Shown: positions 1 through 37,307 of the stretch, one piece after another
How the letters are laid out: every line of letters begins with the position of its first letter
Position numbering within the stretch: position 1 is the first letter of the stretch
Virus record (IMG/VR): IMGVR_UViG_3300009187_000041
Span: 1 to 37,307 of that record
DNA from: a virus
Length of the DNA: 37,307 bases
Reading direction: 5' to 3' (one strand)
The notes under the pieces: generated by a model
Told to the model about the DNA's origin: nothing
What the model saw: the letters and a program-made list of their open reading frames with translations, nothing else
The model's database searches: none
Translations under genes and position numbers: made by a program

Positions 1-564
1 AGCGACAACCGCCTTCTCAAACGGAACGTTCTCCTTCTCGAGAATGACAACCACACGCTTCATGAACTGAGCTGCAAGGGTTGGCATCTCTGCCTTAGAG
101 ATCTTGAAGTTGATGACCGAACAACGTGACTGCAACGGCTCGATAATACGATCCTTAAAGTTGCAAGTCAGGATGAAACCACAGTTAGCCGAGAACTCTT
201 CCATGAAGTTACGGAGAGCAGGTTGTGTTGACTGTGCATTAAGATAGTCAGCCTCATCGAGGATAACATACTTACGACCACCAGATAGTGAGATGGAGGA
301 GGCGAAACGAGCAATATCATTCCGCAAGGTATCGATACCACCGTTCATAGAACCGTTGATAACGATATAGTCACAACCCAGTTCCTCACACATGGCCTTA
401 GCAACCGTAGTCTTACCGACGCCAGCAGAACCAGACAGGATGAGGTTAGGGATATTCTTCTGATCGATAAACTGTTGGAACACAGTCTTCAGGTGTGTCG
501 GCAGGATAGTATCGGCAATAGTCTTAGGGCGATACTTCTCAACCCAGAGGAATTCTTCAAGCAT
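1..564 (-). CDS. 44: Sliding-clamp loader large subunit gp44 (partial, C-terminus beyond left edge)
   Basis: AAA+ ATPase subunit of the clamp loader, which with gp62 opens the gp45 clamp and places it on primer-template DNA. My translation from the ATG at 564 gives 188 residues in an open frame to the window edge. They begin MLEEFLWVEKYRPKTI, the typical N-terminus of the family. Walker A is GSAGVGKT at residues 45-52, Walker B is YVILDEAD at 99-106, and a downstream LQSRC matches the SRC arginine-finger motif. T4 gp44 is 319 aa, so roughly the C-terminal 40 percent is missing here. A GGAG ribosome-binding site lies upstream of the ATG, and gp45 ends 25 bases upstream, the same 45-44 order as T4. 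Gene 62 would be expected next to the left. Confidence 0.95.
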   Translation of the reverse strand, partial: MLEEFLWVEKYRPKTIADTILPTHLKTVFQQFIDQKNIPNLILSGSAGVGKTTVAKAMCEELGCDYIVINGSMNGGIDTLRNDIARFASSISLSGGRKYVILDEADYLNAQSTQPALRNFMEEFSANCGFILTCNFKDRIIEPLQSRCSVINFKISKAEMPTLAAQFMKRVVVILEKENVPFEKAVVA

Positions 565-589
565 AATATATCTCCATCACAAACAAAAA

Positions 590-1249
590 TTAACCGTCGT
601 ACTTAGAATTTGACTCCACAGCAATCCAGTATTCAACAGTCTCGCCCTTGAAGTGGCTGAGACCCTTAGACGAGATGGATACGTCATACTTGCCTGGAAT
701 CAACTTGATATTATCCGAACGGAATACCATACGGAATGTTGCATCGGTCTCACCGACTTCAACACTGAACGAGTCGTTGGTTGCACCCTTGGTATCCACA
801 GCCTGCAGGAGGATGCGACCTTCGATGCCGGTTACTGCAATGTCAGGAAGTTGTGAGACACTCAGTGCCTTCATGACACGGTTGAGTGCATCCTCGGTCA
901 GAGTGAAACGAACTTCAGGATTAGGCAGTTCGATCTCCTTGTCAGGAGCAACCATGATCAGTGATGGATCGCTGAATGCATACTTGAACTTATTACCACC
1001 CTCTGCAATCTCGACATACGAATCCTTAAGCGTCAGCTCAGGCTCATTGAAGAGTGAGACTGTACCAAGGAATCGGCTGAGGTCGTAGATAGCAAACGTC
1101 GAGTCAAATTCTTGACTGAGGAATGCACGAGCAAGGACAGACTTAGTAGGCGAAATGGTGCGTACTTGGTTACCCTGCTTAATCATAATATTCTGATTGA
1201 TCGACGAGAAGTTCTTGAGGATCTGTGTAGTATTCGAATTAAGCTTCAT
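590..1249 (-). CDS. 45: DNA polymerase sliding clamp gp45
   Basis: Trimeric processivity clamp for the replicative polymerase; in T4 it is also the mobile activator of late transcription together with gp33 and gp55. The 219-aa product is close to T4 gp45 (228 aa). It opens MKLNSNTTQILKNFSSIN, parallel to T4 MKLSKDTTALLKNFATIN, keeps the FAIYDLSRFLG segment, and ends with VALEADS-like IAVESNSKYDG. The ATG at 1249 follows a GGAG-type ribosome-binding site. A TGTACA-class promoter and a 16-bp inverted repeat occupy the gap upstream, so the gene can be transcribed independently of the glycosyltransferase gene upstream. It presumably also receives read-through transcription. Confidence 0.95.
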   Translation of the reverse strand: MKLNSNTTQILKNFSSINQNIMIKQGNQVRTISPTKSVLARAFLSQEFDSTFAIYDLSRFLGTVSLFNEPELTLKDSYVEIAEGGNKFKYAFSDPSLIMVAPDKEIELPNPEVRFTLTEDALNRVMKALSVSQLPDIAVTGIEGRILLQAVDTKGATNDSFSVEVGETDATFRMVFRSDNIKLIPGKYDVSISSKGLSHFKGETVEYWIAVESNSKYDG

Positions 1250-1272
1250 AATATAGTCTCCATGTTAAAATG

Positions 1273-1317
1273 ACTTATCCGCAGTCATTTACCAGTATAG
1301 CATGACTGCGGATAAGT
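1273..1317. repeat. Perfect 16-bp inverted repeat (hairpin) upstream of gp45
   Basis: Arms at 1273-1288 (ACTTATCCGCAGTCAT) and 1302-1317 (ATGACTGCGGATAAGT) are exact reverse complements with a 13-base loop. Minus-strand RNA from the upstream gene would form the hairpin followed by CAUUUUAAC, a weak U tract, so it could be a terminator or attenuator. The loop holds TATACT, the -10 of a TGTACA-class promoter, and one arm coincides with that promoter's spacer. It may therefore instead be an operator. Confidence 0.75.
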
Positions 1318-1322
1318 GTACA
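1294..1322 (-). promoter_or_regulatory. TGTACA-class promoter for gp45
   Basis: TGTACA at 1317-1322, a 17-base spacer, then TATACT at 1294-1299 on the minus strand. The leader to the gp45 ATG is about 45 bases. An A/T-rich stretch precedes the -35. It belongs to a set of nine identically spaced sites in the left half of the window. Confidence 0.7.
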
Positions 1323-1330
1323 TCACTATT

Positions 1331-2314
1331 TTACTTTTTATTCTTCTTAAGTTGTGCAGGATCTGCAGTAGCAGCCACACCGATCTGAGCAAGATCGACC
1401 AACGAACCGCCAAACACATACATGCCTACGTGCTGCAATTGAATCCATGGGCAGAGCCATACCTTCATACCAGCATTACGTACCCACTGACAGAACATAT
1501 AGTCTTCAGACAGATAACGTTCAGAGTATTCAGGACGATCACGGGCAGTGCCCTTGGCATCTTCAATAAACGCCAAAAGATCTTGGTTTGTTGCTTCTGG
1601 ATTCTTATCAATGAATGCCTTAAGTTCAGGTACTAACTGCGCACGCTTAGCATCGATAGGAGTATCGAAGAATGCCATGATATAACGTGAACCATCAAAG
1701 TGTTCTGTGCGAACATGATCTGGCTTATACGACTGCTGAGGATATGTTTCAGCAAACTTGTCAAAGGTATTACGACGGATCATCATGAATCCGGTACCAG
1801 CTTCAAGCACTTCGACCGGCTCACCAAGAGGAATCTCCGTAGCTCCGCCAGCAGGATTAAAGACGTAGTCGCCTACATACTTCTCAAGCTGATTAGGATC
1901 TTCATCAGCAAATCCCTTATCAACAGCATGCTTGATCTTTTCCCAGCTGATGCACTTCTTAGGATAAGGACCTGCGATGATGTCGTACTGGTCATCATCT
2001 GGATTCTCTGACTGTAGAGCCATCAGAGCAATAACATCGTTGGCATTAAAGCCGATATCAGAGTCAATGAACATCAGATGCGTATCACCAGAACGAATGA
2101 ACTCATCTGCACAATAGTTACGTGCACGAGTAATTAGCGACTCATTAAACAGGAAGTAGAATCTTACCTGAATTCCATAGTGAGTGCAAAGAGCTGAGAG
2201 GTCGGCAATAGAGCGGGCAAACATGCCCTGACACTGACCGCCATACATTGGAGTCGCGATAAAAAGCTTACGTTCGCGAAGCTTCTCGATTGGTACGTTA
2301 ATTTCAATTCCCAT
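1331..2314 (-). CDS. Putative GT-A family glycosyltransferase
   Basis: Predicted to transfer a sugar from a nucleotide-sugar donor; acceptor unknown. The 327-aa product starts with LFIATPMYGGQCQG (residues 17-30), a nucleotide-binding first strand. It then has ITRARNYCADEF (about 61-72) and HLMFIDSDIGF (79-89), whose DSD at 84-86 is the metal-binding DxD of GT-A enzymes. A later GTGFMMIRR segment also fits this fold. T4 alpha- and beta-glucosyltransferases that modify hydroxymethylcytosine are GT-B enzymes, so this is not their homologue. Its position in a block with dCMP hydroxymethylase still makes modified DNA one candidate acceptor, alongside virion or host glycans. The gene starts 2 bases after the DUF3310 gene ends, consistent with co-transcription. 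Confidence 0.7.
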   Translation of the reverse strand: MGIEINVPIEKLRERKLFIATPMYGGQCQGMFARSIADLSALCTHYGIQVRFYFLFNESLITRARNYCADEFIRSGDTHLMFIDSDIGFNANDVIALMALQSENPDDDQYDIIAGPYPKKCISWEKIKHAVDKGFADEDPNQLEKYVGDYVFNPAGGATEIPLGEPVEVLEAGTGFMMIRRNTFDKFAETYPQQSYKPDHVRTEHFDGSRYIMAFFDTPIDAKRAQLVPELKAFIDKNPEATNQDLLAFIEDAKGTARDRPEYSERYLSEDYMFCQWVRNAGMKVWLCPWIQLQHVGMYVFGGSLVDLAQIGVAATADPAQLKKNKK

Positions 2315-2316
2315 AA

Positions 2317-2760
2317 TTAATCCTTATATTCAGTATCATGTACATGGAGTTGCATTATTGCATAGTGGATAACCTTAAGCAGGTCCTTCCGCCATTCAGC
2401 GGGATCACCCTTACGACCGTATCGTTGGGTGTACTTCATCATATTCCCAATATTGAAACCGGTACCATGACCAGCATCAATGATGAATTCAGTTGCCTGG
2501 AATTTATTTCGGGAATAGTGCTGCTCGTAAGTAGCATCGACGTAAGACTGGATCTCTTTCAGAGTTTCGCCTTCATTGTATTTATAATCGATTAAATGCT
2601 TTGCTTGAATTCCTGGAATAAAATTATATGCTGGACCATTTAATCCTGCTGGAACTTCAATTTGTGGTCCACCACTTGGTCCGTTCTCAGTAATTACTGA
2701 TGGAAAACCTATAATACTAGAAGGAATAAAATCATTAGAAACTGTTGAATATTTACTCAT
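2317..2760 (-). CDS. DUF3310-family protein
   Basis: Function unknown; the family is common in phages and usually lies among nucleotide-metabolism genes. Of 147 residues, the C-terminal half (about 65-145) matches the DUF3310 pattern: HYSRNKFQATEFI, then GFNIGNMMKYTQRYGRKG, then DLLKVIHYAIMQL, the family's GN.IKY..R hallmark followed by a lysine-rich helix. The N-terminal 60 residues are low-complexity, rich in Pro, Gly and Ser, and unassigned. The start is TAATG-coupled to the stop of the SGNH-like gene upstream. Confidence 0.7.
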   Translation of the reverse strand: MSKYSTVSNDFIPSSIIGFPSVITENGPSGGPQIEVPAGLNGPAYNFIPGIQAKHLIDYKYNEGETLKEIQSYVDATYEQHYSRNKFQATEFIIDAGHGTGFNIGNMMKYTQRYGRKGDPAEWRKDLLKVIHYAIMQLHVHDTEYKD

Positions 2761-3797
2761 TATATAAAGAAGTCCTCAATAGTTGATGGTTTATGTTCAG
2801 GCAAGCCGCTCCACTTACGACCCTGCCAATGCGGATAGGAATTACGGGATAAATGGACAGACTTTGGCTTCTCCATGTGAGCAAAGTCTAGTTCACCCTT
2901 GTCGTTCATGAGATAGTCGACCCACTTGACGAACCTGACATTGGTGTCACGTACTAGTTCTTCCATTACATCCCTGAAGATGAGACGGATCTCATTACGA
3001 TCTTGCATAGTACCATAGAAAGAAGTACCCTTATAGTATCCGGTCTTAGGAAGTGCACGAGATTCATGTTCGATCGGAAGTAGTTCGTATGCAGACACAC
3101 TGATACCACCGTCAGACAGCTCGTTGAGTTGATCGAAGTATCTCTTGGCAAGATCCTTTGTGGCCTGACGGGGATCAGGTTGACGGCACAGATGATGGCG
3201 TACGTCGATGTTGCCGAAGTAGAACTCTGCAATCTCATGGTGAGGTTCGATGAACGACTGAAGACCTTCCTTCAGTGCACCATGCAGAGTCTTGAACGGA
3301 ACAGAGTTGACAAACCAGCCTGGACGGTACATGCAGATAGCATGACTGTCACCTGCAACAACCTTGGTTGTCGGAGTCATCTGCCTAAGAGTCTTGGCAG
3401 TATTCTCAATACGCTTCAGGTTTTCCCAGTCGACCTTTGCCCAGTCAGGATGGATCTCACCCTTCATACGTGGCTCAAGCATCTCAGAGTATTTAGGATG
3501 ATCGATCCACAGTGAGAAGACATTGCCCTTGAACTGAGAGTACCTAATCAGGTTGTCGATGTTACCGTAGTTCTTCATTCCACCGAATAGGTTAAGAGAT
3601 CCACCCCAGTCATTGCCGTGGTAGACACAAATACTATCGAATGAATTGATATCAGGATGTATGTCACCGGTACGGTCTAGATGTACGGTGTACCCATTCT
3701 CCTCCAGTTGGTTCGCATAGATTGCAGCCTGAGCCGCACGATGCGAATGGATGTTAGAGGAGATGTGGGTGAATGGTGAGGCTACAAGTGTTTTCAT
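2760..3797 (-). CDS. SGNH/GDSL-hydrolase-like protein
   Basis: Possible esterase or acyl-transfer type enzyme; substrate unknown. With the ATG at 3797 the product is 345 aa (a GTG at 3806 would add three residues). A central block I-like motif VVAGDSHAICMYRPG carries GDSH at about 149-152. FYFGNIDVRHHL (about 193-204) resembles the GxID.R.H version of block III, and SVHLSRNSYP near 313-322 supplies the terminal histidine. The N-terminal 120 residues (VYHGNDWGG and LFGGMKNY) are family-specific and unrecognised. A TGTACA-class promoter ends 7 bases before the ATG and no clear Shine-Dalgarno is present, so a leaderless message is conceivable. The upstream PLP-like gene stops at 3806 as TAGTG. 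Confidence 0.5.
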   Translation of the reverse strand: MKTLVASPFTHISSNIHSHRAAQAAIYANQLEENGYTVHLDRTGDIHPDINSFDSICVYHGNDWGGSLNLFGGMKNYGNIDNLIRYSQFKGNVFSLWIDHPKYSEMLEPRMKGEIHPDWAKVDWENLKRIENTAKTLRQMTPTTKVVAGDSHAICMYRPGWFVNSVPFKTLHGALKEGLQSFIEPHHEIAEFYFGNIDVRHHLCRQPDPRQATKDLAKRYFDQLNELSDGGISVSAYELLPIEHESRALPKTGYYKGTSFYGTMQDRNEIRLIFRDVMEELVRDTNVRFVKWVDYLMNDKGELDFAHMEKPKSVHLSRNSYPHWQGRKWSGLPEHKPSTIEDFFI

Positions 3798-3804
3798 ATT
3801 ATTC

Positions 3805-3833
3805 ACTATACATCAAGTGTGGCATAATGTACA
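3805..3833 (-). promoter_or_regulatory. TGTACA-class promoter upstream of the SGNH-like gene
   Basis: TGTACA at 3828-3833, 17-base spacer, TATAGT at 3805-3810. The site overlaps the 3' end of the PLP-like gene and is preceded by an A tract on the minus strand. The -10 ends 7 bases before the ATG at 3797. Confidence 0.6.
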
Positions 3834-4708
3834 TCTTTTTTTGGCCAGTCTCGGTAAGAATCTACACGGTCATAGATGGTGGGATCGTTAAGGACCGGTT
3901 CAGCACCGACGTTCCAGAAGAGGATGTTGCGGTCGGTATTCTTAGGAATGTACTTCCATACCTTACCGTCATATGTATCTATGCACGGAAACGGTGGCAG
4001 GTTCTCAGGCTTCTCGCTTTGTTGGAATGCCATCGGTTCAGAGATAACATCAGCACGACCAAGTTCACCGGCCTTCAGGTTACGTGATACAGCAACCGAA
4101 TGGAACTTGGCATTCGGCCATGCAATCTGCATTGCTCTTGAAAGAACGCCAGTTGAGATGGCCACGTAGACTTCATCAGGTGCTTCGATCTTAGATGCAG
4201 CCTTGACAATACCAGCAGTCACAAGTTCATGTTTCAAACCAAGTGGCACAAAGAATGCATCATCATTCTGGTCTGCCCAGTCGTTGGCAATCTTGTTCAG
4301 GTTCGGCATCGCAGCAATACGATGGAATGATGCCTCTGCACCTTGTTCGATACAACATGCCTGATGATGTGAGATGCGTTGAGCAGAAGGCATGAACAAC
4401 TTTACCTTCTTATCATAACGTTTAGCAACATCAAGGATAGACACACCAGCAAGACCGGTACGTGGCTGCACATACACAATGGTCGACTGATTGATCCTTG
4501 ACATCAGGCAGTCACCACCACGAACCTTTGTTCCTGTGATAAGATCGTCACGAACACAACGGACACCGTCATGCACAGTTACAACTGGATCTGGATATGG
4601 ATCTGTCCATGTGGCAGCAAGATCTAGATAATAGTCCTTGGCCTCTTGCCAAGATCTGTAGCCGACATCCTGGTTATATCCATCGATTACGTGGTTGTTA
4701 TGACTCAT
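3806..4708 (-). CDS. Fold-type-II PLP-dependent enzyme-like protein
   Basis: Tentatively related to the tryptophan-synthase-beta / D-cysteine desulfhydrase / ACC deaminase fold, enzymes acting on amino acids. In 300 aa, CVRDDLITGTKVRGGD (residues 51-66) aligns with the KRDDL..GNKxR motif whose lysine binds PLP, making Lys61 the candidate. A segment TGLAGVSILDVAKRYDKKVKLFMP (about 84-107) looks like the following Rossmann helix and strand. STGVLSRA (185-192) could be the phosphate-binding loop. The usual SNH after the lysine helix is not evident, so activity may differ or be lost. It overlaps the upstream gene by 4 bases (ATGA) and sits inside the candidate base-modification block, where an amino-acid-processing enzyme would make sense. 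Specificity cannot be inferred. Confidence 0.45.
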   Translation of the reverse strand: MSHNNHVIDGYNQDVGYRSWQEAKDYYLDLAATWTDPYPDPVVTVHDGVRCVRDDLITGTKVRGGDCLMSRINQSTIVYVQPRTGLAGVSILDVAKRYDKKVKLFMPSAQRISHHQACCIEQGAEASFHRIAAMPNLNKIANDWADQNDDAFFVPLGLKHELVTAGIVKAASKIEAPDEVYVAISTGVLSRAMQIAWPNAKFHSVAVSRNLKAGELGRADVISEPMAFQQSEKPENLPPFPCIDTYDGKVWKYIPKNTDRNILFWNVGAEPVLNDPTIYDRVDSYRDWPKKDVHYATLDV

Positions 4709-5853
4709 AGTGCCTTCACCATTTCTTTGTACTGCTCGACAGAGATGCCTGCCTGCTTAAGTATATAGTCGTCTGATGGGTGAGACGTCATACCGTTGAA
4801 GGTCTTTACCAGACCGAGGTCGAGCATTGCTCTTTGTCTTCCGAAGGGATGATCCTTGATGCGACATGACGACCAGACACTATCAAAGCAGAGATGGTCG
4901 TAGTCCGAACCTGGCTTAACGTAATTTTCAACCCATCGGATGAAGTCGCAGCATACATCCTCTGCGTTGTAGGGGTAGGCGCCTGTATCGGCATAAATCT
5001 TCTCCATCACCTTGTCTAGGAATAGTTCCTGTTTCATTCTGTCTGTGTTGTTGGCCAGATACGAGATACACTCGACTGCGTTCGTACCGTAGTAGAATGG
5101 ACTATCGAGGTTGCAGTACTCAGGATACCAGTCGCCGATGTCGGCGACCACTGCAGCATACTGGAACTTGTATTGACGAAGCCCATTGGCAACGTTCCAT
5201 GCTAACATCCAGTCACCGATCTCACGAAGATCTCTCTTGGTGTTACTGCCTTGAAGCCAGTCAGCAAGTTCTCTAGCTAGTCGTGGAGCATGCTCAGATA
5301 GGTAGTAGTCTCCACCCTTCTTGTAGTTTGCACCAGCAGGAACCTTAGGGAATGCAGGGAACTGATAGCCGACAGATGTATAGAATGGATACGGATGGTG
5401 GTTCACACGACGAACCATATCCTCGATCGACATACACTCGTATAGGTGAGGAAGTAACGTGTTGTGATAACCTGATGGCTTCTTCGAGTAGTTAATGCCA
5501 GATCCTGTTACACGATGCAGGATAAAGATATACAACCATTCAGGTAGACTGAAGTCGACATGCTTGCCCGTCCAGTCACGTGCGATGTACCCGCGCTCCC
5601 GTGTGTGGAAGCCTTGTTCCATTTTGTGGTAATATGGGTGTTCAGGAGTCCATCCATAGAAGACATCGTTAACGATCTGTGAGAAGCCGGCAAACTTACG
5701 TTCAACAACGTCGTACAGTTCTACGTTTTCGAGGAGGTCATCGCCCATCTGGCTTTCAGCATAGGCAACAGTCCCCAGGTTGCACTTGGCTTGCTGATCT
5801 TTAGCCAGTTCAAAATACCGAAGATATTCGTCATAATATTGTGTCAGTTCCAT
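4705..5853 (-). CDS. Helical protein resembling the aGPT-Pplase / amino-acid:DNA transferase group (tentative)
   Basis: I do not recognise this 382-aa protein with certainty. It is predicted mostly helical, with strongly patterned conserved-looking blocks: LPEWLYIFILHRVTGSGINY (residues 103-122), a YTSVGYQFPAFPK stretch, a GDYYLSEHAPRLARELA helix, QYAAVVADIGDWYPEY, and SPFYYGTNAVECISYLA. The late segment YNAEDVCCDFIRWVENY resembles the (V/A)E..LCEFDKY helix of the HMUDK/aGPT-Pplase superfamily. That superfamily acts on hydroxymethylated pyrimidines in phage DNA, from kinases to amino-acid:DNA transferases. Context supports this: dCMP hydroxymethylase, a UDG-like protein, an Nmad1 protein and a PLP-like enzyme are adjacent. 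The start overlaps the UDG-like gene by 10 bases. Family membership needs a profile search. Confidence 0.4.
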   Translation of the reverse strand: MELTQYYDEYLRYFELAKDQQAKCNLGTVAYAESQMGDDLLENVELYDVVERKFAGFSQIVNDVFYGWTPEHPYYHKMEQGFHTRERGYIARDWTGKHVDFSLPEWLYIFILHRVTGSGINYSKKPSGYHNTLLPHLYECMSIEDMVRRVNHHPYPFYTSVGYQFPAFPKVPAGANYKKGGDYYLSEHAPRLARELADWLQGSNTKRDLREIGDWMLAWNVANGLRQYKFQYAAVVADIGDWYPEYCNLDSPFYYGTNAVECISYLANNTDRMKQELFLDKVMEKIYADTGAYPYNAEDVCCDFIRWVENYVKPGSDYDHLCFDSVWSSCRIKDHPFGRQRAMLDLGLVKTFNGMTSHPSDDYILKQAGISVEQYKEMVKAL

Positions 5854-6197
5854 AGATATTCCATTGCTAAATCGAGTTGATGTCTCTCATACTCGGGGTT
5901 ATTTAGCTGTCTGTTCAGGGGAGATGGGTGAGGCATCATATGATGTGGGATATCGTCCATAGCCGATGATACGAAACCACCGAGGCATATGATCTTGTTA
6001 TAGCCTCGGCAGCATTCATTAATCCAACTATAATCTATATCCGACTTTTTGTACACACCTTCTTTGTGTATAACATTCGTGAATGAGAATTGGTTACAAT
6101 TAAGTTCATCCATCCATTTATGGAGTCGGATTAGTGTAGGATTCTTTTTCTTTTTAAAGCAAGGATTGATGCCAACTACTAGTACATTATGCTTCAT
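5844..6197 (-). CDS. Minimal uracil-DNA-glycosylase-superfamily protein
   Basis: Predicted nucleotide-base-recognising protein of the UDG fold. From the ATG at 6197 the product is 117 aa; longer in-frame starts only read the dCMP deaminase region out of frame. VVGINPCF (residues 7-14) matches motif A of the MUG/TDG-type families (GINP), and MPHPSPLNRQ (88-97) matches motif B (HPSPLxR), which inserts into the DNA minor groove. SFTNVI (38-43) and IICLGG (69-74) fit the central strands. At 117 aa it is much shorter than the usual 160-230. The start overlaps the end of the deaminase gene by 11 bases, implying coupling. In a phage carrying hydroxymethylcytosine it might remove or bind deaminated or modified bases. 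Confidence 0.6.
   Translation of the reverse strand: MKHNVLVVGINPCFKKKKNPTLIRLHKWMDELNCNQFSFTNVIHKEGVYKKSDIDYSWINECCRGYNKIICLGGFVSSAMDDIPHHMMPHPSPLNRQLNNPEYERHQLDLAMEYLWN
6027..6055 (-). promoter_or_regulatory. TGTACA-class promoter inside the UDG-like gene
   Basis: TGTACA at 6050-6055, 17-base spacer, TATAGT at 6027-6032. It lies within coding sequence, about 175 bases upstream of the ATG at 5853, so it would drive the aGPT-Pplase-like, PLP-like and following genes. Confidence 0.5.
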
Positions 6198-6630
6198 GAC
6201 ACAAATACATAACGCCAGCTTCCTGGAACATCTGCTTGGTAAGTAGCATCGAATCTCTCCAGAAGTCAGGAATGTCACTAGGATATTCCATGATCACCTT
6301 CTTGATACCAACTTGGATAATGCCCTTGGCACACTCAGAACAAACAGGAAGGCCGGTAACATAGAGGGTTGCACCGTTAAGTGACACACCAGAGTTGCAT
6401 GCATTATAGATGCAATTCATTTCACCATGTACTACATACTTATACTTATCCTCGCGAACATCATAACGAGCAGTTGTATCTTTGACACCGCGTGGGAAAC
6501 CGTTGTATCCTTGACTCAGGATCTGACCTTTGTCACCAACAGCAACGGCACCTATTTGTTTAGACGGATCCTTAGACCAGGTTGCAACATTCTTGGCAAT
6601 ATCCAAGTAACGCCGTGTCCATTTATTCAT
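6187..6630 (-). CDS. cd: dCMP deaminase
   Basis: Zinc enzyme converting dCMP to dUMP, feeding dTMP synthesis. The 147-aa product has the cytidine-deaminase signature: VVHGEMN (His68-x-Glu70) and PVCSECA (Cys97-x-x-Cys100) as zinc ligands and proton-transfer glutamate. The N-terminus MNKWTRRYLDIAKNVATWSKD is typical of phage dCMP deaminases. T4 Cd is 193 aa; this one is shorter. The start is TAATG-coupled to the dCMP hydroxymethylase stop, so the two dCMP-consuming enzymes are translated together. Confidence 0.92.
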   Translation of the reverse strand: MNKWTRRYLDIAKNVATWSKDPSKQIGAVAVGDKGQILSQGYNGFPRGVKDTTARYDVREDKYKYVVHGEMNCIYNACNSGVSLNGATLYVTGLPVCSECAKGIIQVGIKKVIMEYPSDIPDFWRDSMLLTKQMFQEAGVMYLCHEA

Positions 6631-7280
6631 TACTTTACCTTATCAAAGTGTCTAGAGTACACATGCAGGTTGCCGACATTCCAGATGATCTTTGGCCATG
6701 TCTTAAGATGAAGATCATCAGATAGTTGATTGGCAACATAGGACTGCCATGCATAATCATTACGATATCCGAAGACTACATCATTAGAACGCATCTGTAC
6801 TATGGCAATCAGCTGACCATCACGAATCATATACTGAACTGCATTAGTGCACATGAAGTCTGACATACCGTTATGGTTATAGTCATGCCACATAGTAGGA
6901 CGAGTATAGATCATCACAGCACGACGACTGTTAGGATTCTTTGTCAGTTCGTCGAGCACATTAAGATACTGGAATCCGTTGTCTTCACTGTAGATTGCCC
7001 AACCATAGTTAGAGTTGATCTTACCTTCAGACGAAGCAATCTGTTCCCAGATAGCCGGAGTCTTGCCAGGAATATCCTTGACATATAGAGACATCGACTT
7101 ATACCACTCAAGTTCACGCTGAATGTAGTCATCATTTACGTCACCGAAGATTGATGACTCGTCAGCTTCGAAGCATGCACCGATCATCTCGATAGTCTTA
7201 ACACCAGTCTTGTCAGTGACAAACCTACCCTGCTTCAGTTCTTCGATGAAGTATTCACGGATATGTTCAACTTTAAACAT
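6630..7280 (-). CDS. 42: dCMP hydroxymethylase (gp42-like)
   Basis: Thymidylate-synthase-fold enzyme that uses methylenetetrahydrofolate to make 5-hydroxymethyl-dCMP. From the ATG at 7280 the product is 216 aa and parallels T4 gp42 over nearly its whole length: TDKTGVKTIEMIGA, RELEWYKSMSLYVKDIPGKTP, SNYGWAIYSEDN, LHVYSRHF. The nucleophile is Cys144 in SDFMCTNAVQY (T4 Cys148). Asp175 in RNDYAWQ equals T4 Asp179, the residue that selects dCMP over dUMP where thymidylate synthase has Asn. The C-terminal tail is about 25 residues shorter than in T4. The start overlaps the Nmad1 stop as ATGTTTAA; an in-frame ATG at 7313 is less likely. This implies hydroxymethylcytosine in the phage DNA. Confidence 0.93.
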   Translation of the reverse strand: MFKVEHIREYFIEELKQGRFVTDKTGVKTIEMIGACFEADESSIFGDVNDDYIQRELEWYKSMSLYVKDIPGKTPAIWEQIASSEGKINSNYGWAIYSEDNGFQYLNVLDELTKNPNSRRAVMIYTRPTMWHDYNHNGMSDFMCTNAVQYMIRDGQLIAIVQMRSNDVVFGYRNDYAWQSYVANQLSDDLHLKTWPKIIWNVGNLHVYSRHFDKVK

Positions 7281-7638
7281 TCTTTTTTGTTCCAGTTGTT
7301 GCATTTGGTCCAAAATTGATCGGACGATTCAGATAGTCACGAGCAGGATCTTGGCCTTCCATCTTGCCACGAATGTACGAGACAGCAAAGCTGGCATAGT
7401 TGATCAGATCTTTGTAGGTGTCTTCGAGTGATTCGAAGTTAGCTGCAGAGCCGGACTCAAGGAGAGACTGAGCACGAAGCATCTTGCCATGCATTGTGTC
7501 ATGGATCGAGTCTACACCGCGGCGATAGTGCATTGCCTGCACTACGTTTGAGTTGGGGTTCTGATAGTCTTGAGACTTCTTAAGCTGAAGCTCGATGCAC
7601 TCTTGCAGGACTTTTACTGATTCACGTTCATTAGACAT
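7273..7638 (-). CDS. Nmad1 (DUF1599-like) nucleotide-modification-associated protein
   Basis: The domain family was named for its recurrent association with phage nucleotide/DNA-modification genes; its biochemical activity is not established. The 121-aa product has LKKSQDYQNPNSNVVQAM (residues 19-36), a helix with IHDTMHGKMLRAQSLLES, then SLEDTYKDLINYASFAVSYI (about 70-89). This matches the KSxDYG...R...E...DxxxDLxNYA layout of the family. I chose the ATG at 7638, preceded by AGGTGG and forming an 8-bp ATGTCTAA overlap with the gene upstream, over an ATG at 7668 that lies inside that gene. It sits directly before dCMP hydroxymethylase. Confidence 0.65.
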   Translation of the reverse strand: MSNERESVKVLQECIELQLKKSQDYQNPNSNVVQAMHYRRGVDSIHDTMHGKMLRAQSLLESGSAANFESLEDTYKDLINYASFAVSYIRGKMEGQDPARDYLNRPINFGPNATTGTKKNV

Positions 7639-8167
7639 ACTTTTCCACCTTATAATATTTGCCTTCATATTGTGAGGGCATTAATGAATCTAACACATCT
7701 TGAGCATTAAGTACATTGATAAGTTCAAATTGAACAATATCATTTTCTTGAAGAGGACGATCCTCAGGTCGATGCATCCGATAAAAACAATAGTGAGTCA
7801 AGATACCTTTATCAACGCCTTGTTGCACCCACGGGTGGGTTTTCATCTTCTGTTCAGAGACATTATAATAAAGTCGTCCGTCGATGCATTTGAAGTCGAT
7901 GAAGGCTTCGTCGATACGGACGTCATAGACACATGCACCGCCAGATGTAAGATGCTCAGGCAGTGGACCAAGAACGACATTCTTCTTGATGAGCCACTCT
8001 TCGAGGACCAGACAGTCGACGTCTTTGGTGAACTTGAAGTCGTTTCTACCGCCTTGGTTTAGGCGTGACTTCATGTTTTCACGGAGTTGCAGGAATTCTT
8101 TATCGATAACCAGACCAGGCTCGGTTACGGAAAAGACGGCTTTGATTTTTTCTAATAGTTCAGTCAT
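7631..8167 (-). CDS. Conserved phage protein with a possible PD-(D/E)xK-like core
   Basis: Not recognised with confidence. The 178-aa protein has VYDVRIDEAFIDFKCIDGRLYYN (about residues 80-102), where Asp82, Asp91 and Lys93 (DFK) have the spacing of a PD-(D/E)xK nuclease core between strands. VDKGILTHYCFYRM follows as a later helix/strand. An N-terminal SRLNQGGRNDFKFTKDVDCLVLEEWL segment may be DNA-binding. If real, it would be a small endonuclease or a degenerate structural relative. The -10 of a TGTACA-class promoter ends only 6 bases before the ATG. It starts the operon running through Nmad1, dCMP hydroxymethylase and deaminase. Confidence 0.35.
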   Translation of the reverse strand: MTELLEKIKAVFSVTEPGLVIDKEFLQLRENMKSRLNQGGRNDFKFTKDVDCLVLEEWLIKKNVVLGPLPEHLTSGGACVYDVRIDEAFIDFKCIDGRLYYNVSEQKMKTHPWVQQGVDKGILTHYCFYRMHRPEDRPLQENDIVQFELINVLNAQDVLDSLMPSQYEGKYYKVEKYV

Positions 8168-8173
8168 AATTTT

Positions 8174-8202
8174 AATCTACCACAGTTTTCATTATATGTA
8201 CA
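8174..8202 (-). promoter_or_regulatory. TGTACA-class promoter heading the Nmad1-gp42-cd operon
   Basis: TGTACA at 8197-8202, 17-base spacer, TAGATT at 8174-8179 in the 35-base gap upstream of the gene at 8167. A second TATAAT directly abuts the TGTACA but has no matching -35. The -10 ends 6 bases before the ATG. Confidence 0.6.
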
Positions 8203-8661
8203 TTATTGATTTAACATCGGCATAAAATAATCAATAGATGCTCGTTCGAACATCGGGATCATTGCCACTGGCATATGAGTCATATCGACATAGTCAATGC
8301 TTATGATAAGGTCATCAAGATCATATTCTTCCATTAGTTGACGATACTTGTTACCCGAAGACTCACCAGTAAATTCAGGATCGCGATATGCACGAAGATG
8401 ACGGGTTTGACGATGGGCAATAGACGAAGTTCTGCCTTCCGACTTGCCAATATATAAAACCATTAATTCGCCATCAATTTCGGCCATATGGCGATACACA
8501 CCGCGCTTGAATCGAGCTCGCGATCGATCCATGCCAGAGGTTTCATAATCATATTCATCACGGTATGCGGTGAGGGAGACGTTCTTGAATGATTCAGAAT
8601 CTTGCCATTCGGCTTCGATATCAATTGAGTTAAACAATTCTGCAATTTCAGATAAGCGCAT
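8203..8661 (-). CDS. GIY-YIG nuclease-like protein
   Basis: Probable small nuclease of the GIY-YIG superfamily. In 152 aa, FKRGVYRHM has GVY at 54-56 and VLYIGKSEGR has YIG at 70-72. Arginines follow in HRQTRHL (84-90), and Glu139 in FERASIDYFMPMLN is placed like the catalytic Glu that precedes the terminal P-x-L-N motif. The order and spacing fit a complete catalytic core. No extra DNA-binding domain is visible apart from about 50 N-terminal residues, so it could be a free-standing homing-type, recombination or host-DNA-degrading enzyme. It has its own TGTACA-class promoter and a ribosome-binding site GAAAGG. Confidence 0.65.
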   Translation of the reverse strand: MRLSEIAELFNSIDIEAEWQDSESFKNVSLTAYRDEYDYETSGMDRSRARFKRGVYRHMAEIDGELMVLYIGKSEGRTSSIAHRQTRHLRAYRDPEFTGESSGNKYRQLMEEYDLDDLIISIDYVDMTHMPVAMIPMFERASIDYFMPMLNQ

Positions 8662-8690
8662 GACAAATACCTTTCAAGTGGATATAAGTC

Positions 8691-8719
8691 ACCTTACACC
8701 CACCTGAATTAATTGTACA
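8691..8719 (-). promoter_or_regulatory. TGTACA-class promoter upstream of the GIY-YIG gene
   Basis: TGTACA at 8714-8719, 17-base spacer, TAAGGT at 8691-8696. An imperfect 9-bp inverted repeat (8673-8681 and 8700-8708, one G-T mismatch) flanks the -10, recalling the arrangement at gp45. The -10 match is weak. Confidence 0.5.
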
Positions 8720-8722
8720 CAG

Positions 8723-9130
8723 TTATTTTAGTTTTGTCAACAAACCGTGGTTATTAGCATGGGATGGTGCTTTCCATCCGGGCGGTTTGATGAGGTCCGG
8801 CAACCCAAGAGGATTCGGCCGTTCAGGTTTGATGCCTACCTCCTTAGCAAGGTTAGCACGAAGGACCTTATTCCATGCCTCATATGAATCAATGCCCATT
8901 GCATCTAGTGTACCGATAGCAACAACACAGAGATCGATCAGGCCATCTACGATCTCTTCGGCATCCTTACGCTTAACTGCATTCTTGGTCTCAGTCAATT
9001 CCTCATCAAGAAACGACATACGGAAGTCAAGGAACTGCTTTAGTTTCTCAGCATCAAAGTCATTAACCTTTTCATTGACACCATAGTATGTGTGCATACC
9101 TGCAATGTCACGTACCCAATCTTCACTCAT
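8723..9130 (-). CDS. MazG-like / phosphoribosyl-ATP pyrophosphohydrolase-like NTP pyrophosphatase
   Basis: All-alpha nucleotide pyrophosphohydrolase expected to hydrolyse (d)NTPs or related nucleotides to monophosphates. The 135-aa protein has DFRMSFLDEELTETKNAV with Glu43, Glu44 and Glu47, then AEEIVDGLIDLCVVAIGTLDAMG with Glu59 and Asp62. Together these give the EExxE(n)ExxD metal-binding signature. The C-terminal KPERPNPLGLPDLIKPPGWKAP segment is typical of the phage version. The start is preceded by AAGGAG. Such enzymes recur in T4-like phages, where they may tune nucleotide pools or alarmone signalling. Confidence 0.82.
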   Translation of the reverse strand: MSEDWVRDIAGMHTYYGVNEKVNDFDAEKLKQFLDFRMSFLDEELTETKNAVKRKDAEEIVDGLIDLCVVAIGTLDAMGIDSYEAWNKVLRANLAKEVGIKPERPNPLGLPDLIKPPGWKAPSHANNHGLLTKLK

Positions 9131-9154
9131 AATAATCTCCTTGTTTGTATTCTT

Positions 9155-9183
9155 ACCCTATCACAATTATGCATTAATGTACA
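9155..9183 (-). promoter_or_regulatory. TGTACA-class promoter upstream of the MazG-like gene
   Basis: TGTACA at 9178-9183, 17-base spacer, TAGGGT at 9155-9160; 24 bases remain to the ATG and include AAGGAG. It lies in the gap between the deformylase stop and the MazG-like start. The -10 match is weak, but position and spacing agree with the set. Confidence 0.5.
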
Positions 9184-9185
9184 CC

Positions 9186-9740
9186 TTAAACTTGTAAAGC
9201 ATGTACAAGATTTAGTGCCTCATCACTGATATTTGGAAGGACGCTTAATTGACGATTCTTCAGTTTCTTGACAAGCTTCTTAGCCTGTTCAAGATGATAA
9301 CGGTTAGCACGGGATGTATGAGCAATACCATCTAGATGATCGAGTTCATGTAGAAATACACGAGCCGTCATGCCGGTAAATGTCTTGGTAGATGTATCGC
9401 CATCAGGAGTCGTAAAACGAACCTTGATGCTCTTCGGTCTCTTGACCTTTACAAACAGGTTAGGATACGATAGACATCCTTCCTCAAGCGTGACCATTTC
9501 AGATGATGTATCAACTACGCGTGGATTGAAGACACCTATGATCTCCTCTGCCCTCATCACAAATGCACGTGTACGCACACCGATCTGGTTAGCTGATAGG
9601 CCCATTCCTTCATTCTCTCGCATAGTTTCTGCAAGATCGTTATATAGTTCTACAGGATCAACAACCGGATTCTTGAAGTCGAATGCCGGCATCTCTTCCT
9701 TGAGTATCGGATGGTCTTTGCCTAGGATAGTAACAATCAT
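9186..9740 (-). CDS. def: Peptide deformylase
   Basis: Metalloenzyme removing the N-formyl group from nascent proteins. The 184-aa product has all three family motifs: GMGLSANQ (45-52, motif I GxGLAAxQ), EGCLS (87-91, motif II with the metal-ligand Cys) and HELDH (131-135, motif III HExDH). It therefore looks catalytically intact. It begins with MIVTILGKDHPILKEEMPAF, the standard N-terminal strand, and has an extra basic C-terminus. Phage deformylases are known in cyanophages and other marine T4-like viruses and are thought to support rapid phage or organelle/host protein turnover. It is 5 bases downstream of gp46. Confidence 0.93.
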   Translation of the reverse strand: MIVTILGKDHPILKEEMPAFDFKNPVVDPVELYNDLAETMRENEGMGLSANQIGVRTRAFVMRAEEIIGVFNPRVVDTSSEMVTLEEGCLSYPNLFVKVKRPKSIKVRFTTPDGDTSTKTFTGMTARVFLHELDHLDGIAHTSRANRYHLEQAKKLVKKLKNRQLSVLPNISDEALNLVHALQV

Positions 9741-9745
9741 GCCAT

Positions 9746-11467
9746 TTATACTTTCTCTTGTTTTATTACTGAAAAATTGCTATGTTTTTCAAATTTAATA
9801 ACAGAATGGAATTTATCATAAAGCTGATCACCTTTATGACTAATAACAAAGATATTTCCATCTGTTATATTTGATAGGATATCCATAAGTGTATCGTTGC
9901 CACTAGTATCTAATGACGAGTCAAAGACTTCATCCAGGATAAGAAGGTTGGTGCTAGCACTATTCCGCAACTTAGCAATAGCCCGCCAGGTAAACATAAG
10001 AGCAAGATCAAGACGGCTTTTCTCGCCTTCGGAGAAAGATGCATAAGAGAACTCATCTCTAAAGCGCGATTTAATCTTTTCATTAAAGTTCTCGTCCAAT
10101 TCAAACTGGACAAAGAAGTCCATAGCCGCGAGGTATTTATTAATAAGTTTGTTCATGATGGGAACATATTGCTTAATAATTCTTGTCTTGATACCAGAGT
10201 CCTTGAGCAGGACACCGGCAACTTCGATTACCTGACGCTCGTTAGCCAGTTCTTCCTTGTACTTCTGTTGTACAGCAAGATGGCTATTAAGTACACTTAA
10301 ATCTTCCTTGCTCTCATCGATTACACCGGTATTCTTCTCAAGACCATTGATCTCAGTCTCGAGAGTACGGATACTGGAGTTCCATGAACGGATGTCAGAG
10401 TTAAGTTCGGTGATCTTGGTATTGATGGCAGTGATCTCTTTGTTGATCTCTGTGATTTGGTTGACACGCTCATTGATACTATTGATTTCGGTTTCAATCT
10501 TTTGCAAAGCATCAGTAATTTCAGTCTGCTTTGATTCGCGATCTCCGATAGTTTCATTCTTGAAATCATGATCAATACCTTGACGGCATGTCGGACAACT
10601 ATCATTGTCATGATAGAATGTGATCTCCTTCTTGAGGCTACGGATCTTAGTCTCAAGTTGACTCTCAAGCTCAATTAACTTAGTACGCTTAGAGTTTACC
10701 TTATCACTATCAGTGATCTGACCCAGCATGTCTTTGAGCTTATTGTTCTCACGAGTCAATGCCATTTCTGTGAGCAAAATCTCACCCATGAGTTCATCAA
10801 TCAACTCTTGTTTCTGTTTGATAAGGTGATCGTTGTTCGTCTTCAGAGAGTCGATATGCTTCTGAGTCAACTCGATCTTGTTCTCGATCAGGTTTATCTG
10901 ATAGTCAGTATCAGTGATAGCTGCCTTGTTTGTGACAATCTTTTCTTTGAGAAGATTGTTCATGGTAGTGAAGATCTGGATATCCAGAAGATCCTCAATG
11001 ACCTCACGACGAGCATGAGCAGGCAATTGCATGAATGGGAGATAATTGGCACTACCCAAGATGACAATTTGGCCAAAACTCTTGAAACTTAATTTCAAGA
11101 TACTCTTCTCAAGGTATTCTTGATAATCCCTGGCGGATGAATTTTGATTTATCATTTCGCCATTTTGATAGATTTCGAAGATTTGAGGTTTAATGCCGCG
11201 TTTTACACGGAAATGCTTAGAACCTACCATAAACTCGCATTCTACGACTAAATTCTTCTGTGTCATAGAATTAAGCAACTGAGGCTTGTTGATGTTACGG
11301 AACGGCTTACCGTACAGAGCAAACGACAATGCGTCTAGGATCGTTGACTTACCAGCCCCGTTTTCCCCGACGATCAATGTTGACTTGCTACGATCCAGTG
11401 ACACTTCAGTAAACTGGTTACCGGTTGACAGCATGTTCTGCCAACGAATAGTTTTAAATAGGATCAC
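9746..11467 (-). CDS. 46: Recombination endonuclease subunit gp46 (SbcC/Rad50-like)
   Basis: ATPase partner of gp47; the complex resects double-strand ends for recombination-dependent replication and host DNA degradation. In 573 aa (T4: 560), Walker A GENGAGKS lies at 34-41. A long coiled coil surrounds the zinc-hook CPTC (Cys291, Cys294), the ABC signature FSEGEKSR is at 478-485 and Walker B LLILDE at 508-513. The start is GTG at 11467 with GGAG upstream. It sits 3 bases after gp47 ends, as in T4. A perfect TGTACA-N17-TATAAT promoter lies inside the 3' end of gp47. Confidence 0.96.
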   Translation of the reverse strand: MILFKTIRWQNMLSTGNQFTEVSLDRSKSTLIVGENGAGKSTILDALSFALYGKPFRNINKPQLLNSMTQKNLVVECEFMVGSKHFRVKRGIKPQIFEIYQNGEMINQNSSARDYQEYLEKSILKLSFKSFGQIVILGSANYLPFMQLPAHARREVIEDLLDIQIFTTMNNLLKEKIVTNKAAITDTDYQINLIENKIELTQKHIDSLKTNNDHLIKQKQELIDELMGEILLTEMALTRENNKLKDMLGQITDSDKVNSKRTKLIELESQLETKIRSLKKEITFYHDNDSCPTCRQGIDHDFKNETIGDRESKQTEITDALQKIETEINSINERVNQITEINKEITAINTKITELNSDIRSWNSSIRTLETEINGLEKNTGVIDESKEDLSVLNSHLAVQQKYKEELANERQVIEVAGVLLKDSGIKTRIIKQYVPIMNKLINKYLAAMDFFVQFELDENFNEKIKSRFRDEFSYASFSEGEKSRLDLALMFTWRAIAKLRNSASTNLLILDEVFDSSLDTSGNDTLMDILSNITDGNIFVISHKGDQLYDKFHSVIKFEKHSNFSVIKQEKV

Positions 11468-11470
11468 ACA

Positions 11471-12532
11471 CTACTCCACGCTTAAAGCTTCATTATATAG
11501 CGTACTCAAGAAATTGTACAACACTTTTTTGTCCACTCGGGACTCAACTTGATCAACTACCTTGTTCAGGACGGTCAGTGTATCCTCAGCTTCATTGACG
11601 ATGTCACCATCATCCTCCATCTGTAGGTTAAGATTATCGTCTACAACCTGAAGATCCAGTACACCAGCCTTCTCGATCTTGTCGACGAACATATCGAACC
11701 AATATGGGTTAGTCTTAGTATGGACAATTAGTTTGATATATGAGCCAGCATAATGATTAAAGTCAACATCCATGATCTCATCAAGAGTCTTGTCCTGATC
11801 ATGATAGTGTACCTTATTGAACATCGTCAATGGGTTACGAATGAATTCTAGTTCCCTGGTTTCCGTGTCAAAGATATGAAAGCCTCTCGGATCATTGTAG
11901 TCCGACCAAGACATTTCATAAGGAGCCCCCAGATAGTTGATATTACCACGAGTAGACTTATGATGAAAATGGCCGGAGCAAACAATGTCAAACTTATCAA
12001 AAATCTTAGAATCGAACCCATGGTCATTTACTGCTCCTTTATACATTTCAAAACCAGCGATCTCCAGGTGTCCAAGCAATACTTGCGCGGAGGTGTCCCG
12101 TAGGAAATCCATACTCTCATTATAATTCCCAGAGCAAACCCAAGGTAGAACACCAATATCAAGATCGCCAAGGCGAACAACACTAGGACTATCGTAGTAG
12201 TGTATGTCATAAGTTGAATGCTCAAAGAGTTCCCTCATTGAGTTAACCTCGTTCGTATTTTTAAACGAGGTGTCATGATTGCCAATAATTACATCAAGTC
12301 TTATTCCGGAATTATCACAATGCTCGACGAATTTACGAAGGTGTCTTGCTGTAACGAAGTTGATATACTTACGCCGATCGACAATATCCCCAAGATGGAA
12401 GATATTAGTAATCCGATGTTCAGCCAAATACGGAAAGAATTGTTCATAATAAAACCTATTAAAATATGCGGCGAACGCAGGACTATCCCCACGTGCACCC
12501 CAGTGAGTATCAGTGATGAAAGCAATTTTCAT
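11471..12532 (-). CDS. 47: Recombination endonuclease subunit gp47 (SbcD/Mre11-like)
   Basis: Calcineurin-like metallophosphoesterase forming the nuclease half of the gp46/47 complex. The 353-aa product (T4: 339) has the five phosphoesterase motifs in order: ITDTHWG (Asp8, His10), HLGDIVDRR (Asp49), IIGNHDT (Asn85, His86), LLGHLEI, and CSGHFHHKS. The start codon overlaps the stop of the 54-aa small ORF as TAATG. Its last 50 bases contain a promoter for gp46, so the two subunits may be expressed both together and with extra gp46. Confidence 0.96.
   Translation of the reverse strand: MKIAFITDTHWGARGDSPAFAAYFNRFYYEQFFPYLAEHRITNIFHLGDIVDRRKYINFVTARHLRKFVEHCDNSGIRLDVIIGNHDTSFKNTNEVNSMRELFEHSTYDIHYYDSPSVVRLGDLDIGVLPWVCSGNYNESMDFLRDTSAQVLLGHLEIAGFEMYKGAVNDHGFDSKIFDKFDIVCSGHFHHKSTRGNINYLGAPYEMSWSDYNDPRGFHIFDTETRELEFIRNPLTMFNKVHYHDQDKTLDEIMDVDFNHYAGSYIKLIVHTKTNPYWFDMFVDKIEKAGVLDLQVVDDNLNLQMEDDGDIVNEAEDTLTVLNKVVDQVESRVDKKVLYNFLSTLYNEALSVE
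11492..11520 (-). promoter_or_regulatory. TGTACA-class promoter for gp46 (inside gp47)
   Basis: TGTACA at 11515-11520, 17-base spacer, TATAAT at 11492-11497; 24 bases remain to the GTG start of gp46. The -10 is a perfect consensus hexamer, and an A-rich stretch precedes the -35 on the minus strand. Confidence 0.7.
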
Positions 12533-12696
12533 TAACGCTTTACCTTAGTTTTCTTATTATACTGCATCAAAATATTATCACAGTACTTACGCACGTTCTC
12601 TAATGCAATCATATGGTTATAACGAATGTGTTCAGGAGTTTTAGTATCCAAAGCATTCTCTGCCATCTGTTGGATTAATACTGGAATGTTATTCAT
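12532..12696 (-). CDS. Small ORF of 54 aa between gp55 and gp47
   Basis: My translation from the ATG at 12696 gives a 54-residue protein beginning MNNIPVLIQQMAENALDTKT and ending YNKKTKVKR. It looks helical with a basic tail; no family is recognised. It fills almost the whole space between gp55 and gp47. It overlaps gp55 by 8 bases (ATGAATAA) and gp47 by 1 base (TAATG), the two junction types that link real genes throughout this window, and GATGA/GAA-rich sequence precedes the start. The tight double coupling and lack of any other gene here support it being translated. Confidence 0.7.
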   Translation of the reverse strand: MNNIPVLIQQMAENALDTKTPEHIRYNHMIALENVRKYCDNILMQYNKKTKVKR

Positions 12697-13267
12697 TTTC
12701 ATCATCCTCGATAAATTTCTCTACGCCTTTTTTGGCTTTTTGTGTAACTGGGTTTTTGGCTTCAAACTTCTCAACCAATTCACCAAGCTTCTCAGATACA
12801 TTTATAAAGGCTGCAGAGTAGTGTGACCGGTCTTCAGGAGCCATATCAACTAATGTGTTCATAATCATACTGTTCTCGAAACTCTTATGCTTAATATACA
12901 GTTGCTTCTTTTCCTTCTGGATTCTACGAAGGAAGGCGTAGTAGATGATCTGAGTGAAGTATGCAAACGGATTCGTAGACTTCTCAGGGTTGAAGTTGTG
13001 AAGATACGCTAGACAGTTTTCAATGCCGTCGGAGATCATCTCATCCTTATATGAGTAGCCGACAAAGTTGGGGCGTGTTGCCAAGCGGGTGGCAATTAAC
13101 ATGATGCACTCACCGACATATCTAGATACGATCGGGCGTGGTTCACCGGCCGCCATTGCTTCATCATAGAGTCTACGGTAGACAATCATCTCCGCATAGA
13201 ACTTCTTGTTATCGATATAGTTATTTGCTTTTTTCTTCTTAACCGGATTCGGCATTGATTCTGACAT
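12689..13267 (-). CDS. 55: Late-transcription sigma factor gp55
   Basis: Phage sigma-family protein that directs host RNA polymerase to TATAAATA late promoters, which are abundant here. The 192-aa product (T4: 185) aligns with T4 gp55 in the core: IMLIATRLATRPNFVGYSYKDEMISDGIENCLAYLHNF, then NPFAYFTQIIYYAFLRRIQKEKK, matching T4's IADGIE...LHNF...NPHAYITQ...FVQRIKKERK. That is the region-2-like -10 recognition and core-binding part. The acidic/basic C-terminus should contact the gp45 clamp. The start has a purine-rich leader AAGGATATATC. A TGTACA promoter lies about 200 bases upstream inside the preceding gene. Confidence 0.95.
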   Translation of the reverse strand: MSESMPNPVKKKKANNYIDNKKFYAEMIVYRRLYDEAMAAGEPRPIVSRYVGECIMLIATRLATRPNFVGYSYKDEMISDGIENCLAYLHNFNPEKSTNPFAYFTQIIYYAFLRRIQKEKKQLYIKHKSFENSMIMNTLVDMAPEDRSHYSAAFINVSEKLGELVEKFEAKNPVTQKAKKGVEKFIEDDENE

Positions 13268-13276
13268 GATATATCC

Positions 13277-13657
13277 TTAATTAATCGTTGACTTACCTAC
13301 AAGTCTTTTTGAGATTGTTTCGCGCAATGTCTCTTCCATATCTTCCATATCCTTGATGGAATCTTCAATCATCTTATACGTATCAGCTTTCTTTGATGCC
13401 TCTACCAGTTTGTTATAGTACCTGGTCATTGGTTCATTAGCCGGCATCTTATAAATGATATGCATATTATCTACAACTATATACTGTCGTAAAGAAAATG
13501 TACACACATTTATGAGTTTCATGCCATTATTACCGAACTCATCCTGTGTTTCGACAATATAAAATGGATTCTGAATAGTATCAGCGCCTTCTCGTAGCGT
13601 TCGAACCTTTTCTCCAATAATCTGTTCGCCATTGGATAGTGTATAGATGTAAATCAT
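13277..13657 (-). CDS. Conserved T4-like phage protein, small beta-barrel (Sm/SH3-like) N-terminus
   Basis: Function unknown. The 126-aa product starts IYIYTLSNGEQIIGEKVRTL, then IQNPFYIVETQDEFGNNGMKLINVCTF, then VVDNMHIIYKMPANEPMTRYYNKL. This strand pattern (GEEIIG...I.NP..I......M.L..F......I......I......Y) is common in short marine T4-like phage proteins with an Sm/SH3-type barrel. It is followed by a charged helical tail (about 85-126, EDSIKDMEDMEETLRETI). It lies between uvsW and gp55 with TAATG coupling to uvsW. T4 has the late co-activator gp33 near its sigma gene, but I see no clear gp33 similarity. Confidence 0.55.
   Translation of the reverse strand: MIYIYTLSNGEQIIGEKVRTLREGADTIQNPFYIVETQDEFGNNGMKLINVCTFSLRQYIVVDNMHIIYKMPANEPMTRYYNKLVEASKKADTYKMIEDSIKDMEDMEETLRETISKRLVGKSTIN
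13476..13504 (-). promoter_or_regulatory. TGTACA-class promoter upstream of gp55 (inside the Sm-like gene)
   Basis: TGTACA at 13499-13504, 17-base spacer, TATAGT at 13476-13481. It is intragenic, about 210 bases before the gp55 ATG, so it would transcribe gp55, the 54-aa ORF and gp47. Confidence 0.55.
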
Positions 13658-15132
13658 TATAACCTCACATTGTAGATTTCATATTCGAACTTCTCGGCAT
13701 CGTAGATCTTACAACGTTCTAAGAAGTGATCCAGAGTAAAGTTTTGCTGTGACTTATAGGAAAGGTCGTCAACAATATCATAAAGAACTGCCTCCTCCTT
13801 CTCCTGGTGCATACGTAGCATACGACCAATAGATTGAAGCACCTTGATCTTAGACTTAGACGGAGATGCAGCAATCATATGATGCAATTTGTTTATCGAG
13901 ACACCGGTTGAGGTTGTTCCGAGGGATGCAATAAGTGTGGCATTACTTTCAACTTCAATGGCTTTGCGGATTGCTTCACGCTCGGTGGCGGTGACTTTGC
14001 CGTCAATGTAGAAGACGTTACTGTTAGACTCAGTGCTAATGAGATTATTAAGAATTTTACCATGGTCGACTATCCTAAAAAATAATAGTTTGTTTCCTGA
14101 AAGAGAAAGCGTCAAGTTTTTAATAAACTTATTACGCTTCTCATTATTTACCAAATAATCAATCTCTTCTTGATAAGTTTTTTTCTTTTTATTAACAGTT
14201 GTATGGAACTGTTTTTTAACATCGTCAGGATACTTCAGTACGATACACTTAATCTTAAGTTTGGCAACATGACCATCCTCCATCAACTGCTTGGTTGTTG
14301 TCGATCTGTACTGCGGCCCAAAAAGCCCTTCGATCGTGGCTTCGTTGAGGGGATGGCCGTCGAGGGTTCCGGTTGCACCGAAACGGTACCGGCAGGTTTC
14401 GAGGCTAGATAGGATTTGTATGAGGCTCGTTGCCTTGCATCCGTGAGCTTCATCTCCAAACACGCACCCGAATTGGCTGTACCATTGCTTTGGCATCTTG
14501 TTTTTGCCGTTATTGAGAGACTGCCAAGTAGTAATGACAAGTTCAGCAGGGATATCATTAGACTTACTGAGGCCACTAGTGCTGACGTGTATATCACCCA
14601 AGTATCCATAATCTCTAAAATCACTTTCCATTTGTCCGACTAGACCAATCGTAGGAACGATAATCAAGCCTTTGTGTTGTTGATACCATCTCATGACAAT
14701 ATAGATCATGAGGGATTTGCCTGATGACGTAGGACTTACTAGTGTTCTACGACCAGAACGAATGCATTTTAAGATAGCCTTGAGCTGATAGTCACGGATC
14801 TGATACTTCTCAGGGATATTCAGAGTCTTGATAAACTCAGTCAGTTCATGCTCAGATACGTTAGCATAGATTAGTTCATCATCGAACGTCAGTGTATATC
14901 CACGTGCATCACAGAACTTCTTGATCTTCTGACTCAGGCCAGCATAGACCGTACCAGATAGATTGTTCACTAAACGAATCTTGCCATCCCACATCCTAGC
15001 CTTGTATTTAGGATGCCATTTATAGTTATCTGCATAGAATGTAAGATGATCCGACAACTCCATTACGGTTGACGGATCTGCACATACCTTAATGTGAACA
15101 CTATTGATGTGTTTTAGATGGACATCACTCAT
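13657..15132 (-). CDS. uvsW: Recombination DNA-RNA helicase UvsW
   Basis: SF2 helicase that unwinds R-loops and branched DNA and shifts T4 from origin- to recombination-dependent replication. The 491-aa product (T4 about 500) has the N-terminal DNA-binding domain with YADNYKWHPKYKARMWDGKIRL (33-54). The Q-motif-like YQIRDYQ is followed by Walker A SPTSSGKS at 133-140 and DEAH at 227-230. FGATGTLDG serves as motif III, and QSIGRMLRMH near the C-terminus is motif VI with the arginine finger. The start is TAATG-coupled to uvsY. Confidence 0.95.
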   Translation of the reverse strand: MSDVHLKHINSVHIKVCADPSTVMELSDHLTFYADNYKWHPKYKARMWDGKIRLVNNLSGTVYAGLSQKIKKFCDARGYTLTFDDELIYANVSEHELTEFIKTLNIPEKYQIRDYQLKAILKCIRSGRRTLVSPTSSGKSLMIYIVMRWYQQHKGLIIVPTIGLVGQMESDFRDYGYLGDIHVSTSGLSKSNDIPAELVITTWQSLNNGKNKMPKQWYSQFGCVFGDEAHGCKATSLIQILSSLETCRYRFGATGTLDGHPLNEATIEGLFGPQYRSTTTKQLMEDGHVAKLKIKCIVLKYPDDVKKQFHTTVNKKKKTYQEEIDYLVNNEKRNKFIKNLTLSLSGNKLLFFRIVDHGKILNNLISTESNSNVFYIDGKVTATEREAIRKAIEVESNATLIASLGTTSTGVSINKLHHMIAASPSKSKIKVLQSIGRMLRMHQEKEEAVLYDIVDDLSYKSQQNFTLDHFLERCKIYDAEKFEYEIYNVRL

Positions 15133-15566
15133 TAAATTCCAACTTTAAATTTCTCCCATGTAATCGCGGCGTTAATATTAAAGCCACGGCCCGTCAGGGA
15201 TTTGATGATTGATTCTAGAAGCTCAATCTTTTCTTGTTGGACACCAATACGTAGTGACATATTGATTACCTCTTGATCCGCCTCTATATAGTTATTCACG
15301 TCCGAACGGATGATTTTGCCCTGAGGTGGAAGCTTCCATCCCTTGGCATGTGTCTCCTCCGTCGGTCCCATAGTAAAGAACTCATTCTTGGCAAGCTTTA
15401 GTTGCTTGAGTTCAACTTCGTACTTACGAAGAACTAACCGTTCATTCGTAAAGATCTTGAAATACTTATGGTGGAGTTTGGGGATATTCAGAGCCTCGTT
15501 GCCAAGTTCTGAACGGTCGATGTGAGAGTCCTGCTCCCACTGTGCAAAGATATCTTCTAGTTTCAT
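15132..15566 (-). CDS. uvsY: Recombination mediator UvsY
   Basis: Loads UvsX recombinase on gp32-coated single-stranded DNA. The 144-aa product (T4: 137) opens MKLEDIFAQWEQDSHID, like T4 MRLEDLQEELKKDVFID. It has the basic helical middle LRKYEVELKQLKLAKNEFF and ends with LLESIIKSLTGRGFNINAAITWEKFKVG, matching T4's LDAIKSRGFAIKHIQDMRAFEAG. The AAAGG ribosome-binding site overlaps a TGTACT-N17-TATAAA promoter variant. The position next to uvsW is as in T4. Confidence 0.93.
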   Translation of the reverse strand: MKLEDIFAQWEQDSHIDRSELGNEALNIPKLHHKYFKIFTNERLVLRKYEVELKQLKLAKNEFFTMGPTEETHAKGWKLPPQGKIIRSDVNNYIEADQEVINMSLRIGVQQEKIELLESIIKSLTGRGFNINAAITWEKFKVGI

Positions 15567-15573
15567 AATAACC

Positions 15574-15602
15574 TTTATATCACGGTTTACGAATTAAGTA
15601 CA
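15574..15602 (-). promoter_or_regulatory. TGTACA-class variant (TGTACT) promoter upstream of uvsY
   Basis: TGTACT at 15597-15602, 17-base spacer, TATAAA at 15574-15579. The -10 ends 7 bases before the uvsY ATG and overlaps its Shine-Dalgarno, so transcripts from it would start about at the start codon. Confidence 0.45.
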
Positions 15603-16087
15603 CCTATTTCGTAGCGCAAGAAGCGAAAATCTACCGTGCATTCAATATAGTTGACATCATTGTCCATAGTCGTAAACTGTAGATCGGAAAGTTCGATCGG
15701 GAAGAGATCGATGAACGTTGCCGATAGGTTACCAAGTTTACGACTGTTATTAATAATTAACGTAGCATCTGAGTAAAGACCAGATGTACTTTCCTTAAGT
15801 GCAGCATACTCAGTAAAACTAGTAGGCGAACCGAGCCCTTTCATCCAATTATGAATCTCAAGATAATCAGTCATATCCTCATTAACACGAAAAGTGATAG
15901 TCAACGGTGAGTAGGAGATCTTACCAGAGTTAGGAACAGACACAAATGGGGTAGCAGTCTCAGTAGATGACAGAGTCATACCAGGAAGACGAATAGTCTG
16001 CACGTTAAAGTTAAGGTTTGGTGTGCGTTGCAACACAAACTTATAACTTAATGGGGATAGGAAATTAGGATTGGTTGACTTAGCCAC
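15587..16087 (-). CDS. gp19-like (tail-tube fold) structural protein
   Basis: Probable virion tail protein related to the tail-tube family. The 166-aa product has the family layout: an N-terminal strand pair YKFVLQRTPNLNFNVQTIRLPGMTLSS, then a middle segment YSPLTITFRVNEDMTDYLEIHNWMKGL, which corresponds to the DW.VT...E....R..F..W of gp19. It ends with strands FPIELSDLQFTTMDNDVNYIECTVDFRFLRYEI, like the I..F.VT..YDYW end of tube proteins. The canonical gp19 is at 23228-23764, so this is a second member. Candidates are a tail-completion (gp3-type) or tube-initiator/terminator protein. It stands alone between gp23 and uvsY with both a late and a TGTACA-class promoter. Confidence 0.6.
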   Translation of the reverse strand: MAKSTNPNFLSPLSYKFVLQRTPNLNFNVQTIRLPGMTLSSTETATPFVSVPNSGKISYSPLTITFRVNEDMTDYLEIHNWMKGLGSPTSFTEYAALKESTSGLYSDATLIINNSRKLGNLSATFIDLFPIELSDLQFTTMDNDVNYIECTVDFRFLRYEIGVLNS

Positions 16088-16116
16088 AGTTATATTACCT
16101 TTGAGCTGATATTATC

Positions 16117-16145
16117 ATTATATACTGTTCTATTTATATTGTACA
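16117..16145 (-). promoter_or_regulatory. TGTACA-class promoter upstream of the gp19-like gene and uvsY cluster
   Basis: TGTACA at 16140-16145, 17-base spacer, perfect TATAAT at 16117-16122; 29 bases remain to the ATG at 16087. It follows directly after the gp23 terminator's T run, and its spacer contains a complete late promoter element. Confidence 0.7.
16131..16138 (-). promoter_or_regulatory. Late promoter TATAAATA upstream of the gp19-like gene
   Basis: Exact T4 late -10 element TATAAATA on the minus strand, about 43 bases before the ATG, inside the spacer of the TGTACA-class promoter. Confidence 0.75.
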
Positions 16146-16146
16146 T

Positions 16147-16178
16147 AAAAAAGGTGGGGGACCTTTCGATCCCCCACC
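16147..16178 (-). terminator. Rho-independent terminator after gp23
   Basis: Minus-strand RNA GGTGGGGGA-TCGAAAGG-TCCCCCACC followed by UUUUUU: a GC-rich perfect 9-bp stem (16153-16161 with 16170-16178), 8-base loop and six U. It ends transcription of the abundant capsid mRNA before uvsY. Confidence 0.95.
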
Positions 16179-16187
16179 CAGTTTGTG

Positions 16188-16201
16188 GTTGGTTAACCAA
16201 C
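16188..16201. repeat. 14-bp perfect palindrome between gp23 stop and terminator
   Basis: GTTGGTTAACCAAC is self-complementary over 14 bases, in the short 3' untranslated region of gp23 just upstream of the terminator hairpin. It could bind a dimeric protein or stabilise the transcript end; no known site is recognised. Confidence 0.6.
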
Positions 16202-16209
16202 TCTTATGA

Positions 16210-17574
16210 TTACATAAGGTTGTTAACAAGAACGCGACGGTAGTACTTGTTTGAATCTTCTTCAAGAACTGCAGATGTCTGAGCAGCTGTAGTACCCTTA
16301 GCAAATGGATTTGGAGCCATGCCGTAGCGTGTCTTGAAGCCGATCTTTGGCTGGAAGCTGCTAGGATCGACTGCACGAACCATCTGAAGTGGAACGTATG
16401 GGCAGTAGAACAGACCAGCATCAAAGGCATTCGAACCCTTATAACCAACAACCAAGAAGTTGGCGCCAGCATATGGATCGATATAAACCTTCATACGGCC
16501 GTTAAGAACACCAGCAAATGTGTTGCCTGTGTCATCAACGTTCAGGTTATTGGTGTTAAGAGCAGGAGCGTAGTCAAGAACACCAGCCATCTGAAGAGCA
16601 GACGCAACGTCTGACGAACAGATGATGATGTTACCCTTACCACGACGTGTCTGCTTAGCAATCTGGTTAGCTTCGCGTTCAATCTGGAACAGAAGACCCT
16701 TGAACTTTTCAACCGACCAACGACCGTTTGAGTCGGTGTCAAGATCGAAGACGCCGGTTGTTGTAGTTTCTGAAGCTGCACCCTTTTCAGCAGTGATGAT
16801 GATCGAGCGAACAACTTCACGGTTGATTTCAGCAAGGATTTCACCCGAAAGGATGTTGCTGAGTTCTGTTTCAGCGTCAAGACCGTGAATTGCCTTCAGA
16901 TCCTGTGCAAGTTCAAGCGAGTATTCAGCCTTAAGGGCACGTGTCTTTGCAGATACTGTAACCTTTTCGATACTGAAGCCCATTTCTGGGAACGTATAAC
17001 CAGAATCACCAAGCTTTTCAGCGGAACCTAACAGAAGGCCCATTGTGTAGTTGTAAAGTGCTTGGCTAGCGTTGTTGTTTGCAGATGGAGCTGTACCAAC
17101 TGTGTTAGCACCAACCGAACCAACTGAACCGGTATAACCAGATACGTTAGTTACGTTAGCAGAGTTTAGACCAGCGCCGAGACGCGATGCATGACCTGTG
17201 TTTGCTTCGTTGTAGAATGCTTCTTCATTCAGCTGTGTTGAGTTAGCATACTTTGAACGCATTGCGAAGATAAGACCGGTTGGACCTGTCATTGGCTGAA
17301 CGCCGCAGATGTCGTATGCGATCAGGTTTGGCATCGAACGACGAACCAGTGAGATAAGCACTGGGTCAAAGTTTGAAACGTTACCAGCAACGTTCACTGG
17401 CGACTCGCCAAGAAGCTGCTGTGAAACACCGTTCATGGCATCTTCACGAAGAGCATTTTCGGTGTTTTCTAGAATTTGTGCTGTGACAGCGCGCTTGTGA
17501 GCAGATTCGATCGATGGTAGATCGGTGTGCTCAAGAACGGGCTTCCACTTATTTTGGACTTCCTCAGCTAACAT
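16210..17574 (-). CDS. 23: Major capsid protein gp23
   Basis: HK97-fold hexamer protein of the head. The 454-aa product (T4: 521) has the gp23 landmarks FDPVLISLVRRSMPNLIAYDICGVQPMTGPTGLIFAMRSKY (about 69-109), MGFSIEKVTVSAKTRALKAEYSLELAQDLKAIHGLDAE, and GRMKVYIDPYAGANFLVVGYKGSNAFDAGLFYCPYVPL. An N-terminal propeptide is likely. LLGE (residues 54-57) fits the (L/I)xE prohead-protease consensus, so cleavage after Glu57 would leave about 397 residues. The gene is last in the head operon, with its own late promoter and followed by a strong terminator. Confidence 0.97.
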   Translation of the reverse strand: MLAEEVQNKWKPVLEHTDLPSIESAHKRAVTAQILENTENALREDAMNGVSQQLLGESPVNVAGNVSNFDPVLISLVRRSMPNLIAYDICGVQPMTGPTGLIFAMRSKYANSTQLNEEAFYNEANTGHASRLGAGLNSANVTNVSGYTGSVGSVGANTVGTAPSANNNASQALYNYTMGLLLGSAEKLGDSGYTFPEMGFSIEKVTVSAKTRALKAEYSLELAQDLKAIHGLDAETELSNILSGEILAEINREVVRSIIITAEKGAASETTTTGVFDLDTDSNGRWSVEKFKGLLFQIEREANQIAKQTRRGKGNIIICSSDVASALQMAGVLDYAPALNTNNLNVDDTGNTFAGVLNGRMKVYIDPYAGANFLVVGYKGSNAFDAGLFYCPYVPLQMVRAVDPSSFQPKIGFKTRYGMAPNPFAKGTTAAQTSAVLEEDSNKYYRRVLVNNLM

Positions 17575-17617
17575 TGTATTCTCCCTTTACCTTTTGGTAT
17601 CTTTGGTTTTGGTATTT

Positions 17618-17625
17618 TATTTATT
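17618..17625 (-). promoter_or_regulatory. Late promoter AATAAATA for gp23
   Basis: AATAAATA on the minus strand, overlapping the gp22 stop and about 43 bases upstream of the gp23 ATG; the leader contains AAAGGGAG. The first base differs from the TATAAATA consensus. Confidence 0.65.
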
Positions 17626-18613
17626 ATTTTGAAGTTCTTGAAATTGACTGCACATATTGTGCCATATGAGCAGGAACTGGAGCAGCCTGCTCATTTAGTT
17701 CTTCAGCTTCTTCAGTAATAACACCAGTTGAGACAACCTTCTTGCCTTCGGCGAAGTACTTGTCTTTGATGATGTTTAGTTTTTTGACATATGTTTCAGC
17801 GTCGCTAAATTCGAGACCTTCAGCAAGTGTACGAAGCTTTTCAACCTGAGTGGCTGCAAGACCTTCGCTAACTTGGTCAAATGATGCTTCTTGGGTTGCT
17901 TCGTCAATGACTGACTGAAGTTCAAGTTGCGTATTAATCGATTCGTCAAGCTTTGCTTCAAGTTCTTCGATTTGTGCATGCAGTTCACCAAGAACGTCAA
18001 TCTTTTCATCAGGAACGTTAATGTATGATTCTGCAAACAGATTACGAAGACCTTCCATAAAGTTTTCAGCAATTTCTGCACGAAGTGATGTTTCGATAGC
18101 GAGCTTATTTTCTTCAACCCACTGCTCAACAACGTAGTCAAGATATTGATCAATCTTGGTTGTTAGTTCTTCTTTGATTTCTTCAACTTCTTCAACAAGT
18201 GCTTCAACAGCTTCTTCTTCAATACGAATGGTTTCAAGATTCATACGGGCTGTAAGAGCAGCTTCGAAAAGTGTCGAAGCACTTTCCTTGAATTCTTCTG
18301 TAAGATCTTCACCAGCAAACATTGCGCTGATGTCTTCCTTGACAGCACCGAGCGTTGCACGTGGCATCTGGCCCAGAGCTGGCTTACCACCAGGAGCTGT
18401 AGCAGATGGTGTCAGAGCAGCTTCCTTGCCGATCTGTGCAAGCGCATCGTTAAGGAAGTGAGAAAGATCATCACCCTTAAGCTGTGCTAGTAGTGATGTG
18501 AAAGTAGCAAGCTTTTCAACTGTGCTTGAACCGGCACCTGGCTTCAGGGTATCTGAACCAGCAGATTCTTCGATATCGTTCTCAACGATTTCGTTATTAT
18601 CCATATCTGACAT
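17624..18613 (-). CDS. 22: Prohead core scaffolding protein gp22
   Basis: Main internal scaffold of the prohead, removed by the gp21 protease before DNA packaging. The 329-aa product is acidic and mostly helical, with a long coiled coil (IRIEEEAVEALVEEVEEIKEELTTKIDQYLDYVVEQWVEENKLAIETSLRAEIAENFMEGLRNLF in the middle, shown by its heptad pattern). KIDVLGELHAQIEELEAKLDESIN follows, as in T4 gp22's C-terminal half. EELNEQAAPVPAHM near the end contains an LNE candidate protease site. T4 gp22 is 269 aa. It has an exact late promoter and a strong AAGGAG site; position between gp21 and gp23 is canonical. Confidence 0.93.
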   Translation of the reverse strand: MSDMDNNEIVENDIEESAGSDTLKPGAGSSTVEKLATFTSLLAQLKGDDLSHFLNDALAQIGKEAALTPSATAPGGKPALGQMPRATLGAVKEDISAMFAGEDLTEEFKESASTLFEAALTARMNLETIRIEEEAVEALVEEVEEIKEELTTKIDQYLDYVVEQWVEENKLAIETSLRAEIAENFMEGLRNLFAESYINVPDEKIDVLGELHAQIEELEAKLDESINTQLELQSVIDEATQEASFDQVSEGLAATQVEKLRTLAEGLEFSDAETYVKKLNIIKDKYFAEGKKVVSTGVITEEAEELNEQAAPVPAHMAQYVQSISRTSK

Positions 18614-18637
18614 TGTACACTCCTTGTGAATTTTATT

Positions 18638-18645
18638 TATTTATA
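18638..18645 (-). promoter_or_regulatory. Late promoter TATAAATA for gp22
   Basis: Exact TATAAATA on the minus strand, followed by a second overlapping AATAAATA-like run, 24 bases before the gp22 ATG. Confidence 0.8.
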
Positions 18646-18650
18646 TTTGA

Positions 18651-19304
18651 TTAAGATTTAGAAATCTGGTTGAGAAAGTTCTCAAAGATCTGTAGTTTGC
18701 GTTCTTGAAGATCACGTGATCTAACAGCAGATTCAATCTGCATCTTAGATTTGTGAGCTACCAACATACTGTTTTCCCAGATCCATTCGACACCTTCCAT
18801 AATGCCGTTAACAAATGCATCAGGAGCTGAAGGATCAGCAACGATATCAGCGGCGGTTGCTAGATGGAAATCGTTCTGTACCTCGTTGATGCCTTCCTTG
18901 TTGAGACGCAGAGATCCCATACCGCGAGAAGAAACACCGAGGCGAACACCCGATTCGATAAGACCCTTGGCTGTATTACCCATTGGGGTATCAGTCAACT
19001 TTGCCTTGCCGATCCAGTTCTGACCTTCTTGACGAAGGCTTGTGATTACGTGAGATACACGATCAAGATTGATCTGCGGACCGTCGGGGTGACCTAGTTC
19101 ACCAAGAGCGCGACCAGACTTGACGTATGATTCGTTGTAGCGTTCTACTTCCTTGGCAAGAGTCTCTACTGGGTACATACGACCATTGCGGTTCTTGATA
19201 CCACCTTGAAGGAAGATACCTTCGATGTACATGTTCTTCTTCCCATCTTCACGGGCTTCGGTAACAACGGTTACATCTTCAGTAAGTTCAGTAATTAGTT
19301 TCAT
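18651..19304 (-). CDS. 21: Prohead core protease gp21
   Basis: Serine protease of the herpesvirus-assemblin type that processes capsid and core proteins at (L/I)xE sites. The 217-aa product (T4: 212) has GALGELGHP-type ALGELGHPDGPQINLDRVSHVI (His72) and LGVSSRGMGSL (Ser125/Ser126), giving the His and Ser of the catalytic site. YIEGIFLQGGIKNRNGRMYP near the N-terminus is the conserved substrate-strand region. It starts 5 bases after the unknown 131-aa gene and lies next to gp22 as in T4. Confidence 0.95.
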   Translation of the reverse strand: MKLITELTEDVTVVTEAREDGKKNMYIEGIFLQGGIKNRNGRMYPVETLAKEVERYNESYVKSGRALGELGHPDGPQINLDRVSHVITSLRQEGQNWIGKAKLTDTPMGNTAKGLIESGVRLGVSSRGMGSLRLNKEGINEVQNDFHLATAADIVADPSAPDAFVNGIMEGVEWIWENSMLVAHKSKMQIESAVRSRDLQERKLQIFENFLNQISKS

Positions 19305-19309
19305 GTCTC

Positions 19310-19705
19310 TTACCTATTGTTATATTCTGAAGTGAATGTACCAACCTTTTGTAGTTCAAGTATGCAATAACCGTTTGCAGTTCCTACAAAGTTGACTGCC
19401 AGGTTAGCAGACTGACCTACATTAAGAGGCATGCCGCAACCAGCATAGTCTTTTTGTCCGGTTGAATCATATGTTGCAACAACAGTTGAACCTCTTAGAA
19501 TCTGTACCGAACCAGCATCTGATCCCCAGAATGCCTGTGTGATATATGCACCCGAAAATACTTCATCTTGAATAGCTACACACGTTGATGTGCCATTAAC
19601 ATTGGTTGTTGTGCTATTACCAACAAGTACAATAGGTCCACTATTAGCTTGAGAAACATGCAATACAAATGATGAATTTTTTCTAGTAGAAATTGTAACA
19701 GCCAT
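19310..19705 (-). CDS. Unknown beta-rich protein in the head operon
   Basis: Not recognised. The 131-aa product is beta-strand rich and Ser/Thr/Gly/Asn-rich with two cysteines in the middle (STCVAIQDEVF, DYAGCGMPLN) and one near the end (YCILELQ). SVQILRGSTVVATYDS and ANLAVNFVGTANGYCILELQKVG look like strands of a small sandwich. Position between the core protein gene and gp21, with TAATG coupling, suggests a head component such as a decoration protein. It has an AGAGGTG ribosome-binding site. Confidence 0.5.
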   Translation of the reverse strand: MAVTISTRKNSSFVLHVSQANSGPIVLVGNSTTTNVNGTSTCVAIQDEVFSGAYITQAFWGSDAGSVQILRGSTVVATYDSTGQKDYAGCGMPLNVGQSANLAVNFVGTANGYCILELQKVGTFTSEYNNR

Positions 19706-21183
19706 TATTCACCTCTATTATTAATAGCAAAGTCGAGCATTTGATCTACACCGTCTGGTGTATCACAAGCCTGTAGGAACTTTGATTTGTTATCTTCATT
19801 AAGCTTTTCAAATACTTCTAGCATAACTCTCTGATGTGATTCAGAGATATCACCTAGGCGAGCTTGTAGACGTTCTTCTTTGTTAAGTGGCTTACCACCA
19901 CGTTCTGCAGAGAGCTTAGCTGCGATCGCCATAACACGGCGCTTTGCAGGTGACTTGCCCTTGAACTGTGGGGCATCAGACTTTTCAAAGTCCTTGATGT
20001 ATGTTCCCATAGGTGACTTGGCCGATAGCTTCTCATCGATCTCTTCAACTGCTTCATTAGCAATCTTGCGAACCGTATTCTTACGATTATAGTACTTGCG
20101 AGCATCGTCAGCACTTTTACCGCTCTTTTTAAAGAGATCTGAAAGTTGCTTACCGGCCCTTTGAGCATATGAATCTTTAGTCGCAGCCGAGACTTCATCG
20201 ATCTGCTCTTCACCAAGTGTAGTCTTACCCAGCTTTGTACGAACCATCTTAGCTAGTTTTGATGGATCTACACCAAAGTCTTTAGCTGCTGACATGACAT
20301 GGCTCTTACGAACATTGTCACCATAACGCTTGATAAGGTGTGCAGCAATCTTAGCAGATTCATCAAGATCCTCGATTTCTTCCATTGTATTTTGTTTCTT
20401 GTTAGCATAGCTATCAAACTTACGAACTTGATTGCTGCTTTTAGTTTCGGCCGCACTTGGCCAAGAACCAAACTTACGCGCCTTACGCATCTTTATAAGT
20501 CTATCATCTGCTTTATCGCCAGCTCTTGTTGCTAACTCGGCAGAAAGCTCATCAATCTGTTCGGCTTCTTCGTTTACATTATGGTAGTTTTTGTAAGCTT
20601 GCGCTCTATTCTTAGCATAAGAATGAATAGCTGAATGCTTTTCAAACTGCTCAGCATCTTTAACCAATTTCTTGTAACGCGCTTTGTGCTGTACAGGAGT
20701 TCTTTTCTTAGCTTCAGAACCCTTGTCTTCGTTATCCATCCAATGAAGATTTTTATCTTCGTCGATCTGTTCGGCTTCCTCAGCAACTTTCTTCTTGCTA
20801 CGAAGCATCTTGAAGTCTTGGCTGTCAAGCTTACCATTATGGTTCTTGTCGAGATTCTTTTGGCCGCCTTTTAGTTCTTCCTTGACATATCTATGTCCTG
20901 GCTTTAACTTCTTAGCAGTTTGCATATCTTTATATCTGCCGACAATCTTATCATCTTTATCATAAGCACACACTGCTTCATAGACCTTTTCGTCTTCGCC
21001 AGGGTTATAGCCTTTGCGTTCCTTACGACGATCGATAGCCTTGGTGCTGCCCTTAAAGACATCGTCACCATTGCCGTTGCGGTCAGGATTCTTAGCAGTT
21101 ACGTGCTTGTCGATAAACTTCTGTTCATCGGCAGACTTAACTTTCAAGTAACCTTCTAGAAAATCTTTAAGCGTCTTCGCCAT
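19705..21183 (-). CDS. Large prohead-core-like protein with repeated (I/L)DE motifs and an EF-hand
   Basis: No named homologue recognised. The 492-aa product is highly charged, helical, and sits where T4 has core genes 67/68 between gp20 and gp21. Five acidic motifs recur: EEAEQIDE at 135-142 and 205-212, EEIEDLDE at 268-275, GEEQIDE at 324-330 and VEEIDE at 379-384. Each ends in (I/L)DE, which fits the gp21 protease consensus (L/I)xE, so it may be cut into lysine-rich fragments of roughly 55-140 residues like T4 internal proteins. DKNHNGKLDSQD (112-123) is a canonical EF-hand calcium loop, and DRNGNGDD (34-41) a partial one. The first 16 bases overlap the gp67-like gene. Confidence 0.6.
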   Translation of the reverse strand: MAKTLKDFLEGYLKVKSADEQKFIDKHVTAKNPDRNGNGDDVFKGSTKAIDRRKERKGYNPGEDEKVYEAVCAYDKDDKIVGRYKDMQTAKKLKPGHRYVKEELKGGQKNLDKNHNGKLDSQDFKMLRSKKKVAEEAEQIDEDKNLHWMDNEDKGSEAKKRTPVQHKARYKKLVKDAEQFEKHSAIHSYAKNRAQAYKNYHNVNEEAEQIDELSAELATRAGDKADDRLIKMRKARKFGSWPSAAETKSSNQVRKFDSYANKKQNTMEEIEDLDESAKIAAHLIKRYGDNVRKSHVMSAAKDFGVDPSKLAKMVRTKLGKTTLGEEQIDEVSAATKDSYAQRAGKQLSDLFKKSGKSADDARKYYNRKNTVRKIANEAVEEIDEKLSAKSPMGTYIKDFEKSDAPQFKGKSPAKRRVMAIAAKLSAERGGKPLNKEERLQARLGDISESHQRVMLEVFEKLNEDNKSKFLQACDTPDGVDQMLDFAINNRGE

Positions 21184-21484
21184 CGTCGTCCAGTCCTTCT
21201 AAATCTGAGTCATCAAAGTCTAAATCGTCGTCGTCCAGGTCTAGATCATCAACGTCATCAAATTCGTCTTCATCGATATCATCATCGAGATCGTCTTCGT
21301 CTTCGTCATCTAGATCTTCTGACTCTAAATCTTCTTCAGAAGCATAAAGACCCTGCGCTATATTAGTACGCAATGTGTCAATTGCTTCAGCTGCTTTTTC
21401 GCCCATGATATCATCAAAGGCAGAAGCAAACTTAGTTGGCTGCTGACCGATAGCAAAATTAATTAGTTCATCAACTGTTGGCAT
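21167..21484 (-). CDS. 67: Acidic prohead core protein (gp67-like)
   Basis: Small core protein in the position of T4 gp67. The 105-aa product has an N-terminal amphipathic part (MPTVDELINFAIGQQ and SAFDDIMGEKAAEAIDTLRTNIAQGLY, residues 1-47). An extremely Asp/Glu-rich tail (about 50-105, runs such as DEDEDDLDDDIDEDEFDD) follows. T4 gp67 is 80 aa and also acidic. Function in the core, with proteolysis to a small internal peptide, is inferred from T4. It has an exact late promoter, and its end overlaps the 492-aa core gene by 17 bases. Confidence 0.7.
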   Translation of the reverse strand: MPTVDELINFAIGQQPTKFASAFDDIMGEKAAEAIDTLRTNIAQGLYASEEDLESEDLDDEDEDDLDDDIDEDEFDDVDDLDLDDDDLDFDDSDLEGLDDDGEDA

Positions 21485-21505
21485 AACTTTTCTCCGTATT
21501 CTTTT

Positions 21506-21513
21506 TATTTATA
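21506..21513 (-). promoter_or_regulatory. Late promoter TATAAATA for the gp67-like gene
   Basis: Exact TATAAATA on the minus strand directly after the gp20 stop, 21 bases before the ATG at 21484; the leader contains a GGAG site. Confidence 0.8.
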
Positions 21514-21514
21514 A

Positions 21515-23173
21515 TCAGGCTGGTTTCTTGACTACATCAGGAACCTTAGGACCGAAGTCTGCATCCTTAGGTGGTTGTGCTTCTGGTGGCGCCGGAGGTC
21601 CAGCATCACCTTCTGGTTGCATATCAGCTCCAGGCATTGGTTGACCGTCAGGCCCAACCTCTGGTTGGTTATATTGTGGATTATTCATCTCTTCTTTAAT
21701 CTGTGCATCAATTTCCTTCATGTCCTCTTCAGTCTGATAGAGAACATTGCGGCGGATCCATTCATGTGAGTAGTATTTGCCGGTATAGTCATCTACATCA
21801 CGGAGCATCGACACACGATCACGAAGGATCTCAGTGTTGCGAAGTTCTGCGAAGTGGTTATCTTCAGCATACTCATACTTAAAGTTAGTCTTGAACTCTG
21901 CCCAATCTTCTGAGGTAATGATTCCCTTAAGGATCAGTTGCTTCTCAAGGATACGTGTGAATAGATCAGAAAATCTCATTCTTAGGCGAGTAACAAACTT
22001 AGCAAACTTGACTTCGTCACGTGTAATTTCAGTAGCACGGCCAAAACTGTACTGTGCAGATGGATCCATACGACCGATAGGAACGTTCAACGACTTATAG
22101 AGTTTGTTTTGGAAGTACGTTACGTCATCCATCTGACCTAGATTCTGCCCACCCGGGAGGGTAGTAATCTCTGTTCCCTTACCGCCTTCACGACGTGGTA
22201 GCCAGAAATCCTCAAGCATTGTCATATGTTTACGATCATCACGGATTTCACCACTTGCTGAATCGTACACAACCTTATTCTTAAAGCGCGTCATAACATC
22301 ACGAAGATATTGTTCAGCTTTAGGTTTAGGAAGGTTACCAACATCAATATAGAAGATACGACGTTCAGGTGCACGCGAGATACGATAGATGACCAATGAG
22401 TCTTCCATCGCCTTCAGCATGTTCAACGGCTTGATAGCCTTCTGGAGGTAACCAATAACAAGATCACCATTTACATTGACAAGGCCAGATGATACATTGA
22501 CAATAGAATCGACTGCAATCTTAAGACCCTGGGCTCCAGTATCCTGGAAAGGTGCTACGTTATTAGGAACACCAGCAGTCTTCGAGAATCCCTTCTCGTT
22601 ATAGATGTAGAACTCTTCACCGGTCTGTGGAACAGTAATATTGGAGTCTTTGGCAACTTTTCTTTTCTTGACGGTACGAACCTTACGGATCTTACGTGGA
22701 TCAATATACCGAAGTTCTTTGATACCATCACGTGGCTTTGCTTCATCGATCATTGCATGATATAGTAGACGTCCATCTACATACCACTTCTTAAAGATTT
22801 CATAAGCATGCTGATTAAACTCAAGGAGGTCGACGATATTATCGAACTCTTCGGTAATCATTTTCTTAATCTTGTCAGGCTGTTCTAGATCGTCTAGATT
22901 AAGACTAACAATTTGTTTCTTAGGATCTGCAACAATGGCTTCATTAACAATATCATCGATGGCCATCTCGACCTCAGGATGCATTGCAATTTCACGATAC
23001 TTATTGACTAACTCTGCTTCTGTACGAACTGCACCGTCAAGATCAACAAACGTACCATAGACACCGCCTTCAGCCACAACCATCGCGCCATCATCGGCTG
23101 CTTTAGGTGTAAATGAAGGGATGTCTACTGGTTCGACTTTCCTCTTGATTTCAAAACCAAATAATTCGGCCAT
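21515..23173 (-). CDS. 20: Portal vertex protein gp20
   Basis: Dodecameric portal for DNA entry and exit and nucleator of head assembly. The 552-aa product (T4: 524) has family blocks EVEMAIDDIVNEAIVADPKKQ, LRYIDPRKIRKVRTVKK, YRISRAPERRIFYIDVGNLPKPKAEQYLRDVMTRFKNK, and LYKSLNVPIGRMDPSAQYSFGRATEITRDEVKFAKFVTRLRMRFSDLF. The last 60 residues are Pro/Gly/Asp-rich and disordered (PDGQPMPGADMQPEG). It has its own late promoter nested in the upstream terminator. Confidence 0.97.
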   Translation of the reverse strand: MAELFGFEIKRKVEPVDIPSFTPKAADDGAMVVAEGGVYGTFVDLDGAVRTEAELVNKYREIAMHPEVEMAIDDIVNEAIVADPKKQIVSLNLDDLEQPDKIKKMITEEFDNIVDLLEFNQHAYEIFKKWYVDGRLLYHAMIDEAKPRDGIKELRYIDPRKIRKVRTVKKRKVAKDSNITVPQTGEEFYIYNEKGFSKTAGVPNNVAPFQDTGAQGLKIAVDSIVNVSSGLVNVNGDLVIGYLQKAIKPLNMLKAMEDSLVIYRISRAPERRIFYIDVGNLPKPKAEQYLRDVMTRFKNKVVYDSASGEIRDDRKHMTMLEDFWLPRREGGKGTEITTLPGGQNLGQMDDVTYFQNKLYKSLNVPIGRMDPSAQYSFGRATEITRDEVKFAKFVTRLRMRFSDLFTRILEKQLILKGIITSEDWAEFKTNFKYEYAEDNHFAELRNTEILRDRVSMLRDVDDYTGKYYSHEWIRRNVLYQTEEDMKEIDAQIKEEMNNPQYNQPEVGPDGQPMPGADMQPEGDAGPPAPPEAQPPKDADFGPKVPDVVKKPA

Positions 23174-23194
23174 GGATACTCCAATTTAAATAAC

Positions 23195-23225
23195 AAAAAA
23201 ATAAGGGGGATGGTTACCCCTTATT
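23195..23225 (-). terminator. Rho-independent terminator after gp19
   Basis: Minus-strand RNA AAUAAGGGG-UAACCAUC-CCCCUUAUU followed by UUUUU: a perfect 9-bp stem (23200-23208 with 23217-23225), 8-base loop and U run. It directly follows the gp19 stop codon. Confidence 0.9.
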
Positions 23226-23229
23226 TATT
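23222..23229 (-). promoter_or_regulatory. Late promoter AATAAATA for gp20, overlapping the terminator stem
   Basis: AATAAATA on the minus strand overlaps the gp19 stop and the first bases of the terminator's 5' arm. A start about 6-8 bases downstream would fall in the hairpin loop. Confidence 0.6.
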
Positions 23230-23764
23230 ACGCACCGCCGGCATTATCCGTAGTACCACCGCTCACTGTCCAGTAGTCATATGTAAATGTAACCTGGAAA
23301 GATTCGATTTGGTCGGTATTTCCCCAATCAAGTTCGATTGGCGAGATAACACTTGGGAAGATTCCATCAAATCTATATTCACGAATCGGTGTTCCATCCT
23401 TAGCATACTGAATTACAGTAGCGTTAGACTTATAACGATTAATATCACGAACATTGCCCTCAAGACGGTTGATTCTGTTTGACCATTCTTCCATAGCATT
23501 ACGGATTAAAAAGTCTTCGTCATTGAGAACTGTTACTGTCCAATCACCGAATGTACGGTCTCCAGCCAACTTCATTTGACGACCAAAGTAGAATACTGGA
23601 ATTACACCAAGTTGTGATTCTGGAATCTGTGCAGCTTGAACCATAAATGGTGTTTTGAGATCGCCAGAATTATTTGCAGGATTGTTAATACGTACCTGAA
23701 ATAGATTCTGACGTGCACCGCCATAGACCAGCTGGCTTCTCATTTCGTTGATATTAAAAGCCAT
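23228..23764 (-). CDS. 19: Tail tube protein gp19
   Basis: Hexamer-ring protein of the inner tail tube. The 178-aa product (T4: 163) keeps the hallmark GRQMKLAGDRTFGDWTVTVLNDEDFLIRNAMEEW, parallel to T4 NRKINVAGDRTFDDWTVTVMNDEAHDARQKFVDW, and ends with ELDWGNTDQIESFQVTFTYDYW, parallel to T4 QLDWDSNNEIETFEVTLALDYW. A short Gly/Thr tail follows. It is 28 bases downstream of gp18 with its own late promoter and AGGAG site, allowing the high output that tube protein needs. Confidence 0.97.
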   Translation of the reverse strand: MAFNINEMRSQLVYGGARQNLFQVRINNPANNSGDLKTPFMVQAAQIPESQLGVIPVFYFGRQMKLAGDRTFGDWTVTVLNDEDFLIRNAMEEWSNRINRLEGNVRDINRYKSNATVIQYAKDGTPIREYRFDGIFPSVISPIELDWGNTDQIESFQVTFTYDYWTVSGGTTDNAGGA

Positions 23765-23786
23765 TTGCTTTTCTCCTAGTTTCTTT

Positions 23787-23794
23787 TATTTATT
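23787..23794 (-). promoter_or_regulatory. Late promoter AATAAATA for gp19
   Basis: AATAAATA on the minus strand, overlapping the gp18 stop, 22 bases before the gp19 ATG; AGGAG follows it. Confidence 0.65.
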
Positions 23795-26678
23795 AGAACT
23801 GGCCAACAACTTCATTGAACTCTACACCAGAGCGGACAGCAACAAAGTTCAACTGAATATAGTTGATGCTCTTAGCTGGCTTGATATAGATGTCACCAAC
23901 AAAGCGGTTGCTATCAATAACTTCTGCAGTATTGTTTGTTTCATCGCAAACAACACGGAAGTCAGTAATACCACGACGGCCTTGAATATCACGTAAGAAT
24001 GGTTCAATCAGATTCAAGAACTGTGCACGAGTGAACTCGTCATTGAACTCGAACAGCATCTGATTTGCGGCTGTGGCGATTGTCTTCTCAAGAGTGATGA
24101 ATAGACGACGAACGTTAATACGATCGAATGCACTTGGACGGCCAAGAGCAGTTTTATCACCAAACAGAATTGTACCCTGACCTGGCTTTGTGATTACTGG
24201 ATTGATATCGCTCTTATACAGTGTATCACAATCTGTCTTGCTTGGGCTATAAGCCAGCTTAACAAGGTTCTTAATCTGGCCACGATTGTAACCAGCAGGT
24301 GAGAACCAAGGATCACGAAGATTGTCTGAACGAGCAGTTAGACCAGCAATATCACCATTCAGTGGGATATAACGGTATACATCATTGTACTTGTCATACT
24401 GATACTTATAACCAGAGTCGATGAATGCATACGAGCTATTACGAACACTCTGACGGAATGTCACAATGTTTGAAGCCTGTAGACCCTCTACATTAGTAGC
24501 ACCAATAACATCGGCACGATCAGGTGAAACAAATACAACACAATCTTTACGTGTTTCGGCAATATTATCAATTAGATAGTTAGCAAGTTGCTCACCATTA
24601 GTACCGCCGCGTGCTTTACCAGTAAGAATCAATGAAACATCAACAGATGAAGCATCGGCAAACAGATCATATGCACTTGCAAGAGCTGCAAGTGAAACGT
24701 CAGTAGAATTTGCACCATCATAACCACCGATGAACGAATCGGAATAAGGAACAATTGATGTTGAATTAATAAGACCAGCAGCAGTAGTTGTAGCAGCACC
24801 TACACGATCGTTTGTTGCCCAAACATAACGCGAGTTGTCATTGATTACTGTCTTATAGAAGTTGGTTGTACCATCTTCACCGATAGCATCAGTTGCACGG
24901 GACAGGTCTTCATAAACTTCAAGGATCGTTCCAGGAGTACCCGAGAACTTACCACCTACGTCTACAACAATAGCACTTACCTGATCAACAGTTGTTAAAC
25001 CACGATCTGATAGATAACGCGATGTACCAGGTGCTGATGCAATAGTGTTATAATATTCCCACTTACGTGAAATTGTATTGCTACTGTAGTTTGTTGACAG
25101 GCCATACGGAGTTTCGACAGTTACTGGGAAGTAAGCAATTGTTGGATCATTAGGAATATTGTTAGCAACAGCACCAAGGGCCTTAATTTTAAGAAATTGT
25201 TTGCCAATTAATGTATTGCCAACTTCGATATAATCACCAACGGTCAATCTATCTCTAATAACACCTGCTGCAACATATGTTTCATCCCATGTTAGTTTTG
25301 AAGATAATGGATTGCCAGCAAGATTAAAGGTAAAACCAGTTGCTGTTGAGTTGATTGAAGAAAAACTGATATTTGAACCGCCAGAAGTTGTTGATAAGCA
25401 GAAACCAGATGTGTTAGTAGACACAGTATAGTATGTAGTACCATTAGTTAGAACAACTGCAATGCCTGATGTATTCGAATATACTACAGTATCACCATTC
25501 GCAAATGGATGATTTGGTGATGTGATAAAGTTTGTAGTATTCGAGATGCTTGAAGTATTTGAAAACAGTGCCAGTGTTGTTGTTGCACCAACTGTATTTG
25601 ATTCAATATAGACATTAGCGGTTGTGCTATTTACTGCAATTGAAAAACCGGTCGTAGGTCCTGGAACATTTGTTGTATTTGTATAACCAGTCAGATCCCG
25701 TGGGTCGATAGTTGAACTATACTGCGCTGCAGAATCACACATAGAAACTTTTAGCGAGTTACCTAGTTCACCAGGATAACGTGCAACAAATTCTGTGCCA
25801 GCAAAGATGGTATTTGAAGGGCCCTTATTTTCAAAGTCTTCAGCATTTTTTACAACAGTAGTTGCTGGGTTTACAGTTGAACTATTAGCAATAGCATTGA
25901 ATGCTAATCCGGCATCAAAGAAAGTTAATGATTGAGTATTAACAGTTGTACTACTACCGTTCAATGCATTAGCAGATAGTGTAACACGCGTTGTGCCTGT
26001 TCTTGCAAGTGTATGGCCGGTTTGTGATGTTCCAGTCGTCAAAGTAATTACTGTACCACCGTAAGAAGCTGCAAGAAATACACCAGATGTGTTTGAATTA
26101 CGCACATAATATGTTGTACCACTAGTTAGTGGCGAAACAGCAGTGTTACCGGCAGCAACAGTATAAAGTACAGGTTCACCATCTACTAGAGAGTGTGAAA
26201 TTGTAATAAATCCGCTAGTAGCTACTGCAGAACTGGCATTAAACGATGCTGAAAGTGTAGATGTATTTACAGAAGCAACAGTTGTTCCATATGGAATAAT
26301 TGTTGGGCTAGCATGAACTTTTTGACCTGCAGTAATACCTGTTGTAGTATTTGCTGCAAAAACAATATATTGGTCACCGCGAAGCTCTGAAGATTTATAG
26401 ACGGTTGTTGCTGCTGATGTAGTTGCAGCACGAGAAACATAAAGGGCATTACCATACGAAAGGAAGTTAGCCGCTGTGAAGAATGTTTCATAGTTGTCTG
26501 ATGTTGGTTTGCCGTAACGGGCAACCAGAGTATTTTCTGAATCTACCAGAACAAACTTTCCAACAGGACCCCAACGAAACACGCCGCCAATAGCACCTGT
26601 TGTGGTTGCTAGAGCCGGTACTGTTGTTGTAAGATCAATCTCGGAAATGTTAATTCCAGGGCTAACTTGAAATGCCAT
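23793..26678 (-). CDS. 18: Tail sheath protein gp18, enlarged by inserted modules
   Basis: Contractile sheath subunit. At 961 aa it is far longer than T4 gp18 (659). The N-terminus (VSPGINISEIDLTT, GAIGGVFRWGPVGKFVLVDSENTLVARYGKP) and the C-terminal third (FVSPDRADVIG, TARSDNLRDPWFSPAGYNRGQIKN, LFGDKTALGRPSAFDRINVRRLFITLEKTIA, LIEPFLRDIQGRRGITDFRVVCDETNN) are classical sheath. In between lie two related Ser/Thr/Asn-rich modules at about 159-226 and 383-453, each with DG(E/D)xVxY, GTTYY, NTSG and GGxxI. These probably decorate the sheath exterior. It has an exact late promoter and an AAGGGAG site. Confidence 0.95.
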   Translation of the reverse strand: MAFQVSPGINISEIDLTTTVPALATTTGAIGGVFRWGPVGKFVLVDSENTLVARYGKPTSDNYETFFTAANFLSYGNALYVSRAATTSAATTVYKSSELRGDQYIVFAANTTTGITAGQKVHASPTIIPYGTTVASVNTSTLSASFNASSAVATSGFITISHSLVDGEPVLYTVAAGNTAVSPLTSGTTYYVRNSNTSGVFLAASYGGTVITLTTGTSQTGHTLARTGTTRVTLSANALNGSSTTVNTQSLTFFDAGLAFNAIANSSTVNPATTVVKNAEDFENKGPSNTIFAGTEFVARYPGELGNSLKVSMCDSAAQYSSTIDPRDLTGYTNTTNVPGPTTGFSIAVNSTTANVYIESNTVGATTTLALFSNTSSISNTTNFITSPNHPFANGDTVVYSNTSGIAVVLTNGTTYYTVSTNTSGFCLSTTSGGSNISFSSINSTATGFTFNLAGNPLSSKLTWDETYVAAGVIRDRLTVGDYIEVGNTLIGKQFLKIKALGAVANNIPNDPTIAYFPVTVETPYGLSTNYSSNTISRKWEYYNTIASAPGTSRYLSDRGLTTVDQVSAIVVDVGGKFSGTPGTILEVYEDLSRATDAIGEDGTTNFYKTVINDNSRYVWATNDRVGAATTTAAGLINSTSIVPYSDSFIGGYDGANSTDVSLAALASAYDLFADASSVDVSLILTGKARGGTNGEQLANYLIDNIAETRKDCVVFVSPDRADVIGATNVEGLQASNIVTFRQSVRNSSYAFIDSGYKYQYDKYNDVYRYIPLNGDIAGLTARSDNLRDPWFSPAGYNRGQIKNLVKLAYSPSKTDCDTLYKSDINPVITKPGQGTILFGDKTALGRPSAFDRINVRRLFITLEKTIATAANQMLFEFNDEFTRAQFLNLIEPFLRDIQGRRGITDFRVVCDETNNTAEVIDSNRFVGDIYIKPAKSINYIQLNFVAVRSGVEFNEVVGQF

Positions 26679-26724
26679 TGTAATCTCCCTTAATCGAAGG
26701 TGTTTAACCAGTTACTTTTGCTTT

Positions 26725-26732
26725 TATTTATA
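26725..26732 (-). promoter_or_regulatory. Late promoter TATAAATA for gp18
   Basis: Exact TATAAATA on the minus strand in the 65-base gap after gp17, 46 bases before the gp18 ATG. Confidence 0.8.
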
Positions 26733-26743
26733 AAATGCCCAGA

Positions 26744-28399
26744 TTACGAAAACAAGCCTTTAAACTCTGGATTCCATGATTGCGACATATCGATAACTTC
26801 TATATTGTCATGGTCTAGCGGTTCTCGGCCATTATCCATGAAGAATGAGAACATCTCATTCTCCAGATCTTCATCTGTTCTGTTTCTCAGTTTAAGAAGC
26901 GTATTGATATCAGTCAGATCCTTGAAGTATTGTTGATTCGACATCCATGCAAACAATACCAATGCCATGACGAGATCGTCGTGTGCACCGGGTTCTGCCT
27001 CATAGGATGCGTTCTTCTTAGAGAATCTGGACAGTTCGTAGATCGTATCATGATCATTAATAATCAATTGATATTGTTCGATAAGAAGCTTGAGTAGTGA
27101 ACAGCCAACAGTCTTGGTAATTGCTGTTTGTTTCAATCCACGTTCTGCATTCTTATTAAAACCAGCAGAGATTCTTTTACCTTTCGGACCTGCCTTTTCA
27201 GTAAAGATTAAGTTATCCGATTCGTAGTCGATGTATAAAGCGTCGGCCACAGTCTGGCCGATGTCATTAATTTCCACCAGGATCGTAGCATTGTTATACT
27301 GTATCGATGTCTGATGGATAGTCTGGGTGTATTCCGCAGGCGGGGTGACGTTACTTTTATAGACACATACCTGGTTGTACGGCATTTGTGTAACATCGAT
27401 TACCTGGAATGCAGAGTAATCAAGGCCCTTACCATGGGATACGTCGCACGTCATGACATACTTGTGATCCTTCTCAGGAAGAACATAAGTTGTCAGTCCG
27501 TCAGTTGATGATAGTGGACGTAGTGCAGTCAGTGTCTTCAGGACAGCACCGGAGATCAGTGTACCAGATGAACCAAGCCATGCACACTCAAATTCCTGCG
27601 CAAACTTCTCGTAGTCGAAGTCCATGGCGCCAAGTGTTTCTTGTTTCCATGCCTCATTGCGGCCAGGAACCATTTGCCATGGAACCTCAACATACTGATA
27701 ACCGTTGGTGCCTTCCTTAGCACCAGTGCATGTTTTATAGAAGTGATTTAATCCATTCGGCGTGGATGTGAATAGGATCTTAGTAGTTTCACCAGACGAA
27801 ATGGTCGGAAAGACGGAAGCGAAGAACTCATCCCAGTTCTCGACAAACGCTGCTTCATCGATGTATAGTAATGAAATAGACTTACCACGAATAGCCGACG
27901 AACTAGTAGCAGCAGCAATAACTTTACAGCCGTTCTCAAGCTCAATAGAGCCTTTGTTCCACTCGACAACACCTTGTTGTAACCAGTCCGGAAGTGATTC
28001 ATATGATAACTTTACACGATCTAGAATTTCTCTAGCAGCATCTCCTTTATTAGCAAGGAGAGCAACTGTCTTATGTTCATTAAAGAGAACATAGTGAAGA
28101 ATAACAGCTGCAGCAGTTGTAGTCTTACCAGCCTGACGTGATGTGACTACTGTAACTCGGCGGTTATTAGTTAACTTCTCAATAATTTCTTTTTGATAAT
28201 CATAAAGCCGAATAGGAATCAGACCATGATCAACATGGACAATCTTAATATAACGTTCGGCAAAGTAGATTGGATCTTCAGCGCACTTTAACCATTCCTC
28301 AACCTGTTCGGCGGTCCATTCAATCTTTTTTCTGGCTTTCTTGAGCAGAGGGTTGCCATTATAACCCTTGTCAAAAGCCTTTTTTATTTTATCAAACAT
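26744..28399 (-). CDS. 17: Terminase large subunit gp17
   Basis: Packaging motor ATPase plus headful nuclease. From the ATG at 28399 the product is 551 aa (T4: 610). Walker A is SRQAGKTT at 87-94, Walker B LLYIDEA at 177-183, and FTSTPNG near 209-215 is the coupling motif. The RNase-H-like nuclease has acidic residues Asp318 in MTCDVSHGKG, Glu375 in LVEINDIG and Asp473/Asp474 in HDDLVMAL, matching T4 Asp401, Glu458 and Asp542. I chose this start because it makes an ATGTTTGA overlap with gp16 and leaves AAGA at good spacing; ATG at 28405 is possible, and further upstream frames lie inside gp16. Confidence 0.96.
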   Translation of the reverse strand: MFDKIKKAFDKGYNGNPLLKKARKKIEWTAEQVEEWLKCAEDPIYFAERYIKIVHVDHGLIPIRLYDYQKEIIEKLTNNRRVTVVTSRQAGKTTTAAAVILHYVLFNEHKTVALLANKGDAAREILDRVKLSYESLPDWLQQGVVEWNKGSIELENGCKVIAAATSSSAIRGKSISLLYIDEAAFVENWDEFFASVFPTISSGETTKILFTSTPNGLNHFYKTCTGAKEGTNGYQYVEVPWQMVPGRNEAWKQETLGAMDFDYEKFAQEFECAWLGSSGTLISGAVLKTLTALRPLSSTDGLTTYVLPEKDHKYVMTCDVSHGKGLDYSAFQVIDVTQMPYNQVCVYKSNVTPPAEYTQTIHQTSIQYNNATILVEINDIGQTVADALYIDYESDNLIFTEKAGPKGKRISAGFNKNAERGLKQTAITKTVGCSLLKLLIEQYQLIINDHDTIYELSRFSKKNASYEAEPGAHDDLVMALVLFAWMSNQQYFKDLTDINTLLKLRNRTDEDLENEMFSFFMDNGREPLDHDNIEVIDMSQSWNPEFKGLFS

Positions 28400-28796
28400 C
28401 GTCATTCTTAGTTTTTCTTTGTTCGAGCATCTTCTGCAGTTCGGCAGTAGATCCGACAAAAAGATTATTTGTTACCTGTTGACTGTTTGCATTTGGTTCT
28501 GTCTCTAGAAGTTTCTTCTTCTTGGCCTGTAAGTCCAGGAGGTCTTTACTTGCACCGACCATCGTATTCATCAAGGTTGAAAGAACCTCATATGCTCTAG
28601 GATGCTGTGACTGTCTAGCCACATCCATCAGGTCAAACAAAGCCTCTTGTCCTTTGCCAATTACATCCATTAGATTTTCACGCGCATAGTCAAAATCATT
28701 TTGAATCGTTGCATCTTCTGGTTTATCTTGTACCATAGGAAGATACTGTCTATCAGCGTCAGGTTGGATATTTAAAATTTGGTTTAGCTTTTTCAT
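28392..28796 (-). CDS. 16: Terminase small subunit gp16
   Basis: DNA-recognition subunit that regulates gp17. The 134-aa product (T4: 164) carries the conserved helical core DFDYARENLMDVIGKGQEALFDLMDVARQSQHPRAYEVLSTLMNTMVGASKDLLDLQAKKKKL (about 34-96), the oligomerisation coiled coil of T4-like small terminases. Variable charged ends flank it. The start is TAATG-coupled to gp15 and the end overlaps gp17 by 8 bases. Confidence 0.93.
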   Translation of the reverse strand: MKKLNQILNIQPDADRQYLPMVQDKPEDATIQNDFDYARENLMDVIGKGQEALFDLMDVARQSQHPRAYEVLSTLMNTMVGASKDLLDLQAKKKKLLETEPNANSQQVTNNLFVGSTAELQKMLEQRKTKNDDV

Positions 28797-29626
28797 TATA
28801 CATTACTCTCAAACTCATGAATAAATCCATAGTTATCATCTGCGTTGATTAGACGCCAGTCTACAGAATTAGAAGCATTGGATGTTGGTTGACCATCACC
28901 AGTTAATCCTGGATATACATGAACTGTTTCAGTTGCTGCTGTATTTGTCGTGTTAGCTGTTACTACATTTGCGGTAGGACGGATATTAACATCGATATAC
29001 TTAATAATACCGCCATCTGTTCCATTGCCGGATCCAATATTCTTAATCGGTCCAAACAAATAACCCTTCATAGTAAAGTTAAGTGTCCAGATGATGGCGC
29101 GGCGCGTTTCAAAGTTGCCTTCGTACGTATCTTCAGTCGAGATATCATTCAGGATGATAGGAATATCCCATGGATCATCTTCCATAGATGGAACAAGATG
29201 AACCGACGCCGTCCATTCTGGAGTAAAGTATGGAAGAATTTGTTCTACGATCTTTGTACCATCCTCAGCGTTCTTGACAAGGATCGACATCTGAAACGAG
29301 ATATTATAAGGGACAGGTTGATACTGACTCTTGTTATCTTTGGTCTTGCGATTCAGAGTATTGAGTTTACGTTCTGCATCATACTGGAATGTTGTCATCT
29401 CAAACGAGATACGTGGAACTGTCACAGCAACTTTGTTATCCAGATCCGGGTTGCCTTCTAGACGAGCTAGATACTTTTCCTTCGGTCCATACGATAGTGG
29501 CACCTTAATCGTCTGAACAGTTTCACCAGCTGAATCCTGACGGGTTACATAGATGTTATTGAAAATAGTTCCAAAAAGGATTACATATTTTCGTAGGGTA
29601 TTATGATGGAATGTACTACCAAACAT
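28796..29626 (-). CDS. 15: Tail sheath terminator/stabiliser gp15
   Basis: Caps the completed tail and joins it to the head. The 276-aa product (T4: 272) opens MFGSTFHHNTLRKYVILFGTIFNNIYVTRQ, parallel to T4 MFGYFYNSSFRRYATLMGDLFSNIQIKRQ. It continues with VPLSYGPKEKYLARL and VTVPRISFEMTTFQYDAERKLNTLNR, and has the family's ETRRAIIWTLNFTMKGYLFGPIKN block. The C-terminal 60 residues are variable and Thr/Asn-rich. TAATG coupling to gp14. Confidence 0.95.
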   Translation of the reverse strand: MFGSTFHHNTLRKYVILFGTIFNNIYVTRQDSAGETVQTIKVPLSYGPKEKYLARLEGNPDLDNKVAVTVPRISFEMTTFQYDAERKLNTLNRKTKDNKSQYQPVPYNISFQMSILVKNAEDGTKIVEQILPYFTPEWTASVHLVPSMEDDPWDIPIILNDISTEDTYEGNFETRRAIIWTLNFTMKGYLFGPIKNIGSGNGTDGGIIKYIDVNIRPTANVVTANTTNTAATETVHVYPGLTGDGQPTSNASNSVDWRLINADDNYGFIHEFESNV

Positions 29627-30351
29627 TATACATGGCCTTCGCTAAAAGGATCGATCTGTGACCAATCAAGGATTTCTTCACCCTCAAGTTGTACCTCGGT
29701 ATTATCCTCGTATGAATCACCGGCTTGAGTTTCAAAATCATAACCAGATTGAATAATTTGAAATCCATCTTGATCGGTAATAACAAAACCATCAGTCGTA
29801 AGAAGACCATATGTCTCCATAGCAACATTGTTTTGTTCAATATCATCAATTTCTGCAACGCCTGTATTAAACCTCTCTGAGCTATATTCAAAGATTTCGC
29901 AGACAAGATCATACATCTGGATTGTACCCATCTGATAAAAGATAGGAGTTTGATTAACATACTTGATAATAAGTATACGATTGACCATAGGAATATAGAT
30001 CAGATCGCCTTCTTGAGGACGATTAATTCCTTCTAGGCTGCCAACCTCTATCATAAAGTTACGAACAGAGATAGTAAGCGTCATCTGATCTCTGATTTGA
30101 AGATTAAACTTAGACAGGAATGTACCATCACCTTCATAACTATCGTAACTACGAATGTACATATCAATGTAATAAGACGTATTATATTCTGATAGTGCAT
30201 CTTCGCCATAGATATCATCTTTGGCTACGAGTGTTCTAGGACAATAATACACATCATGGCCATAAATCTTAATCGATTCCATGACCAAGTTTTCAATCAG
30301 GATCTGCTCCTGACTATTTTCAAAATTATTAAAATAGAAATTTGTTGTCAC
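29626..30351 (-). CDS. 14: Neck protein gp14
   Basis: Head-completion/collar protein below the portal. The 241-aa product (T4: 256) opens TTNFYFNNFENSQEQILIENLVMESIKIYGHDVYYCPRTLVAKDDIYGED, the conserved gp14 N-terminus. It has EGDLIYIPMVNRILIIKYVNQTPIFYQMGTIQMYDLVCEIFEYSSERFNTG in the centre. The tail is acidic (EDNTEVQLEGEEILDWSQIDPFSEGHV). It sits in the canonical 13-14-15 order. Confidence 0.94.
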   Translation of the reverse strand: MTTNFYFNNFENSQEQILIENLVMESIKIYGHDVYYCPRTLVAKDDIYGEDALSEYNTSYYIDMYIRSYDSYEGDGTFLSKFNLQIRDQMTLTISVRNFMIEVGSLEGINRPQEGDLIYIPMVNRILIIKYVNQTPIFYQMGTIQMYDLVCEIFEYSSERFNTGVAEIDDIEQNNVAMETYGLLTTDGFVITDQDGFQIIQSGYDFETQAGDSYEDNTEVQLEGEEILDWSQIDPFSEGHV

Positions 30352-30354
30352 TAA

Positions 30355-31098
30355 TTATCCGATCATATCCAGGACAGGAAGTGAATAACTCGAGATCATC
30401 TCTTGTTCCATTTTGGTTCTTGCGTCAACGGCATCATTATAGATCTTCTCACCATTGAACTGGACACCACCAGGAAGACTCATGCCTGTGAACTTGGTAA
30501 GATTTGAACCCCACTGTTCTTTAATAAGAACTGTTGCATAGTTCTGAAGCCAACGATCATTCCATGCATCTGTATACACTTCAGGATCAACAACCTCATA
30601 TGCTTCTACAAGAAGATAAGAGTTAACAGCCAGATTGCCCCAGTCGGTATCAATATAAAGTCTATCCTTATGTCGTGCATAACGAATAGGTTGTTTACCA
30701 ACTAGCATCTCAGTTAGTAGAGAAAGGTGTTCCATGACCATATAGTATGGTACGATGGATACGTTTGTTAGGGTATAGAGATCATTAAGGGCGATTTGGT
30801 AACGGATGTTAAAGAGATCATCAGCGCGGATTGATGGATCGCCAATTGTGAACACGCTAACTGCGCCTAGAATGTTTTCAGGTAGTGTAATGTACTTGTT
30901 ATTTACATCTGTTTGAGTAATAAGATGCTTATAATAGATTCTATCCGAACCATCAAAATGATAGTCATAATAGTAGCGCAATGCCTCGTCAATACGATCA
31001 TCTACCTGATCATCATCGACGTTAATTTCAATTACAGGAGCTCCCAACTTGCGTAAGCAATATTGTTTAAATGCATTTTTTGTAGTTGGTGTAGCCAT
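30355..31098 (-). CDS. 13: Neck protein gp13
   Basis: Head-to-tail connector. The 247-aa product is shorter than T4 gp13 (309). It has the conserved N-terminus FKQYCLRKLGAPVIEINVDDDQVDDRIDEALRYYYDYHFDGSDRIYYKH (about 10-58). NAWNDRWLQNYATVLIKEQWGSNLTKFTGMSLPGGVQFNGEKIYNDA lies toward the C-terminus, both standard for the family. An exact late promoter and AAAGAGG site precede it. It heads the 13-14-15-16-17 transcription unit. Confidence 0.95.
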   Translation of the reverse strand: MATPTTKNAFKQYCLRKLGAPVIEINVDDDQVDDRIDEALRYYYDYHFDGSDRIYYKHLITQTDVNNKYITLPENILGAVSVFTIGDPSIRADDLFNIRYQIALNDLYTLTNVSIVPYYMVMEHLSLLTEMLVGKQPIRYARHKDRLYIDTDWGNLAVNSYLLVEAYEVVDPEVYTDAWNDRWLQNYATVLIKEQWGSNLTKFTGMSLPGGVQFNGEKIYNDAVDARTKMEQEMISSYSLPVLDMIG

Positions 31099-31116
31099 AG
31101 TAACCTCTTTTAATTA

Positions 31117-31124
31117 TATTTATA
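31117..31124 (-). promoter_or_regulatory. Late promoter TATAAATA for the gp13-gp17 unit
   Basis: Exact TATAAATA on the minus strand in the 31-base gap before gp13, 18 bases from the ATG. Confidence 0.8.
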
Positions 31125-31129
31125 TACGT

Positions 31130-32692
31130 CTATTCTTTATAGTAAAATACCTTGGAAAGAAACGTTTCTGACGAGGTGGATGCTAAACTCATTATACTAG
31201 ATAATGTATATGATGTGGTTGATAATGATGCAGATGATACTGCTATAGAAGTGTATCCTGCATCGCCGTCATAATATGGATCATCACTAAAGCTGAATGA
31301 TGTTTGATCTATACCAATATTTGCCGAATATCCACCACTAGAAATATTATAGTCAGAATTCACAGGAACTGCTTCTGTAAAATTACTATTTGCTCTTATA
31401 TATGACAATCTCTTAGATGCATTTGTATCAAGAGAACCGTTTCTATAAATGCCTGAACCATAAAAAACATTATTATTACTATCGGACAAATCATATTTAA
31501 ATATCATATTAGTAGGATATCTTATAGAAGAAGTAGCAGATTGAGATATTATAACAATATTATTGCCTTTTATTTTTACACTACCTCCTGGATAAACTGG
31601 CATATCTGCTAATGCAGGAGTTGCAGCCCTATAATTATTTGCTGTACTTACAATCGTACTTCCAACCTGATATAATATATTTGTTGTTTGTAGTTTAAAT
31701 ATTCCATATTGACCAATATATCCACCAGCAGCTATACCAGCGCCAATAAATGGAGCGCCTTGCCGCATATTAACAACATAAACAAATGAATCTGTATTAT
31801 CTATAGCAAATAATTTTTCAGAATAAAATGTACGATCAAATGTTCGTGATACATCATTTAATATTGTTCCAGAGGAATTAATTTTATATCTTAAAGTTGC
31901 CCAGACATCAACATCACTAGTATATCCTGCACACAACATCCAAAATATATTATCTGAACTATCTGCAATCGCATTACTAAAAACAAGCGGCGAGACAGTA
32001 AAGTAATCGTGCACATGGTGCTTACTCCATGCTACAGATGCAGTAGATCCAGCATCTGTTATCTTTGTTAGTGTTTTTGGATCACACACAAGAATATTGC
32101 CTCTTGTGTCACTAGTAACAGTTGTTAGAAACGTATTAGTAGTATAAAATACAGCAGGTGTTGAGTTTGATTGGGCTATTCCAGTTGAATATTGCCATAC
32201 AATAATACCATTTGTGTCTAGTTTGAATATTGCCTTATTTGGCACTGATATGAATAAAGTAGAACTAGACCCTAAACTCATTCTTGGATATCTATTAGGT
32301 TCAGATCCCGTTGTTGCTGTGGTAGTTAATTGATTAACAGGTGATGTTAATTGCTTAGCCCATACAGATGTACCAGAGGAATTAAATTTCTCTATATTGA
32401 CATAGTAGCTGCCAGATAATGATGTGACGTAGCAAATATACACGTTATATGTTGAATCTACAACTAATCCAGTTATAATTGCACTTGTATCGGATAAAGA
32501 TTTTTGCCATACTACAGAAGGTGTATTATTAATTTTAGCAAATACATTTCTAGAACCAATATAAACATTTTCTAAATCGTCTAGATCACCGCAGCACCAT
32601 GCAGAATTTGGTTGTGTGCCAGTAGTTAATGCTCCATACCAACCCGATGCTTTTGCTTGGCGAATTGCAGTATTAGTATATGTAACTGTCAC
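31130..32692 (-). CDS. Beta-propeller-like tail-fibre/adhesin protein
   Basis: No specific family assigned. The 520-aa product is beta-rich with repeating units of the type D(S/N).NVYI...G and KFNSSGT.VWAK: at about 40-60 (LDDLENVYIGSRNVFAKIN), 80-115, 150-175 (IFKLDTNGIIVWQYS), 200-225 (DTRGNILVCDPKTLTKI), and 245-280 (DSSDNIFWMLC...RYKINSSGT). Such alternation is typical of PQQ/WD-type propellers. It lies between neck gene gp13 and a collagen-like fibre gene, and starts 3 bases after the fibre gene stops. A receptor-binding or baseplate-associated role is inferred from position only. The region is markedly AT-rich. Confidence 0.55.
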   Translation of the reverse strand: MTVTYTNTAIRQAKASGWYGALTTGTQPNSAWCCGDLDDLENVYIGSRNVFAKINNTPSVVWQKSLSDTSAIITGLVVDSTYNVYICYVTSLSGSYYVNIEKFNSSGTSVWAKQLTSPVNQLTTTATTGSEPNRYPRMSLGSSSTLFISVPNKAIFKLDTNGIIVWQYSTGIAQSNSTPAVFYTTNTFLTTVTSDTRGNILVCDPKTLTKITDAGSTASVAWSKHHVHDYFTVSPLVFSNAIADSSDNIFWMLCAGYTSDVDVWATLRYKINSSGTILNDVSRTFDRTFYSEKLFAIDNTDSFVYVVNMRQGAPFIGAGIAAGGYIGQYGIFKLQTTNILYQVGSTIVSTANNYRAATPALADMPVYPGGSVKIKGNNIVIISQSATSSIRYPTNMIFKYDLSDSNNNVFYGSGIYRNGSLDTNASKRLSYIRANSNFTEAVPVNSDYNISSGGYSANIGIDQTSFSFSDDPYYDGDAGYTSIAVSSASLSTTSYTLSSIMSLASTSSETFLSKVFYYKE

Positions 32693-32695
32693 GAA

Positions 32696-34477
32696 TTAAT
32701 AACCTAATGCTTGCCAGAACATTGTTCTAGACGTAGTAGAACCAGTACGAACATTACAGGTTGATGTAGTTTGAGCAATGACGTTTGGATATCCGTTAAC
32801 AATATACGTAGTAGCTGGTGTAACCGTCACTCCTAAAATTGCTGTTGGAAACGATACCGGGAAGGTAACATTACCTGCTGTTGTGTTGGAAGCCACAGTT
32901 CCCCACTGCATTAATATACCATTAGGTAACCAAGCATAACCTGGATCCGCTTTAGATGAAGATCCTAGAACCATTGTATTAGAACCGATAGATAATACTG
33001 CTCCAGGATTATTATTTTGAATACCTACATTTCCATTTGCTGCAATAAAGATTGAAGTAAAATTATTGTTATTTGCTGCAATTGAAAATGAATTGCCGAC
33101 CCCCGTAAACACATTAAATGGATTTATTGTTAATGTATTAGCACCAGACGCAACAGAAATACTTTGAGTGTTTATTACTAATGAGTTTGCAATAGTTACA
33201 TTGTTTGTAGTTTTGTCAAATGTAAATGCGGCGCTTCCACCAAATGCACCAGAATCATTAAATTGTACCTGAGTATTGGTGCCGCCAGGTGTACCACCGC
33301 TGCTTGATCCCCAATAACCTGCGTCGCCTTTAGATCCAGTATAACCAACAGAACCCCAATAGCCAGCAGATCCAGTATAACCAACAGAACCCCAGTAGCC
33401 AACAGAACCCCAGTAGCCAGCAGATCCTGAATAGCCAGTTGAGCCTGAATAACCAGTTGAGCCTGAATAGCCAGTTGAGCCTGAATAGCCAGTTGAGCCT
33501 GAATAACCAACAGAACCCCAGTAGCCAGCAGATCCTGAATAGCCAGTTGAGCCTGAATAACCAACTGATCCAGTATAACCAACAGAACCCCAGTAGCCAG
33601 CAGATCCAGTATAACCAACAGATCCTGAATAGCCAGTTGATCCAGTGTCGCCTTTATCACCAGTTCTTACAAATGTAATAATAACATCTAAGTTATTTGC
33701 AAATGCAGTAGTGCCATTTAAGAAAGCAACTGGCACATGAAAATGGTTCACATCTTCAGTATGATAACCATTAATAGAAAAATTAGCTGCGTTTAATACA
33801 TTAGCTTGCTCATATAGTTTAAATGTACCTTTAATAGCAGATGTTGAGTCATCAATTGTTTGTAAAAAGTTATAATTATTTGCACTAAATTGATCTAAAT
33901 AATTAATATAAAGTATACTTGCTGAACTCAAATTTAAATTATTAAAAAATAGCACACCGGTAGCAGGAGTTGTATCAACCGTATTATTACTAAATAGATA
34001 TTCAAATGAAGCGCCACCAAAGTCGCCCTTATCACCTTTAGAACCCCAGTAACCAATATCACCTTTAGAACCCCAGTAGCCTGTATCACCCCTAGAACCC
34101 CAATAACCATTATCGCCTTTAGAACCCCAGTAGCCAGCAGATCCTGAATATCCAACAGAACCGGTATAACCTACAGATCCCCAATAGCCATTATCACCTT
34201 TAGAACCCCAGTAGCCTGTATCACCCCTAGAACCCCAGTAGCCTGTATCACCCCTAGAACCCCAGTAGCCAACAGATCCTGTGTAACCCCTAGAACCCCA
34301 GTAGCCAACAGAACCGGTGTAACCTGTATCACCTCCACCGCCACCACCACCGCCTGCTCCCCAATATACTGCAGATCCATTTGATAATAGAGCTTGGCCG
34401 GATGTTCCAATGGATCCATTAGCTACAATGCCCTTGAGCGACAAATTATTAAATAAATGAATAGTATCTTTAGACAT
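32696..34477 (-). CDS. Collagen-like tail-fibre protein with gp53-like C-terminal tip
   Basis: Predicted trimeric fibre. In 593 aa there are two Gly-X-Y collagen-like stretches, residues about 49-154 and 272-391, built of GYWGSR/GYTGSV/GYSGST hexads with GDKGD variants. A globular beta segment (155-271) separates them, and an eight-glycine hinge (43-49 region) precedes the first. The C-terminus (about 500-593) has GYAWLPNGILMQWGTV, VTFPVSFPTAILGV and final FWQALGY. This is the layout of the gp53-like tail-fibre tip domain that binds receptors. The 8-bp ATGTCTAA overlap links it to the lectin-like gene upstream. Confidence 0.8.
   Translation of the reverse strand: MSKDTIHLFNNLSLKGIVANGSIGTSGQALLSNGSAVYWGAGGGGGGGGDTGYTGSVGYWGSRGYTGSVGYWGSRGDTGYWGSRGDTGYWGSKGDNGYWGSVGYTGSVGYSGSAGYWGSKGDNGYWGSRGDTGYWGSKGDIGYWGSKGDKGDFGGASFEYLFSNNTVDTTPATGVLFFNNLNLSSASILYINYLDQFSANNYNFLQTIDDSTSAIKGTFKLYEQANVLNAANFSINGYHTEDVNHFHVPVAFLNGTTAFANNLDVIITFVRTGDKGDTGSTGYSGSVGYTGSAGYWGSVGYTGSVGYSGSTGYSGSAGYWGSVGYSGSTGYSGSTGYSGSTGYSGSTGYSGSAGYWGSVGYWGSVGYTGSAGYWGSVGYTGSKGDAGYWGSSSGGTPGGTNTQVQFNDSGAFGGSAAFTFDKTTNNVTIANSLVINTQSISVASGANTLTINPFNVFTGVGNSFSIAANNNNFTSIFIAANGNVGIQNNNPGAVLSIGSNTMVLGSSSKADPGYAWLPNGILMQWGTVASNTTAGNVTFPVSFPTAILGVTVTPATTYIVNGYPNVIAQTTSTCNVRTGSTTSRTMFWQALGY
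33305..33664. repeat. Tandem 18-base-type coding repeat, second collagen segment
   Basis: About 20 degenerate units of 18 bases (plus-strand core CCAGTAGCCAGCAGATCC and variants) encode GYxGSx hexads. Near-identical adjacent units (GYSGST five times in a row) indicate recent slippage or unequal exchange. Confidence 0.9.
34016..34333. repeat. Tandem coding repeat, first collagen segment
   Basis: About 17 degenerate 18-base units encoding GYWGSR, GDTGYWGSK and related hexads. It is related to, but richer in GDxGYWGS units than, the second repeat tract of the same gene. Confidence 0.88.
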
Positions 34478-35702
34478 TAGACATTACTACCAGTGTGGTG
34501 TTTGAAATTGTAGATGACATATAAGCAAATTCTATAGGTGTTGTGACAAATGTAGCATTAGCAATATATTTCTTAAAAGTATTTGTAGATGTAACTACAC
34601 TATTTCCATTCCTACTTGCAATAACTCCATTTGAGTTATAACTTAAAGCTAATTTATTTGTGGTATCTTGAGATCCACAATTGACTGTGTTTATAAAAAT
34701 GTTATTAGATGCATCTACATATATTCTGTTATTTGCATCAGTAGAGTTAAAACTTAGAAGTGTTGTATCACTTGCAATTGCATTCCATTTAAGATATATT
34801 GAACCTTCATCTTGATTATATGTATGAAATGGTACATATTCTTTTAATTCAAAATTTTTAATATAAAGTTTATTATTAATATCACCAAAACCAAATGATA
34901 CAACAGCATTATCTGTTGTAGCAGAGAATATTACAGAAAATGTAGTTTCTACATTTGATGCTATATAACCACCATAGTCATTTTTACCAAAAACTGTACC
35001 AACTTCAATTCTCGATGGTCCAGTATCTCTTTCAGAAAGATAAGATTCAGTAATATTATCAGTGGTATAATAAGCTCTGCCAGAGAGAATGTATATTTTT
35101 CCAATATCTACATCTACTTGTTTTGTTTGACAGTTATCTTTTTGACCAGAAGAAATAATTATCTGGTAATCATCTTCTGACGTAATGATACTTCCGTTTA
35201 TCGAATCATAAGATGTTATTATATTATCTTTGGTTTTAATCGGGCCCATCACACCAGATGTGATATACGTATTTGCATATGTAAATACATTATTATTCGA
35301 CTGACGAATTGTTACATTGTTTGAACCGTTGAAGTAAATTCCAAGGCCTTCGGCTGTTTTAATATTTCTTCCACTCAAAGTATTTTCCGAATACAAATTA
35401 CATTGCAATATATTCTTTTCAATACTGAATGTTGTCGGTATAACCGTAGGGGTAACATTAACAATGCCGATGTTATTTGCAATAGATACTGTTAACTCAA
35501 GCGGAGTAATTCCGCTTTTGCAAAGTGCATATTGTTGTTCAGATGCTTGAATACCGTTGTGGTTTACATCAAGAGTCGAATACCAAGTTGTATTACCGGC
35601 TGTTATATGAATTTTATAGTTGATAATCTTCTGAGTCGGTAAATCAAAAGTGTCGATTGTCTGCGAAGAAGTATCAGTAGATATGTAAACTACATTAGCC
35701 AT
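34470..35702 (-). CDS. Tail-fibre-region protein with possible lectin-like (LamG/ConA) C-terminal domain
   Basis: Not assigned to a named family. The 410-aa product is Ser/Thr/Asn-rich and beta-rich. A central block (SGQKDNCQTKQVDVDIGKIYILSGRAYY and SNVETTFSVIFSATTDNAVVSFGFG, about 185-275) resembles a carbohydrate-binding jelly roll. EGSIYLKWNAIASDTTLLSFNSTDANNRIYVDASNNIFINT...NKLALSYNSNGVIASRNG (about 300-375) resembles a concanavalin-like/LamG sandwich. Genome position suggests a glycan-binding fibre or baseplate adhesin. It has its own exact late promoter and overlaps the collagen-like gene by 8 bases. Confidence 0.5.
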   Translation of the reverse strand: MANVVYISTDTSSQTIDTFDLPTQKIINYKIHITAGNTTWYSTLDVNHNGIQASEQQYALCKSGITPLELTVSIANNIGIVNVTPTVIPTTFSIEKNILQCNLYSENTLSGRNIKTAEGLGIYFNGSNNVTIRQSNNNVFTYANTYITSGVMGPIKTKDNIITSYDSINGSIITSEDDYQIIISSGQKDNCQTKQVDVDIGKIYILSGRAYYTTDNITESYLSERDTGPSRIEVGTVFGKNDYGGYIASNVETTFSVIFSATTDNAVVSFGFGDINNKLYIKNFELKEYVPFHTYNQDEGSIYLKWNAIASDTTLLSFNSTDANNRIYVDASNNIFINTVNCGSQDTTNKLALSYNSNGVIASRNGNSVVTSTNTFKKYIANATFVTTPIEFAYMSSTISNTTLVVMSNV

Positions 35703-35734
35703 ATATTCTTCTTATAATTACAAGTGTTGTTAAT

Positions 35735-35742
35735 TATTTATA
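35735..35742 (-). promoter_or_regulatory. Late promoter TATAAATA upstream of the lectin-like gene
   Basis: Exact TATAAATA on the minus strand immediately after the sulfotransferase stop, 32 bases before the ATG at 35702. Confidence 0.78.
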
Positions 35743-36348
35743 TTAGTCAAAACTGTATCCATACAATTCAATATCATTTCTGAAGTACTTCCATGTGATG
35801 TCTAACATCTCTTGGTCATACATTTTTCTATAGTCAACTGGTTCTGATTTGAATGAATTTACATTTCCTCGGTAGTTAATAAATTCATCCTTATTCACAA
35901 CACCAATATGATCTGCAATCTCGGCTAATGCATCAGTTCGTTCTTCAAATTTAAAAACATTCACATCATCATTAAACATTTCGTTTTGTTGAAATAAGAA
36001 GGAGTGGTTTCCATAGTATCTATGTCCATCTGGCCAATAAAAATTATGCATAATCCAATGTTTAAATGAATTATATTCATGAATAGTTTCATTATTTTTA
36101 TATAAAGTATATATAGAATATTCACGGTCATATGGATTCCGTACAAATCCAAACGAATAATATTCAGTTATATTTAGATTACAACACCTAATACTAAGAT
36201 GTCCATCTTTTGAAGTATATAAACCTGTCCAAGGATTAACATACCTGATAGCATTTAAACGTGTTTCAAGATAATGTGACAAGTTTGTTCCACCAGTTCT
36301 TGGATTATGAACAAATATATACGGATTTATTTCATTATGATATAACAT
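35743..36348 (-). CDS. Sulfotransferase-family protein
   Basis: Predicted to transfer sulfate from PAPS, most likely to a sugar. The 201-aa product starts YIFVHNPRTGGTNLSHYLE; HNPRTGGTNL (14-23) is the 5'-phosphosulfate-binding loop. DGHLSI (49-54) resembles the following active-site histidine strand. YSFGFVRNPYDREYSIY (64-80) is the 3'-phosphate-binding motif with Arg70 and Ser78. VFKFEERTDALAEIADHIG is the usual C-terminal helix, and the length is somewhat short. It sits between two fibre-region genes, 1 base after the gene on its right, so sulfation of fibres or of host surface glycans is possible. The target is unknown. Confidence 0.78.
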   Translation of the reverse strand: MLYHNEINPYIFVHNPRTGGTNLSHYLETRLNAIRYVNPWTGLYTSKDGHLSIRCCNLNITEYYSFGFVRNPYDREYSIYTLYKNNETIHEYNSFKHWIMHNFYWPDGHRYYGNHSFLFQQNEMFNDDVNVFKFEERTDALAEIADHIGVVNKDEFINYRGNVNSFKSEPVDYRKMYDQEMLDITWKYFRNDIELYGYSFD

Positions 36349-36349
36349 A

Positions 36350-37307
36350 TTAGCTTATGAAGTTAAAGGAACCGGTTATAAAACTGGCATTTGATGTTAT
36401 ATCACAAACAGTAGTTCCTGTGCCATTTGCGCCAGTATATTTAGTAGATGTAATACTAAATTGGGTTGGAATTGTACCAGTAGTCCTTCTTGTAATAGTT
36501 GGATCAAGTGGATATATTGAAACGTTTCCAAATGTTCCTTCATTACTTACTGATAATTTAGAAGTGTTACTTGATATTTGTGGAAGTGATACAGACATTA
36601 CAGAATTTCTAATGAAACTGCTAGATCTTGATACTTTGACTGGGATTAATAGTTTTGTTTTAGTATCATAGATAATCGATTTTGGGACTCCAGAAATTTC
36701 AAAATCATGGGAACTGTTTGATGACGCAATTTCATAACACCATGGAAAATAATAAGAAGGGTCGGTATAGCCAGGATACGATTTATCACTATCACTGGTA
36801 TTAAATGCTAATACAAAAATACTAGAGGGGTTTGCAACTATTTGGCCTACTATTAACATATACCTCTCTTTCGCATACGTTGATTGAGTACTATCACGGT
36901 AATCAGTATTAAAATCATAACTAGCGCTTAATATTTTATATCCAATAACTTTTCTAGTTGGTCCAAAATTAATATCCCATGCATATGAAGTATCGTCGGA
37001 GGGGAAATAACGCTGTGTCCATGCTAATGATATTTTTGAGTTCGCTGATGCCGTTTTTGAATTGTCTGGATAAGCAGCAGACGATGACATTAATAATAAA
37101 TCGCCAGTAGTAATACTAGTACAGCTTCCGCCTTGACCTAGATAGTAATTATCTTCGGCATATTTAATATCATTAATATTTGAAAAATTATCTGTATTAT
37201 TATAGTAAAAACATTGAGGCGAGTAATTAGTAGTGATAGTAAATTTACCAAATGCATTCTTTTGTCCGGAGGTATTGGATGCGGTTCCTGCAAATGTAAA
37301 ACCATTA
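36350..37307 (-). CDS. Unknown fibre-region protein, 5'-truncated by the right edge
   Basis: No family recognised. An ATG at 37090 would give 246 aa, but the same frame stays open for another 72 codons to the window edge. It reads NGFTFAGTASNTSGQKNAFG and onward in the same Ser/Thr/Asn-rich style, and no Shine-Dalgarno precedes that ATG. I therefore annotate the gene as continuing beyond the window, with at least 318 residues. SLAWTQRYFPSDDTSYAWDINFGPTRKVIGYKILSASYDF and YYFPWCYEIASSNSSHDFEISGVPKSIIYD look like beta-sandwich strands. A structural or receptor-binding role is inferred from position. Confidence 0.6.
   Translation of the reverse strand, partial: NGFTFAGTASNTSGQKNAFGKFTITTNYSPQCFYYNNTDNFSNINDIKYAEDNYYLGQGGSCTSITTGDLLLMSSSAAYPDNSKTASANSKISLAWTQRYFPSDDTSYAWDINFGPTRKVIGYKILSASYDFNTDYRDSTQSTYAKERYMLIVGQIVANPSSIFVLAFNTSDSDKSYPGYTDPSYYFPWCYEIASSNSSHDFEISGVPKSIIYDTKTKLLIPVKVSRSSSFIRNSVMSVSLPQISSNTSKLSVSNEGTFGNVSIYPLDPTITRRTTGTIPTQFSITSTKYTGANGTGTTVCDITSNASFITGSFNFIS

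Follow-up and report, generated by a model that had tools for sequence, protein, structure and literature searches.

The window, our term for the whole stretch of DNA analysed, is 37,307 nucleotides long and comprises IMG/VR record IMGVR_UViG_3300009187_000041, a fragment from an uncultured T4-like virus. Its minus strand holds an island of genes at positions 2760–8167 (Table 1). All of the genes that an earlier sequence-only reading had named in this island were recovered at their coordinates on the minus strand, and their starts overlap or abut as that reading had described.

Table 1. Genes of the island and its flanks, with coordinates in the window
Feature	Coordinates	Strand	Remarks
GT-A-like protein	1331..2314	-	PHROG 1574, E 7e-63; T4-like backbone neighbour
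DUF3310 protein	2317..2760	-	PF11753, 31 bits; flanking gene
BGT-SGNH hybrid	2760..3806	-	ATG at 3797; residues numbered from that Met
Fold-type II PLP enzyme	3806..4708	-	PHROG 7093, E 2e-39; PF00291 sub-threshold
HEL, all-helical; candidate amino-acid/phosphate:DNA transferase of HMUDK_hel/aGPT-PPlase type	4705..5853	-	Model, Foldseek and motif pair
UDG-superfamily small protein, TDG/MUG-like	5844..6278	-	Likely start 6197; first gene of mobile cassette
dCMP deaminase	6187..6630	-	PF00383, 74 bits, E 7.5e-21; PHROG 174, E 8e-44
dCMP hydroxymethylase, T4 gp42 type	6630..7313	-	Likely ATG start 7280
Nmad1 (DUF1599)	7273..7668	-	PF07659, 29.5 bits, cut-off 25
Uncharacterised protein	7631..8167	-	Often, not always, upstream of Nmad1; patchy in relatives
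MazG/PRA-PH-like NTP pyrophosphohydrolase	8723..9130	-	PF01503, E 2e-10

Supply of hydroxymethylcytosine and linkage of the island

The best solved match of the hydroxymethylase was the T4 dCMP hydroxymethylase (1b49; E 9e-91, 306 bits). The protein has the thymidylate synthase fold, the catalytic Cys and an Asp replacing Asn177 of E. coli thymidylate synthase; this Asp, in an 'RND' motif, aligns with that of the T4 enzyme in the 1b49 alignment. It is the dCMP-selecting Asp175 that had been proposed, counted from an internal ATG and equal to Asp186 from the TTG start. All 111 homologous hydroxymethylase ORFs at HEL loci carried Asp. The identities assigned earlier to the dCMP deaminase and to Nmad1 were borne out by their PF00383 and PF07659 matches, the latter above its cut-off. 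Outside the island, the MazG/PRA-PH-like protein is a candidate remover of dCTP in support of 5-hydroxymethylcytosine (hmC) DNA; PF01503 co-occurs with hydroxymethylase and dCMP deaminase in modified-cytosine contigs (PMC8670742). The uncharacterised protein at the far end of the island had zero matches in Pfam, PHROG or NCBIfam, and no carbamoyltransferase was recognised in the island.

Gene order was maintained across ~80 viral contigs, with single-gene identity falling to 28–40%. Wherever the flank was long enough, the hydroxymethylase lay upstream of HEL (63/63 loci), and the PLP gene and the SGNH gene each lay downstream (50/50). Because the order is kept in so many contigs and these three genes co-occur at HEL loci, we conclude that the arrangement is not due to chance. 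The obligatory hydroxymethylase linkage supports the earlier proposal that a cytosine-type hydroxymethylase is tied to a hypermodification-type cassette.

In a separate phage group (L236-L247/L288), UDG-HEL-HEL2-PLP-SGNH was found at another genomic locus; in both of the large genomes checked the hydroxymethylase lay elsewhere, ~14 kb off in one. The displaced genes therefore define the limits of the unit and indicate that the cassette moves as one. This window lacks HEL2, a second helical protein that most relatives carry. The DUF3310 gene is missing beside the displaced cassettes and is probably outside the cassette, while the UDG-like gene adjoins HEL there as well. The UDG fold claimed for this last protein fits its 'GINP' and 'HPSPxNRxLN' motifs, the second of which is conserved across relatives, but its PF03167 match was below the cut-off (E 0.039; 14.5 bits, cut-off 24.3).

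Proteins of the cassette

HEL has more than 100 relatives in IMG/VR and zero matches in Pfam, PHROG or NCBIfam. It had no match in the annotated phage collection, where no cultured phage carries it, and among bacterial and archaeal genomes it was found only on four MAG contigs, all with the gene order of the phage cassette. The predicted structure is all-helical (pTM 0.73, pLDDT 70.6). Searching BFVD with Foldseek returned proteins named amino acid:DNA transferase, a relative at 69% identity and a 330-aa protein at 12% identity (E 1e-3, prob 1.00), along with weak fold matches to the 5-hmdU DNA kinase helical proteins of phiRSL1, SP10 and phiW-14. Against the PDB, in contrast, no fold match was significant; the solved amino acid:DNA transferases of M6 type, 8z2m and 25qc (the latter possibly outside the library), were not among the matches.

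A two-motif signature, composed post hoc from families already seen, occurred in 136/149 HEL, 55/95 HEL2 and 20/36 M6-type HMUDK_hel proteins, compared with 0/927 other ORFs and 3/30780 shuffles. Profile tests pointed the other way. The PF18724 ADDT profile matched 0/35 HEL members and 0/15 records, and nothing in the window or in HEL records passed the curated PF18723 HMUDK_hel cut-off. Neither HMM searches nor hhalign linked HEL or HEL2 to PF18723 or PF18724, and profile-profile comparison of HEL with the M6, ViI and phiW-14 families gave no connection. These comparisons rule out HEL as a PF18723 or PF18724 member recognisable by sequence. PDB sequence searches with the HEL and SGNH profiles returned nothing useful. 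The resemblance to the aGPT-PPlase/amino-acid:DNA-transferase group suggested by the sequence-only reading is accordingly a mixed case, in which the fold matches and shared motif pair stand against the profile tests; we regard membership of HEL in this group as only moderately supported.

In phage M6, thymidine hypermodification yields 5-aminoethyl-dU by way of an amino acid:DNA transferase (AADT), a PLP enzyme and HMUDK_hel. The PLP-fold enzyme predicted in the island proved to be a homologue of the M6 PLP protein over most of the chain (hhalign 98.3%, E 1.3e-14; HMM E 4.8e-12), and its PLP-type Lys61 is invariant. The M6 PLP gene overlaps the M6 AADT gene.

The SGNH-like protein is real, with an SGNH fold by structure and an invariant GDSH motif. 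Foldseek searches of the PDB with its AlphaFold model (pLDDT 93) found SGNH esterases (E 1e-5) and also T4 beta-glucosyltransferase, BGT (1nzd/1qkj; E 7e-4). The protein is a hybrid: a BGT-like domain at aa ~1-112, an SGNH hydrolase/acyltransferase domain at aa ~145-325, and the tail KPSTIEDFFI. The BGT domain had escaped the sequence-only reading. Residues 1-112, among which Asn69 and Phe71 are BGT-like, aligned by hhalign with BGT 1-113 (prob 95.7%, E 1e-8); the C-terminal, UDP-glucose-binding half of BGT had no hhalign similarity in the hybrid, and the SGNH domain stands in its place. Taken one by one, family members matched PF09198 in 8/47 and PF00657 in 6/47 cases, with PF09198 sub-threshold in the window's own record (E 1.6e-4). 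GDSH 149-152, D198 and H202 are invariant and N196 and H315 nearly so (S151 47/47, G178 43/47, N196 43/47, H315 46/47); conservation is partial at the equivalent of BGT D100 (D 24/47, E 10, P 10).

Clamp-type C-terminal tails were present on 192/252 SGNH proteins versus 93/3077 other ORFs, a 3% background. Comparable tails end T4 gp43 (ASLDFLFG) and DLP6 gp43 (ATLDSFFA), and C-termini of this type bind the T4 clamp (PMC2988020). By its sequence, the clamp-binding-like tail of the hybrid is a candidate sliding-clamp ligand; the cognate clamp lies at 590-1249 of the window. We considered whether the protein is simply an SGNH esterase with an unrelated function and rejected this in view of the BGT domain, the clamp tail and a fusion in Aeromonas phage 44RR, whose hybrid homologue is joined to a domain similar to HMUDK_hel, the helical domain of 5-hmdU DNA kinases. 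Such a union of the DNA-reading half of the T4 glucosyltransferase with an acyl-transfer/esterase domain is not described in the papers searched.

A parallel island lineage has other occupants in the HEL/PLP slot: a protein passing the PF18723 cut-off in 6/6 records (L166, 29.6 bits, cut-off 25) and an inositol-phosphate synthase. This sister lineage may put inositol chemistry to use in the same frame.

The glycosyltransferase noted earlier downstream of the island exists as a GT-A-like gene, but it belongs to the backbone. Stenotrophomonas phage DLP6 has a homologue of 59% identity in the same place with neither hydroxymethylase nor cassette, and we rejected the gene as an island member on this ground. 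Its presence, the usual glycosylation of hmC by T4-like hmC phages and the frequency of SGNH and PLP folds in metabolism would fit plain or sugar-decorated hmC, with HEL, PLP and SGNH employed elsewhere, for instance in metabolism of the host envelope or of nucleotides. We think this improbable given the obligate linkage to an Asp-type hydroxymethylase, the BGT N-terminal domain, the clamp-type tail, the HMUDK_hel fusion in 44RR and the occurrence of the DLP6 gene on its own.

A proposed decoration of hydroxymethylcytosine

We consider decoration of hmC in the phage's own DNA the likely role of the cassette. With less assurance, though still on balance, we favor UDG-HEL-(HEL2)-PLP-SGNH as a post-replicative hypermodification system acting on hmC in the following steps. 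Homology shows the first step: the dCMP hydroxymethylase produces hm-dCMP, the deaminase and the MazG-like candidate pyrophosphohydrolase help exclude plain dCTP, and hmC is polymerised. The BGT-like domain of the hybrid, tethered to the clamp by the C-terminal tail, may then read or flip hmC at the fork. HEL, with HEL2 in most relatives, would add an amino-acid-derived group to the 5-hydroxymethyl, a step modelled on the aGPT-PPlase/AADT enzymes that act on hmU. By analogy with M6, the PLP enzyme could reshape the amino acid, decarboxylation to an amine being the simplest case, and the SGNH active site could acylate or deacylate the product, in either direction. The resulting hmC, of an amine or acyl-amine type, would give protection from restriction. 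The amino-acid/amine chemistry, in this detail, is put forward tentatively. Points that count against the scheme are the profile tests on HEL and HEL2, the modest pLDDT of the HEL model and its PDB fold search, the lack of HEL2 in this window, the D100 equivalent with its partial conservation and, for the activation step, that neither a radical-SAM nor a flavin enzyme could be recognised next to the cassette.

Alternatively, the hybrid could acylate or otherwise esterify hmC with no amino-acid transfer, while PLP and HEL make or activate a small-molecule donor off the DNA. This would accord with a clamp-type tail and DNA-reading domain found only on the SGNH protein and with HEL's want of a profile-level link to DNA transferases; the inositol-phosphate synthase of the parallel lineage implies, too, that the frame can serve different donors. 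However, the nearest counterpart of the PLP enzyme belongs to a DNA-bound amino-acid pathway and in the parallel lineage an HMUDK_hel protein takes HEL's place, and we judge this route rather unlikely. That the cassette targets thymine or hmU, with hmC as a separate layer, seems highly improbable: although all characterised HMUDK_hel/AADT systems target hmU (PMC6449724), no dUMP hydroxymethylase was seen here, the cassette-adjacent hydroxymethylases are all of the Asp (dCMP) type, and the BGT domain comes from an hmC-specific family.

The sequence-only proposal of an amino-acid- or acyl-decorated hmC holds insofar as an hmC-linked cassette is concerned, given the constant hydroxymethylase and M6-like PLP enzyme, but as to the exact decoration, amino-acid or acyl, it is a conjecture. 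A fuller reading has three parts: an undescribed nucleobase, hmC with an amino-acid-derived and possibly acylated amine, made by HEL/HEL2, an M6-type PLP enzyme and the clamp-tethered BGT-SGNH hybrid; HEL/HEL2 as a new helical transferase family; and a HEL-bearing system widespread in uncultured T4-like phages. Taken jointly, these are quite possible, though we lean slightly against them.

Sugars and a carbamoyl group make up most of the known hmC decorations, and amino-acid/amine decorations are known on thymine; in the literature searched we found no cytosine hypermodified via amino-acid chemistry. A cytosine version, if true, would extend phage DNA chemistry, would explain how many freshwater T4-like phages behave towards Type II and Type IV restriction, and would offer new tools for 5hmC tagging in epigenomics. 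The hybrid would illustrate the reuse of an hmC-reading domain in non-sugar chemistry, and it gives a testable function to proteins of 44RR and related cultured Aeromonas T4-like phages that have long stood as hypothetical.

Comparison with known systems

Non-glucose modification of cytosine in T4-like phages has precedents in the arabinosyl-hmC of RB69 and the pentose-C of Thanatos (PMC6024577, PMC12838424), but these are sugar chemistries, with no PLP/SGNH/helical cassette described there. In the 5hmC carbamoyltransferase systems found by MetaGPA (PMC8670742), an enzyme that modifies hmC with a non-sugar group likewise lies near PRA-PH, a dCMP deaminase and an Asp-type enzyme of the thymidylate synthase fold, whereas the modifying enzymes there are not those of the island. 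Phage 44RR ORF233c, a hypothetical protein, is the same BGT-SGNH hybrid with a clamp-like tail (CSLDGLFAI); it differs in its C-terminal HMUDK_hel-like fusion and in having no HEL or PLP partner detected by homology. With T4 hmC glucosylation the island shares a gp42-type dCMP hydroxymethylase and a homologous BGT N-terminal domain with its N-x-F-G-G segment, but the UDP-glucose-binding C-terminal domain has been swapped for an SGNH domain. Phage M6 is similar in its homologous fold-II PLP enzyme, its adjoining helical transferase-like protein and, as proposed for the cassette, its post-replicative decoration of a hydroxymethylpyrimidine. In contrast to M6, where the base is hmU, the cassette's likely base is hmC; HEL and HEL2 are not recognisable by profile as AADT or HMUDK_hel; neither a radical-SAM enzyme nor a kinase was seen in the cassette; and the cassette adds a BGT-SGNH hybrid and a UDG-fold protein.

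Organization and mobility of the cassette

The window is a viral fragment of 37,307 bases with a capsid region similar to that of Stenotrophomonas phage DLP6 and of T4-like Synechococcus phages. Its island is a compact minus-strand operon, in which neighbouring starts and stops overlap or abut, flanked by gp46/gp47-like, clamp-like and clamp-loader-like genes. A scan of IMG/VR with HEL, the all-helical island protein, yielded 109 relatives, 80 of which were kept, and gene order was conserved among them. Where flanking DNA sufficed, a hydroxymethylase lay upstream of HEL (63/63 loci) and the PLP and SGNH genes lay downstream (50/50 each), with a second helical protein of ~330 aa, HEL2, between HEL and the PLP gene in 33 of 50 loci. 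HEL2 had 410 relatives; in the 80 kept, HEL and the PLP gene nearly always adjoined it, and the SGNH gene was also beside it wherever the fragment extended far enough.

One group of relatives (L236-L247, L288) carries UDG-HEL-HEL2-PLP-SGNH as a block in unrelated genomic surroundings; at L241 its neighbour is an Hsp20-like gene. Two genomes with displaced cassettes (128 and 160 kb) carry a thymidylate-synthase-family gene elsewhere, ~14 kb away in the larger. The cassette moves as an independent unit, and these loci act as a natural experiment defining that block. Because its displaced copies lie in unrelated surroundings, DUF3310 and the GT-A gene fall outside the unit; the latter, which the sequence-only reading had listed downstream of the island, was rejected as a member also because DLP6 carries a 59%-identity homologue without hydroxymethylase or cassette. 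The cassette is real and widespread, and we found no description of it in the literature searched.

The cassette also occurs in contigs of bacterial MAGs (L296-L299; Thermoleophilia, Bacteroidetes, Microbacteriaceae, Opitutales), which are probably phage contigs binned with bacteria.

Locations of features in the window and in relatives
Feature	Location	Remarks
Island	window 2760-8167 (-)	Order: Nmad1, dCMP hydroxymethylase, dCMP deaminase, UDG-like, HEL, PLP enzyme, SGNH protein; then DUF3310, GT-A-like gene
HEL	window 4705-5853 (-)	
PLP enzyme	window 3806-4708	
SGNH protein	window 2760-3797	
DUF3310	window 2317-2760	
GT-A-like gene	window 1331-2314	
Small protein upstream of island	window 8203-8661	GIY-YIG-type nuclease look by eye; no Pfam match
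Parallel lineage	L166:3834-12178	Nmad1, hydroxymethylase, dCMP deaminase, UDG, inositol-3-phosphate-synthase-like gene; then nucleoside deoxyribosyltransferase-like or FkbM methyltransferase genes, HMUDK_hel-type protein, BGT-SGNH hybrid, DUF3310, GT-A
PF00145 homologue	L061:12087-13286; L055:6737-7933; L166:9100-10314	Also L335, L341, L361
PLP homologues at ParB/N6-N4-methyltransferase genes	L003:2326-4764; L004:4384-6702	
BGT-SGNH-HMUDK_hel fusion	L002:7004-9391	44RR ORF233c; adjoins sodium:solute symporter gene

Likely hydroxymethylcytosine supply and a parallel lineage

The window encodes a hydroxymethylase of T4 gp42 type (best match 1b49, E 9e-91). Alignment to 1b49 confirmed the dCMP-selecting Asp claimed for it earlier, a residue present in 111/111 homologous hydroxymethylase ORFs at HEL loci. 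A MazG/PRA-PH pyrophosphohydrolase accompanies this enzyme and the dCMP deaminase, the same gene company found in modified-cytosine phage contigs (PMC8670742), and because of this combination 5-hydroxymethylcytosine (hmC) is very likely present in the viral DNA. In many relatives a C5-cytosine DNA methyltransferase homologue (PF00145, motif VCPCAGLS), absent from the window, lies between the SGNH and DUF3310 genes, which is odd where hmC should take the place of cytosine.

A parallel lineage (L164-L168, L170, L172, L173, L220) replaces HEL and PLP with an inositol-3-phosphate-synthase-like gene (TIGR03450 292 bits, below the 638-bit equivalog cut-off; also PF01658) and a protein passing PF18723 (HMUDK_hel, the 5-hmdU DNA kinase helical domain), and suggests inositol-derived chemistry on hmC.

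HEL and the PLP enzyme

The sequence-only reading had described HEL as resembling the aGPT-PPlase/amino-acid:DNA transferase group. HEL matched no family in Pfam, PHROG or NCBIfam, and its fold matches in the PDB were insignificant, although M6-type transferases have been solved (8z2m, 25qc). On the other side, its all-helical model (pLDDT 70.6, pTM 0.73) retrieved from BFVD two proteins named amino acid:DNA transferase, a 69% relative and a 330-aa protein (12% identity, E 1e-3, probability 1.00), both automatic labels not reproduced by Pfam PF18724; weaker matches were 5-hmdU DNA kinase helical proteins and endonuclease III. A two-part motif defined post hoc (a G[PT][GN] loop, then ExxxCx[FLWHY]xx[YFWH]) is present in 136/149 HEL, 55/95 HEL2, 20/36 M6-type HMUDK_hel and 5/59 44RR-type domains, with 0/927 in other ORFs and 3/30780 in shuffles. 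Because of the fold matches, this motif and, indirectly, the protein above the PF18723 cut-off that stands in place of HEL/PLP in the parallel lineage, we provisionally treat HEL as a probable member of the HMUDK_hel/amino acid:DNA transferase superfamily.

The closest comparison for the PLP enzyme, earlier likened to those of thymine hypermodification, is indeed a homologue from such a system: the fold-II PLP gene of Pseudomonas phage M6 (hhalign 98.3%, E 1e-14; HMM E 5e-12), which overlaps the M6 amino acid:DNA transferase gene. Both enzymes have the PLP lysine and a C-terminal PFP..YD.K.W...fWN.G block. We take the M6 enzyme to be a decarboxylase. M6 DNA carries 5-(2-aminoethyl)-dU (PMC6449724). 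PLP-enzyme homologues inside or beside ParB/N6-N4-methyltransferase genes of Erythrobacter and Microcystis phages hint at a different PLP-assisted DNA modification.

The BGT-SGNH hybrid and a predicted pathway

The AlphaFold model of the SGNH protein (pLDDT 93) bore out the proposed fold, matching SGNH esterases in the PDB by Foldseek (E 1e-5, ~195 columns), and gave a separate match to T4 beta-glucosyltransferase (BGT; E 7e-4). Residues 1-112 are collinear with BGT 1-113 (profile-profile, 95.7%, E 1e-8); the protein is a hybrid of the BGT N-terminal part and an SGNH domain, and appears to be a new enzyme. Among 47 members, Pfam BGT touches 8 and GDSL lipase profiles 6. The BGT segment N70-F-F72-G-G74, which lies next to the flipped base, corresponds to N69-L-F71-G-G73 in the hybrid, with N and G conserved in 47/47. 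Catalytic Asp100 of BGT aligns with D in 24 members, E in 10 and P in 10, and the hybrid retains its SGNH residues (S151 47/47, N196 43/47, H315 46/47). A KPSTIEDFFI-like C-terminal tail, a pattern picked post hoc after examples had been seen, occurs in 192/252 members and 3% of other ORFs; it resembles the gp43 termini of T4 (ASLDFLFG) and DLP6 (ATLDSFFA). The T4 sliding clamp is bound by hydrophobic, acidic C-termini of this kind (PMC2988020).

In the pathway we propose, replication would lay down hmC, and the clamp-tethered hybrid would read it behind the fork. Next, HEL, together with HEL2 in genomes that have it, would install an amino-acid-derived group, which the PLP enzyme would reshape, and an acyl group would be added or removed at the SGNH site. 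Strong homology lies behind the first step only, and none of the cassette's proteins was recognised as an activating kinase. Speculatively, the UDG-fold protein that travels with the cassette may serve in repair, acting on hmU formed when hmC is deaminated, or may clear faulty adducts.

The genes predict that the cassette is a variant form of phage hydroxymethylpyrimidine hypermodification. In contrast to T4 BGT, the window hybrid has only the BGT-like N-terminal part, with no similarity to the donor half in the profile-profile comparison. The same hybrid in Aeromonas phage 44RR differs by an extra, fused C-terminal domain that matches HMUDK_hel (E 4e-4 in that genome; hhalign P ~3e-5), a fusion encoded by cultured Aeromonas T4-like phages, which offer a ready laboratory model.

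Follow-up and report, generated by a model that had tools for sequence, protein, structure and literature searches.

Introduction

The prohead protease gp21 of bacteriophage T4 follows the published cutting rule L/I-X-E (PMC9026906), and T4 gp67, gp68 and gp22 are cut by it into several pieces (PMC9026906, PMC5694885). In T4 IPIII, Asp at the P1 position inhibits processing (PMC9026906). The T-even phages vary widely in their set of internal proteins (IP) (PMC3012670). In head proteins of phiKZ and SPN3US, the prohead protease cuts several post-Glu sites per protein (PMC10052503); the polyvalent proteins are multi-domain chains predicted to be injected, for which processing has been proposed (Iyer et al. 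2017, PMC5512222). A search of the open-access journal literature gave no description of the protein type analyzed here or of its cleavage. Based on comparative sequence analysis, it is probably a prohead-core polyprotein that would be cut by gp21 at the borders of cassettes into small head proteins delivered with the DNA.

Genomic context

On the minus strand of the window (the whole analyzed stretch of DNA, a virus record of 37,307 bases), the genes of a T4-like head and tail are clustered in the order gp18, gp19, gp20, an acidic gp67-like gene, the cassette polyprotein gene, a 131-aa gene, gp21, gp22 and gp23. The genes of the head region are:

21167..21484 (-): short acidic gp67-like prohead core protein (position and composition)
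19705..21183 (-): cassette polyprotein, 492 aa (ORF call; at the position of T4 gene 68)
19310-19705 (-): 131-aa gene (p131), family unknown; between polyprotein and gp21, position kept in relatives
18651..19304 (-): gp21 prohead protease, candidate cutter (Peptidase_S77, 4.1e-34)
17624..18613 (-): gp22 scaffold (family matches)
16210..17574 (-): gp23 major capsid protein, with its own predicted gp21 site LLGE ahead of the mature core

Since the T4 gene order is 20-67-68-21-22-23, the polyprotein occupies the place of gene 68: it sits between genes 67 and 21 as the latter does, with one extra 131-aa gene before gp21. This position in the prohead-core region, between the gp67-like and gp21 genes, agrees with the assignment as a core protein made in an earlier, sequence-only reading of the locus. 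The order gp20-67-X-p131-21-22-23 was found in almost all relatives as far as their flanks reach (exception: L075). The gp67-like protein matched a PHROG prohead family at E 0.044 only; the gp21 of the window shared 41% identity with T4 gp21 over 148 residues and retained the H and S motifs. Sequence homology of the polyprotein to T4 gp68 was not detected: profile comparison gave a non-significant E-value of 0.098 (score 16.5 versus at most 15.8 for shuffled sequences). Pfam and PHROGs searches with the window polyprotein yielded nothing at 1e-3, and when PDB sequences were searched using the family profile, a spurious spidroin match alone was returned (E 0.027). In the scan of bacterial genomes a single metagenome-assembled contig matched, probably a phage contig binned there.

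Three further observations concern the surroundings of the gene. In the relatives L003, L004 and L006, the 131-aa gene is separated from gp21 by approximately 2.5 kb of additional DNA that is present in none of the other relatives. The gp18-like tail sheath protein of the window (23793-26678) comprises 961 aa versus approximately 660 aa in the other T4-like records examined, its family matches being split by a long extra region. The protein at 32696-34477 contains long GYTGSVGYWGS-like collagen-type repeats and is probably part of a tail fibre.

Anatomy of the 492-residue protein

The polyprotein is composed of constant terminal segments and four inner cassettes (all on the minus strand):

20758..21183 (-): constant N-terminal segment, residues 1-142, with CTS-like leader, DEQKFIDKH domain, EF-like loop and first site
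21151..21183 (-): leader MAKTLKDFLEG, residues 1-11 (identified by eye; targeting function putative)
20875..20976 (-): extra insert after VYE, residues 70-103, marking another point of cassette insertion; modeled as ordered
20815..20850 (-): EF-hand-like loop DKNHNGKLDSQD, residues 112-123 (loop fit and conservation)
20758..20781 (-): site 1, EEAEQIDE, residues 135-142 (motif)
20548..20757 (-): cassette K, residues 143-212, terminating in site 2, EEAEQIDE
20359..20547 (-): cassette L, residues 213-275, terminating in site 3, EEIEDLDE
20194..20358 (-): cassette I, residues 276-330, terminating in site 4, LGEEQIDE
20032..20193 (-): cassette A, residues 331-384, terminating in site 5, EAVEEIDE
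19708..20031 (-): constant C-terminal segment, residues 385-492 (constant among relatives)
19840..19848 (-): conserved [IL]xE, ISE448 (ISE/LAE/LSE/IAE in 36/36 relatives)
19795..19803 (-): conserved [IL]xE, LNE463 (LNE/LSE in 36/36 relatives)

The five acidic (I/L)DE repeats noted by the sequence-only reading were confirmed at their exact positions, ending at residues 142, 212, 275, 330 and 384, with an acidic stretch ahead of each; composition shuffles contained 0.34 (I/L)DE on average (P ~5e-5). In total, eight [IL]xE are present in the polyprotein compared with 3.9 expected, and ISE448 and LNE463 of the C-terminal part as well as LGE325 were absent from the earlier list. The lengths between the (I/L)DE sites are 142, 70, 63, 55, 54 and 108 residues; the proposed division into comparable pieces thus holds for the inner four only. 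Of the small basic fragments claimed before, the cassette bodies by themselves have a net charge of +6 to +8, and whole fragments that keep the acidic 8-residue tail are only weakly basic (+1 to +4); the net charge was positive in 76/76 distinct cassette bodies. The chain is basic, as described before, and helices prevail in the AlphaFold2 model of the whole protein, whose confidence is low (pTM 0.24). For one module with 66 relatives, a helical hairpin was modeled with confidence (pLDDT 92), the motif lying in a low-confidence tail. Foldseek searches gave no significant matches for the whole-protein model and only generic helical hairpins for the module model, none with an E-value < 0.001. 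Judged by eye, the leader resembles the targeting leader MKTYQEFIAE of T4 IPII/IPIII; it reads MAKTLKDFLNE in 25 of 36 relatives and MAKTLKDFLEG in the window, where FLEG lacks the (I/L)xE.

The loop DKNHNGKLDSQD had been regarded as a canonical EF-hand. It is indeed a real, conserved element that matches the EF-hand loop except for position 12, which is Asp and not Glu; its score against Pfam EF-hand_1 (13.0 bits) is below the gathering cut-off of 25.4. The calcium-ligand residues D1, N3, N5, D9 and D12 are conserved in at least 31 of 33 distinct contexts, some of them N-terminal and others in the interior of different proteins. The loop is thus itself a mobile, conserved cassette; calcium sensing, as suggested by the earlier reading, would be a putative function.

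Exchange of cassettes among relatives

A scan of viral contigs retrieved 80 relatives, of which 36 complete proteins were used for the comparison of cassette orders. The clustering was performed without the shared motif, which had chained unrelated cassettes together. Between constant N- and C-terminal segments, the relatives contain modules in a series that varies, and every module closes with an EEAEQIDE-type motif; the inner modules fell into 33 cassette families that occurred in 30 different orders among the 36 complete relatives. For cassette A, six different neighbours occur on the left and six on the right, and cassette I is preceded by the N segment, cassette C or cassette L, depending on the phage. 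Where the same cassette has different neighbours, identity is approximately 0.6-0.9 on the cassette side and approximately 0.1 beyond the 8-residue motif. At the DNA level, the distance to a site is no more than 30 nt for 67% of the 641 interior homology ends (chance 18.7%, sd 1.6); the variable region has only 18 ends away from sites, and many of the remaining ones are located close to the VYE insertion point of the N-segment. The comparison of the window with L002 shows such an event directly: homology stops at codon 142, and cassettes K and L are absent together as one block, although the flanking gp21 is 100% identical over the part present and gp20 98%. Several of the counts reported here and below use related sequences of incomplete independence; in view of this shared ancestry, P values serve as guides. 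As judged from these comparisons, what the sites delimit is an assortment of cassettes that can be exchanged, with the exchange at the sites. This shuffling is the strongest feature of the family and was missed by the sequence-only reading.

Conservation of the sites and avoidance of the triplet within cassettes

The gp21 substrate motif (L/I)xE is present at the cassette borders. In order to avoid circularity, the upstream residues were read from an anchor in the module body: among the 187 distinct contexts, 97% have [ILVM]xE, P1 being Glu in 97% and P3 being I/L/V/M in 99%. Decay of the acidic lead (e.g. QALFE, PINE, ILAE) leaves the [ILV]xE triplet in place. Conversely, [IL]xE is absent from 125 dereplicated 42-residue body windows (0 versus 14.8 expected). 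In the variable part of the bodies, its number is likewise 0 versus 9.3 expected, with [IL]xD at expectation (21 versus 21.2) and no significant depletion of the mirror motif E.[IL] (6 versus 9.4). An alternative definition, bodies between sites, gave 1 versus 7.5 and 7 versus 30.8 expected; 18 non-virion proteins of the window, used as control, were not depleted (65 versus 49.6).

The proposed correspondence to the gp21 rule is thus upheld at the borders and complemented by avoidance of the triplet within modules. The parallel to T4 internal proteins that had been suggested is also borne out, as T4 IPI, IPII and IPIII have [IL]xE at the leader cleavage site only; the cassettes likewise contain no (I/L)xE within the predicted mature part. 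By this border-only triplet, the cassettes resemble the T4 internal proteins in being predicted to be cuttable at the border and not inside. In gp23 of the same phages, the LxE ahead of the mature core is kept and the site is [LM]LGE; unlike the latter, most cassette sites have Asp or Glu at P2, and equal cutting by gp21 is therefore an assumption. A gp21-type S77 protease is encoded by 8/8 cassette-bearing records of at least 100 kb. Domain searches detected no protease domain in the polyprotein, and the "self"-segmenting chain of the earlier reading is rejected on this basis; the candidate protease is the separate gp21. Altogether, the site pattern supports cutting by gp21 into what would be small, intact internal proteins.

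Wider family and second locus

The module query matched at least 290 loci. In distant T4-like viruses (gp23 identity approximately 58-65%), the gp20-gp21 interval encodes a protein with a DExxFxxKH-type N-domain and three to seven sites, and gene 070 of phiM12 is a cassette-free relative of the N-domain (hhalign E 2.4e-5). In L113 (4616-6269) and L100 (6659-7832), cassettes are fused to gp22, several of them being located N-terminally of the scaffold (PHROG 237, E 7e-77 in L113). Cassettes are also present outside the head cluster: L075 has a second locus beside a cytidylyltransferase gene, where one of the cassette proteins contains cassette K at 89% identity. This locus (L075:1864-11839) encodes a cytidylyltransferase with DUF6321 and cassettes, a Dps/ferritin-like protein, several cassette proteins and a primase. 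A cyanophage cytidylyltransferase has been detected as a virion protein (PMC3037559), which makes a virion role of the second locus at most plausible. As a separate observation, HicA_toxin (PF07927) cassettes occur in related polyproteins of L103 (5397-7145), L156 (ORF 2843-7139) and L075 (9592-10341) with E-values of 2.4e-12, 2.1e-11 and 1.4e-6, respectively; they directly follow (I/L)xE, e.g. LDE, LTE or IEE.

Proposed function and alternative explanations

The cassettes, their exchange at the sites, the conservation of these sites, the triplet avoidance and the gene position are shown by the sequences themselves; for packaging, cleavage, retention and delivery of the cassettes, we infer the following course. 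The leader and the constant N-part probably bring the chain into the assembling core, by analogy with T4. After shell assembly, gp21 would cleave behind each (I/L)xE at the cassette borders and free proteins of approximately 50-90 residues with basic bodies, the commonest type of which is predicted to be a helical hairpin; the C-terminal part with its two more conserved sites would probably be cut further. The freed proteins may remain in the head and probably exit with the DNA. Cassettes would be swapped, added or dropped through recombination in the coding sequence that the sites have in common, with the result of an own cassette set per phage lineage. Points against this course are the acidic P2 of most sites, the weak net charge of fragments with the acidic tail, the window leader devoid of (I/L)xE and the presence of cassettes outside the head cluster.

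The identical gene position of T4 gp68 could also indicate a sacrificial scaffold like gp67/gp68, of which gp21 cuts the pieces that then exit the head, the cassettes having no post-assembly function. Most of T4 gp67, gp68 and gp22 is removed after cutting (PMC9026906), and the extra sites in the conserved C-part would be in accordance with such a fate. However, the avoidance of [IL]xE inside the cassettes implies pieces that must stay whole, while gp22, a digested scaffold, contains 15 [IL]xE versus 8.2 expected; moreover, a scaffold needs no diverse cassette content. We consider this explanation unlikely. It is still less probable that the motif stays uncut and serves as a linker or docking peptide, by which the modules of one long virion chain are attached to another core protein. 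In favour of this, the motif exceeds the requirements of gp21 in length and acidity, and its place is the module's flexible tail; but P1 Glu and the aliphatic P3 persist once the acidic lead is lost, and exactly that triplet is avoided inside the bodies.

The breaks of homology at the motif and its unusually constant 5' GAAGAA might point to conservation as a DNA recombination site only, without a protein role. However, synonymous matches at P1, P2 and P5 (0.48, 0.53 and 0.50) do not exceed expectation (0.70, 0.55 and 0.69). Residues are kept and codons are not, which argues against a pure DNA site, and the triplet avoidance in the bodies is left unexplained; this reading is therefore disfavoured and very improbable. 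Release of cassettes by gp21 for packaging in the head is preferred. A more far-reaching version of this preferred reading is conceivable, but can be put forward only tentatively: combinatorial delivery in T4-like environmental phages, in which protease-released cassettes are exchanged across lineages and at least two loci and, after packing into the head, enter the host by injection along with the genome as a lineage-specific set of small DNA- or host-directed proteins that may include HicA-like RNase toxins in sister proteins.

If the preferred reading is true, a large class of unannotated proteins of aquatic T4-like phages would be head cargo with readable cut sites; (I/L)xE at the borders and none inside would be a rule for finding packaged proteins from sequence; and cargo would be exchanged modularly like tail fibres, yet within one polyprotein.

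Comparison with known systems

The T4 gp67/gp68/gp22 proteins have gene position and (L/I)xE sites in common with the cassette polyprotein; T4 gp68 comprises 141 aa, is devoid of cassettes and has no detectable homology to it. In phiKZ and SPN3US, the multiply cut part is a propeptide and mostly discarded, and swappable cassettes are not reported in the accessible part of the source. Polyvalent proteins contain enzymatic domains and often their own peptidase, whereas the modules described here are small, helical and without known domain, with an external protease; enzymatic domains of the polyvalent type gave no Pfam match in the window polyprotein, HicA_toxin cassettes being restricted to other loci. 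Gene 070 of Sinorhizobium phage phiM12 shares gene position and N-domain with the polyprotein but differs in its length (135 aa) and in lacking cassettes and the EF-like loop. The isolates P-TIM68 (Prochlorococcus phage, AIR93496), S-SKS1 (AGH31595) and Cr30 (Caulobacter phage, AGS80949) encode proteins whose modules and sites are of this type but that are located away from gp20-gp21, unlike in the window; those of P-TIM68 and Cr30 adjoin or are near a cytidylyltransferase gene. T4 IPI, IPII and IPIII (and Alt) are, like the cassettes are proposed to be, small head-packed proteins; they have a short leader (MKTYQEFIAE), and the single (I/L)xE of IPI-III at the leader end, with none in the mature chain, matches the cassette pattern. 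In contrast to the T4 internal proteins, which are encoded by one gene each, a single chain at the position of gene 68 combines many cassettes here, each of them exchanged on its own.
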